A stretch of DNA of 49,928 bases from Oscillospiraceae bacterium (GCA_024685535.1 JAIKVS010000011.1:1-49928), one strand, 5' to 3'; positions 1-49,928 are shown, numbered from the stretch's first letter. Translations and numbers: made by a program. The notes: a model not told the origin generated them from the letters alone.

Positions 1-312
1 AAGCTGTAATTTATGATATCACAAGATATATTAAAAATATCACAGGAAATGTACTTAATCAAACTATTAACACGGTACTTAAAATATTTGTTTATTTGCT
101 ACAAAAAGAAAAACTAAACTTGTTTATAATAACGAATTGAAAAGTGCGGGGCCCAAAAAGATTGACTTTAAACTGCCAAATTGAGATAATTAATCGAAAT
201 ATGACCATAGGAAATTTGTGCCTCTTTTTGCGCTTTTTCCTGTCTGATTTTAGACAGCTAAAAGATATAATTTATTTTGATCGCAAAGCGATCGAAGAAA
301 GGAAAACACAGA

Positions 313-1977
313 ATGAAAAAGTACCTCGCACTCCTCATCGCGCTGACGATGGTGTTTGCACTCTGCGCCTGTGGCCAGCAGCAGGCTGCACCGGCAGCCA
401 CTACCGGCACAGAATCTGCAGAACCTGCAGGCCAGACCACAGTTGAATTCGGTCAGGATGCCATGGCTGCAAATGAGAACGCCACCGTCACCGAGAAGCC
501 GGACCACATCCAGCCGGGCACCGAGTTCTCCTACTGGACGAACTACGACGTTCCCCTCTACTGCCCTTGGATCGACAACCGTGCTTCTGCTTTCCTCTGG
601 CAGGTCTATGATAACCTCGTTCTCCGCTACCACAGCGACATCACAGACCTTCGCCCCTGCCTTGCAGAGTCTTGGGATGTATCTGACGACTACACGCTCT
701 ATACTTTCCATATCCGTCAGGATGCCTACTTCTCCGACGGTGAGCAGGTCACTGCACATGCATTCGTCAACACCTGGGACAAAGCCACAAGCGAGTATCA
801 GGCCCGTTACTTCAACGTAGTTGATTACTACAAAGCCCTTGATGACTTTACCCTCGAGATCCAGCTGAAGGCTCCTAATGCTGCCTTCATGAACGACCTT
901 GTCTGCCAGCCCCACTGCGGCCCTGTCTCTCCGAAGGCTCTTGATGAGTTTGGTGCAGAGGACAACCGCTCCGCAGTCGGCTGCGGCCCCTATGTAGTTG
1001 AGAGCTACACCCCAGGCGAAGGCTTTGTCCTCAAGGCCAACACCAACTACTACAATGAGCTCAAGCAGCCCTCCATCGAGACAGTAAACATGGTACTCAT
1101 CCCCGAAGAGAACACCGCTCTTCTCGCACTCCAGAACAACGAGCTCGACTGCATGAACTTCGTCAGCATCCAGACCTACGAAGTTCTTGATGCAGCAGGC
1201 TGGAACATCCTCCGCATCAAAGACCGCTGCAACCCGTTCTGGGTCAACCCGTCTGTCAACCCGATATTCGAGAATGACGCAGTCCGTGCCGCTCTCTGCC
1301 ACATGATTGACTGGAATGAAGTTAACGAGCTGGCATACAACGGACTCTACGGAGTTCCAAACAGCCTCTATGACGGCCAGGGCGGATACCCCTATGGCGA
1401 TGACTACAGCTACGATCCCGAACTCGGTCTCCAGATCCTTGCTGATGCCGGCCTCAAGCCCGAAGATGTTAAGTTCACCATGCTTGCAGACCCAGACTTC
1501 ACAACCATTGAGACCGTTCTCGTTCAGATGTTCAATGACCTCGGACTAGTTAACGTCGGTTTCGAGACTCTCGACGGTGCTACCTGCTACGGAATGCTCA
1601 AGGGCGGCACCTATGAAGTCTTCCCCTGCCACAACGGTTACTCCGAAGAGTCCTGCCTCACTCCTTACACCATGGGCCTTGCCGGATCTGATATCCCGGG
1701 CACCGGCGCACAGCCTGTGCTCTTCATCAAGTGGATGGATGAAGAAGCCTTCAAGCAGGTTGAGGAATACTACCAGGCAGCTGTTGTTGCGCCTACCTAC
1801 GAGGAGTATGTTGAGAACGTTTCCAACATCACCCGTCTTGCCCAGGAGCAGCATGCTGCATTTGGCGGACTCTGCGTCACCCGTTTCTATGCCGTCAACA
1901 ATGAGATCAGCGGCGTATATCCCAGCCAGATCGGCGGTTATGTAGAGTTCTGCTACATGTACTCCAACGTCGGCTGA
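313..1977 (+). CDS. Oligopeptide ABC transporter substrate-binding lipoprotein (SBP_bac_5 family)
   Basis: Start moved to ATG 313 (MKKYLALLIALTMVFALCACGQQ: lipoprotein signal with lipobox LCAC). SBP_5-like body; followed by dppBCDF-type genes. Confidence 0.93.
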   Translation: MKKYLALLIALTMVFALCACGQQQAAPAATTGTESAEPAGQTTVEFGQDAMAANENATVTEKPDHIQPGTEFSYWTNYDVPLYCPWIDNRASAFLWQVYDNLVLRYHSDITDLRPCLAESWDVSDDYTLYTFHIRQDAYFSDGEQVTAHAFVNTWDKATSEYQARYFNVVDYYKALDDFTLEIQLKAPNAAFMNDLVCQPHCGPVSPKALDEFGAEDNRSAVGCGPYVVESYTPGEGFVLKANTNYYNELKQPSIETVNMVLIPEENTALLALQNNELDCMNFVSIQTYEVLDAAGWNILRIKDRCNPFWVNPSVNPIFENDAVRAALCHMIDWNEVNELAYNGLYGVPNSLYDGQGGYPYGDDYSYDPELGLQILADAGLKPEDVKFTMLADPDFTTIETVLVQMFNDLGLVNVGFETLDGATCYGMLKGGTYEVFPCHNGYSEESCLTPYTMGLAGSDIPGTGAQPVLFIKWMDEEAFKQVEEYYQAAVVAPTYEEYVENVSNITRLAQEQHAAFGGLCVTRFYAVNNEISGVYPSQIGGYVEFCYMYSNVG

Positions 1978-2044
1978 TAATAGAGCTTAAGTTACTTACA
2001 GCATAAACAGACAATAGCATATACATATAAAGCACATACTTTTT

Positions 2045-2072
2045 GCGGAGCGGCGCTTAACCGCCGCTCCGC
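2045..2072 (+). terminator. GC-rich hairpin between SBP and permease (attenuator/terminator or mRNA stabiliser)
   Basis: GCGGAGCGGCG-CTTAAC-CGCCGCTCCGC, 11-bp perfect stem, followed by a pyrimidine-rich tract. Confidence 0.7.
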
Positions 2073-2129
2073 TTCTCTCTTAAGAAAAAAGACCGGAAAA
2101 ACCGGGAATCAACCCGGCGGAGGTAAGAA

Positions 2130-3113
2130 ATGCTAAGATATACGATCAAGCGCATATTACTTATGCCTGTCCTGCTGCTGATAGTAGCACTTTTGATATA
2201 TCTTCTGCTGAACCTGAACGGTGCCGATCCGCTCCAGAATATGCTCCCTCAGGAATATACTCAGGAGCAGTATGATGCGCTGGCAGCCAAATACGGCCTC
2301 GACAAACCGATTTTGGTTCAGTATTTCAACTGGATCAAAGGGATATTGCACGGAGATCTGGGTATCTCATATAAAACGAGAGGCCCGGTGGGCGATGACG
2401 TGTTTTACCGCATCCCGATAAGCCTTAAAGTCGCCCTTATAACAACGGCAATAATGCTTTTGATTGGCTTACCAGTCGGAGTCATGTGTGCTGTGAAACA
2501 GTACACCGCTTTCGACGATATAACGAACGTAGTTTCTAAGTTCCTCGGAGCAGTGCCCAGTTTCTGGCTAGGCCTTATGCTCATGATCTGGTTCTCAGTC
2601 GGCCTTGGCTGGTTCCCGACCTATGGCATCAAGGAAGGTGCGAGAAGCTATGTACTCCCGATATTTACTCTTCTTCTGCCATTCCTTGCGCAGTTTATCC
2701 GTCAGGTACGCTCGGCAATGCTCGACTGCATCCGTCAGGATTACGTTCGCACTGCTCGAAGCAAAGGCGCCAGCGAGAGAAGGGTTATCTTCCATGAAGC
2801 GCTTAAGAACGCTATGCTTCCTATCATCACATTCGCAGGCGGTTGCTTTGCATCAATGATAGGCGGCGCCGTCACTGTTGAAAAGCTCTTTGCTATCCCG
2901 GGCATAGGTTACAAAGTCGTTGAAGCAATCAATACTCGCGACATACCTACGATGCTTGCCTGCGTCATGTTCCTTTCCATCCTGACGATAGTTGTACAGC
3001 TGCTGATCGACCTTTCATATGCGTTTATCGATCCGCGAGTACGCAGCACGTTCGTCAGTGTAAAGAAAAAGAAAAAAGCTCCCGCTAAAGCTGAGGAGGT
3101 GAAGGCTGCATGA
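2130..3113 (+). CDS. Oligopeptide/dipeptide ABC transporter permease (DppB/OppB type)
   Basis: MLRYTIKRILLMPVLLLIVALLIYLLL...; BPD_transp_1 EAA-like motif 'DYVRTARSKGASERRVIFHEALKNAMLPII'. Confidence 0.95.
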   Translation: MLRYTIKRILLMPVLLLIVALLIYLLLNLNGADPLQNMLPQEYTQEQYDALAAKYGLDKPILVQYFNWIKGILHGDLGISYKTRGPVGDDVFYRIPISLKVALITTAIMLLIGLPVGVMCAVKQYTAFDDITNVVSKFLGAVPSFWLGLMLMIWFSVGLGWFPTYGIKEGARSYVLPIFTLLLPFLAQFIRQVRSAMLDCIRQDYVRTARSKGASERRVIFHEALKNAMLPIITFAGGCFASMIGGAVTVEKLFAIPGIGYKVVEAINTRDIPTMLACVMFLSILTIVVQLLIDLSYAFIDPRVRSTFVSVKKKKKAPAKAEEVKAA

Positions 3114-4009
3114 GTAAAACAAAAGCACCGCGTCTGAAGAAGAATTCTCAGGCTGCTGAAGTTTGGCAGAGCCTGATCCACAGACCTGCAGCTGTTATCG
3201 CCATGATAGGCTGCGCGATTATACTGTTTTTGGCCATCTTTGCAGATGTCATCGTTCCATATGACGTGGCTATAAGACAGTCCGGAAAGATCAAGCTTCT
3301 TGCTCCTATGACCACTGATATCTATGGTAAACTTCATCTTCTCGGTACAGACAACCTAGGCCGTGACATAACAGCCCGTGTTATCCACGGTGCACGTACC
3401 GCTATGGAGATCGGCTTGCTCTCGTCGATAATTTCACTGGTCATTTCCACGATCCTTGCCTGCCTCTGTGCAATGCTTGGCGGCTGGGTAGATAACATAA
3501 TAATGAGAATAGTTGACGTTATAAGCTGCGTTCCCGGCATGGTCGTTGCTCTGGCTATATGTGCAGCCCTTGGTAACGGTATACCGCAGTTGCTGGTCGC
3601 ACTGACGATATCATCGTTGCCGATGCACATCAAGATGATACGTTCAGTCGCGCTTACAGTAGCAAAGAAGGACTTCGTTGAGTCTGCAGTTGCTCTGGGT
3701 GCCAATCCCTGGTACATAATGGTCAAACATCTTGTGCCGAACCTTGCGTCAGTTATTCTTATTAACGGAACAGCACAGGTCTCTATAAACATTATGCAGG
3801 GTGCAACGCTCGGCTTCATCGGACTCGGTGTCAAGGCACCTACTCCTGAATGGGGCACGATGCTTGCCAACGGCCTTTCCTACACCATGAAAAACCAGTA
3901 CATGGTCTATATCCCCGGCATAGTGCTCTGTCTTGCGGCATTGAGCATCAACACACTGGGCGACTGCCTGCGTGACGCTCTTGACCCGCAGCTCAAGGGC
4001 AAGGCATAA
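3110..4009 (+). CDS. Oligopeptide/dipeptide ABC transporter permease (DppC/OppC type)
   Basis: ATGA overlap with the upstream gene; 'DFVESAVALGANPWYIMVKHLVPNLASVILI' permease motif. Confidence 0.95.
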   Translation: MSKTKAPRLKKNSQAAEVWQSLIHRPAAVIAMIGCAIILFLAIFADVIVPYDVAIRQSGKIKLLAPMTTDIYGKLHLLGTDNLGRDITARVIHGARTAMEIGLLSSIISLVISTILACLCAMLGGWVDNIIMRIVDVISCVPGMVVALAICAALGNGIPQLLVALTISSLPMHIKMIRSVALTVAKKDFVESAVALGANPWYIMVKHLVPNLASVILINGTAQVSINIMQGATLGFIGLGVKAPTPEWGTMLANGLSYTMKNQYMVYIPGIVLCLAALSINTLGDCLRDALDPQLKGKA

Positions 4010-4021
4010 GGAGGTACTGAC

Positions 4022-5005
4022 ATGAGTGAAAAGCTTTTAGAAATAAAAGACCTGTCGGTCCGCTATACTACTGACGGCGTCATTTCCAGAGCCGTCAACC
4101 ACCTGAACCTTGATCTTGACAAGGGCGAAGTTCTTGGACTCGTTGGAGAAACCGGCGCCGGTAAGACCACCACAGCACTTACTATCCTTAGACTACTCCC
4201 GAAGTATACCTCCGAAGTCGATGGTGAAGTTTTCTTTGAGGGAAAGGATATCCTCAAGCTCTCCGAAAAAGAGGTACGTGATATCCGCGGACAGAAGATC
4301 TCGATGATCTTCCAGGATCCTATGACTTCTCTGAATCCGGTCTATACGGTAGGCGAGCAGATTGCTGATGTTATCCGCTTCCATAATGACAACATGAGCA
4401 AGGCAGCTGTTGAAGCCCGTGTCGATGAGATGCTCAAGCTGGTCGGCATTCCTCCTCAGAGAAAGACTGAGTTCCCGCACCAGTTCTCCGGCGGCATGAA
4501 GCAGCGTGTCATGATAGCCATAGCTCTTGCCTGCAACCCCGAGCTCCTGATAGCTGACGAGCCCACTACGGCTCTCGACGTTACAATTCAGGCTCAGGTT
4601 ATAAAGATGATGAGGAACCTCCAGAAAGAACTCAATACCGCTGTTATACTCATCACTCATGACCTCGGCATTGTTGCCAACTTCTGCGACAAGGTCGCCA
4701 TTATGTACGGTGGTGAGATCGTTGAGAGTGGCACTCTTGAAGAAGTATTCGACAAGAGCACTATTCACCATCCCTATACGATCGGATTGTTCGGCTCATT
4801 GCCGAACATCACCGAGCGCACCAGCAGACTTACACCAATAATGGGACTTACTCCGCACCCATCGGAGCTTCCTGAAGGCTGCAAATTCCATCCCCGTTGC
4901 CCGCAATGCATGGAAGTCTGCAAAACCGGAGACAACCCGCCGAAGATCGATAACGGCGGAACTCATGTGATCCAGTGCCATCTGTATGCTGAAAAGGAGG
5001 CATGA
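4022..5005 (+). CDS. Oligopeptide ABC transporter ATP-binding protein (DppD/OppD type)
   Basis: Walker [10 protein letters not shown], signature FSGGMKQRV, Walker [14 protein letters not shown]-terminal oligo_HPY ([10 protein letters not shown]). Confidence 0.95.
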
Positions 5006-5970
5006 AAATGAGTGAAGAAAGAAAAGTCCTTCTTGAGGTAGATCATCTTAAAAAGTATTTCGATACTCCGAGAGGAATGCTCCATGCCGTTGATGATGTC
5101 ACTTTCCAAATCGAGGAAGGAAAGACACTCGGAGTCGTTGGTGAATCCGGATGCGGTAAATCCACGTTGGGCAGGACTATACTCAGACTGTTACCCTCGA
5201 CAGATGGCAAGATCATCTTTAATGGTGAGGATATCACCCATGTCGACAGCAGCAGGATGCTTGCACTCCGCCGTGATATGCAGATAATCTTCCAGGATCC
5301 GTTTTCCTCCCTCGACCCGAAGATGACGGTCTCTCAGATTATTGAGGAGCCTTTGAAGATCCACAAGATCTATAAGAACAAGGCTGAGCGCATGGAAAGA
5401 GTCAAGGAACTTATGAGCATAGTCGGTCTGGACGAGAGATATGTCATGACCTACCCGCATGAGCTCGACGGAGGCCGCCGCCAGAGGATAGGCGTTGCAC
5501 GCGCCCTTGCCCTGAACCCGAAGTTCATCATATGCGACGAGCCTGTCTCTGCACTCGACGTTTCCATTCAGGCCCAGATACTGAACCTCATGATGGACCT
5601 GAAGGATAGCATGGGCCTTACCTATATCTTCATCACGCATGATCTTTCCGTAGTTAAACACATAAGTGATGATATCCTGGTGCTTTACCTGGGTAAGATG
5701 GTAGAGATGACAGATTCCGATACCCTCTTCGACAAACCGCTCCATCCTTATACGAAGGCTCTGCTCACCGCCATCCCGGTGCCTGATGCATCCTATAAAG
5801 GCAAGGAAGCTGAGGTCATGAAGGGTGAGGTTACATCTCCTATCGAACCGCCTCCCGGATGCCGTTTTGCAGCCCGTTGCCCGCTGGCAAGCGAGAGATG
5901 TTTAAAGGAATCACCCGAATTCAAAGAGGTAGAACCGAATCATTTTGTTGCCTGCCACCTATACGATTAA
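5002..5970 (+). CDS. Oligopeptide ABC transporter ATP-binding protein (DppF/OppF type)
   Basis: GESGCGKST, ICDEPVSALD, CRFAARCPLASERC; overlaps the previous CDS. Signature region reads LDGGRRQRIG. Confidence 0.95.
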   Translation: MKMSEERKVLLEVDHLKKYFDTPRGMLHAVDDVTFQIEEGKTLGVVGESGCGKSTLGRTILRLLPSTDGKIIFNGEDITHVDSSRMLALRRDMQIIFQDPFSSLDPKMTVSQIIEEPLKIHKIYKNKAERMERVKELMSIVGLDERYVMTYPHELDGGRRQRIGVARALALNPKFIICDEPVSALDVSIQAQILNLMMDLKDSMGLTYIFITHDLSVVKHISDDILVLYLGKMVEMTDSDTLFDKPLHPYTKALLTAIPVPDASYKGKEAEVMKGEVTSPIEPPPGCRFAARCPLASERCLKESPEFKEVEPNHFVACHLYD

Positions 5971-5978
5971 TAACCCAT

Positions 5979-6030
5979 ATCAGTATTAGAAAGAACCCGT
6001 CTGGAAAGACGGGTTCTTTCTAATACTGAT
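5979..6030. terminator. Bidirectional terminator-like perfect hairpin ending the oligopeptide transporter operon
   Basis: ATCAGTATTAGAAAGAACCCGTC-TGGAAA-GACGGGTTCTTTCTAATACTGAT: perfect 23-bp stem with a 6-nt loop. Confidence 0.8.
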
Positions 6031-6094
6031 TCTGCTTGCCAATATATGAGGAGATTGTTTATAATCAGTTATCAACAAAGAGGGAAGATGTACC

Positions 6095-6568
6095 ATGGCC
6101 AAAGTAGAAAAGACAAATGTGATGCGGATTCTGGACAGCAAGAAGGTTTTATACGTAATCCATTACTATGGTAATACTGATGCTGTGAGTGGAACGGACG
6201 TTGCTGCGGTGCTTGGCGAAGCACCTGAAAAGGTTTTTAAAACACTTGTAACAGTGGGCAGATCAAAGCAGCATTATGTATTTATTATACCCGTAGAGAA
6301 AGAACTTGATCTTAAGAAAGCGGCCTCTGCTGCAGGAGAGAAAAGCATCGAAATGATAAAGTCAAAGGAACTTCTCCCACTCACAGGATATGTTCACGGA
6401 GGCTGTTCGCCAATCGGAATGAAGAAACAGTTCCCCACTTTTATGGATGAGAGTGCGCAGCTCCGTGATACTGTGTGCATCAGTGCTGGAAAGATCGGTT
6501 ATCAGGTGGAACTTGCACCTGATATGCTGTCAGTTATGATCCCGCTGAGCTTCAGCGATCTTACTTGA
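6095..6568 (+). CDS. ybaK: Cys-tRNA(Pro)/Cys-tRNA deacylase, YbaK/EbsC family
   Basis: YbaK-type sequence: 'GEAPEKVFKTLVTVG...KELLPLTGYVHGGCSPIGMKKQFPTFMDE'. Confidence 0.9.
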   Translation: MAKVEKTNVMRILDSKKVLYVIHYYGNTDAVSGTDVAAVLGEAPEKVFKTLVTVGRSKQHYVFIIPVEKELDLKKAASAAGEKSIEMIKSKELLPLTGYVHGGCSPIGMKKQFPTFMDESAQLRDTVCISAGKIGYQVELAPDMLSVMIPLSFSDLT

Positions 6569-6586
6569 GAATGGAGCCGGTTCGAT

Positions 6587-7069
6587 ATGTTAAGTTTTGA
6601 ACACAGGGATGTGACCTGCTGTTTCACTGGTCACAGGCCGCAGAAGCTCCACCAGCCTGAGTCTGAGATTCGGGAAGGACTGGAAAAGGCTGTGCTGCGG
6701 GCATATGATGACGGCTTCAGATACTTCATCACTGGAATGGCAATGGGGGTAGATATATGGGCAGGCGAAGCGGTATTAAAGCTTAAGGGTGAACATCCTG
6801 AGATTCAGCTTATAGCTGCAGTACCTTATCCGGGGCAGGAAAAGAATTTTCCTTATGAATGGAAGCTCAGCTATGCGGAGCTTCTTGAAAAGTGCGATCA
6901 GGCCGAAATCTTATCCGATAGATATCAGAAAGGTGCATTCCATCTGAGGGACCGCTGGATGGTGAATCATAGCAGCATGATCATCGCAGTATATAACGGG
7001 GAACCGGGGGGCACTGCCATGACTATATCATATGCGAAAAAGGAAAGCCTCGAGCTGAGAGGTATATAG
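6587..7069 (+). CDS. SLOG/DUF1273 (YpsA-like) family protein
   Basis: CCFTGHRPQKL N-terminal motif, 'YFITGMAMGVDIWAGEAVLKLK', 'GEPGGTAMTISYAKK'. Confidence 0.85.
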   Translation: MLSFEHRDVTCCFTGHRPQKLHQPESEIREGLEKAVLRAYDDGFRYFITGMAMGVDIWAGEAVLKLKGEHPEIQLIAAVPYPGQEKNFPYEWKLSYAELLEKCDQAEILSDRYQKGAFHLRDRWMVNHSSMIIAVYNGEPGGTAMTISYAKKESLELRGI

Positions 7070-7205
7070 AGAAGGGCCGGGCAAACAGTACGGCTTGAGT
7101 TTAAATAAATTACGTAAACTAAAATATGTAAACGAATGGGGCGGGCATGTATCTGAAGAATGCCCGCAAATGCTCTGAACAGGCGGCTTTTAGGGTACAT
7201 ATTTC

Positions 7206-7234
7206 TTGACAATACCGCGGCTATTATTTAAAAT
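7206..7234 (+). promoter_or_regulatory. Sigma70-type promoter for the pta-like/thiolase/DUF35-ACP unit
   Basis: TTGACA - 17 nt - TAAAAT. Confidence 0.65.
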
Positions 7235-7296
7235 ATATTGTACAAATTAATAATGTTGGAAAAACCCTGAAAACAATAAAGGAGAATACACGGTCT

Positions 7297-8313
7297 ATGG
7301 ATATCATGGAAAAAATCTATGCCCAGGCTGCAGCGGATCCCCAGAGAATAGCGTTTCCCGAAGCCACCGATCAGAAGATCCTTCAGGCGGCCAGAGAATG
7401 CTGCGACAAGGGACTTATCATCCCCGTGCTTGTTGGAGATGTCACGCAGATACGCTCTGCTGCGTCTGAATTCGGCATAGGACTTGATGGAATGGAGTTT
7501 TTTGACACTGCAGATTCTGCAGCTGTAGAGTCTCTTGTTTCCGAATATGCCCAGCATAATGACAGCCTCTCCGAGAAAGCCCTTGCCAAGAGAGCCGCGC
7601 GCGACAGCATGTATCCGGCGCTTTATCTTCTTGAGGTGGGCAAGGTCGATGCGATGTTTGCCGGCATGACGCATACCACAGGTGATGTCATTCAGGCAGG
7701 TATGCTCATAATCGGCCTTGAAGACGGCATCATTACTCCGTCCTCTGTCGGTATTGCAAAGATCCCAGGCTTCAATGGCTCAGAAGGAGATCTCCTCTGC
7801 TTCGGCGATTCCGCAGTCTGCGTGAACCCGAGCCCGGAGGAGCTTGCATCCATAGCTCTTGCAGCATGCGACACGGTAAGAGACCTTCTTGACTGGGATC
7901 CCAGATGCGCCATGCTTTCCTACTCAACTGACGGCTCAGCTGAAAGCCCGTTGGTGGACAAGGTCCGTCAGGCTATTGCAATTGCTCACGAGGCCAGACC
8001 CGAGTATAAGATCGACGGTGAGTTCCAGCTCGATGCCGCTATAGATCCGCGCGTTGCCGCAAAGAAGGTGAAGAGGGAAAGCGAAGTTGCCGGCAAGGCC
8101 AATATCGTTATCTGGCCGGACCTCAATGTCGGCAATATCGGTGTTAAGCTTGTGCAGTTCTTCTCCCATGCTGATGCCTACGGTCCTCTGCTCCAGGGCT
8201 TCCGCAAGATAGTCTGTGATTGCTCCAGAAGCGCTCCTGTCTCAGAGCTCATGGGCAATATCGTAATGGCGGCAGTCCGTGCACAGAGCAAGAAAAAGCT
8301 GAATAATTTTTGA
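7297..8313 (+). CDS. Phosphate acetyl/acyltransferase (Pta/EutD-like)
   Basis: PTA family motifs: 'RIAFPEATDQKILQAA', 'FAGMTHTTGDVIQAGM', 'VDGEFQLDAA'-like (IDGEFQLDAAIDPRVAAKK), 'LNVGNIGVKLVQFFSHADAYGPLLQGF'. Confidence 0.88.
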   Translation: MDIMEKIYAQAAADPQRIAFPEATDQKILQAARECCDKGLIIPVLVGDVTQIRSAASEFGIGLDGMEFFDTADSAAVESLVSEYAQHNDSLSEKALAKRAARDSMYPALYLLEVGKVDAMFAGMTHTTGDVIQAGMLIIGLEDGIITPSSVGIAKIPGFNGSEGDLLCFGDSAVCVNPSPEELASIALAACDTVRDLLDWDPRCAMLSYSTDGSAESPLVDKVRQAIAIAHEARPEYKIDGEFQLDAAIDPRVAAKKVKRESEVAGKANIVIWPDLNVGNIGVKLVQFFSHADAYGPLLQGFRKIVCDCSRSAPVSELMGNIVMAAVRAQSKKKLNNF

Positions 8314-8326
8314 TGGAGGATAATAA

Positions 8327-9619
8327 ATGAACCCGTTCAATCAGACCAACCCCAAGGCGTACGGGCGTTCCGTATCTATCATCGGTGTCGGTTGCACCCC
8401 TTTCATGGAGGAGCTTAAGAATCCTGAAACAGAAGGACTGACCGACGGTGAACTTTTCGGCTATGCAGCTCTCAAGGCAATGGAAGATGCCGGAGTCTCC
8501 CCTAAGGACGTCCAGTTCTATTTCCATGGTAGTGCGAGCCCTCTGAACGGAAGCAACTACCTCACCCCGAACATGCAGGTCGCAGAGTGGTTCGGCATGA
8601 GAGGCAAAGCGTCCCTCCACCATTCCGAAGCGTGCTGCACAGGTTATCTCGCAGTTGATATTGCTGCCCAGGCCATTGCTTCCGGGAAATACGACATAGT
8701 TCTCACCGGCGGCATCGACTTTGGCGATGCACTTGCCGAGCAGGGAAAACCCGCCTATATCAGGCACAGTTTCCCCTTTGAGGAGTTTCAGCGCTCCACA
8801 GAGTGGCTGACTGATAACGCCTATACCAGACATCTGCTTGCAAATGTCGGCCACGACTACGGCGCAGTATGGTACCAGGAGAAAGCAGGACTTACGGATG
8901 ACGAAATAGACAAAGCCCTCTGCAAGCTTGCCATTATAGCCAGGGAAAACTCCAAAAACAATCCCCTTGCCATCGACCACAAAACCTATCAGGAAGAAGC
9001 CAAGGAAGCCGGCTACGACGATGTTATGGAATATATGCAGTCCGAGCTCAACCCAAAAATCGGTCAGGCTCAGCGCATAACCGGTCTTGAGCACAAGTGC
9101 GATGGTGCTACTTGCCTCGTCCTCTGCGCCACTGATCTCGCCGAGAAGTTTACCAAGAACAAACCAATCGAGATCCTTGGAGCCGGCAACTCCACTCTTG
9201 AGGCAAGTAACCCGATCCTCGAGATCGATGCCACAAGAGAGGCCTGCCGCCAGGTCTATAATATCACCGGACTTACCGGCGATGATATTGATCTCATGTA
9301 CATTAATGACTTTATCATCACCTCTCAGCTCATAGCGTCAGAACTCGCCGGTTATATACCCGAGAACCAGGCATGGAAATATGTTATGGACGGCAGAACG
9401 AAGTTCGACGGCGACAAGCCCATCAACCCCAACGGCGGCCGCACGGCCTTCGGTCATGCGCATGCTGCTTCCGGTTTGGCAGACTTTTATGATGCAGTTC
9501 TCCAAATAAGGGGCAAGGCTGCGGATCACCAGGTAAAGAAACAGCCCAAGACTGTCTTCCTGCGTGGATTCGGCGGTGGCCAGAATGTATGCTCCGTGAT
9601 CATCCGCGAGAAAGACTGA
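8327..9619 (+). CDS. Thiolase-family protein (acetyl-CoA acetyltransferase / SCPx-PhlC-like)
   Basis: Nucleophile region 'HHSEACCTGYLAVDIAAQAIASGKYDIVLTGG', His motif 'NPNGGRTAFGHAHAASGLADFYDAVLQIRG', C-terminal 'GFGGGQNVCSVII'. 13 nt after the pta-like gene. Confidence 0.88.
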   Translation: MNPFNQTNPKAYGRSVSIIGVGCTPFMEELKNPETEGLTDGELFGYAALKAMEDAGVSPKDVQFYFHGSASPLNGSNYLTPNMQVAEWFGMRGKASLHHSEACCTGYLAVDIAAQAIASGKYDIVLTGGIDFGDALAEQGKPAYIRHSFPFEEFQRSTEWLTDNAYTRHLLANVGHDYGAVWYQEKAGLTDDEIDKALCKLAIIARENSKNNPLAIDHKTYQEEAKEAGYDDVMEYMQSELNPKIGQAQRITGLEHKCDGATCLVLCATDLAEKFTKNKPIEILGAGNSTLEASNPILEIDATREACRQVYNITGLTGDDIDLMYINDFIITSQLIASELAGYIPENQAWKYVMDGRTKFDGDKPINPNGGRTAFGHAHAASGLADFYDAVLQIRGKAADHQVKKQPKTVFLRGFGGGQNVCSVIIREKD

Positions 9620-9637
9620 GAAAGGAGAATAACTGAT

Positions 9638-10630
9638 ATGGCTATCAAACTTGAAAGACTTGTCAAGACATATTACGAAACTCTCGAAGAGGGTAAGGTT
9701 CTCGGACGTAAATGCCCTGTCTGCGGCAATGTTGAATGGCCCCCAGTCTATGCTTGCAACGCATGCGGTGCAATGGAGACGGAGTGGTGTGAAATGAGTG
9801 GCAAGGGCGAGATTATCCAGCTCATCATCCCCACTGCCATGAGCCTCAAGCCTGCCTATAAGCATCTGGAGCCCTATGCATATGCATGGGTCAAGTGCGA
9901 AGAAGGACCGGAGAGAAATGTTATGGTACGCGGCATCACACGTCAGAATGCAGCATATGTAAGAGCCCATCTTCCGTATCCCGTTCACATGGATATAGTC
10001 CAAATGAATGGCTTCAAGACCTGCGTCTTTGCCATTGATCCCATCGATGCTAACGGCAATCCCGTTAAAGCAGCCGCTGAGGCCTCTGCTGCGGCTGCTG
10101 TTGTCAGCAAAACGCTCGAAGCTCTTAAGAAACTCTTTGCCAAGACCTATGGTGTCGACGAGGCAACGCTCAGCGGTGATACCCTGCTGGACGATATGAA
10201 GGGCCCCTCAGTCAAGTTCGTCGGCCTTGTTGCAAGACTTGAGGATGAGTTCGATGCTATCCTCTCAGTTACCGAGGCATCCGCTGCAAAGACCATCGGA
10301 CGGCTTGCCAAACTGATAGATGGCGAAGATCCGGACGCCGCCGATGTGGCTCCCGTTGCTGAAGCGGCTAAGGGAGCGGTTGCCGGATCTGGAGAAGAGA
10401 CTGAGACCTTCAAAGAACTCAGAAAAATGTTTGCGAAGACCTATAAGATAGACGAAGCTTCGATTACCCCGGATACGCTGCTCGATTCCATGGAGGGCCC
10501 GTCAGTCCTGTTCGTCGGCCTTGTCGCCAGACTCGAGGATGAATTCGATGCTGTCATATCCGTGACAGAGGCTTCCGCGGCAAAGACCGTGGGCGGGCTC
10601 GCAAAGCTCGTTGACGAGGAGAGAGAATAA
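9638..10630 (+). CDS. DUF35 Zn-ribbon/OB-fold protein fused to two tandem ACP-like domains
   Basis: N-terminal Zn ribbon CPVC...CNAC plus OB-like segment (SGKGEIIQLIIP...YAYAWVKCEEG). C-terminal repeats 'ALKKLFAKTYGVDEATLSGDTLLDDMKGPSVKFVGLVARLEDEFDAILSVTEASAAKTIGRLAKLID' and 'ELRKMFAKTYKIDEASITPDTLLDSMEGPSVLFVGLVARLEDEFDAVISVTEASAAKTVGGLAKLVD' align by eye with ACP helices I-IV. Confidence 0.85.
   Translation: MAIKLERLVKTYYETLEEGKVLGRKCPVCGNVEWPPVYACNACGAMETEWCEMSGKGEIIQLIIPTAMSLKPAYKHLEPYAYAWVKCEEGPERNVMVRGITRQNAAYVRAHLPYPVHMDIVQMNGFKTCVFAIDPIDANGNPVKAAAEASAAAAVVSKTLEALKKLFAKTYGVDEATLSGDTLLDDMKGPSVKFVGLVARLEDEFDAILSVTEASAAKTIGRLAKLIDGEDPDAADVAPVAEAAKGAVAGSGEETETFKELRKMFAKTYKIDEASITPDTLLDSMEGPSVLFVGLVARLEDEFDAVISVTEASAAKTVGGLAKLVDEERE
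10112..10615 (+). repeat. Tandem intragenic ACP-like domain repeat (approx. 10112-10321 and 10406-10615)
   Basis: Two highly similar ~70-aa modules separated by an Ala/acidic linker (DPDAADVAPVAEAAKGAVAGSGEETE). Confidence 0.85.
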
Positions 10631-10663
10631 TCTGCCGGTATTCTCCTTAGCATACTGTTTTAA

Positions 10664-10690
10664 CAGAGGAGCGCCGCCGGCGCTCCTCTG
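10664..10690 (+). terminator. Intrinsic terminator after the DUF35-ACP gene
   Basis: CAGAGGAGCGCC-GCC-GGCGCTCCTCTG then AATTTTCGTTTGTT. Confidence 0.8.
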
Positions 10691-10750
10691 AATTTTCGTT
10701 TGTTATCATTGTTTCTAATATAGTTTGTTACGGCAAAATGGAGAAATAAA

Positions 10751-11572
10751 TTGGATCTGTTTTCACGCAAAAAACAGAATACAGAATCTGAGGATGAGTT
10801 GAGTATACCCGATTCTGACTTGTATCTTCGACCAAAGAAAGAGAAAAAACCGGCTAAGGTCTATGGATTGCTCTTTATAATCCTCTGTGCTGTTGCGGCC
10901 GTTTTTCTTCTTGTGTCAGACAGTGAGTTTGAGGAAAAAGCAGCTGAGCCATCGGCTCTGACTTCGACAGCAGGAGAGCGGCAGCCTGAGGTGGTCGAAG
11001 AGCAGCAAGAAATATACGAAGGACCAGAGGAACTGCCATCAGAAACGGTGACTGTGATACCTGATTATAACCAGCAGCCCGGACAGGCGACCGTTGAATA
11101 CCGACGATATCAGATCGGGTCTATCATATATGAGATTCGGAACGATGCGGCGTTTGTTATTGGTACTGTAGGAAATACAAAGAATGTAAAATATCTTACC
11201 ATAGAGTCATCAGTAAGATATATGTATCCCGTGGTGGAGATATGCGAGGGAGCTTTCAGAGACTGCTCGAGGCTTCTGAGAGTCCATATTCCTGACAGCG
11301 TCATAATCATAAGGGAAAGTGCGTTTGAAAACTGCAAAAAACTCGAGCTTGTGAGTATGTCAGAAGGACTTATCACGATAGAAGGCCGGGTGTTTGCCGG
11401 ATGTGCTGCCCTTAAATCCCTGAAGTTTCCGTCAACTGTGAAGGAACTCCGGGCTGATGTTTTCGAAGGAGCGGAAAAGCTTTCTAAATTGAGGATACCG
11501 GAAAGCTGCAGGATTCCTGAAGGTGACGATCCTTTTGGCCTGGGTGAAAAACTGAAGATAGAGGTTTACTGA
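10751..11572 (+). CDS. Membrane-anchored leucine-rich repeat (LRR_5/BspA-like) protein
   Basis: TTG start; single TM (VYGLLFIILCAVAAVFLLVS); repeats 'ICEGAFRDCSRLLRVHIPDSVIIIRESAFENCKKLELVSMSEGLITIEGRVFAGCAALKSLKFPSTV'. Confidence 0.85.
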   Translation: MDLFSRKKQNTESEDELSIPDSDLYLRPKKEKKPAKVYGLLFIILCAVAAVFLLVSDSEFEEKAAEPSALTSTAGERQPEVVEEQQEIYEGPEELPSETVTVIPDYNQQPGQATVEYRRYQIGSIIYEIRNDAAFVIGTVGNTKNVKYLTIESSVRYMYPVVEICEGAFRDCSRLLRVHIPDSVIIIRESAFENCKKLELVSMSEGLITIEGRVFAGCAALKSLKFPSTVKELRADVFEGAEKLSKLRIPESCRIPEGDDPFGLGEKLKIEVY

Positions 11573-11663
11573 AAAAACTCAAAAAAACAGTTTAAAAACC
11601 TGACATAATAAAGTATTATATACGCAGAGAGCTCGAAATTGAATTATTAAGGAAGGTGTCAAC

Positions 11664-12023
11664 ATGGAAGAAAACGAAATAATGGAAGAAATGGATGTTG
11701 TTGCCACAGAGCTGCTGGCCGTTCAGGGAGATGTGCTTACGAGCAATGAGGCAATGAAAGCTGAGATCTTAGCAAATCTCAACGATATAGTCAAAGAGGT
11801 GCAGGAATCCAATTTTGATACTCAGCAGGCTGTAGACGAACTTAAAAAGCTGCTCACAAAAGAACCGTGCTGTTGTACAGATAATCAGGTTCAGGTTCCT
11901 GTCCAGGACAGTACTATGGCCGAATTTAAGTCAAAGATCGAAAAGCTGGAAAAAACGACCGCAATCTGTGCTGTTGCAGCGGTTATTGCTGCATTAGCCG
12001 CATTTATCGGGTTATTCATTTGA
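11664..12023 (+). CDS. Small coiled-coil, C-terminal tail-anchored membrane protein of unknown function
   Basis: RBS GGAAGGTG before ATG; acidic/helical N-terminus; CCC motif; C-terminal TM 'AICAVAAVIAALAAFIGLFI'. Confidence 0.75.
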   Translation: MEENEIMEEMDVVATELLAVQGDVLTSNEAMKAEILANLNDIVKEVQESNFDTQQAVDELKKLLTKEPCCCTDNQVQVPVQDSTMAEFKSKIEKLEKTTAICAVAAVIAALAAFIGLFI

Positions 12024-12035
12024 AATCGAAGTAAC

Positions 12036-12081
12036 AAAAAAACCGCAGACCATACATTTTTATGCTGGCCTGCGGTTTTTT
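12036..12081. terminator. Bidirectional terminator between convergent genes
   Basis: AAAAAAACCGCAG...CTGCGGTTTTTT. Confidence 0.85.
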
Positions 12082-12085
12082 GCTG

Positions 12086-12868
12086 TCAGTCTATATGTAT
12101 CACCGGCTGCATTAGCTCTGCAGCGGTAACATTTGGATTGTGGTATCTCTCGCGTTTTTTGGAAACTGCTCCGATGCTGATGGCACCGGTTGGGCAGTAT
12201 TGCAGGCAGCTGAGGCACTGGATGCAGCTAGTGCCTATAAATGCCTTTCCGCCGTACATGTGGATGTTGCCTTTGGGACAGAGTTTAACGCATTGTCCGC
12301 AGCCTATGCATTCATCGCTCACTGCAAATGCATCTGCTTTTTTGCCGGCAAGAACAGGCCAGGCCCTGTTCTCTATGGCGTTTATCGGATTATCGGGAAC
12401 TTCTTTTTCAGACATTTTTCCGGTCAGAACGTCAACTGCGATCTTTGCGGCAAGTTCTTCAGATCGTTTTTCAGCATCTTCAGCGGAAAGCATGGGCATC
12501 ATAACACTGTGTGGGAAGAGCCAGATGCACGAGCAGTGGTGAGAGATCCCGGCCCAGTATTTAAGAGGAACTATTCTGTTGATTTGCGCCAGACCTGTTC
12601 CGAAATATCCAGAGTAGCTTCCAACACCGTAGGTGTAGGCCTCGGGAGAGAGTTTTATCTCTCTGATATGTTCCGCAACACTGAGAGGAAGTCCGCCTGC
12701 ATGACAGGGGACCACGAATCCGACGGTCTTTGCGTCAGTAACGTCCATGATCTCGGGCGTCTTACGCATCATGATAATATCAGTGTCTCCAAGCTTCGCT
12801 GCGATGTTTTTTGCTATGTCCAGGCAGTTTCCGCTGCCGGAGAAACAAAAGATAACATTTTTACTCAT
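12086..12868 (-). CDS. EFR1-type flavodoxin/2x[4Fe-4S] ferredoxin protein
   Basis: Flavodoxin-like N-terminus (VIFCFSGSGNCLDIAKNIA) and two CxxCxxCxxxC motifs (CIGCGQCVKLC; CIQCLSCLQYC). Confidence 0.9.
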   Translation of the reverse strand: MSKNVIFCFSGSGNCLDIAKNIAAKLGDTDIIMMRKTPEIMDVTDAKTVGFVVPCHAGGLPLSVAEHIREIKLSPEAYTYGVGSYSGYFGTGLAQINRIVPLKYWAGISHHCSCIWLFPHSVMMPMLSAEDAEKRSEELAAKIAVDVLTGKMSEKEVPDNPINAIENRAWPVLAGKKADAFAVSDECIGCGQCVKLCPKGNIHMYGGKAFIGTSCIQCLSCLQYCPTGAISIGAVSKKRERYHNPNVTAAELMQPVIHID

Positions 12869-13070
12869 GAGAGCGTTTCCTTTCATATTGTTTGTGTCGT
12901 TGATCTGATTTTACAACTCTTCAATGTAATTTTCAAATACTAATGTCCGGTGTGGTGTTGTTTTATCAATTAACCTTATGTTCATAAATGCAGGTCCCTA
13001 TTTTAAAGTTGCTTTAAGGTTTAGAAACCTATAATACAGCCATAAGAATAATTTAAAAGGGGATAGCATC

Positions 13071-14528
13071 ATGAACGAAGAATTTGAAAGAAATACAGGC
13101 GGAATGAATTTCGACCCTGAGACCGGAGAACGTATAAATCATGTGTCTTTCTCAGAACCGGCTTATACAGGTACATATTCACCGGTCTCCGCTCCCGAAC
13201 AGCCGCCTAAAAGAAAAAAAGGAGGATGGGCAAAAGTCCTTGCACTCATTCTCTGCTGCGCCATAGTCGGAGGACTTGCTGGTGTGGGGGGAGCGATGTT
13301 TGTTCAGCGTAGTTCGCAGGTAACCGGGCTTTCTGCTGAAACTCCTCAGCCTGTCCAGGAAATGCTTCCGAAGCCGACCGAATCACCAGCTTCACAGGAG
13401 GCGGAAACTGATGAAAATGCGGTGAGCATCCAAACCGGTAAAAGAGAATCCTCTCTTATCAGTACCACTGATGTTGATACTGGCAAAATGATGACTGCAG
13501 CTGAAATATATGCTACCAATGTATCTTCCACCGTCGGAATAACAGCGGGCATTACAACAAACTACTGGGGTTATTCCACTCCATCCGCAGCTTCAGGTTC
13601 GGGATTCATCATTTCAGAAGACGGTTATGTTGTTACTAACTACCATGTCATAGATGGAAGCCGCAGTGTGACTGTATCTACCTATGACGGCGAAAGCTAT
13701 AAGGCCGCTATCGTAGGTGGCGACGAGAACAACGACATCGCTGTTCTGAAGATCGAGGCGGAGGGACTCACACCTGTAGTCCTCGGTGATTCCGGCAACA
13801 TGAACGTGGGTGACACGGTCATCGCCATAGGGAATCCTCTTGGCGAGCTCACATTCAGCCTGACACAAGGCGTTATAAGCGCACTCAACCGTGATGTTAC
13901 CATCTCAGGCGGCAACTCCAAATCCCTCATTCAAACTGACTGTGCCATAAACTCCGGCAACTCGGGCGGAGCCCTGTTTAATCTCTATGGTGAGGTAATA
14001 GGCATAACCAATGCAAAGTTCTCATCTTCCGGGTTGTCCTCTTCTGCATCTATTGATAACATAGGCTTTGCAATACCCATAAATAGTGTAAGACCCATCA
14101 TTGAGAGCATAATCGAAAACGGTTATATCTCAAAGCCTTACATCGGAGTATCCGTTATTACTGTTAGTGACGATGCTTCCATCTATGCAAAGGCAGGCGC
14201 AAGGGTGGCAGATGTGACCGAAGGGGCACCTGCAGCTGATGCGGGGCTCATGGAAAACGATATCATCTTTGCTGTGGATGGCAAGACCATAACAACGAGC
14301 GGTGAACTGGTGGACATCGTCACCTCGAAGAAACCGGGAGACGTCATTACGCTTTCAGTTTACAGAGACAGGGAAGAGATGGAGATCAAAGTGGTGATCG
14401 GAGAGCAGATCCAGTCTGCAGAGCTTTCATTTGAGGAGGAAGAGACCCAGCCATATGATCCCTACGCTTACGGATATGGTTTCGGAGGAAATCCTTTCGG
14501 CTTTGGTTTCGGTGACTACTACGGCTGA
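13071..14528 (+). CDS. HtrA/DegP-like membrane-anchored serine protease with PDZ domain
   Basis: Single TM; catalytic His 'VVTNYHVIDGS', Asp 'NDIAVLKIE', Ser 'TDCAINSGNSGGAL'; PDZ 'APAADAGLMENDIIFAVDGKTI'. Confidence 0.94.
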   Translation: MNEEFERNTGGMNFDPETGERINHVSFSEPAYTGTYSPVSAPEQPPKRKKGGWAKVLALILCCAIVGGLAGVGGAMFVQRSSQVTGLSAETPQPVQEMLPKPTESPASQEAETDENAVSIQTGKRESSLISTTDVDTGKMMTAAEIYATNVSSTVGITAGITTNYWGYSTPSAASGSGFIISEDGYVVTNYHVIDGSRSVTVSTYDGESYKAAIVGGDENNDIAVLKIEAEGLTPVVLGDSGNMNVGDTVIAIGNPLGELTFSLTQGVISALNRDVTISGGNSKSLIQTDCAINSGNSGGALFNLYGEVIGITNAKFSSSGLSSSASIDNIGFAIPINSVRPIIESIIENGYISKPYIGVSVITVSDDASIYAKAGARVADVTEGAPAADAGLMENDIIFAVDGKTITTSGELVDIVTSKKPGDVITLSVYRDREEMEIKVVIGEQIQSAELSFEEEETQPYDPYAYGYGFGGNPFGFGFGDYYG

Positions 14529-14573
14529 GGATCCGAAAACACTTTAAACTATATTTGATGCGTGATATAATAT

Positions 14574-14605
14574 CCCCGCTGCATACTGCAGCGGGGAGGT
14601 TTTTT
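14574..14605 (+). terminator. Intrinsic terminator overlapping the RBS of the PAP2 gene
   Basis: CCCCGCTGCA-TAC-TGCAGCGGGG-AGG-TTTTTT immediately before ATG 14606. Confidence 0.75.
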
Positions 14606-15412
14606 ATGGAGAGATTCCTCAGAGAGCATTTTAGAAAAGGCGTGATCTGGCTTGCGGCATTTGTTATCTTCACGCTGCTCATAAAAGTTATAGATGTAAA
14701 GGCTATCGGCCCGGAAGGTACGAAAATAGGCTTTGCTGCACTGAACGGCTTTGTTTTCAATCTGTTAGGTCAGCACGCTTTCTTCGAAAAGTTGACGAAG
14801 ATGCTTGGCATCCTTGCACTGCTGGCTGCCGCAGGCTTCGGCTTGGTGGGTGTGCTTCAGTTTCTTAAAACAAAGAGCCTTCGCGATGTCGACAGAGAGA
14901 TAATCATACTGGGTATTTTCTATGTGATTGTTCTGCTGGCCTATGTGTTCTTTGAATTGTGCGTGGTAAACTACAGACCTGTCATCCTCGACGAGGGCAT
15001 TGAGGCTTCATACCCTTCATCGCACACTGTCCTTGTGATTTGCATAATGGCGACGGCACCCGGACAGATCTACAGGCTTACACAGAACAGGTCGCTGTAT
15101 GACGCTGCGAGGTATGCATGCTATGTGATAATTGCCGTTATGGTGATCGGAAGGCTTATCTCCGGAGTACACTGGTTTACGGATATAATAGGGGGGATTC
15201 TTCTCTCTTCGGCACTTGTATATTTCTATAACGGAGCGATGGAGTACTTCGGAGCAGAACCCTTGCCTGATGGCGATACAGCGGTAAAGAAAGAGTATAA
15301 GTTTCCCATAAAGCTCCCTGCTGCGAAGAGCGGCGGACATTCTGCGCCGGAAAACGAAACTCATGCGCAAAGGAAAAACTCAGGCAGAGGCGGCTCGCAT
15401 CTGGCAAAATGA
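14606..15412 (+). CDS. PAP2-superfamily membrane phosphatase
   Basis: ATG 14606 (MERFLREHFRKG); PAP2 motifs 'ASYPSSHTVLVI' and 'GRLISGVHWFTDIIGGILLS'. Confidence 0.88.
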   Translation: MERFLREHFRKGVIWLAAFVIFTLLIKVIDVKAIGPEGTKIGFAALNGFVFNLLGQHAFFEKLTKMLGILALLAAAGFGLVGVLQFLKTKSLRDVDREIIILGIFYVIVLLAYVFFELCVVNYRPVILDEGIEASYPSSHTVLVICIMATAPGQIYRLTQNRSLYDAARYACYVIIAVMVIGRLISGVHWFTDIIGGILLSSALVYFYNGAMEYFGAEPLPDGDTAVKKEYKFPIKLPAAKSGGHSAPENETHAQRKNSGRGGSHLAK

Positions 15413-15457
15413 ACGTCACCGTCCGGTATACAAATTCAGATATTTGGAGGAAACAGT

Positions 15458-16915
15458 ATGGACTATCAGAGCACTAGAAGCAGCGCTTTAAGAGCAGACT
15501 CCGTAACTGCGGTCCTGGAGGGCATAGCGCCTGACGGGGGACTTTATATTACAGATACTGCAAAGATAGACTTTGACTGGAAAGCAGCCCTCAGCTGCTG
15601 TTCGAGGGATATGTCCGCCATGATCCTTCATGCTCTGCTTCCGGATTTTCCGGATATGAGAGCGCTTGTTGAAAAGGCGTATCTGAATAAGTTTGAAACG
15701 GAGGACCTGACCCCGCTGGTGAAAGTGGGCGACAGATATGTTCTTGAGCTTTTCAGAGGACCAACAAGCGCATTCAAGGATGTTGCCCTCAGTGTGCTCC
15801 CGCAGCTGGTAACAGCAGGGCGTGCGCTTCGCGGAGCGAAGGATGATGTTGTGATTCTTACCGCAACTTCCGGAGATACCGGAAAGGCGGCTCTTGAAGG
15901 TTTCCACGATGTTGCTGGCACACGTATTGTTGTCTTTTATCCATATAAGGGGGTCAGCCGTGTGCAGGAACTCCAGATGAGTACTCAGAAGGGCGGAAAT
16001 GTTAAAGTGTGCGCCGTCCGTGGAAACTTCGATGATGCTCAGACTGGAGTAAAGAATGTCTTTTCAGCTTGCAGGGACAGAGATCTTGGAGGAAAGAGCC
16101 TGAGTTCTGCAAATTCGATCAATATTGGCAGACTTGCGCCTCAGGTCATGTATTATTTCAAGGCTTATGCGGATCTGGTCTCTGAAGGCAGGATTAAAAC
16201 AGGAGATACGGTTCACTATGTTGTGCCTACCGGCAACTTCGGTGATATACTTGCAGGATGGTTCGCAAAGCTGTTGGGACTGCCGGTGGGAACGCTTGTC
16301 TGCGCTTCAAACCAGAACAATGTCCTAACCGACTTTATAAATACCGGTGTATACGATAAACGCAGGGAGTTTTATAAGACAAACTCGCCTTCAATGGATA
16401 TCCTTGTTTCAAGCAATCTTGAAAGGCTGCTGTATCTCCTTTGTAAAGATGAGTCTTATGTTGCAGGCCTGATGCAGAAGCTGTCTTCAGAAGGCTGGTA
16501 TGAGATAAGCAATGAAATGCTGATAAAGCTCCGGAGCGGATTTGCGGCGGGATGCTGTGATGATGAAAGCTCTATAAGGACTATTGGAAAAGTCTTCCAT
16601 GATCATGCCTATCTTATGGATCCGCATACAGCAGTTGCATGGAATGTATGCGACAGCTTTATGGAGAGTTTCGGAGCGGAGCCTGCGGTGGTGCTTTCTA
16701 CAGCCTCGCCGTATAAGTTTCCGGCAGCCTGCCTCCGCGCGCTCGGAGAACATTCGGAAAATGATGAATTTGCCGTAATGAGGCGCCTCAATGAAATAAG
16801 CGGTGTACCGGTACCGAGAAACCTTGCCGGTTTGGAAAGCGCCGAAGTGTTGCATACAGATGTTATCGGAAAAGAGGATATGCTCGGTTATGTGCTCGGC
16901 TATCTGGCAGAGTAA
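15458..16915 (+). CDS. thrC: Threonine synthase
   Basis: 'LELFRGPTSAFKDVALSVLPQL', 'ILTATSGDTGKAALEGF', 'VPTGNFGDILAGWFAK'. Confidence 0.95.
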   Translation: MDYQSTRSSALRADSVTAVLEGIAPDGGLYITDTAKIDFDWKAALSCCSRDMSAMILHALLPDFPDMRALVEKAYLNKFETEDLTPLVKVGDRYVLELFRGPTSAFKDVALSVLPQLVTAGRALRGAKDDVVILTATSGDTGKAALEGFHDVAGTRIVVFYPYKGVSRVQELQMSTQKGGNVKVCAVRGNFDDAQTGVKNVFSACRDRDLGGKSLSSANSINIGRLAPQVMYYFKAYADLVSEGRIKTGDTVHYVVPTGNFGDILAGWFAKLLGLPVGTLVCASNQNNVLTDFINTGVYDKRREFYKTNSPSMDILVSSNLERLLYLLCKDESYVAGLMQKLSSEGWYEISNEMLIKLRSGFAAGCCDDESSIRTIGKVFHDHAYLMDPHTAVAWNVCDSFMESFGAEPAVVLSTASPYKFPAACLRALGEHSENDEFAVMRRLNEISGVPVPRNLAGLESAEVLHTDVIGKEDMLGYVLGYLAE

Positions 16916-16947
16916 ACAGAGAAATTAGAACGTATAAGGAGAAGAAT

Positions 16948-17547
16948 ATGAATATAGTCTGTCTGGATATGGAAGGAGTTCTTACCCCGGAGATATGGAT
17001 AGCCTTTTCAGAAGCCTCGGGTATCCCCGAACTTCGCAGGACCACCAGAGACGAGCCCGATTACGACAAGCTCATGAAGTGGCGAATCGGCATTCTCAAG
17101 GAGCATGGTCTCGGCTTGAAAGAGATACAGAATACCATTGCGAAGATCGATCCTCTGCCTGGTGCAAAGGAGTTCCTCGATGAGCTTCGCAGCATTACTC
17201 AGGTTGTCATCCTGAGCGACACATTTGAGCAGTTTGCAAAGCCGCTGATGAAAAAGCTCGGCTGGCCCAGCATCTTCTGCAACACTCTCGAGGTCGCCGA
17301 TAACGGGGAGATAATCGGTTTTAAGATGCGCTGCTCCCATTCAAAGCTCACCAGTGTGAAAGCGCTGCAGTCCATGGGCTTCGATACTGTAGCCGCCGGT
17401 GACAGCTATAACGATCTTGAGATGATCAAAGCCAGCAAACACGGCTTCCTTTTCAGATCTACCGAAAAGATAAAGTCTGACTATCCAGATATTCCCGCCT
17501 TTGAGGAGTTTGATGAATTCCTCGCGGCCATCAAAGCTGTAATTTAA
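16948..17547 (+). CDS. thrH: HAD phosphatase, ThrH-like (phosphoserine phosphatase/homoserine phosphotransferase)
   Basis: 'MNIVCLDMEGVLTPEIWIAFSEASGI', 'VVILSDTFEQFAKPLMKKLGWP', 'VAAGDSYNDLEMIK'. Confidence 0.9.
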   Translation: MNIVCLDMEGVLTPEIWIAFSEASGIPELRRTTRDEPDYDKLMKWRIGILKEHGLGLKEIQNTIAKIDPLPGAKEFLDELRSITQVVILSDTFEQFAKPLMKKLGWPSIFCNTLEVADNGEIIGFKMRCSHSKLTSVKALQSMGFDTVAAGDSYNDLEMIKASKHGFLFRSTEKIKSDYPDIPAFEEFDEFLAAIKAVI

Positions 17548-17564
17548 AGAAAATGAGACCACGT

Positions 17565-18542
17565 ATGAAAAAGACCATAGTCCCCTGCCTTATTCTTGCC
17601 ATTTGCTTGGGCTTAACCGCCTGTGCAGTGAAAAGCCCTCCGCCTCCTCCGACACCTTCCGCTTCGCAGGGGCACGCTCCTGCTGAAACTGATACTGTTT
17701 TCGCACCGGAGCCTGAAGACTTGCCTGAAGAAAGCTGCGCTCCCGAAGCTGCGGCTGAGGCGGCCACTGAACCGGGCTATGAAGTGCTCGAAGCAATTTA
17801 TGAAAGGTACTATCCCGGTACTGCAGGCAGTTCCCTTTCTGCAGCAAAATATGCAGCCATGCTGCTCGACTGGTATGTCGCCATCAAGGCTGAAGATACC
17901 ACTGCACGCATTTCTGCCGTTCAAAACACCGGAGAAAGCTTCGCATCCTCGCATGATTTGAGCCCCGTGGCCAAAACGGAGAGCGGCGTATCCATAAACT
18001 TCCCGGAAAAACTCGGTGCCGTCTGGGCATCGGCCATGTCCCTTTCCTTCGGCGATACAATGGTGCTGGACGATGCGGGTTATGAATCGCTATGCCTCTG
18101 GAATGCATCAGATGCAGAAGATCTTTTTACTGCACTTTACGATGGGCTGGGCATTGAACGCACCGGATTTATAACGGTGTATTATCCGGATGATCAGGTC
18201 ATGTATCTCAAGCATACAGATATCCCCTCCTATATGGACGATGCATCCGGTATACTCTATGCTCTGCAGACAGCGAAAGTGCTGCCCCGTGATGTTGAGC
18301 TCCTGAGCTGCGAGACCGGTGACGATGGCGTGATTCGTCTCGACCTGAACAGTGTATTCCGTGATTATTTATGCAGGATGGGTACTTCGGGAGAGGCGCT
18401 CACCATAGCGGCGCTCGTAGATACTTTTCTGAGCGCCACCGGCACACAGAGTCTGCAGCTTACTGTTGAAGGAAATATTCTCGAAACAGGCCATGCGATC
18501 TATGATTCTCCGCTGACTTTTGAAGACTCGTTCAGTGACTGA
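17565..18542 (+). CDS. GerMN-domain-like lipoprotein
   Basis: Lipobox LTAC after MKKTIVPCLILAICLG; Pro-rich linker; C-terminal 'IRLDLNSVFRDYL...EALTIAALVDTFLSATGTQSLQLTVEGNILE' resembles GerMN. Confidence 0.7.
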   Translation: MKKTIVPCLILAICLGLTACAVKSPPPPPTPSASQGHAPAETDTVFAPEPEDLPEESCAPEAAAEAATEPGYEVLEAIYERYYPGTAGSSLSAAKYAAMLLDWYVAIKAEDTTARISAVQNTGESFASSHDLSPVAKTESGVSINFPEKLGAVWASAMSLSFGDTMVLDDAGYESLCLWNASDAEDLFTALYDGLGIERTGFITVYYPDDQVMYLKHTDIPSYMDDASGILYALQTAKVLPRDVELLSCETGDDGVIRLDLNSVFRDYLCRMGTSGEALTIAALVDTFLSATGTQSLQLTVEGNILETGHAIYDSPLTFEDSFSD

Positions 18543-18553
18543 ACGAAATAATG

Positions 18554-18589
18554 AATACAGGACCGGCAGTTTTTTGCCGGTCCTGTATT
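18554..18589. terminator. Bidirectional terminator
   Basis: AATACAGGACCGGCA-GTTTTT-TGCCGGTCCTGTATT, 15-bp perfect stem. Confidence 0.85.
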
Positions 18590-18694
18590 TTTCTGTAAAG
18601 GAAAAATAAGTGTTTATATTTGATTCCTGTATATCTGTATTGTCGCAGATAGCGGGTATATTATATGAACATAGAAAGAAAAGGAGTGATATAC

Positions 18695-18889
18695 ATGAAA
18701 GAGAAAAAGATATATAAGAGCAGAGACAAAGTCATCTGCGGTGTTGCAGGCGGTCTGGCCGGATATCTGGGGATCGATCCGCTTTGGATGAGGATCTGTT
18801 TCGCGTTTCTTGCGCTCTCCGGGGGTAGCGGTGTTATCCTGTATTTCATAGCTGCACTGCTCATGGATGACGCACCGGAAACCTTCTGA
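18695..18889 (+). CDS. PspC-domain protein
   Basis: MKEKKIYKSRDKVICGVAGGLAGYLGIDPLWMRICFAFLALSGGSGVILYFIAALLM; RBS AAGGAGTG upstream. Confidence 0.92.
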   Translation: MKEKKIYKSRDKVICGVAGGLAGYLGIDPLWMRICFAFLALSGGSGVILYFIAALLMDDAPETF

Positions 18890-18919
18890 GCTGGCGTAGT
18901 TTTACAGTTATAACCGGAG

Positions 18920-19141
18920 GTGATGGTAATGCTTGAGATCATATTCACAGTCCTTGTACTGTTGTTTATGTTCAGAGTGATCCGTATTGCGGTAAGGGCT
19001 TCGTGGGGGCTTTTAAGTGTGTTGCTGTTCATCGTGTTTTTCCCCGGACTGCTCATGTCTCTCGCTTTTGCAGGCATGATCATTCTTGCCTTGCCGCTTC
19101 TCCTGATCGGCGGAACGGTTGCTCTCTTTACTCCCGCATGA
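18920..19141 (+). CDS. Small hydrophobic membrane protein
   Basis: RBS GGAGGTG directly upstream; almost entirely transmembrane sequence. Confidence 0.7.
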   Translation: MMVMLEIIFTVLVLLFMFRVIRIAVRASWGLLSVLLFIVFFPGLLMSLAFAGMIILALPLLLIGGTVALFTPA

Positions 19142-19154
19142 CATGCAGAACGCA

Positions 19155-19182
19155 AAACGGCCTTCCGGAAGGAAGGCCGTTT
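19155..19182. terminator. Terminator-like hairpin
   Basis: AAACGGCCTTCC-GGAA-GGAAGGCCGTTT. Confidence 0.75.
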
Positions 19183-19201
19183 CTGCTTTATAAAATAACT
19201 G

Positions 19202-19260
19202 TTGACAGAAGGGAACGTTGGTGTTATATTAACTGTACTAACTCAGTTAATACAGTTAAT
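19202..19260 (+). promoter_or_regulatory. Promoter plus palindromic operator of the GntR-ABC operon
   Basis: TTGACA-17 nt-TATATT (19202-19230). 33-bp near-perfect palindrome ATTAACTGTACTAACT-C-AGTTAATACAGTTAAT (19228-19260, one mismatched pair). Confidence 0.8.
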
Positions 19261-19292
19261 ACACAAGGCAAAAATCAAAGGAAGGTGGTCCG

Positions 19293-19664
19293 ATGATCAA
19301 TATCAACTATCGGGACAGAAGACCGATATTCGAGCAGGTCAAAGACGGATTCAGGAATCTGATCATCTCGGGCGTGCTGAAGGAAGGGGAACGTATGCCG
19401 TCGGTTAGGGATCTCGCCTCGCAGCTGGCCATCAACCCCAATACCATCCAGCGTGCGTACCGGGAGCTTGAGATCGACGGATATATCTGTACCGTGCCCG
19501 GAAAAGGGAGCTTCGTCAGCCAGAGAGACGAGGCGGCCGAAAAGAGAAGGGCTGAGCTGCGCGCGAAGATGAGTGAGATCGCGCGCGAGTTTCGCCACGC
19601 CGGCCTCGGCGAAGAGGAGCTCATCTCTCTTATAAGGAAGGAGTATGACCATGATAGTGACTAA
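19293..19664 (+). CDS. GntR-family transcriptional regulator (YtrA-like, short C-terminus)
   Basis: 'RPIFEQVKDGFRNLIISGVLKEGERMPSVRDLASQLAINPNTIQRAYRELEIDGYI'. Confidence 0.94.
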   Translation: MININYRDRRPIFEQVKDGFRNLIISGVLKEGERMPSVRDLASQLAINPNTIQRAYRELEIDGYICTVPGKGSFVSQRDEAAEKRRAELRAKMSEIAREFRHAGLGEEELISLIRKEYDHDSD

Positions 19665-20544
19665 GAAGCTCTGCAAGAGCTTTGACGGATTTTTAGCGCT
19701 CAACGGGTTGGATGTGAATGTCCCGAAGGGAGCTGTTTACGGACTCGTCGGTCCGAACGGTGCCGGCAAATCCACGCTTATCCGCCATCTTGCGGGTATA
19801 TATATACCTGATAGCGGCGAGGTCCTCATAGACGGTCATCCCGTTTACGAGAATGTGGAGACGAAGTCGCGTATTGCCTATATCCCTGATGACATCTTTT
19901 ATTACACGCAGGCCACAGTTGCCGATATGAAGGATTTCTGCAAGGGCCTGTACAAAAGCTTCGATGAGGAGCGTTTTGAAAAGCTCGGCGAAGTGTTCGG
20001 GATGGATCTGAAGAGGCCGGTTAGAAAGCTCAGCAAAGGCATGCAGAAACAGGCTGCATTCCGTATCGCGGTATCTTGCCGCCCGGATGTCATACTGCTG
20101 GATGAACCTGTAGACGGACTTGACCCTGTAATGAGGAGAAATGTCTGGAGCATCATAATGGCGGATGTCGCTGAAAACGGTACAACAGTCCTCGTTTCAT
20201 CTCATAACCTCAGGGAACTTGAGGATGTTTGCGATCATGTGGGTATAATGGATAAGGGCAGCATGCTCATAGAACGCTCTCTTGATGAGCTGCAGAATAA
20301 TATAGTTAAGCTCCAGTTGGTCCTGCGGGATGGCACGGAGCTGCCCGAAGGCCTCGAGATCCTTGGCCGCAGCAGCACCGGGAAGCTTGAACAGCTTATA
20401 GTCCGAGGAAAAGCGGAGGATGTTGAGGAACAAATAGCGCAGGTCTCACCTGTGTACTGTGAGAGCATCCCGCTGAATCTTGAGGAGATATTCATTTATG
20501 AACTGGGAGGTACGGGATATGAAGTCCGGAACATCATTGTTTAA
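19645..20544 (+). CDS. ABC transporter ATP-binding protein
   Basis: Walker A GPNGAGKST, signature-like LSKGMQKQ, Walker B VILLDEPVDGLDP; overlaps the gntR end. Confidence 0.95.
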   Translation: MTMIVTKKLCKSFDGFLALNGLDVNVPKGAVYGLVGPNGAGKSTLIRHLAGIYIPDSGEVLIDGHPVYENVETKSRIAYIPDDIFYYTQATVADMKDFCKGLYKSFDEERFEKLGEVFGMDLKRPVRKLSKGMQKQAAFRIAVSCRPDVILLDEPVDGLDPVMRRNVWSIIMADVAENGTTVLVSSHNLRELEDVCDHVGIMDKGSMLIERSLDELQNNIVKLQLVLRDGTELPEGLEILGRSSTGKLEQLIVRGKAEDVEEQIAQVSPVYCESIPLNLEEIFIYELGGTGYEVRNIIV

Positions 20545-22363
20545 TAAAACCATATCGTTGAATCTCCTGAAGAGATGCTGGCCCATCTGGACATGCTGGC
20601 TCGCAGTGCTCATTTTTGCCCTGCCCCTGAATATTTACAGCGGCCTCAGCCATAGTCCTTACTGGGATATGTGGCATGCTCCTGTGGATATCTGGGTGGA
20701 GCAGACCGTTCTGAACAGCGCCTGCTTCTTTGCCAAGGCCTCATTCGTGGTGAGTATAGTAGCCGTTATGGCGATGTTCAGCTTCCTTTATAACTCCAGG
20801 ACATGCAACATGATGTGCTCTCTCCCCGTTAAGAGGGAAACACTCTTTGTCACTGCCTGGGTGACCGGCATAGCACCGCTGCTCGCGGCGGATATCATCA
20901 CCGCACTCATAACCATGGCCGCCTTCCCCGGCACAGTAAGCCCGGTGCTCGCGTTCAGGTGGCTGGGAATAGTTGCCATGGGCAACATAGGCTTTTACGG
21001 CTTCGGTTCATTCTGCGCGATGCTCACTGGCAGCCTCTTCATCTTGCCTCTCGTTTACGGTGTTCTCGGACTCACAGCCGCCATCGTTGAGACCTCGATG
21101 GTCTGCATCCTGAGCGCGTTGATTTTCGGCGCAGTGTTCAACGGAGGAAAACTTCTGATATTCTCCCCATTGATCTATATGGCGAACAACCTTCATGCCG
21201 GCGTGCGCAGCCATAATGACGATTTCGGAATGATCTTCTATGAGAAAGTCGAACTGTTCGGAACAGGATATCTCTTCTGCTTTTTTATTGCCGGCTTCAT
21301 CTTTTCCGTTCTGGCGCTGCTGCTTTTCAGAAAGCGCCGCATGGAGACCGCCTCCGATACAGTCGCGATTCCCGTTCTCAAACCCATTTTCAAATACTGC
21401 ATGGCTTTCGGATGCGCCGTAGTTCTCCCGGTGGTGATCTACCAGATCTTCTTGCAGGGCGTTCTCATGGGCACTGCACTGGCTGTTGTCATATCGTTGC
21501 TGATGATCGCAGGCGCCTTCATCGGTTATTTCTCAGCAAAGATGCTCATCAGCAAGAGCCTCAGGGTCTTCAGCGGAGACTGGAAGGGCTTTGCGATAGT
21601 AGTCGCTGCATGCCTCGTCTTTGTTATTGCTGCAGAGTGTGATTTTACCGGCTATGAAAAGAGGCTGCCCGATCTTTCTGAAGTGGAGTCTGTTGAGTTT
21701 AGCATGCGCAGTTATGCCCCATTGAAGGAAAAGCAGAATATAGAGGCTGTGTACGAACTGCAGAGCAGCATCATCGGAAATAAAAAGCATCACGAATCTT
21801 CCGATAAGGCTATGTATCTGAACCTGAGCTACATCATGAATGATGGCTCGGTAATCAGAAGGTCTTACCGCATTACTGACCCGACTGTCGAGAACTTCAA
21901 TGCTGACTCAGATGTGATCAGAGCGAATGACATAGAAAATTCGATAGAGGCCTGTCTTTGGAGATGCACTCCGGCAGTGCCTGTTACGGCGGAAAATATC
22001 TATGACGCCGCCATTTACAATGAGCCACGCTACGACAAATACGGCAATTATAGCGAGGACGATCTTCGCCATAGTGAGATCCCCATGCAGATAGTACTTT
22101 CACCTGAACAGGCCGAAGCACTCTATAATGAGTGCATCATTCCGGATATAAAAGCCGGCAGGATGACCGATCCATGGATTGAGGACATGAAAGGCGAAGA
22201 TCCCTATTCCGGAGTGAGCGTATCTATTCAGCTGATTTCAGTTCCGACCGACGGACAGACCGATTATTATGACCATATGACGCACGACGGAGTGTATCTG
22301 TCACTTCCGGAAACCGCAACACTCACTCTCGCAAGGCTGGCGGAGCTTGCCGCATCACATTGA
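20519..22363 (+). CDS. ABC transporter permease (multi-TM, large C-terminal extracytoplasmic domain)
   Basis: Start M at 20519 (MKSGTSLFNKTISLNLLKRCWPIW); multiple TM segments followed by a ~200-aa soluble domain. Confidence 0.85.
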   Translation: MKSGTSLFNKTISLNLLKRCWPIWTCWLAVLIFALPLNIYSGLSHSPYWDMWHAPVDIWVEQTVLNSACFFAKASFVVSIVAVMAMFSFLYNSRTCNMMCSLPVKRETLFVTAWVTGIAPLLAADIITALITMAAFPGTVSPVLAFRWLGIVAMGNIGFYGFGSFCAMLTGSLFILPLVYGVLGLTAAIVETSMVCILSALIFGAVFNGGKLLIFSPLIYMANNLHAGVRSHNDDFGMIFYEKVELFGTGYLFCFFIAGFIFSVLALLLFRKRRMETASDTVAIPVLKPIFKYCMAFGCAVVLPVVIYQIFLQGVLMGTALAVVISLLMIAGAFIGYFSAKMLISKSLRVFSGDWKGFAIVVAACLVFVIAAECDFTGYEKRLPDLSEVESVEFSMRSYAPLKEKQNIEAVYELQSSIIGNKKHHESSDKAMYLNLSYIMNDGSVIRRSYRITDPTVENFNADSDVIRANDIENSIEACLWRCTPAVPVTAENIYDAAIYNEPRYDKYGNYSEDDLRHSEIPMQIVLSPEQAEALYNECIIPDIKAGRMTDPWIEDMKGEDPYSGVSVSIQLISVPTDGQTDYYDHMTHDGVYLSLPETATLTLARLAELAASH

Positions 22364-22384
22364 TGCAGAAGAAAGGAGAAGATC

Positions 22385-22537
22385 ATGAAAGGCATAAAAA
22401 TACTTTGGCTGGATGAGACGGCGCTTATCGCATCGTTCCATGAGGTCCGGGGCTATGTGCCGTATCCGCTCCTCGACAAAGCGCATTTTCTCAGATTCAT
22501 CGAATCTCTTACCGAAAAGAATTACAGTTTCCAGTAG
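22385..22537 (+). CDS. Small 50-aa protein (not in ORF track)
   Basis: GAAAGGAGAAGATC then ATG: MKGIKILWLDETALIASFHEVRGYVPYPLLDKAHFLRFIESLTEKNYSFQ*. Immediately follows the permease and precedes a terminator. Confidence 0.65.
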   Translation: MKGIKILWLDETALIASFHEVRGYVPYPLLDKAHFLRFIESLTEKNYSFQ

Positions 22538-22547
22538 GTAAATAACC

Positions 22548-22587
22548 AAAAAAGTACTCAGACCTGAAACAGTCTGAGTACTTTTTT
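22548..22587. terminator. Bidirectional terminator between convergent operons
   Basis: AAAAAAGTACTCAGAC-CTGAAACA-GTCTGAGTACTTTTTT, 16-bp perfect stem. Confidence 0.92.
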
Positions 22588-22595
22588 CATTTAAT

Positions 22596-23315
22596 TCACT
22601 GGAGTCTTGCCAGAAGCAGGGTAGTGCCGTCTCTGGAGATCCTTATATCTGTTCCGGTTTCCGTTGAATGTTTCTGGAAAAGCAGGATGTCGCCCTCATG
22701 GCAGGGGTTCCTGTAAAGCAGATCAATGCAGTTTTTTTGCATTGCATCCCAGTCATCGCATGAAAAGCTTCCGGCTATCGCTCTGATATAGGCAACGTTG
22801 TTCATATGCGCGCCTACGTCTATATCCGTTGAACGGACCTTGTATTCGTAATATTCTTCAAAGCCATCGAACTGCTCCGGGATCCTCACGTAAGGTTCCT
22901 CGAATACTGGACCCTTTGTTAGCACGAGATCTTCCGGGTATATTCCTGATACTTTGAAAAGAGAGCCGTCGCTGATTCTTATCATTGCCCATTCGGTGCG
23001 TCCGGCGATGATCTGCTCACCGTTGAGGAGTATTTCATAGTTTCTGTAGCATCGGAGCCTGCCCGGTGCCTCCGGCCATGTATGCAAGGTGACAGTGTCT
23101 GTCATTTTGGGCCTTTTATGGAATATGATCTTTGTCTTCACAGTGAGCCAGTACAGATCTTTTTCCAGCAGATGATAATACCCAAGTCCGAGCATCTGGG
23201 CATGTGTCGCCGCCATGTCCTGAAATAGGCAGAAGGTATCGGGTATGCCCAGATATCCGGTATGATCGGCAATGCCCGGTACTATCTTCACATCATACTG
23301 CAGTTCTTCGCACAT
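22596..23315 (-). CDS. Acyl-ACP thioesterase (FatA/B-like, double hotdog)
   Basis: 'MAATHAQMLGLGYYHLLEKDLYWLTVKTKIIFHKRPKMTDTVTLHTWPEAPGRLRCYRNYEI' and 'VRSTDIDVGAHMNNVAYIR'. Confidence 0.88.
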   Translation of the reverse strand: MCEELQYDVKIVPGIADHTGYLGIPDTFCLFQDMAATHAQMLGLGYYHLLEKDLYWLTVKTKIIFHKRPKMTDTVTLHTWPEAPGRLRCYRNYEILLNGEQIIAGRTEWAMIRISDGSLFKVSGIYPEDLVLTKGPVFEEPYVRIPEQFDGFEEYYEYKVRSTDIDVGAHMNNVAYIRAIAGSFSCDDWDAMQKNCIDLLYRNPCHEGDILLFQKHSTETGTDIRISRDGTTLLLARLQ

Positions 23316-23991
23316 CTTTTTTCTCTCCCTTGAATTTTGAAAGCCAGTAGTCTTTCCATACCAGTGCCTCTGCTATGAGCGCTACGGGGAGCGCCGCGAA
23401 AACATCCACGGCTGAGTGCTGCTTCACGAAGCAGACCGAAAGACAGATCATAATTACAAATGCAGTGATAAGTGTTTTCCAGACAGGCTTTAGAATCTTA
23501 TCTTTCAGAGCGGCGGAGAGTATTCCCAGCGAATAGGCTACATGGAGAGAGGGACATACCCCGGTGCTGGTGTCAAAACCGTAGATGATCCCCATGAGCC
23601 AGGTGAGGAAATTGCTCCTTTCGAAAACCTCCGGCCTCAGATCCTGCCTGCTCGGCCATATTATATATGTCGCCATCGCTATGGCCTGCGTTATCATTAT
23701 GAAGATCTGTATTTTCCGGAAGTTTTCCACGTCAAAAAAGAAGGTGTAGGCTAGTGCCCCGAATACGAGAGCATACCAGCCCACGTAGAATATCACAAAG
23801 AATTCGTTAAATGGTATCAGGTCATCCAGTCGGCACCAGACCGGATGGCAGTTTTCGATGGGGATCAGATTTTCGGTTATGAAATACATGGCAAAATAGC
23901 CTATCCAGCCTGCCAGCAGCTTGGCGTGGGAAAAGCGTGGCTCATTCAGGCGGAGCAGGGAAAAACCGCTGTAATCAACTCTCTGTTTCAT
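23293..23991 (-). CDS. PAP2-superfamily membrane protein
   Basis: 'GVCPSLHVAYSLGILSA' and 'KQHSAVDVFAALPVALIAE'; overlaps both neighbours. Confidence 0.85.
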   Translation of the reverse strand: MKQRVDYSGFSLLRLNEPRFSHAKLLAGWIGYFAMYFITENLIPIENCHPVWCRLDDLIPFNEFFVIFYVGWYALVFGALAYTFFFDVENFRKIQIFIMITQAIAMATYIIWPSRQDLRPEVFERSNFLTWLMGIIYGFDTSTGVCPSLHVAYSLGILSAALKDKILKPVWKTLITAFVIMICLSVCFVKQHSAVDVFAALPVALIAEALVWKDYWLSKFKGEKKDVRRTAV

Positions 23992-24757
23992 TTGTATAGT
24001 CCTCCAGGGGCAGGTTCTTACCGTAATACTTTTTTGATACATTCGGATAGGGGATTACGGTGTGCTCCGGGAGAGATACCGCGATCTGCGTTATCCGATC
24101 CATAAGCGCTGAACAAATGCGTTTGCGCTCACTGGCGATCGGTGCATCAGCGTCAAAGACGACAGGTTCGCCGAAATAAACTGCTTTAAGTGCCGGGGCA
24201 AGATACATGGGGACGAATTTCAGACAGGTCCCGGTGTTCTTGTAATAGAATCGCGCGATGTCTACAAAGTTCTGCTGAAAATCATATACTATGTTATTGT
24301 GCCTGGTATAGTGCTCGGGAAATATTACTATTTTGCTTCCGGCTTTCAGTCTTTCGACTGTTTCCCTGATAGTGGTTTTCAGCCGTGCGTCGTGGTATAC
24401 CGCAATAGTGTGGGCGTTGTTGAAGATGAGAAGCGCGAGAGGGGTTATGATATGACTGAGAATCCTGTAAAACCAGCGTATGCCTTTCGGCTTTTTCGAC
24501 CAGAAGTCTCTGTATGCGTATGCTGCAACTTCCTTACGGTGCATCATTTCTCCGGCGCACCATACGTCATGCAAGCCGGGGGTATAAAGTTCACCTTCGA
24601 TGGGACCGTACATGTGGCAGTGGTTTCCCACTATAACGCACTCCCCATTCGGGATCTTTTCAGTTCCACAAAGCCTGTATTTCGGAGAGAATAGCCAAAC
24701 GAACCATCTTACTATTCTGTAAAGGCTGTATATAAAGCCTCTTTTCTTTTCGTCCAT
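23975..24757 (-). CDS. Lysophospholipid/1-acylglycerol-3-phosphate acyltransferase-like (PlsC superfamily)
   Basis: 'CVIVGNHCHMYGPIEGEL' (variant of the HxxxxD block), 'KIVIFPEHYTRHNN', 'KFVPMYLAPALKAVYFGEPVVFD'. Confidence 0.8.
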   Translation of the reverse strand: MDEKKRGFIYSLYRIVRWFVWLFSPKYRLCGTEKIPNGECVIVGNHCHMYGPIEGELYTPGLHDVWCAGEMMHRKEVAAYAYRDFWSKKPKGIRWFYRILSHIITPLALLIFNNAHTIAVYHDARLKTTIRETVERLKAGSKIVIFPEHYTRHNNIVYDFQQNFVDIARFYYKNTGTCLKFVPMYLAPALKAVYFGEPVVFDADAPIASERKRICSALMDRITQIAVSLPEHTVIPYPNVSKKYYGKNLPLEDYTNETES

Positions 24758-24783
24758 TTCCGTGCCTTTGCTGTGTTATGAGA

Positions 24784-26043
24784 TCATTGTGCGGGAAACT
24801 CCGCTTTTACCGTGAGTGAGGCTCCGTCTTCGGAAAATGCATGTATCTTCCCTTTGTGAGCCTCTGTAACTGCCTTTGCAACGGCAAGTCCCAGACCGAA
24901 GCCTCCTGACTCTGAATTTCTTGAAGAATCTGCCCTGTAGAAGCGCTCAAAAAGCATATCCGCACTGCCAGGCATAATGCCCTCCGCTGTGTTGAATACC
25001 GTCAGAAGCAATGTTTTACCGGTTCTTTCAAGACCGGCAGATATCTTTCCGCCCTCCGGAGAATACTTGCATGCATTATCCAGAAGTATAGATACAAGCT
25101 TTCCTATGCTTTTTTCATCTCCGGTCATCATCAGTCCTGGTTGTATTTCAGAGGCAAGCGTTTTTTCCTGACTCAGAGCTACCGCCTGGAACGACTGTAC
25201 GGTTCCGCTGACAAGGTCTGAGATAGAAAAGTCTGTTGTGGTCAGACCTGAGCCGTCCTCAGCCATCTTGGAAAGATATATCAGATCAGAGGTGAGACTC
25301 GCAAGCCTGCCTGTCTGCTTGCGGATATCATCCAGCCACTCGTTCTGCTCGATCTCGGTCTCGAGAACATCGGCGTCCGCGTTTATTATTGTTATTGGTG
25401 TTTTAAGTTCGTGGCCGGCATCGGTTATGAACTGCTTCTGTTTCTCATAGCTATCAGCTATAGGCTTTACTATCCTGCCGGAGAGAACGGTAAGCAGCAG
25501 CGTAACTGCAAGCAGGCCAACGAATGATATGGCTGCGCTGGCCAACAGGAATGATCGTACTGTTTCGGTTTCTCTGTGTATATTGAGGAATATGAGCATA
25601 TACTCATCATCAATACTGCAGCGGCTGAATCTGTAATCGCCGGCAAAGCCCTTAACCTTGCCCGTTTCAAATGTCTTCTGTGCGAGAGTGATGGCACCGG
25701 AGCCGTCGATGGAGGCTATGTTCTCCATGTTGATATGATACAGCTTCCCGTCACTGTTGAAGAAGGCGGTGAAGTATCGCGTCTGGTAAGGGAGTTCTGC
25801 GGTCATGCTCCTGTGGCCGAGGGAGCCGGTACCTTCCCAGCCCTGTGGATCTGTTCTGAACATGTTCCGAAACTTCATCGGGAAATAGCCTTTATATGCC
25901 GCAAGAATTTCAAGTGTGCTGTCCGCCTCGGTCACCATATTTCGATAGTTTATGATGTTTATGGTGCCGATCAGTATCAGCAGTACTATGAACACCGACA
26001 GCACCGCGATGATTATGAACTTTTTCTGCAGCCTGCGTATCAT
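24784..26043 (-). CDS. Sensor histidine kinase
   Basis: H-box 'FITDAGHELKTPITIINADADVLE', N-box 'LVSILLDNACKYSPEGGKI', G-box 'SESGGFGLGLAVAKAV'; two TM segments. Confidence 0.95.
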   Translation of the reverse strand: MIRRLQKKFIIIAVLSVFIVLLILIGTINIINYRNMVTEADSTLEILAAYKGYFPMKFRNMFRTDPQGWEGTGSLGHRSMTAELPYQTRYFTAFFNSDGKLYHINMENIASIDGSGAITLAQKTFETGKVKGFAGDYRFSRCSIDDEYMLIFLNIHRETETVRSFLLASAAISFVGLLAVTLLLTVLSGRIVKPIADSYEKQKQFITDAGHELKTPITIINADADVLETEIEQNEWLDDIRKQTGRLASLTSDLIYLSKMAEDGSGLTTTDFSISDLVSGTVQSFQAVALSQEKTLASEIQPGLMMTGDEKSIGKLVSILLDNACKYSPEGGKISAGLERTGKTLLLTVFNTAEGIMPGSADMLFERFYRADSSRNSESGGFGLGLAVAKAVTEAHKGKIHAFSEDGASLTVKAEFPAQ

Positions 26044-26717
26044 GACTGCACCTCTAAATAATAACCCAATCCTCGCTGCGCCTTGATTTGGATGTCAGCA
26101 TCTATACCCGTCAGCTTTTTCCGAAGGTATGAGATATATACCCACACCACATTCAGCTCTGCGTCACTGTCGTAGCCCCAGATCCTGTCCATGAAGAACT
26201 CAGTAGATATAAGTTTTTTCGGACTGCGCATCAGCATCTCCAGCATCTGGAATTCCTTGTTTGCAAGCTTAACGCTCCCGCCTGGGCCTGAAAGATCGTA
26301 ACTTGCGCAGTCAAGAGTAACGTTTCCCACGTTGAGCTTCGTATCAGTCTGAACAGCCGGCACTCTCGTCATTGCCCGTATCCTTGCCAGCAGTTCCTTC
26401 ATGTCAAAAGGTTTTGTTAAATAATCGTTTGCTCCGCTGTCAAGCCCTGTAACACGGTCGTCTATTTCGGATCTTGCCGTAAGCAGAAGCACCGGTGTAT
26501 TATCGCCTGCCGCACGCATGCTTTTCAGGACAGAGATCCCGTCCAGCTTTGGCATCATAACGTCAAGTATCACGCCGTCATAGTTTTCCGTGGCGAGGTA
26601 ATCCAGGGCGCTTTGCCCGTCGTAAACCACGTCCACGGAGTATTTGCTTTTTATTAGGATAGTCGAAACAGCCTTTGCAAGGGACTTCTCGTCCTCCGCG
26701 TATAACAGCCGCATCAT
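26040..26717 (-). CDS. OmpR/PhoB-family response regulator
   Basis: REC 'YDGVILDVMMPKLDG' and 'KPFDMKELLARI', winged-helix C-terminus 'WGYDSDAELNVVWVYISYLRKKL'; 4-nt overlap with the HK. Confidence 0.95.
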   Translation of the reverse strand: MMRLLYAEDEKSLAKAVSTILIKSKYSVDVVYDGQSALDYLATENYDGVILDVMMPKLDGISVLKSMRAAGDNTPVLLLTARSEIDDRVTGLDSGANDYLTKPFDMKELLARIRAMTRVPAVQTDTKLNVGNVTLDCASYDLSGPGGSVKLANKEFQMLEMLMRSPKKLISTEFFMDRIWGYDSDAELNVVWVYISYLRKKLTGIDADIQIKAQRGLGYYLEVQS

Positions 26718-26863
26718 CCGGCCCTTCCTTTCAGAGATTTAAATTAGCATATCACAATGAAACAGAAAAATCACGAACAACTTATTAATATATTAATTAT
26801 AATGCGAGGTCCTCACAGGCTAAATTGTTGTTTATTTTCTCCATACCCGCTGTTATAATATAA

Positions 26864-26887
26864 AACATAATAACATAATAACATAAT
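26864..26887 (+). repeat. Three tandem copies of an 8-bp repeat (AACATAAT) upstream of the gmk-like gene
   Basis: AACATAATAACATAATAACATAAT, just downstream of a TATAAT at 26854. Confidence 0.8.
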
Positions 26888-26917
26888 AAATGATCTTCAG
26901 CGGGAGGGAGCCGTTGT

Positions 26918-27463
26918 ATGAATGGCAGACTATTTGTTATAAGCGGGCCTTCAGGAGCCGGAATGGATGAAATAGTCGGCAGCGTGATAGACAGCCGCAG
27001 CGATATAGGTCGTGTTGTACCCGTCACCGCACGTAAGATGAAAGCAGGAGAGGTAAATGGGGAGAACTTCTGGTTTTTCGAGCTTGAGCAGTGGGAAGAG
27101 ATGAAAGCCTCCGGCGACATGCTCGAGTGCACGGAGTTTGCTGGAAATGACTACGGCACGTCAAAGCGCCTGGTGGAAGAGCAGCTCTATGCGGGGAAAA
27201 ACGTTATACTCGTGCTTGAGACGGAGCGTGCTGCAATGCTCAACAGAAACATGCCCGAAGCAGTATGTATTTATATGGAGCCTTCAGATCCTGTTATCCT
27301 GAGGGGCATATTTGAAAAAACAGCCAGGAATTCAATTGAAGTGGATGTCAGGATGCGCCATGCGGATGAACAGAGAAGGATATCTCTTTTTTGTGATAAA
27401 AGGATATTTACCGATGATCCCGATCAGGCGGCGGAGGAGCTGAACGCCCTTATAGACGGTTGA
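26918..27463 (+). CDS. Guanylate-kinase-like protein with degenerate active-site motifs
   Basis: Gmk fold alignment 'LFVISGPSGAGMDEI', 'VTARKMKAGEVNGENFWFF', 'MLECTEFAGNDYGTSKRLVEEQLYAGKNVIL'. The P-loop Lys is replaced by Met. Confidence 0.8.
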   Translation: MNGRLFVISGPSGAGMDEIVGSVIDSRSDIGRVVPVTARKMKAGEVNGENFWFFELEQWEEMKASGDMLECTEFAGNDYGTSKRLVEEQLYAGKNVILVLETERAAMLNRNMPEAVCIYMEPSDPVILRGIFEKTARNSIEVDVRMRHADEQRRISLFCDKRIFTDDPDQAAEELNALIDG

Positions 27464-27550
27464 AAAAAGAAAGGGTGACGCCCTGAGAAAACCGGATGTA
27501 CCGCAGGATTTTCGCAAAGAATATTCAATACGTTCAGATTGTCAATAATA

Positions 27551-27584
27551 AAGAAGGCTCTCTATATTAGAAGAGAGCCTTCTT
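27551..27584. terminator. Bidirectional terminator-like hairpin
   Basis: AAGAAGGCTCTCT-ATATTAGA-AGAGAGCCTTCTT. Confidence 0.85.
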
Positions 27585-27709
27585 GTTTTATCTTCCATAA
27601 ATACAAATCTGAAACCTGACACAGAGGAGTTAATTCAAAACGACGAACAGCAGAATTCACTGGATCTGCCGTTTTCGCCGAAGCGAGTGATATGGAACTT
27701 GCGGGGAAC

Positions 27710-28153
27710 TCATCCGTGATAATCGTCCGGTATGTCGAGCCGTTCGTAACGTGCCTTGAGGGAATTGTATTCTGCCTTGTCTATGAGGCCGTTTTTCAAA
27801 TATCCTTCTATCTGCTCCAGATATTTCTCCCGACCGGTGCTGTGCCTGCAGTTGATTGCCTCCTCAGTGACCTGCCTCGGAGATGGGCGGGCACTGCGGT
27901 TGGCGCCGATCTTCGCTGAAAGGATTATGATCTTGAGAAGGCTTACTATGATGAGAACGATGAAAAGCAGAGAGATCAGCATCATTAGGACCTCTTCGCC
28001 GGGCAGGTGTCTGAGATATTTGAAAATGTTCCGGTTAAATCCGTAATGCCTCAGATACATAGAGAGCATCCGGAGAGATGATCCCGGCAAAAAAAGCAGC
28101 ACCAGAATAGAGGATATCAGAACCGAAACGCTGCTGCTCAGTTTTTTCTTCAT
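27710..28153 (-). CDS. Membrane protein with C-terminal SHOCT-like motif
   Basis: TM segments plus 'YLEQIEGYLKNGLIDKAEYNSLKARYERL'. Confidence 0.65.
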   Translation of the reverse strand: MKKKLSSSVSVLISSILVLLFLPGSSLRMLSMYLRHYGFNRNIFKYLRHLPGEEVLMMLISLLFIVLIIVSLLKIIILSAKIGANRSARPSPRQVTEEAINCRHSTGREKYLEQIEGYLKNGLIDKAEYNSLKARYERLDIPDDYHG

Positions 28154-28289
28154 TTTATCTACCTCCGCCCGTCAGGTCTTGATAAGATAATAACATAGCT
28201 CGTATTGCCTGTCCATCATTATGCGATGGAAAACAGCAGCCGGTATGTTAGCGTACCGGTTGCAGTGCGAATGACAGGCGGTCTGTTTT

Positions 28290-29321
28290 TTAATGTTTGT
28301 TGCGGCCCCAGAAGGTGTTGTAACGGTCAGGCTTCCACCCGGGAGCTATGTCCTTGACAGCCTCTGCGGCAGTGAGCACTGTGTCGCCGTTGTCTGTATC
28401 GATAAGGGTATAACGGTCATTACCCATACCGAGCTCCTTCATATAACTCAGCTGTCGCAGTCCGTGGCGTGATTCAACACGTTCGATTAGTGCTTTTCCA
28501 CCGCCTCCGGGCAGACTGTAAATGAGATCGACGCAGGCGTTGTCCACGGCAAGTATGTCGAGTGACGAAAGTATTCCGATGTCAGGTGTCACGACAGGTT
28601 CTGCTTCCTTCCCTTCGCAGTCACAGGAGACAGACATGTTGCGCATGGTGTTTATGTAGCAAACATGCGGAGCAAAGTGATCTATTGTAGCCTTTGTGCT
28701 CTCTGATATGCGTTCCATGAGTTCTTCCTCTAGAATATTGAAAAAGCCTCCGTCGGGTGTCGAGTGGATCTCACCCTTGCCTATGCGGCCGTCAGCACAG
28801 CCTATGCCTATGTTCTTGTTGCTTCCGCCGAAGCCGCCCTGAACATGGCCTTTGAAGTGGGTGAGAGTGAGAAGCGAGTCATATTTGAGCATGCCCTCGC
28901 CAACGTGCATTTCCTTGAACCACTTGCCTCCCTTTACAGGCAGCGTGGCAACGCCGAACTCATCCGTAATGTCCACAGGGCAGAAGTTCCACCCGTTTAT
29001 CTCAAGAGTCTTTCTGTGTGCTTCGGTGGTATATCTGCTTCCCTCGTAGTAGGTGTTAGTCTCGATTATGGTCGCATCCTTCAGGCGGCTTTCAAAGAGT
29101 TCTCTGATCCATGGCCTGGGAAGGAAATTCGGCCCTTCAGCCTCACCGGTGTGGAGTTTCACGGCAACTTTACCGGTGAGAACACTGCCTACTCTGTCGA
29201 ACATCTTCTTCATGCCCTCTTCGGAGAGGTCACGTGTGAAAAACACAATCGAGCTTTCACCTGTGCGGTCTTCAAATGGGATATACTTGTTTCCGTTTTT
29301 TCCGGGTACTGGTTTGCTCAT
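28290..29321 (-). CDS. DUF362-family protein, copy B
   Basis: MSKPVPGKNGNKYIPFEDRTGESSIVFFTRDLSEEG...; 'VKLHTGEAEGPNFLPRPW', 'LTHFKGHVQGGFGGSNKNIGIGCADGRIGKGEIH'; RBS AAGGAGGAAG. Confidence 0.88.
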   Translation of the reverse strand: MSKPVPGKNGNKYIPFEDRTGESSIVFFTRDLSEEGMKKMFDRVGSVLTGKVAVKLHTGEAEGPNFLPRPWIRELFESRLKDATIIETNTYYEGSRYTTEAHRKTLEINGWNFCPVDITDEFGVATLPVKGGKWFKEMHVGEGMLKYDSLLTLTHFKGHVQGGFGGSNKNIGIGCADGRIGKGEIHSTPDGGFFNILEEELMERISESTKATIDHFAPHVCYINTMRNMSVSCDCEGKEAEPVVTPDIGILSSLDILAVDNACVDLIYSLPGGGGKALIERVESRHGLRQLSYMKELGMGNDRYTLIDTDNGDTVLTAAEAVKDIAPGWKPDRYNTFWGRNKH

Positions 29322-29368
29322 TCTCTCTTCCTCCTTGTTTAATTGGTTCATCCGTATACTCTGGCGCA

Positions 29369-30409
29369 TTAGTGTCTGTTGCGACCCCAGAAGGTGTTGT
29401 AACGGTCAGGGGTCCATCCGGGTTTAATATCCTTCACGGCGTCTGCGGCGCTTATCACGTCATCGCCGTTGTCGATATCTATGAGCGTATAGCGGTCATT
29501 GCCCATGCCGAGTTCCTTCATGTAGCTCAGCTGACGCAGACTGTGGCGGCTCTCCACGCGCTCTATCATGGCCTTTCCGCCGTTGTCAGGCAGACTGTAT
29601 ATCATATCCACACAGGCGTTATCCACGGCAAGTATATCAAGAGAAGCCAGGATTCCCACGTCAGGTGTGACCACAGGCTCGGCGTCCGGACCTTCACAGT
29701 CGCACGAGACCGACATGTTGCGCATGGTATTGATATAGCAGATCCTGGGTGCAAAAAAGTCCACCGTTGCCTTAGTGCTCTCGGTCATGCGTTCCATGAA
29801 TTCCTCTTCGGAAATGCTCCACATATTATCGGACCCCTCGGCAGTGTGTATCTCCTTTTTGCCGATACGACCGTCGGCGCACCCTATGCCTATGTTCTTG
29901 TTGCTGCCGCCGAAGCCGCCCCGAACATGACCTTTGAAGTGGGTCAGCACCAGAAGAGAATCATAATTCAGCATCGTTTTGCCAACGTGCATCTCATCGA
30001 ACCATTTCCCGCCCTTGACCGGCAGCGCAGCAACGCCCTCTGCGTCAGTGATGTCCACGGGGCAGAAAGTCCATCCGTTTATATCAAGGGTCCTTCTGTG
30101 GGCATCTGTAGTAAACCGTGACCCCTCATAGTAGGTGTTGGTCTCGATTATCGTGGCATCCGGCAGACGGGTTTCGATAAGCTCTTTCACCCAGGGACGA
30201 GGAATGATGTTCGGCCCCTCTGCCTCACCGGTATGAAGCTTAACGGCTATCCTGCCCTTGAGTACATCGCCTACTCTGTCGTATATCTTTTTAAGCCCTT
30301 CCTCGGAAAGGTCCCGGGTGAAGAACACAACAGAACTTTCGCCGGTGCGCTGATCGAAAGGGATATATTTCTTTCCGTCACTGCCGGGAACAGGGGAATT
30401 AGCACTCAT
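29369..30409 (-). CDS. DUF362-family protein, copy A
   Basis: Close paralog of the downstream gene over its full length ('VLTHFKGHVRGGFGGSNKNIGIGCADGRIGKKEIH'). Confidence 0.88.
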   Translation of the reverse strand: MSANSPVPGSDGKKYIPFDQRTGESSVVFFTRDLSEEGLKKIYDRVGDVLKGRIAVKLHTGEAEGPNIIPRPWVKELIETRLPDATIIETNTYYEGSRFTTDAHRRTLDINGWTFCPVDITDAEGVAALPVKGGKWFDEMHVGKTMLNYDSLLVLTHFKGHVRGGFGGSNKNIGIGCADGRIGKKEIHTAEGSDNMWSISEEEFMERMTESTKATVDFFAPRICYINTMRNMSVSCDCEGPDAEPVVTPDVGILASLDILAVDNACVDMIYSLPDNGGKAMIERVESRHSLRQLSYMKELGMGNDRYTLIDIDNGDDVISAADAVKDIKPGWTPDRYNTFWGRNRH

Positions 30410-30528
30410 GTTCATATCCTCCAAACATAATTATTATATTGCCAATTGGTTTCTGTATTTACTAAAGTATAACATAAACTTTTTCGATATACAGTATTAT
30501 TTGCTTCGGAATTATCATTCTGTAAAAG

Positions 30529-30564
30529 AAACAGCATCCGGACCATCTTGGTTCGGATGCTGTT
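30529..30564 (-). terminator. Terminator after groEL
   Basis: AACAGCATCCGGACC-ATCTT-GGTTCGGATGCTGTT, flanked by A/T runs. Confidence 0.8.
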
Positions 30565-30595
30565 TTATAGCTGGTTTTGCTGTATCTGACGTTTA

Positions 30596-32227
<1,632 letters not shown>

Positions 32228-32240
32228 CTATGATTCCTCC

Positions 32241-32525
32241 TTACTCGATTACTGCCAGGATATCGTTCTGGCGTACGATGGTGTATTCAACATCATCAAG
32301 TTTTACCTTGGTTCCGGTGTATTTACCGACAAGAACGTTCTGCCCGACCTTAACGGTCATAACAACTTCGTTGCCGTCGACGACTCCGCCGGGGCCAACC
32401 TCACATACCTGATACACTTCGGGCTTTTCCTGAGCGGCAGCCGTGAGGAATATACCGGAAGAGGTGCGCTCTTCAGCGGCGTTCTGAACAAGAACGACTC
32501 TGTCAGCCAAGGGTTTAAGTTTCAT
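32241..32525 (-). CDS. groES: Co-chaperonin GroES
   Basis: MKLKPLADRVVLVQNAAEERTSSGIFLTAAAQEKPEVYQV; RBS TGGAGG. Confidence 0.98.
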   Translation of the reverse strand: MKLKPLADRVVLVQNAAEERTSSGIFLTAAAQEKPEVYQVCEVGPGGVVDGNEVVMTVKVGQNVLVGKYTGTKVKLDDVEYTIVRQNDILAVIE

Positions 32526-32559
32526 CATATATACCTCCAAATAATATTTTACAAATTTC

Positions 32560-32600
32560 AGCATCGTTAGCACTCAAATTACCTGAGTGCTAACGATGCT
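32560..32600 (-). promoter_or_regulatory. CIRCE element (HrcA operator) of groESL
   Basis: TTAGCACTC-N9-GAGTGCTAA (32567-32593), extended to 16-bp arms AGCATCGTTAGCACTC/GAGTGCTAACGATGCT. Confidence 0.97.
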
Positions 32601-32601
32601 T

Positions 32602-32629
32602 ATAATAACACATATTTTAATTTTTGCAA
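32602..32629 (-). promoter_or_regulatory. Promoter of groESL
   Basis: Minus strand TTGCAA-16 nt-TATTAT directly upstream of CIRCE. Confidence 0.6.
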
Positions 32630-32680
32630 TACCCTGAGGGGAAAATCCGGGAAATTATTTATTAACTTTTTATTACATTT

Positions 32681-33589
32681 TCAGAAGAAACGCATGCCTC
32701 TTGGAACTATCATCTTAACTGCCTTGGGTATCAGCTTCATATCAACCTTTTTTGCGGACATGGCTTCACCATCAAGGTTTATAACGTTGTCTTCATCGAA
32801 CTCTATGGAGACATGATCGCTGCGTAAGTGAGTGATATACTTTGGGAGTTCATCGCCGCGACCTTTTGCATATTTCCCGATTAGAACGGCAAGAGTGAGA
32901 AGGTTCACGTCCGAAACGATATATATGTCCAGTATACCGTCGTCAGGCATAGCGTCAGTGGATGGGTTGAATCCGCCACCGTAGTATCTGCCGTTGCAGG
33001 CACATACAAGTGCGAATTTACCATCTGCTGCATAATCACTGGAGCGGATGACCATATGCCTGCTTATTCCCTTGCATATCTCCACAATTGCCGACACAAC
33101 ATAGCCCGTTGCCCCGCCTATAAGAGGGATGGAGGAATATTTATGCACGTTGGTGCCAATTCTCGCATCTATGCCTACAGAGCAGATGTTTATGCTGTAT
33201 CTGCCGTTGCAATCTATGACGTCTATATCATGCTCAGTTCCGGCGATCACAGCGTCCATATCTGTGAATAGCTTCTGTTCTTCTCCGAACATCCTGCAGA
33301 AGTCATTGCCTGTACCGAAAGGGAAGGGACATACTGCAATATTGCTTTTGTTTACTGCTCCGCTCACGCATTCGTTGAAGGTGCCGTCACCGCCGCAGGA
33401 GTATATCCTGTAATTCTCTCCTGTTTCGGCTCTCCTGCGTACCTCTTCCGTAGCATCACCGGGGACTTTTGTCGTGTAGATCTCGTATTTATCCGGATTT
33501 GATTTGAATGCGTTCTCTGTAAGAGCTCTGATATCTTCGCTCATATCTCTGCCGCCCGCTTTGGGGTTCACTATGAAAAGATGCTTCAT
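32681..33589 (-). CDS. Diacylglycerol kinase/YegS-like lipid kinase
   Basis: 'LFIVNPKAGGRDM', 'IYSCGGDGTFNECVSGAV', 'FPFGTGNDFCRMFG'. Confidence 0.9.
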   Translation of the reverse strand: MKHLFIVNPKAGGRDMSEDIRALTENAFKSNPDKYEIYTTKVPGDATEEVRRRAETGENYRIYSCGGDGTFNECVSGAVNKSNIAVCPFPFGTGNDFCRMFGEEQKLFTDMDAVIAGTEHDIDVIDCNGRYSINICSVGIDARIGTNVHKYSSIPLIGGATGYVVSAIVEICKGISRHMVIRSSDYAADGKFALVCACNGRYYGGGFNPSTDAMPDDGILDIYIVSDVNLLTLAVLIGKYAKGRGDELPKYITHLRSDHVSIEFDEDNVINLDGEAMSAKKVDMKLIPKAVKMIVPRGMRFF

Positions 33590-33603
33590 TGAAACTACAC
33601 TCC

Positions 33604-34719
33604 TTATTTATAATACATGAACAGATCGCATTTTATCATTCCGTTGTAGAGCTTACGCTTTTTATCCGCCTGCTTTCCGAAACAGCGCTCAAATTCTGTA
33701 TGTGAGGAGAGAAGATAGAGTTTCCAGTTTTCTGATGCCAGATATCTTTTCCCGAATCCGCGGTACAGTTCTTCTGCCTCCTGCTTTTCCATAATCCTCT
33801 CCCCATATGGAGGGTTGGTAACGATTATGCCGTTATCGGTTTTGCTGTTAAACTTCGTCGCATCGGCAGTCTCAAAGCTTATTATGTCAGCTACACCGGC
33901 CCTTCTTGCATTCTCCTTTGCCATATCTATAGCGGCAGGATCGATATCACTGCCTGTTATATGATAATCACCGTGATATTCTCTGGAAACTGCCTCTTCT
34001 TTAGCGTCCTTCCAGATTTTTCTGTCGAATTGCGGCCATTCCATTGAACTGAACCTGCGGTTGATACCGGGCGCTATGTTTCTCGCAATAAGAGCCGCTT
34101 CTATTGGGATGGTACCGCTTCCGCAGAACGGATCGCAGAAGTCTTCTTTGCCTTTGTATCTTGAAAGCTTCACCATGGATGCTGCCATGGTTTCCTTCAG
34201 CGGAGCATCCCTGTGGGCTGGACGGTATCCGCGCTTATGAAGTCCCTGGCCTGAGGTGTCTATGCAGAGGGAGACATTGTCTTTCATTATAGAAAACTGA
34301 ATCTGGTATAGAGCACCGGTTTCTTCGAACCACTGGATGCAGGGATTATGCTGCTTCAAGCGCTCCGCCACCGCCTTTTTAATGATCTTCTGACAGTCAG
34401 AAACGGAGAAGAGTTTGGAATTGAGGCTGTAACCCTTCACGGGAAAAGCTCCGTTTACGGGGATATACTGTTCCCATGGGAGAGCCTTCGTCCTTTCAAA
34501 AAGCTCGTCAAAGCTCATAGCATCGAAACGGCCAGCCTCTATCAATATGCGCTCACCGCACCTGAGGCCGATATTGGCCTTTGCCAATGCCTCAGGTCCG
34601 CCGTGGAAATATACCCTCCCGTTTTCCGCTTTAACATCTGATATATCCATACGCTTCAGCTCGTCGGAAATTAAGCTCTCAAGCCCTAGCAGACATGGAA
34701 CACACATAGTAAAATCCAT
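33604..34719 (-). CDS. Class I SAM-dependent RNA methyltransferase (THUMP/RlmL-like, YpsC type)
   Basis: 'HRDAPLKETMAASMVKLSRYKGKEDFCDPFCGSGTIPIEAALIARNIAPG' and 'IIVTNPPYGERIM'. Confidence 0.93.
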   Translation of the reverse strand: MDFTMCVPCLLGLESLISDELKRMDISDVKAENGRVYFHGGPEALAKANIGLRCGERILIEAGRFDAMSFDELFERTKALPWEQYIPVNGAFPVKGYSLNSKLFSVSDCQKIIKKAVAERLKQHNPCIQWFEETGALYQIQFSIMKDNVSLCIDTSGQGLHKRGYRPAHRDAPLKETMAASMVKLSRYKGKEDFCDPFCGSGTIPIEAALIARNIAPGINRRFSSMEWPQFDRKIWKDAKEEAVSREYHGDYHITGSDIDPAAIDMAKENARRAGVADIISFETADATKFNSKTDNGIIVTNPPYGERIMEKQEAEELYRGFGKRYLASENWKLYLLSSHTEFERCFGKQADKKRKLYNGMIKCDLFMYYK

Positions 34720-34991
34720 TTTTAACCTCTGTTCGACTGCATAATATACAGAAATAATGCATAAATATAAATTAATATCTGAAAAACGTATGATTCAGGC
34801 CTTGTTATAATAATATTTAAATATTAATACAAATATTTTGACTTGTAAATGATTTATATGAAGGATTTGCTATCCGGTGCTGAAAATGATTGTTATTCTC
34901 CGTTCACAGAAAATTCAAAAAGACTATTGAAAAATTTGAAGCAAAGATGTATATTTAGACAGACATAATTTGTTCATATTCGGAGCGGACG

Positions 34992-35519
34992 ATGGCATTG
35001 GACAGAGAGCTCTTTTTGAATATTGTAAAAGATGCCTACAGCGCATACTATACCATCGTCGATCCTCTTGAGGAGGATGCGGATCTGCCAATGGCGTTCC
35101 GGGCAGTTTATGATGCCCTTGATGAACGCTATTTCCTGACGAAGAGCGCAAAGATCTGGGCTAATGAAAAATTCGAATATGCATATGTTTTCAGTGCTCC
35201 TTCATTTGATCTTGAAACTGCGGGCAGGTGCATGGACCGGGCTCTTCAGGATATGCTCCCGAAGGTAAAGCCGCATAAGCAACACCAGTATACAAACTGC
35301 AAAGTTATCCTCATTGCCGATTCCTTGAGCGATGATGTGATTGAACTGGTAAAAAAAAGGAGCTTCTCCAAATCATACGGTTTTCTCTCCACTCAAGGCT
35401 ATACAGAGCTTCTTGCTGCAGCAGTTGATCTCAGAAAAGAGAAAACCTATACAAACAAGGTCGGCAACGGCCTTAACAAATTCTTCGATAAGTTGTTTGC
35501 CCTGCGCAGGGAGGCGTAG
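34992..35519 (+). CDS. Hypothetical cytosolic protein
   Basis: Long ORF with coding-like composition: MALDRELFLNIVKDAYSAYYTIVDPLEEDADLPMAFRAVYDALDERYFL.... Confidence 0.7.
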   Translation: MALDRELFLNIVKDAYSAYYTIVDPLEEDADLPMAFRAVYDALDERYFLTKSAKIWANEKFEYAYVFSAPSFDLETAGRCMDRALQDMLPKVKPHKQHQYTNCKVILIADSLSDDVIELVKKRSFSKSYGFLSTQGYTELLAAAVDLRKEKTYTNKVGNGLNKFFDKLFALRREA

Positions 35520-35568
35520 CGCAAATGCTTATAAATAACATTTTTCATTTAAGGAGTGAAAAGTAAGT

Positions 35569-37293
35569 ATGAGTGCACTGTTGATCCTCTTGATCGCGGT
35601 AGTGCTGCTCGCTCTGGGCTATGTCTGCTACGGCAGCTGGCTTGCTAAGCAGTGGGGAGTAGATCCCAACCGCGAGACCCCCGCACATACGAGCTACGAC
35701 GGGAAGGACTTTGTTCCTGCCAACCCCGCTGTCCTTATGGGGCACCACTTTTCATCCATAGCCGGTGCCGGCCCCATTAACGGACCTATCCAGGCTGCGG
35801 TATTCGGCTGGGTTCCGGTCTTCCTGTGGTGCGTGCTCGGTGGTATTTTCTTCGGAGCCATGCATGACTTCGGAGCCCTCTTCGCCTCCATTCGCCACAA
35901 CGGCGGATCCATCGGCGAGATCATCAAGGACTCCATGGGTGAGAAATCCCAGAAGCTCTTCATTATCTTTGCTCTGGCAGTTCTTATCCTTGTCATTGCT
36001 TCCTTCACTGCTGTTGTTGCAGGAACCTTTGCATCTTCCGGTCCCTTCATCAGCAATGATGCAAATGCCGGCAACCCGGCTAATGCATCCACAGCAATGA
36101 CCTCTATCCTGTTCATCGTCATCGCCTGCATCTTCGGCTTCTTCGTATACCGCAAGAATGCCAAGATAGGCCCTGCCACGATCATCGGTATAGTTGGAAT
36201 CGTTGCCATAGTTGTTATCGGCCAGTTCCTCAATCTCAACGCAAGCCGTACCTTCTGGGTACTCTTCATTGCCGTGTATGTCACTGTTGCTTCACTGCTT
36301 CCTGTGTGGATCCTGCTGCAGCCCCGTGACTATCTGAGCTCTTTCCTGCTCTATGGCATGATGATCCTTGCTGTTGTCTCCATTATTGGCGGAACCTTTA
36401 CCGGCGCTGCCAAGGTTGAAGTTCCTGCGTTCACCGGCTTTGTTAATGCAAACGGCCAGCCGCTGTTCCCGTTCCTCTTCATAACGGTCGCCTGCGGCGC
36501 ATGCTCCGGTTTCCATTCACTGATCAGCTCCGGTACTTCCTCCAAGCAGATCGACAATGAGAAGGATTCCCAGATCATCGGCTATGGTTCCATGATCGTT
36601 GAGTCCGCTCTCGGTGTCATCTCCCTCATCGCAATCGGCGTTGTATGGAGCCAGACCAATGTCGGCGGCGGCGAGAAGTTCCTCCTCTCCGCACCTCCTA
36701 CGATCTTTGCAGGTGGTATTGCTACCATGTTCGCTTCCTTTGCGGGTGAGAAGAGCTATGCAGTTATCTACAACCTCTTCACTCTTGCAGTTTCCGTATT
36801 TGCTCTGACCTCTCTTGACTCTGCCACTCGTCTCTGCCGCTACCTGTTTGCAGAACTGCTTACTCCTGTCGGCAAGACCCGTGACGATCTCAAGGGCGCA
36901 GCCAAGTTCTTTGCCACTCCGATAGTCTCCACACTTGTCATGGTTGTCATCGGCTGCGGCATGGGCTTCATGGGACTCAGCCAGATCTGGTCCGTGTTCG
37001 GTGCTGCCAACCAGCTGCTCGCCGGCGTCGCAATGCTCGCTGTCTGCACCTGGCTTGGCAAGATCGGCAAGAACAACAAGATGTTCTTCTTCCCGATGTT
37101 CTTCATGCTCGCCGCGACACTTACCGCACTTTGCTGGACCATTATCAGCAATCTGCCGAAGCTTGTTGCTGGCGCTCCTTGGGGCACCTGGTTCCAGACC
37201 ATCTGGTCCATCGCTCTGGTAGTTCTGGCAGTTATTCTCACTATTACTGCTATCAAGACCCTTAACGCTCAGGCCAAGGCAAAAGAAGCATAA
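35569..37293 (+). CDS. cstA: Carbon starvation protein CstA family transporter
   Basis: 'PANPAVLMGHHFSSIAGAGPINGPIQAAVFGWVPVFLWCVLGGIFFGAMHDFGALFASIRHNGGSIG'. Confidence 0.97.
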   Translation: MSALLILLIAVVLLALGYVCYGSWLAKQWGVDPNRETPAHTSYDGKDFVPANPAVLMGHHFSSIAGAGPINGPIQAAVFGWVPVFLWCVLGGIFFGAMHDFGALFASIRHNGGSIGEIIKDSMGEKSQKLFIIFALAVLILVIASFTAVVAGTFASSGPFISNDANAGNPANASTAMTSILFIVIACIFGFFVYRKNAKIGPATIIGIVGIVAIVVIGQFLNLNASRTFWVLFIAVYVTVASLLPVWILLQPRDYLSSFLLYGMMILAVVSIIGGTFTGAAKVEVPAFTGFVNANGQPLFPFLFITVACGACSGFHSLISSGTSSKQIDNEKDSQIIGYGSMIVESALGVISLIAIGVVWSQTNVGGGEKFLLSAPPTIFAGGIATMFASFAGEKSYAVIYNLFTLAVSVFALTSLDSATRLCRYLFAELLTPVGKTRDDLKGAAKFFATPIVSTLVMVVIGCGMGFMGLSQIWSVFGAANQLLAGVAMLAVCTWLGKIGKNNKMFFFPMFFMLAATLTALCWTIISNLPKLVAGAPWGTWFQTIWSIALVVLAVILTITAIKTLNAQAKAKEA

Positions 37294-37320
37294 ATCAATA
37301 AACCTCCCTAAGAAAGTCAA

Positions 37321-37350
37321 CCGCGCCCCCTTTTGGGGCGCGGCTTTCTT
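37321..37350. terminator. Terminator after cstA (possibly bidirectional with alr)
   Basis: CCGCGCCCC-CTTTT-GGGGCGCGG then CTTTCTTTTTT. Confidence 0.88.
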
Positions 37351-37372
37351 TTTTGTATTTAAGATATCATTA

Positions 37373-38500
37373 TCATCTGTACACCCGTGGAACCCGTTTC
37401 GATACTGCACAGAGCAGTTCATATGGAATAGTTCCGGCTGCATCTGAAATATTATAGATGCTGTTTTTCTCGCCAAATATCTCCACCTCACTGCCCACGT
37501 CCACCTCTTTAAGACCTGTTAGATCGGCCATGCACATATCCATGCATATGCTCCCGCACTGCGGGGCAAAGCCGTCTTTCACAGCGTAACTGCATTTTCC
37601 GCTGCTTGCCCTAGGCAGACCGTCAGCGTATCCTATGGCGAGCACTCCCATACGCGTCAGTTTGTCGGTGGTGTAGTGCCTTCCGTAGCTTACGTCAGTC
37701 CCGGAACCATAGTATTTTATGGTGCTTACAGTGGTTACGAGCCTCATGCACGGCTTCAGACCGAAGCGGCCGGATGTGTCACCGTAGCCGTAAAGCAGCA
37801 GACCGGGCCGAACCATATCGAGAGCTGTCTCAGGATAGTTCACGACGGCACCGCTGTTGGCGCAGTGCCTTATATTGAAACGAAAACTTCCGGCGTTCTC
37901 CACTGCACTGATCACTGTAGTGAAAAGATCGAACTGACTGAGAGTATATGCCCTGTTTTCATTACCATCCTCATCGGAGACTGAGAAGTGGGTGAAAATG
38001 CCTTCAGTTTCAAGACCCGGCAGAGATACCGCCTTAACTATATTAGCAACGCCTTCATCAAAATACTCACCTGCGCAGAGAAACCCCAGTCTGGACATTC
38101 CGGTATCCACCTTGATATGCGTCCGCAGCGTTTTACCTATCCTTACGGCTTCCTCGCTGAATTCAAGGGCTTTAGCAAGGCAGGTGACTGTTTGTGTTAT
38201 ATCGTTTTCAATAAGGACGCGCACATATTCCCTTGGAGTATGGCCGAGTATGAGGATCGGCGTCTTTATTCCGCCCTGGCGAAGTTCGAGGGCCTCATCA
38301 AGACAGGATACCGCTAGATAGTCAGCACCTTCTTCCTCAAGTATCTGTGAAACTCTCAGTGCACCATGACCGTATGCATCGGCTTTAACGATGCCGAGGA
38401 ATCTGCATCCCTCAGGCAGCTGCGCGCGGATAGCTTTGTAGTTATGCCGTATATTGTCCGTGAAGATTTCCGCCCAGCTTCGTTTCTGAAGATCATCCAT
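37373..38500 (-). CDS. alr: Alanine racemase
   Basis: 'RSWAEIFTDNIRHNYKAIRAQLPEGCRFLGIVKADAYGHGALRV' (PLP Lys motif). Confidence 0.95.
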   Translation of the reverse strand: MDDLQKRSWAEIFTDNIRHNYKAIRAQLPEGCRFLGIVKADAYGHGALRVSQILEEEGADYLAVSCLDEALELRQGGIKTPILILGHTPREYVRVLIENDITQTVTCLAKALEFSEEAVRIGKTLRTHIKVDTGMSRLGFLCAGEYFDEGVANIVKAVSLPGLETEGIFTHFSVSDEDGNENRAYTLSQFDLFTTVISAVENAGSFRFNIRHCANSGAVVNYPETALDMVRPGLLLYGYGDTSGRFGLKPCMRLVTTVSTIKYYGSGTDVSYGRHYTTDKLTRMGVLAIGYADGLPRASSGKCSYAVKDGFAPQCGSICMDMCMADLTGLKEVDVGSEVEIFGEKNSIYNISDAAGTIPYELLCAVSKRVPRVYR

Positions 38501-38564
38501 GTTGCTTCTCCTCCCGGGTGTTTTATATCATTATATCACTTCATGGACTGCAGTTAAATATCCG

Positions 38565-38593
38565 TTGCACTTTTTGAAGCCTTGTGATATATT
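38565..38593 (+). promoter_or_regulatory. Promoter of T-box-pheST
   Basis: TTGCAC-17 nt-TATATT. Confidence 0.65.
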
Positions 38594-38599
38594 AATGCC

Positions 38600-38821
38600 T
38601 GTTAATGCTGAGAACGGGAAAATAGCGCATAACACCCGAAAGAGATTGGAGGTCACCGGCTGTAAGCCTCCTCGGAGATGCTGCGCTTGGTTCGCCCGGG
38701 AGCACCGGCCAATCACCGGCGTCATGGCGCGATAAGCCTGTCAAGTGCGGTTTTTTACCGAATCCGGGTGGTACCGCGGAAGTTTTATGCTTTCGTCCCT
38801 GTTTGGGACGGAGGCTTTTTT
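38600..38821 (+). promoter_or_regulatory. T-box leader (tRNA-Phe-responsive) with terminator
   Basis: T-box core 'GGGTGGTACCGCGG' at 38766; terminator CGTCCC-TGTTT-GGGACG followed by GAGGCTTTTTT. Stem I helices CGGG/CCCG and GCGCA/TGCGC flank an internal loop containing TTC (38691-38693). Confidence 0.92.
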
Positions 38822-38844
38822 CATTATCAGGGAGGAAAAGAGAA

Positions 38845-39870
38845 ATGAAACAAATGCTGCAGGATCTCAGAGATGCATCTTTGAAGGCAATTCTGGACTG
38901 CGAAGATGCCGAGCTTCTGGAATCGCTCAGGGTAAAGTATCTGGGTAAAAAAGGAGAACTAACGGCCATTCTCAGGCAGATGGGAAAACTCTCAGCTGAG
39001 GAGCGACCTGCCATGGGTCAGCTTGCCAATAAGCTCAGAGCCGACATTGAAGAGGCTATTGAGAACAGAAATAAAGTGATATCTGCTCTGAAAATGGAGC
39101 GCAGACTCATATCAGAATCAGTGGATGTCACATTGCCGGGGAAAAGGTATCTCCTTGGTCACAAACACCCGATGTACAATGTCCTTGACCAAATAAAGGA
39201 TATTTTTATCGGCATGGGCTTTGAGATAGTTGACGGGCCGGAAGTGGAGCTTGCGGATTATAACTTTACAAAACTCAATATAGATGAGGGACATCCCTCC
39301 AGAGAATGGACGGATACATTTTACTTCACAGAGGACAGTTCGATTCTGCTCAGGACTCAGACGTCTCCCATGCAGATCCATGCCATGGAGACCAAAGAGC
39401 TTCCAATCAGAATGATAGCTCCGGGCAGGGTGTACAGGAAGGACGAGGTGGACGCGACCCATTCACCTATGTTCCATCAGATAGAGGGAATGGTCATAGA
39501 TAAGGGCATCACCATGGCGGACCTGAAGGCGACATTGAACCTTGTTGTGGAGAAGATTTACGGAGAAGGCACAGTTACCCGTTTCCGCCCGCACCATTTC
39601 CCGTTTACCGAACCAAGCTGCGAGCTTGACATTCAGTGTCACAAATGCGGTGGAGTGGGATGCCCAACCTGCAAAGGCGAAGGTTGGATTGAAGTCCTTG
39701 GTGCAGGTATGGTGCATCCGAAGGTGCTTGCTGGATGCGGGATAGACCCAGATGTATATTCGGGATGGGCTTTCGGCATGGGTCTTGAGCGACTTGCCCT
39801 GGGTGAGTATAAGATCAACGATCTGCGTCTGATCTTTGAAAACGATAAACGCTTCCTCGAGCAGTTCTGA
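38845..39870 (+). CDS. pheS: Phenylalanyl-tRNA synthetase alpha subunit
   Basis: ATG 38845 after GGGAGG; 'LLRTQTSPMQIHAMETKELPIRMIAPGRVYRKDEVDATHSPMFHQIEG', 'GWAFGMGLERLALGEYKINDLR'. Confidence 0.98.
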   Translation: MKQMLQDLRDASLKAILDCEDAELLESLRVKYLGKKGELTAILRQMGKLSAEERPAMGQLANKLRADIEEAIENRNKVISALKMERRLISESVDVTLPGKRYLLGHKHPMYNVLDQIKDIFIGMGFEIVDGPEVELADYNFTKLNIDEGHPSREWTDTFYFTEDSSILLRTQTSPMQIHAMETKELPIRMIAPGRVYRKDEVDATHSPMFHQIEGMVIDKGITMADLKATLNLVVEKIYGEGTVTRFRPHHFPFTEPSCELDIQCHKCGGVGCPTCKGEGWIEVLGAGMVHPKVLAGCGIDPDVYSGWAFGMGLERLALGEYKINDLRLIFENDKRFLEQF

Positions 39871-39891
39871 TATAAGGGGAGGATAATAGAA

Positions 39892-42576
39892 ATGCTGCTT
39901 TCAAGAAAATGGCTCAATGAATTCATAGATCTGCCTTTGGATGAATACGGTGACCGCCGCTTCACGGAGGAAATGAGCATCTCCGGGTCCAAGGTTGAAA
40001 CCACGGAGGACCTTTCACAAAAAATAAAAAATGTGGTGGCGGGCAGGATACTGTCTCTTGACAGACACCCCGATTCCGACCATATGTTCGTAGCAAAGCT
40101 GGATGTCGGGAAAGAATCGCCTGTGACCATAGTCACAGGAGCATGGAATGTTCACATCGGAGATATGGTGCCTGTCGCGCTCCATGATTCGCTTCTGCCT
40201 ACTGGAGCAAAAATAATGAAAGGAAAGCTGCGTGGAGTCGAATCTGAGGGAATGCTATGCTCTCTCAAAGAGCTCGACTGCACAGTTCATGATTTCCCGT
40301 ATGCAGATATAGTGCCTGCTGCCATCCTGACAGACTATCACCCGATCGATCCGGAAAAGCCGTCTGTCTCTGCTGATATAAAGGCGGGCGATAGGATATT
40401 CGGCAAAGTCATCGCAGCGGAGGTTTGCAAAGTTAAAAATTCTGGAGCGGGTCTTTGGAAACTGAGCCTTATGCCCGAAGCGGAAACTGTTACTGCCTGC
40501 GCTAACATCCACGAAGGTGATCTCATAGCCTACGACACTGCAAAAAACTCTGTATGCACCCTTGAAGACCTTAGGGCTAAGCAGGAGGAGTTCCCGCATT
40601 GCATCTGCGATGGTATCCTTGTGCTTCAGGAAAGCTGTGCGCCGGGCGATGATATAGGTAAGCTCCTGGGAATGGATGACTATGTCGTTGAATTTGAGAT
40701 AACGCCCAACCGGCCTGACTGCCTCTGCGTTATAGGGCTCGCGAGAGAGGCTGCGGTAACTTTCGGAAAGGAGCTGAAGCTCCATGTGCCGGTTGTCCGG
40801 GCTGAGGCCGGAGGGGATATCAATGACCTTGCAAAAGTTGTTATTGAAGACGATAAACTCTGCACAAGATATACTGCCCGCATGGTCAAAAACGTAAAAA
40901 TTGCTCCGTCACCGGAATGGATGAGAGAACGCATTCGCAACTCCGGCATGCGCCCGATAAACAACATAGTCGATATTACAAACTATGTTATGCTAGAATA
41001 CGGCCAGCCTATGCATGCCTTCGACTTCTCATGCGTAAAAAATGGAGAGATACATGTAAGATGCGCCAGAGAAGGCGAGACCATGCGTACACTGGATGGA
41101 AATCTCCGTGAGCTGAATCCCTCAATGCTCTGCATCTGCGACACAGAAAGGCCTGTCGGCATTGCGGGTGTAATGGGCGGGGAAAACAGCGAGATAGTCG
41201 GCGACACCGGAATGGTGCTTTTCGAGAGCGCCTGTTTCAATGGCCCTTCAATCAGAAGAACGGCAACTGCTCTCGGTATGAGGACCGATGCATCGTCACG
41301 CTTTGAAAAAGGTCTTGATATTGAAAACACTGTGGCTGCGGTGAATCGCGCCTGCGAGCTCGTCGAGATGCTCGGAGCCGGTGAGGTGGTGAAAGGTATA
41401 ATAGACGTTCTGCCAAATAAACCGGTGGCAACTACCCTCAGGCTCGAGCCGGAAAAGATAAATGCACTTCTCGGCACGGAACTTACCGCCGATGAGATGA
41501 TAAAGATCCTCAGGGATCTCGGTTTCACGGTGGATGGTGATGTCATTACTGTTCCTTCGTGGAGAGGCGATGTGGAGCACTATTCGGATATCGCCGAAGA
41601 AGTGGCAAGATTTTTCGGGTATAACAATATACCTGTAAAGTTCACAGGTGCCATAAGCAGTTGCGGCGGTTTCACAGACTATCAGCTCTGTGAGAGGAGA
41701 GTAGGCGAGATATGCCGCAGCATGGGGATGGACGAGATTATTACGTATTCTTTCATCAGCCCTGCATACTATGACAAGATCCGCATGCCGGCCGACAGTC
41801 CCCTCAGAGACAGTCTCAGGATCCTAAATCCCCTCGGCGAGGATACGTCCATCATGCGTACTACCGTTCTCCCTTCAATGCTGGAGATACTAACCAGAAA
41901 CTGCAACTTCCGAAACAGGTCCGCTGCATTCTATGAGATAGGAAGGATTTATCTCAAGCGGGATGACGGAATGGCTGATGAACCGAGGATGATTTCTTTC
42001 GGCGCATATGGTGACGGAATTGATTTCTTTACTATGAAAGGTTGGATCGAATCCCTTCTGGGTACGATTTGCAAAGGTACACTGCGCTTCGAGGCGGACA
42101 GTAGCAATCCGTCTTATCATCCCGGGCGCTGCGCGGCTGTTTATATTGATGCCAAGCGCGTAGGCGTATTCGGACAGGTCCATCCTGAGGTTATGGACAA
42201 CTATGGCGTTGACGCTGAGTTTTACTGTGCTGAGCTGAGCTTCGACGTGGTATACGCTTTCCGCAAGGATCTTGCGGTTTATAAGCCGCTCCCGAGATTC
42301 CCGTCGGTTACCCGTGATATCGCCGTGCTCTGCGACAGTGAAGTCCCCGTGGGCAGGCTGCATGAATGCATAATGAGCGCCGGGGGAAAATATCTAAAGG
42401 AATGTGAGCTTTTCGACGTTTATACCGGTGAGCGCATACCCTTCGGCAAAAAGTCTGTGGCCTTTTCTCTTACCATGCGTGCCGACGATCAGACGCTCAC
42501 TGACGACCACGCCGGCGAGACCGTGGACATGATTCTTAAGGCGCTGAGTGAGAAGTTCGGGGCAGTCATCAGATAA
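39892..42576 (+). CDS. pheT: Phenylalanyl-tRNA synthetase beta subunit (with internal extension)
   Basis: tRNA-bind, B3/B4, B5 and FDX-ACB regions: 'EFEITPNRPDCLCVIGLAREAA', 'MRPINNIVDITNYVMLEYGQPMHAFD', 'PRFPSVTRDIAVLCD'. Confidence 0.97.
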   Translation: MLLSRKWLNEFIDLPLDEYGDRRFTEEMSISGSKVETTEDLSQKIKNVVAGRILSLDRHPDSDHMFVAKLDVGKESPVTIVTGAWNVHIGDMVPVALHDSLLPTGAKIMKGKLRGVESEGMLCSLKELDCTVHDFPYADIVPAAILTDYHPIDPEKPSVSADIKAGDRIFGKVIAAEVCKVKNSGAGLWKLSLMPEAETVTACANIHEGDLIAYDTAKNSVCTLEDLRAKQEEFPHCICDGILVLQESCAPGDDIGKLLGMDDYVVEFEITPNRPDCLCVIGLAREAAVTFGKELKLHVPVVRAEAGGDINDLAKVVIEDDKLCTRYTARMVKNVKIAPSPEWMRERIRNSGMRPINNIVDITNYVMLEYGQPMHAFDFSCVKNGEIHVRCAREGETMRTLDGNLRELNPSMLCICDTERPVGIAGVMGGENSEIVGDTGMVLFESACFNGPSIRRTATALGMRTDASSRFEKGLDIENTVAAVNRACELVEMLGAGEVVKGIIDVLPNKPVATTLRLEPEKINALLGTELTADEMIKILRDLGFTVDGDVITVPSWRGDVEHYSDIAEEVARFFGYNNIPVKFTGAISSCGGFTDYQLCERRVGEICRSMGMDEIITYSFISPAYYDKIRMPADSPLRDSLRILNPLGEDTSIMRTTVLPSMLEILTRNCNFRNRSAAFYEIGRIYLKRDDGMADEPRMISFGAYGDGIDFFTMKGWIESLLGTICKGTLRFEADSSNPSYHPGRCAAVYIDAKRVGVFGQVHPEVMDNYGVDAEFYCAELSFDVVYAFRKDLAVYKPLPRFPSVTRDIAVLCDSEVPVGRLHECIMSAGGKYLKECELFDVYTGERIPFGKKSVAFSLTMRADDQTLTDDHAGETVDMILKALSEKFGAVIR

Positions 42577-42667
42577 CGTTTTTCTCATAAAGATTTGGAA
42601 GCGGGTCTTTACTTAGATATCCTTAATCTGATATAATCTATAAAAAGAGATTAGGGAGTGATGAAGC

Positions 42668-42910
42668 TTGGAAGATGCGACCAGGAAATTTACTGCGATT
42701 GACTCTAAGACCCAGATGAAGGAGATCCTCAATTCGGTTTATAATTCCCTCATGGTAAAGGGCTATAACCCAATAAACCAGATAGTGGGATATATCCTCT
42801 CTGAGGATCCGACCTACATTACAAACTATAATAATGCGCGTCAGCTCATCTGCCATATCGACAGAGATGATCTGCTTCAGGAGCTCGTCAGGAGCTATCT
42901 AAATAAGTAA
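42668..42910 (+). CDS. ireB: IreB-family (UPF0297) regulatory protein
   Basis: TTG start; 'MKEILNSVYNSLMVKGYNPINQIVGYILSEDPTYITNYNNARQLICHIDRDDLLQELVRSYL'. Confidence 0.94.
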   Translation: MEDATRKFTAIDSKTQMKEILNSVYNSLMVKGYNPINQIVGYILSEDPTYITNYNNARQLICHIDRDDLLQELVRSYLNK

Positions 42911-42943
42911 AAAATTCGCAGGGCTTTGCCTTGCGGATTTTTT
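42909..42943 (+). terminator. Terminator after ireB
   Basis: AAAAAATTCGCA...TGCGGATTTTTT. Confidence 0.8.
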
Positions 42944-42949
42944 AAAACC

Positions 42950-43783
42950 ATGATGATGTCTGAAAACATTCAAACGATGAGACTGGCCTCGGCCGCAGAA
43001 CTGAATATTCGAAAGACCTTTGACTGCGGTCAGTGCTTCCGCTGGAACGAAACCAGAGACGGGGGATGGTGCGGCGTCGCATTCGGGCATCCCGCCAAGG
43101 TCTGGCAGGAAGGGAACGACGTTTTCATCCGCTCGGCTGCCCCCAATGCCCTATGGTGGGATTACTTCGACCTGGAGCGCGACTATGATGCTGCCGCTTC
43201 CTCCTTCTGTGGCGGGGACTGGCTCGATGAGGCAAAGAGTTTCGGTAGTGGCATAAGGATCCTCAGACAGGAGCCGTGGGAAGCACTCTGCTCCTTCATC
43301 ATCTCGCAGTGCAACAATATTCCCAGAATAAAGGGTATAGTTGAAAGACTGTGCTCATACTTCGGCGATCCGGTGGATTTCGAAGGGGAGCGGTACTACA
43401 CTTTCCCCTCAGCAGAAAGAATAGCACTGCTCAGACTCGAGGACCTTCAGCCCTTAAGGAGCGGCTACCGCGCGGAATATATCCTCAGCGCGGCTAAGGA
43501 GGTCGCCTCCGGAAAAACAGATCTCGATCAGCTTGCAGTTGCCGATTGGGTGAGTGCAGAAAAGGCACTGCTGGCCATGAAGGGCATAGGCAAAAAGGTG
43601 GCAGACTGCATGCTGCTCTTCGGGCTGCATCATATGGAGGCATTCCCAGTAGACGTGTGGATAAGACGCGCTCTCAAAGAGCACTTTCCCCCGGAATTTG
43701 ATCCCTCAGCGCTTGGCGAAAACGCAGGGCTTGCCCAGCAATATATATTTTATTACGCCCGGTCCGGAGCTTCCGGACGGTGA
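42950..43783 (+). CDS. 8-oxoguanine DNA glycosylase (OGG1-type, HhH-GPD)
   Basis: '[12 protein letters not shown]', '[22 protein letters not shown]', '[36 protein letters not shown]'. Confidence 0.93.
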
Positions 43784-43808
43784 AAGAATGCTTAAAAAGG
43801 AGACAGAC

Positions 43809-45302
43809 ATGGCATTTTACTACAATGAACCCTCACGCACCTTCAGCGAATACCTTCTCATCCCCGGCTTCACTGGAGAGGGCTGCACGCCCGCAAACGT
43901 GAGCCTGCGCACTCCACTGGTCAAATACAGAAAAGGCGAAGAGGAGAGCAGCATCAACCTGAACATCCCTTTTGTCTCCGCCATAATGCAGTCCGTTTCA
44001 AACGACACTATGGCCATAGCCCTTGCCAAGGAAGGCGGACTTTCCTTCATTTTCGGCTCCCAGAGCATCGAATCCGAGGCCGCCATGGTGGCAAAGGTGA
44101 AGAGCTACAAGGCCGGCTTCGTCACGAGCGCATCCAATGTTCGCCCTGATCAGACCCTTGAGGATATCCTTGAGCTGAAGGAAAAGAACGGCTTTTCCAC
44201 CACTGCCGTCACCGAGGACGGTACAGAGCACGGAGAACTCCTGGGAATCGTTTCCAGCAGAGATTACCGTGTGAGCCGCATGGATGTTTCAACACCTGTC
44301 TCCTCGTTCATGACTCCACTTGAAAAGCTGGTTACCGCTCCCGATGGCACCACCCTCAAGGAGGCAAACGATATAATCTGGGACCACAAGCTCAACTCTC
44401 TTCCAATAGTTGACAAAGAGGGAAGGCTCGTGAGCTTTGTCTTCCGCAAGGACTATTCGGAGCACAAGGCCAATCCCAATGAGATCCTCGATTCAAAAAA
44501 GCGCTATATGGTAGGCGCCGGCATCAATACCAGAGACTATGAGGAGCGTGTTCCCGCCCTCGTGGATGCAGGAGTGGACGTCCTCTGCATCGACTCTTCC
44601 GATGGCTATACCTGGCGCCAGCAGAAGACTCTCGAGTACATACGCGGCAAATACGGCGACAGCGTAAAGGTAGGCGCCGGTAACGTCGTTGATAAGGACG
44701 GCTTCCTCTTCCTTGCAGAAGCCGGGGCCGATTTTGTAAAGGTTGGCATCGGCGGCGGCAGCATCTGCATCACCAGAGAGACCAAGGGCATAGGCCGCGG
44801 CCAGGCCTCCGCACTCATCGAAGTGGTGGCTGCAAGGGATGAATACTTCAAAAAGACCGGCGTTTATGTCCCCGTCTGCTCCGACGGAGGCCTCGTATAT
44901 GATTACCACATGACCCTCGCCCTCGCCATGGGCGCGGACTTCCTCATGATGGGCAGATACTTTGCCAGATTCGACGAGAGCCCCACCCAGAAACTCATGA
45001 TAAACGGCACCTTCGTCAAGGAATATTGGGGCGAAGGTTCAAACAGAGCCAGAAACTGGCAGCGCTACGACCTCGGCGGAAAGGGCAGGCTCAGCTTTGA
45101 AGAGGGAGTTGATTCCTATGTCACTTATGCGGGACCTCTGCACGATAACGTTGAGATGAGCGTTCACAAGATCAAATCCACCATGTGCAACTGCGGCGTC
45201 ACCAACCTTGAGGACCTCAAGAAGAACGCCAAACTCACTCTGGTCTCCTCCGTCAGCATTGTCGAAGGCGGCAGCCACGACGTTATTCTGAAGAATAAAT
45301 AA
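43809..45302 (+). CDS. guaB: IMP dehydrogenase family protein (with CBS domains)
   Basis: ATG 43809 after AAAAGGAGACAGAC. '[27 protein letters not shown]', CBS insert, catalytic loop '[20 protein letters not shown]', '[12 protein letters not shown]'. Confidence 0.92.
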
Positions 45303-45314
45303 GTGTATCTGAAA

Positions 45315-45346
45315 TAAGGGAGGCAGCCATATGGCTGCCTCCCTTA
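45315..45346. terminator. Perfect palindrome terminator between convergent genes
   Basis: TAAGGGAGGCAGCCATATGGCTGCCTCCCTTA, followed by AGCTTTTT. Confidence 0.85.
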
Positions 45347-45352
45347 AGCTTT

Positions 45353-46072
45353 TTATCGACCAAGTATCAACAGGCGTGCAACTCCCAAAGCCTCGCGAAT
45401 GAAGAAATTCGCAGCGAGGACGGGATTGCCGGGATAGCCTGCCACTCCTGTCGCACGGACATTCATCGACAGTGCGGTTTTTTTTGCTCTGTACAGGTGA
45501 TATGAACTGGAGAGTATCGCGACGTTGCCGTCAGGCTCATCTCCGAGTGAACGTATGATATCAAATGAAAGAGAGAGGTTTTCCCGGGTGGATGAAGAAT
45601 ACTCCTCTTTGATCATACGATTCGGAGCTATCCCGTAATCACGGAGATGCTCAAACATGCAGGAAGCTTCGCTCATGTCCTCGTTCGGGCCGTTACCTCC
45701 GCTGAGTATGGCTGTACTCTCGGTAAATCGCTCAAGATAATGCTTTGCAGCATCTATCCTATACTGCAGTGAGCGGGAAGGTTTCGAGCCAATGACCTCA
45801 GCTCCGAGTACTATGAGGTATTTTCTTTTGCAGTCATTGTCCGTGTGCGCATACAGGATCACGGGGATCTCGAAGCCTATGAAGAGAGCAGTCCCGCCGA
45901 TGATGAGAAAAGTGATTATCCGGCAAAGTTCAGATGGGCATACAGTGTAAATCACAGTGAATGCAGCAGCCATTGACAGTAGATGCGCTATATATGAATA
46001 GCCCTTCATGCAATACCGGAAGACAAAGGCGCTTATGATAAGCAGAGCGGGAGTGATCCACCAGACTGTCAT
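45353..46072 (-). CDS. DUF218/YdcF-SanA-ElyC family membrane protein
   Basis: 'LIVLGAEVIGSKPSRSLQYRIDAAKHYLERFTESTAILSGGNGPNEDMSEASCMFEHL'; ATGA overlap with the upstream ABC-F gene. Confidence 0.9.
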   Translation of the reverse strand: MTVWWITPALLIISAFVFRYCMKGYSYIAHLLSMAAAFTVIYTVCPSELCRIITFLIIGGTALFIGFEIPVILYAHTDNDCKRKYLIVLGAEVIGSKPSRSLQYRIDAAKHYLERFTESTAILSGGNGPNEDMSEASCMFEHLRDYGIAPNRMIKEEYSSSTRENLSLSFDIIRSLGDEPDGNVAILSSSYHLYRAKKTALSMNVRATGVAGYPGNPVLAANFFIREALGVARLLILGR

Positions 46073-47940
46073 GAGCTTAACTTCTCCCATTTTTCGTAGA
46101 GGGCATTAAGCTCTGTGCTGAGAGCGCTCCTTGCCTCCTCGATCTCCATCAGCTTCTGGTAGTCAGATGCAAATTCCTCAGCTTCCTTTTCCAGGAGAGC
46201 AAGACGTCCTTCCGCTTTTTCTATTTCACGTTCGGTCTTTTCTATAAGCTTTTCATTACTGCCGCGGCGCGGCTCACGCTTCTGCGGTATTTCCTTTTTC
46301 TGCTGTTTTGCGCTGTTCCTGCTGAATACTTCCTGCCTTTCTCTCCATTCACAGTATTCGGGATATCCTCCGCAAAAATCGAATACCTTGCCATCTCTGA
46401 TATCCCATATCCTTGTAGCGAAACGGTCTATGAAAAACCTGTCGTGTGATACGAATATCAGAGTCTCCGAATAGTCTGAAAGAGCACTTTCTATCCATTC
46501 TCTACTGGATATGTCGAGGTGATTGGTAGGTTCATCCAGCATCAGCAGGTTTATCTCACTTCCCATAAGCATGCAAAGCTTCAGCCTGCTGCGCTCGCCT
46601 CCGGACAGAGCACCTACAGGAATAAACACATCCTCACCTCTGAAACCGAAGGCAGCCAGTCTGTCTCTGGCAGACTGCGGCTCTGCCTTGCACTCATAGA
46701 GCATGGTGTCATAAAGGCTGCGCGACATATCGTCGAACATAACTATCTGAGGCAGATAAGCCTTCCTTACGGAGGGACCGAGCCTGATCCTGCCGCTGTC
46801 CGGGGATTCCTCACTGTTAAGGATCTTCATCAGCGTGGTTTTCCCGCTGCCGTTGTCTCCGATAACAGCTATGCGCTCACCGCCTTTAACGGTAAAGCTC
46901 AGATCACTGAAAAGCACCCTGTCACCGAAAGACTTTGAAATCTTCTCCGCGGAGGCGACCTCATCCGCATTGAATTCTTTCTGTCTGAATCTGACATCTA
47001 TCTTACGGGCTTCTTTTGGCCTTTCGCTCATAGAGAGTTTTTCGATTCGCTTCTCCATGGAAAATGCCCTTTTATGAAGCTTGTCATTTCCTAGAAATGC
47101 CCAGAGATGCATCTGCTCAGCTGCGCGCGTCAGCTGTTCTATTTTGGCCTGATCCTTTTCATACTGCTTCATCTTTTCATCGAAGCGCCTCTGACGTTCT
47201 TCAACGAAAAAACTGTAATTCCCGCTATAGAACTCGGCCTTTCCGTCAACTATTTCTATGCAGCGGTTGATCACTTTGTCCAGAAACCAGCGGTCATGGC
47301 TGACGGTGAGCACTGTGCCTCCGAAATGCAGCAGATAATCTTCAAGCCACTCTGTGGCGTGCATGTCCAAATGGTTGGTGGGCTCGTCCAGAAGAAGTAT
47401 GTCCGTATCCTCCAGGATAAGCCTTGCAAGGTTCACCCTCGTTTTCTCACCGCCCGATAGCGTTTCAAAAAGCTGGGTGCGCATCGTATCCGGAATATCC
47501 AGACCGTTTGCAACGCGGCTGCGTTCGTTATCCATTTCATAACCGCCCAGTCTCCTGAAATCGTCCAGCAGACGGTCATATTCATCTATCAGCCTACGTG
47601 ACTGATTATGCTCCATCTCTGAGCTGAGCTCGTCGATCCTTCCGCTTATGTCGTAAAGCCGTTTCTGCGCAGTCTTCAGCACATCTTCGACTGTGTATCC
47701 TGTAGGGTAGAATGGTATCTGCGATATAAGTCCCATCCTTTTTGAAGGTGCAACAGATACAGTACCCTCATCATAGCCGATCTCGCCTGTGAGAATTCTG
47801 AAAAGTGTCGTCTTTCCGCAGCCGTTCGGTCCCAGTATGCCTATATGCTCACCGGTGTCTACGGAAAAGGAAAGACCGTCAAGTATGTTGTTGCCTATCT
47901 CGAAAGATTTTACGAGAGAGGAAACTGAAATATCTGTCAT
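46069..47940 (-). CDS. ABC-F family ATPase
   Basis: Two ABC domains (GPNGCGKTT, GDNGSGKTT; LSGGEKTRVNLARL, LSGGERSRLKLCML), linker between them, C-terminal coiled coil. Confidence 0.95.
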   Translation of the reverse strand: MTDISVSSLVKSFEIGNNILDGLSFSVDTGEHIGILGPNGCGKTTLFRILTGEIGYDEGTVSVAPSKRMGLISQIPFYPTGYTVEDVLKTAQKRLYDISGRIDELSSEMEHNQSRRLIDEYDRLLDDFRRLGGYEMDNERSRVANGLDIPDTMRTQLFETLSGGEKTRVNLARLILEDTDILLLDEPTNHLDMHATEWLEDYLLHFGGTVLTVSHDRWFLDKVINRCIEIVDGKAEFYSGNYSFFVEERQRRFDEKMKQYEKDQAKIEQLTRAAEQMHLWAFLGNDKLHKRAFSMEKRIEKLSMSERPKEARKIDVRFRQKEFNADEVASAEKISKSFGDRVLFSDLSFTVKGGERIAVIGDNGSGKTTLMKILNSEESPDSGRIRLGPSVRKAYLPQIVMFDDMSRSLYDTMLYECKAEPQSARDRLAAFGFRGEDVFIPVGALSGGERSRLKLCMLMGSEINLLMLDEPTNHLDISSREWIESALSDYSETLIFVSHDRFFIDRFATRIWDIRDGKVFDFCGGYPEYCEWRERQEVFSRNSAKQQKKEIPQKREPRRGSNEKLIEKTEREIEKAEGRLALLEKEAEEFASDYQKLMEIEEARSALSTELNALYEKWEKLSS

Positions 47941-47955
47941 ATTTTCTCCGGAGTG

Positions 47956-49248
47956 TTATTTTCTGGCTGCCGCCTGCATCACGGAATTAGCAACTGCACC
48001 TGCGTCTGCAAGTCCGTAACCGCCCTTTTCTATGAGCACCACAAAAGCATAAGGGTGCTCCTCATCATCAAGGAATCCTGTGAACCAGGAGTTGTTTGTC
48101 CCGTCTCCCACCTCTGCTGTGCCTGATTTCCCGCACATGTGAAGACCGGGAAAACGCTCATCAGTATAGTGGTCCGTTACATTGAAGCGCATCATGTCCT
48201 TCAGAGTATCTGCGGTGGATTGTTTTATGAGCTGGACGGACTTAGGCTCAGTTCCGTCGATTATATACGGCTCAATTAATGTACCGCAGTTTGCTATCGC
48301 ACTGACATATCTTAGCAGGGAAAAGGGGCAGATAAGGTCTGTCCACTGACCGATCCCTGCCCAGGCAAGCTCGGGATCGCCCATGTAACCGGTCTCAAAA
48401 TTACCGGCTGCAGTTGTTATGCCGTTGAGCTCGTGCCGGTCAGTAAATCCGAATTCCTTTACATAGCGCTTCATGTTGTCCTGCCCGACTGTAACTGCGA
48501 TTTGTGCGAAGGCATAGTTGCATGAATTTGAAAGAGCAGTGCGAAAATCCGTGGTCCAGTGAGGATCCACACAGGCGATCTTTACTCCTGCTATTTCACC
48601 CTCTCCTTCACAGAAGAATTTTCTGTCCCAGATATTTCCTACTGTTTCTATTGCAGCGGCTGAAGTGACCAGTTTGAAGACTGAGCCCGGGACAAATGCG
48701 GCACCGAGGCATTTGTTTATATATGTACCGGAGGGAGGATCAGGATCATAGTACAGAGGATCTGTGCTGGGTGCTGAAACCATGCAAAGGACCTCTCCTG
48801 TTTTATAATTGCAGACGAGAACACAGCCTTCCCTGTCCACACCAATTGACTCATAAGCCACACGGTTGAGATATGCATCTAGTGTGAGAGTGAATTCATA
48901 ATCCTGAGAGTGTGTTGTTCCTGTGAATATGCTGTAATCCTTTATATCCTCGGTAAAAGTTGATATGAGTCCCGAACCGGTACGGCCTTCATAGTCTCCA
49001 AGAATATGGAAACAGGCTTTTCTGGTCAGCTCGTCCTCGGCATAGAAAGAGCCGGAGCGGGAGAATTCTGCAAGTAGGACGCCGTTCCTGTCATGGAGAA
49101 CACCGCTTGAGCCGGAATTCAGCCTTGAAAAATAAAGTGCCCAGTCGTTACCTTTTTCAAACAGTCTTACCGTATATACCCCTGTGCCAAAAAGCACGAG
49201 AGCCAGTATGAGCAGCACGGATATTGCACGTGCTGTGAGTTTCTTCAT
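47956..49248 (-). CDS. Class B penicillin-binding protein (PbpA/FtsI-like transpeptidase)
   Basis: SxxK 'VPGSVFK', SxN 'SNSCN', KSGT 'CGKSGTAEV'; N-terminal TM. Confidence 0.94.
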   Translation of the reverse strand: MKKLTARAISVLLILALVLFGTGVYTVRLFEKGNDWALYFSRLNSGSSGVLHDRNGVLLAEFSRSGSFYAEDELTRKACFHILGDYEGRTGSGLISTFTEDIKDYSIFTGTTHSQDYEFTLTLDAYLNRVAYESIGVDREGCVLVCNYKTGEVLCMVSAPSTDPLYYDPDPPSGTYINKCLGAAFVPGSVFKLVTSAAAIETVGNIWDRKFFCEGEGEIAGVKIACVDPHWTTDFRTALSNSCNYAFAQIAVTVGQDNMKRYVKEFGFTDRHELNGITTAAGNFETGYMGDPELAWAGIGQWTDLICPFSLLRYVSAIANCGTLIEPYIIDGTEPKSVQLIKQSTADTLKDMMRFNVTDHYTDERFPGLHMCGKSGTAEVGDGTNNSWFTGFLDDEEHPYAFVVLIEKGGYGLADAGAVANSVMQAAARK

Positions 49249-49928
49249 GCCTTTTTCACCTCCGCTGTATGCGGTGCACGGTCGGCCTTGTCATCCTGGA
49301 GCCGCGGATCTTCAGGGCGTGAATACCTCTCCGCAGGCCTTACTACGAAACTTGCCTCACGGCGGTTATCCGAACCCTTTATATATGCCAGCAGCATCCA
49401 GCAGGAAATAAGTGAAGAGCCGCCTCTGGACATGAACGGGAATGTGACTCCGGTAAATGGAAGCAGATCCATAGATCCGAATACATTCAAGGCTACCTGC
49501 ACCAGCATTATAGTCACAGCAGCGCACGATGCGATTGAATAGAATGCGCTCCTGCAGTGTCTGGCGCTCCTTACGGCGAATACGGCTATTGCACATATGG
49601 CAAGTATAGAGCTCATAGCAATCAGAAGCCCCTGCTCCTCGCTCACTACACCGAACACCATATCGGTGTTTGCTGCCACTATGCTCTGCAGCCAACCATT
49701 GCCGGCGCCTTTGCCGAAGAGCCCTCCTGCCGCAGCGGCGGACATGGTCCTAACCTGCTGGTAGCCTTTATCGAAGACGTCATCCCAGGCATGCCCCCAC
49801 GTTGCAAAACGCGAAGCGACGTAAGGTCTTGCACTTATAGCCATTAGTCCTGCTATCACCGCGGAGGAGATGGCGAGGACAACTGTGGCGATGGAGCCGG
49901 AACGCATGAACGAGATGATAAGGAAGCA
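49245..49928 (-). CDS. FtsW/RodA/SpoVE-family SEDS protein (5' truncated by window edge)
   Basis: 'GGLFGKGAGNGWLQSIVAANTDMVFGVVSEEQGLL', 'LLPFTGVTFPFMSRGGSSLISCWMLLAYI'; frame stays open to the window end. Confidence 0.92.
   Translation of the reverse strand, partial: CFLIISFMRSGSIATVVLAISSAVIAGLMAISARPYVASRFATWGHAWDDVFDKGYQQVRTMSAAAAGGLFGKGAGNGWLQSIVAANTDMVFGVVSEEQGLLIAMSSILAICAIAVFAVRSARHCRSAFYSIASCAAVTIMLVQVALNVFGSMDLLPFTGVTFPFMSRGGSSLISCWMLLAYIKGSDNRREASFVVRPAERYSRPEDPRLQDDKADRAPHTAEVKKA

Follow-up and report, generated by a model that had tools for sequence, protein, structure and literature searches.

What does a phosphotransacetylase-like enzyme (Pta) do in one operon with a thiolase and a DUF35 protein that carries its own acyl-carrier (ACP) arms? 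The operon is part of a 49,928-nt stretch of Oscillospiraceae DNA (hereafter the window), which belongs to a metagenome-assembled genome of 2.0 Mb that is 81% complete and 4% contaminated. An earlier note on this DNA had proposed an acyl-condensation or acyl-channelling machine fed by acyl-CoA or acyl phosphate. We have followed up this proposal by comparing the operon with related loci, with the residues of characterised enzymes and with known systems.

Operon layout and protein domains

The unit is compact, with all of its features on the plus strand. A putative sigma-70-type promoter, TTGACA-17-TAAAAT at 7206..7234, agrees with the consensus at 11 of 12 positions and is the top score of the region, the assignment being a consensus match only. 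Three ORFs follow, separated by 13 and 18 nt and each preceded by a GGAG-type ribosome site, and the unit ends in an intrinsic terminator-like stem-loop (10664..10690), where a 12-pair GC-rich stem is followed by T-rich sequence. This layout agrees in every element with the one reported earlier. An Rfam search of the operon region gave no match.

The first ORF (7297..8313) encodes a Pta-like acyl phosphotransferase of 338 aa (Pfam PTA_PTB, 1.2e-87). The second (8327..9619) encodes an SCP2-type thiolase of 430 aa, in which thiolase-fold domains are found by profile (Pfam Thiolase_C_1, 4e-23). Its invariant nucleophile Cys103 (codon at 8633..8635, motif HSEACCTG) and His377 (codon at 9455..9457, motif GHA) align with Cys88 and His347 of PhlC, respectively. 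The third ORF (9638-10630, 330 aa) is a DUF35-ACP-ACP fusion. Its DUF35 part (9638..10048), with a CxxC..CxxC zinc ribbon and an OB-fold region, matches Pfam zf-ChsH2 at 1e-5 and OB_ChsH2_C at 1e-3, the latter being under that model's curated cut-off. The two carrier domains lie at 10103..10324 and 10394..10627, with the attachment residues Ser191 (10208-10210) and Ser289 (10502-10504). Both are PP-binding domains at 3e-17 in Pfam, well over the curated cut-off, and they match free-standing ACPs in the PDB. Judged by these profile matches, the carrier domains of the window are genuine ACPs and more than 'ACP-like', and the idea of a DUF35 scaffold with its own carrier arms has held. Single-chain structure predictions gave a mean pLDDT of 36 for the third protein and 35 for the thiolase.

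Conservation of the gene set and its carrier domains

Another metagenome-assembled genome (L043) has the three genes in identical order and with the same genes downstream, and L044 has the three genes too; these two other assemblies come from ruminant guts. Since the trio is repeated in both, the window operon is not an assembly artefact. At E<=1e-60, thiolase relatives are found in 7 of 301 genomes of the family and 9 of 102 genomes of the genus, while outside the family none occurs in evenly drawn samples of the class (391) and the phylum (399). The gene set is therefore rare and patchy within Oscillospiraceae. No relative was confirmed in viral contigs and none was found in phages, and the best plasmid match is only ~32% identical. 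In addition, two species of another genus (L040, L041) have identical thiolases, which suggests recent transfer.

We have compared 19 thiolase loci in all. A DUF35 gene with the CxxC..CxxC zinc-ribbon cysteines adjoins the thiolase in 19/19, an ACP is encoded at the locus in 17/19, and a Pta of the dedicated clade described below, or a Ptb (L039), in 15/19. The distance matrices of thiolase and DUF35 (r=0.98) and of thiolase and Pta (r=0.83) are correlated, with a Mantel p of 2e-4 each. This co-occurrence across genomes bears out the linkage on which the earlier note had made its reading depend. The fusion, on the other hand, is a variant when judged by that note's own criterion. Tandem ACPs are fused to DUF35 in the window, L043, L044, L040 and L041, and a single one in L079, but in most relatives the ACP has a small adjacent gene of its own (L034-L036, L070-L074, L077, L078). 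No ACP is encoded at the thiolase loci of L039 and L042, and in L037 the ACP is fused to an S15-family hydrolase. On the tree, the DUF35-ACP fusion falls in at least two lineages. That is, the conserved feature is the composition of thiolase, DUF35, ACP and Pta rather than the DUF35-ACP fusion.

Across the 18 ACP domains compared, whose loci are divergent, the carrier serine is invariant, even though P, A, E, K or Q stands in the place that Asp has in the usual DSL motif; the window motif is GPS. In L036 the gene immediately upstream of the thiolase encodes an Sfp-type PPTase, and L117 has a holo-ACP synthase gene (9717-10136) flanked by an ACP-S15 hydrolase fusion on one side and by the dedicated Pta, followed by an acyl kinase, on the other. 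As far as these PPTase genes tell, the ACPs are probably switched on by phosphopantetheinylation.

A dedicated Pta clade

The Pta of the window belongs to a dedicated clade. Operon-type Ptas are at least 41% identical to it and housekeeping Ptas only 31-35%, and its score of 257.8 bits is under the NCBIfam equivalog cut-off for phosphate acetyltransferase (311.2). The clade is present in 13 of 16 thiolase-positive genomes versus 0 of 12 controls (Fisher 1.5e-5), as a rule as an extra gene besides the housekeeping Pta, though two assemblies showed no housekeeping Pta.

The Ptas of Porphyromonas gingivalis and Methanosarcina thermophila bind CoA through two arginines and depend on an Asp/Ser/Arg set for catalysis; in the P. 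gingivalis enzyme, it is Arg89 and Arg135 that touch acetyl-CoA (PMC6461089). We have mapped these positions by alignment to P. gingivalis chain 6iow, where the six residues all lie 4 positions away from the numbering of the paper. Asp309, Ser311 and Arg312 are kept in every Pta compared, including 18/18 of the dedicated clade. Arg89 and Arg135, in contrast, are absent from all 18 dedicated Ptas and both present in all 14 housekeeping ones. E. coli EutD (1vmi) is without Arg89 and has the second CoA arginine. The residue change was not part of what the earlier note had described.

We read the arginine loss as a possible switch of the thiol partner from CoA to ACP. The earlier idea that acyl-CoA is the species on which this Pta works fits poorly with the loss of both CoA-holding arginines in the window clade. 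Several observations are weak points of the switch reading. The L119 member of the clade, which lacks both arginines, sits in a CoA-type locus (CoA-transferase III, 2-hydroxyacyl-CoA dehydratase) that has no ACP. Because the dedicated Ptas form one clade, the arginine loss was probably a single event. A basic ACP-docking patch, sought by net charge, was not seen on the Pta, and the dedicated Ptas are more acidic than the housekeeping ones. In addition, the CoA-contacting arginines of characterised Ptas alter the affinity for CoA and are not essential (PMC6461089).

Genomic context, direction and known systems

The sister operons carry more genes than the window operon, in whose immediate neighbourhood no adjoining acyl kinase or transporter was seen. 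A butyrate-kinase-type enzyme follows the Pta in L035, L037, L039, L070-L074, L117, L118 and L120; L039 combines Ptb and kinase with a sigma-54 regulator. After the kinase, sister operons encode a lactate/oxalate-family importer, an NADH-linked iron-sulfur/flavin chain and a FAD reductase, the top NCBIfam match of which is a vinylphenol reductase at a sub-threshold score. Sets of kinase, importer and reductase like these typically belong to breakdown that yields ATP. Furthermore, the ACP-Pta-kinase set is shared by an S15 hydrolase in L037, L117 and probably L120, and therefore ACP, Pta and kinase are suggested to be a general capture core that serves more than one acyl-cleaving enzyme.

Genes for the C-glycoside deglycosidase beta-subunit (CGDB, PF19906) and a TIM-barrel partner lie ~1-12 kb from the thiolase in L043/L077, L079 and L070/L085, and in L043/L077 the CGDB gene stands between two thiolase loci of one genome. 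Enzymes of this kind cleave C-glycosides and free aglycones such as flavonoids and kermesic acid (PMC8563793, PMC11170127). Within the genus, CGDB is found in 9/9 thiolase-positive genomes versus 11/93 others, with a Fisher value of 7e-8 before allowing for relatedness among these related genomes. Outside the genus the link is not significant (2/7 thiolase-positive genomes versus 4/73 others). We have also tried the DAPG/phloretin hydrolase (PF18089) as a marker of acylphloroglucinol use; it occurs in 5/7 thiolase-positive genomes outside the genus and 1/9 inside, but as it also occurs in 19/69 controls we do not count it as evidence.

Taken together, these genes lead us to lean slightly towards seeing in the unit a version of a conserved catabolic module for acyl capture. 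In such a module, Cys103 of the DUF35-held thiolase would attack the ketone of a diketone- or acyl-arene-type compound and break a C-C bond in it. The acyl group would pass from Cys103 to an ACP, either part of the DUF35 protein or the product of a neighbouring gene, and would be bound there by the phosphopantetheine arm. Next, the dedicated Pta would exchange the ACP thiol for phosphate. The resulting acyl phosphate could be converted by an acyl kinase to ATP and free acid, the kinase gene being next to Pta in the sister operons but not in the window operon. The acyl acceptor would thus be ACP rather than CoA. Breakdown appears the more likely direction because importers, acyl kinases and C-glycoside-cleaving genes are found in the context. 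The substrates may derive from plant (poly)phenols or their C-glycosides, and an acylphloroglucinol, or a cyclic diketone from ring reduction, would be chemically reasonable. A bolder proposal, to which we give a little less than balanced credence, is that gut anaerobes conserve energy in a new way: a thiolase-DUF35 pair or an ACP-fused S15 hydrolase would cut plant-derived acyl groups onto ACPs, not CoA, and the arginine-less Pta clade would turn them into acyl phosphate for ATP.

The same genes can be read in other ways. In a biosynthetic reading, close to the role first proposed, Pta would use acyl phosphate to charge the ACP arms, and condensation of the acyl groups by the thiolase would give an acylated phenol or a short ketide, as PhlABC-type complexes do when they form C-C bonds. 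The reactions of both Pta and thiolase are reversible, ACP is typical of biosynthesis, and the window operon itself lacks the adjoining kinase and transporter. However, the sister operons join Pta with acyl kinases, importers and reductases beside C-glycoside-cleaving genes, the version with an S15 hydrolase (L117, L120) suits ester breakdown, and the ketoreductase, dehydratase and tailoring genes that a biosynthetic cluster would have were not seen. We therefore consider a condensing role unlikely, and breakdown with ATP gain is favoured over it.

We regard as similarly improbable an ordinary CoA-dependent thiolase with DUF35, in which the ACP is structural or regulatory and Pta still works on CoA. 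It would account for the loci without ACP (L039, L042) and for the L119 Pta in its CoA context, and those DUF35-thiolase relatives that have a solved structure work with CoA or without a carrier; what it leaves unexplained is that the carrier serine is invariant in 18 domains, that PPTase genes stand in two loci (L117, L036), that ACP fusion is found in at least two lineages and that both CoA-holding arginines are gone from Pta. Retro-aldol or lyase chemistry instead of thiolysis, as in the thiolase-fold aldolases Ltp2 and Sal with their DUF35 partners, seems very unlikely. The fold and the DUF35 partner are alike, and relatives of this type (9myr, 6ok1) turn up among the matches, but the family keeps its nucleophilic Cys and GHA-motif His without exception, and the product of such a reaction would need neither ACP nor Pta.

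If the acyl-capture module is real, it would save the energy of C-C or ester bonds that known hydrolases (e.g. phloretin hydrolase) release unused. It would mean that in some gut bacteria a carrier protein serves breakdown rather than synthesis, and would set apart a branch of phosphotransacetylases specific to ACP. It would also explain the gain of ACP arms by DUF35 scaffolds, and provide marker genes for degraders of plant C-glycosides in ruminants and other animals. The literature searched, largely without subscription papers, gave no description of DUF35 with ACP and thiolase, or of ACP with acyl phosphate and phosphotransacetylase, in line with the earlier note, whose author knew of no described system of this composition. 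The component families are known; an ACP-based module of substrate-level phosphorylation would, if true, be a new kind of system.

Among known systems, the Pseudomonas C-acylase PhlABC (thiolase-like PhlC, DUF35 PhlB and KAS-III-like PhlA) shares with the window operon the catalytic Cys and GHA His, as well as a DUF35 partner in one operon with the thiolase-fold subunit. Its own chemistry is a reversible C-acyl transfer on phenols and offers a precedent for a thiolase-DUF35 pair acting on an acyl-arene; this Friedel-Crafts reaction runs through acyl-Cys88 of PhlC (PMC6392133). PhlABC differs in having no ACP and no Pta, and its sequence similarity to the window proteins is distant only. The PhlA-type KAS-III-like subunit that it needs was found neither in the operon nor adjacent to it in the sister operons. 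We have also looked for the phenol-activating His56 of PhlC; it has no match at an identical position, the nearest invariant His, His67, being three alignment positions off, and we do not claim it as conserved. The archaeal complex of acetoacetyl-CoA thiolase, DUF35 and HMG-CoA synthase (6esq), which is the best PDB match of the DUF35 part, likewise has a thiolase and a DUF35 scaffold that channel intermediates, but the intermediates are CoA-bound, the partner is HMG-CoA synthase, and ACP and Pta are missing. The benzoylsuccinyl-CoA thiolase BbsAB (7pxp) of an anaerobic aromatic pathway resembles the proposed module in joining a catabolic thiolase to a DUF35-type subunit, yet it uses CoA and is without ACP or Pta.

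For the later steps, citrate lyase and malonate decarboxylase are catabolic and hold acetyl on an ACP, as is proposed here, but they use other enzymes and a special prosthetic group, with no Pta/kinase step on the ACP. PlsX, an acyl-ACP:phosphate acyltransferase, converts acyl-ACP to acyl phosphate as would the dedicated Pta, but it is not of the PTA_PTB family and its role is in lipid synthesis. Finally, Pta-AckA and Ptb-Buk also gain ATP from acyl phosphate by a kinase; their known versions start at acyl-CoA, whereas the window clade lacks the CoA-holding arginines and is linked to ACP.

Genes flanking the operon

Immediately 3' of the terminator, the window encodes a protein with BspA-type leucine-rich repeats (10751-11572), and its counterpart is present in L043, a locus that carries the same three genes as the window. 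The segment 277-5970 holds a complete ABC transporter operon of the dipeptide/oligopeptide type. In L043 and L077, two thiolase loci of one genome, the equivalent segment is occupied by C-glycoside deglycosidase genes together with an ABC transporter of the sugar type, in place of the peptide-type operon. We have also observed 14 C-glycoside deglycosidase beta-subunit genes in the partial genome G059 (0.9 Mb), on contigs C1, C2, C9, C10, C19 and C22, with the majority on a single contig.

Further thiolase sets

The window's own genome contains a second thiolase-DUF35-ACP set (L034, 829-2857 of G000:C57), which is without Pta and whose thiolase is 53% identical to that of the window operon. This type of set is kept in L077 and in a further locus, L078, and a sugar-isomerase-like gene is divergent from it. 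A broken copy (L038, 2663-5007 and ACP frames of G106:C161) has its thiolase, DUF35 and ACP genes fragmented, with stops present, which reflects either decay or poor assembly. In two species of another genus (L040 and L041), the thiolases are identical and the operons near-identical, accompanied by [FeFe] hydrogenase, a fumarate-reductase-like flavoprotein and an acyl-ACP thioesterase.

The dedicated Pta beside other enzymes

At L119 (3859-9386 of G277:C130), a Pta of the dedicated, operon-type clade adjoins 2-hydroxyacyl-CoA dehydratase and CoA-transferase III, and ACP is absent from this locus; this Pta is possibly a CoA-using member of the clade. Another locus, L120 (1-14999 of G1120:C110), combines two S15 hydrolases, a dedicated Pta, a kinase and an MFS transporter with glyoxalase-like, TIM-barrel and NuoG/FAD-reductase genes. 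The first hydrolase is truncated by the contig start, which would hide any ACP at that point. In the L117 operon (7215-14260 of G259:C10), a gene that fuses two ACP domains to an S15 hydrolase (ACP-ACP-S15) stands with genes for a holo-ACP synthase, a Pta of the dedicated clade, an acyl kinase, an alpha/beta hydrolase and an FMN flavoprotein; this is the core of the thiolase loci with the thiolase replaced by an esterase-type enzyme.
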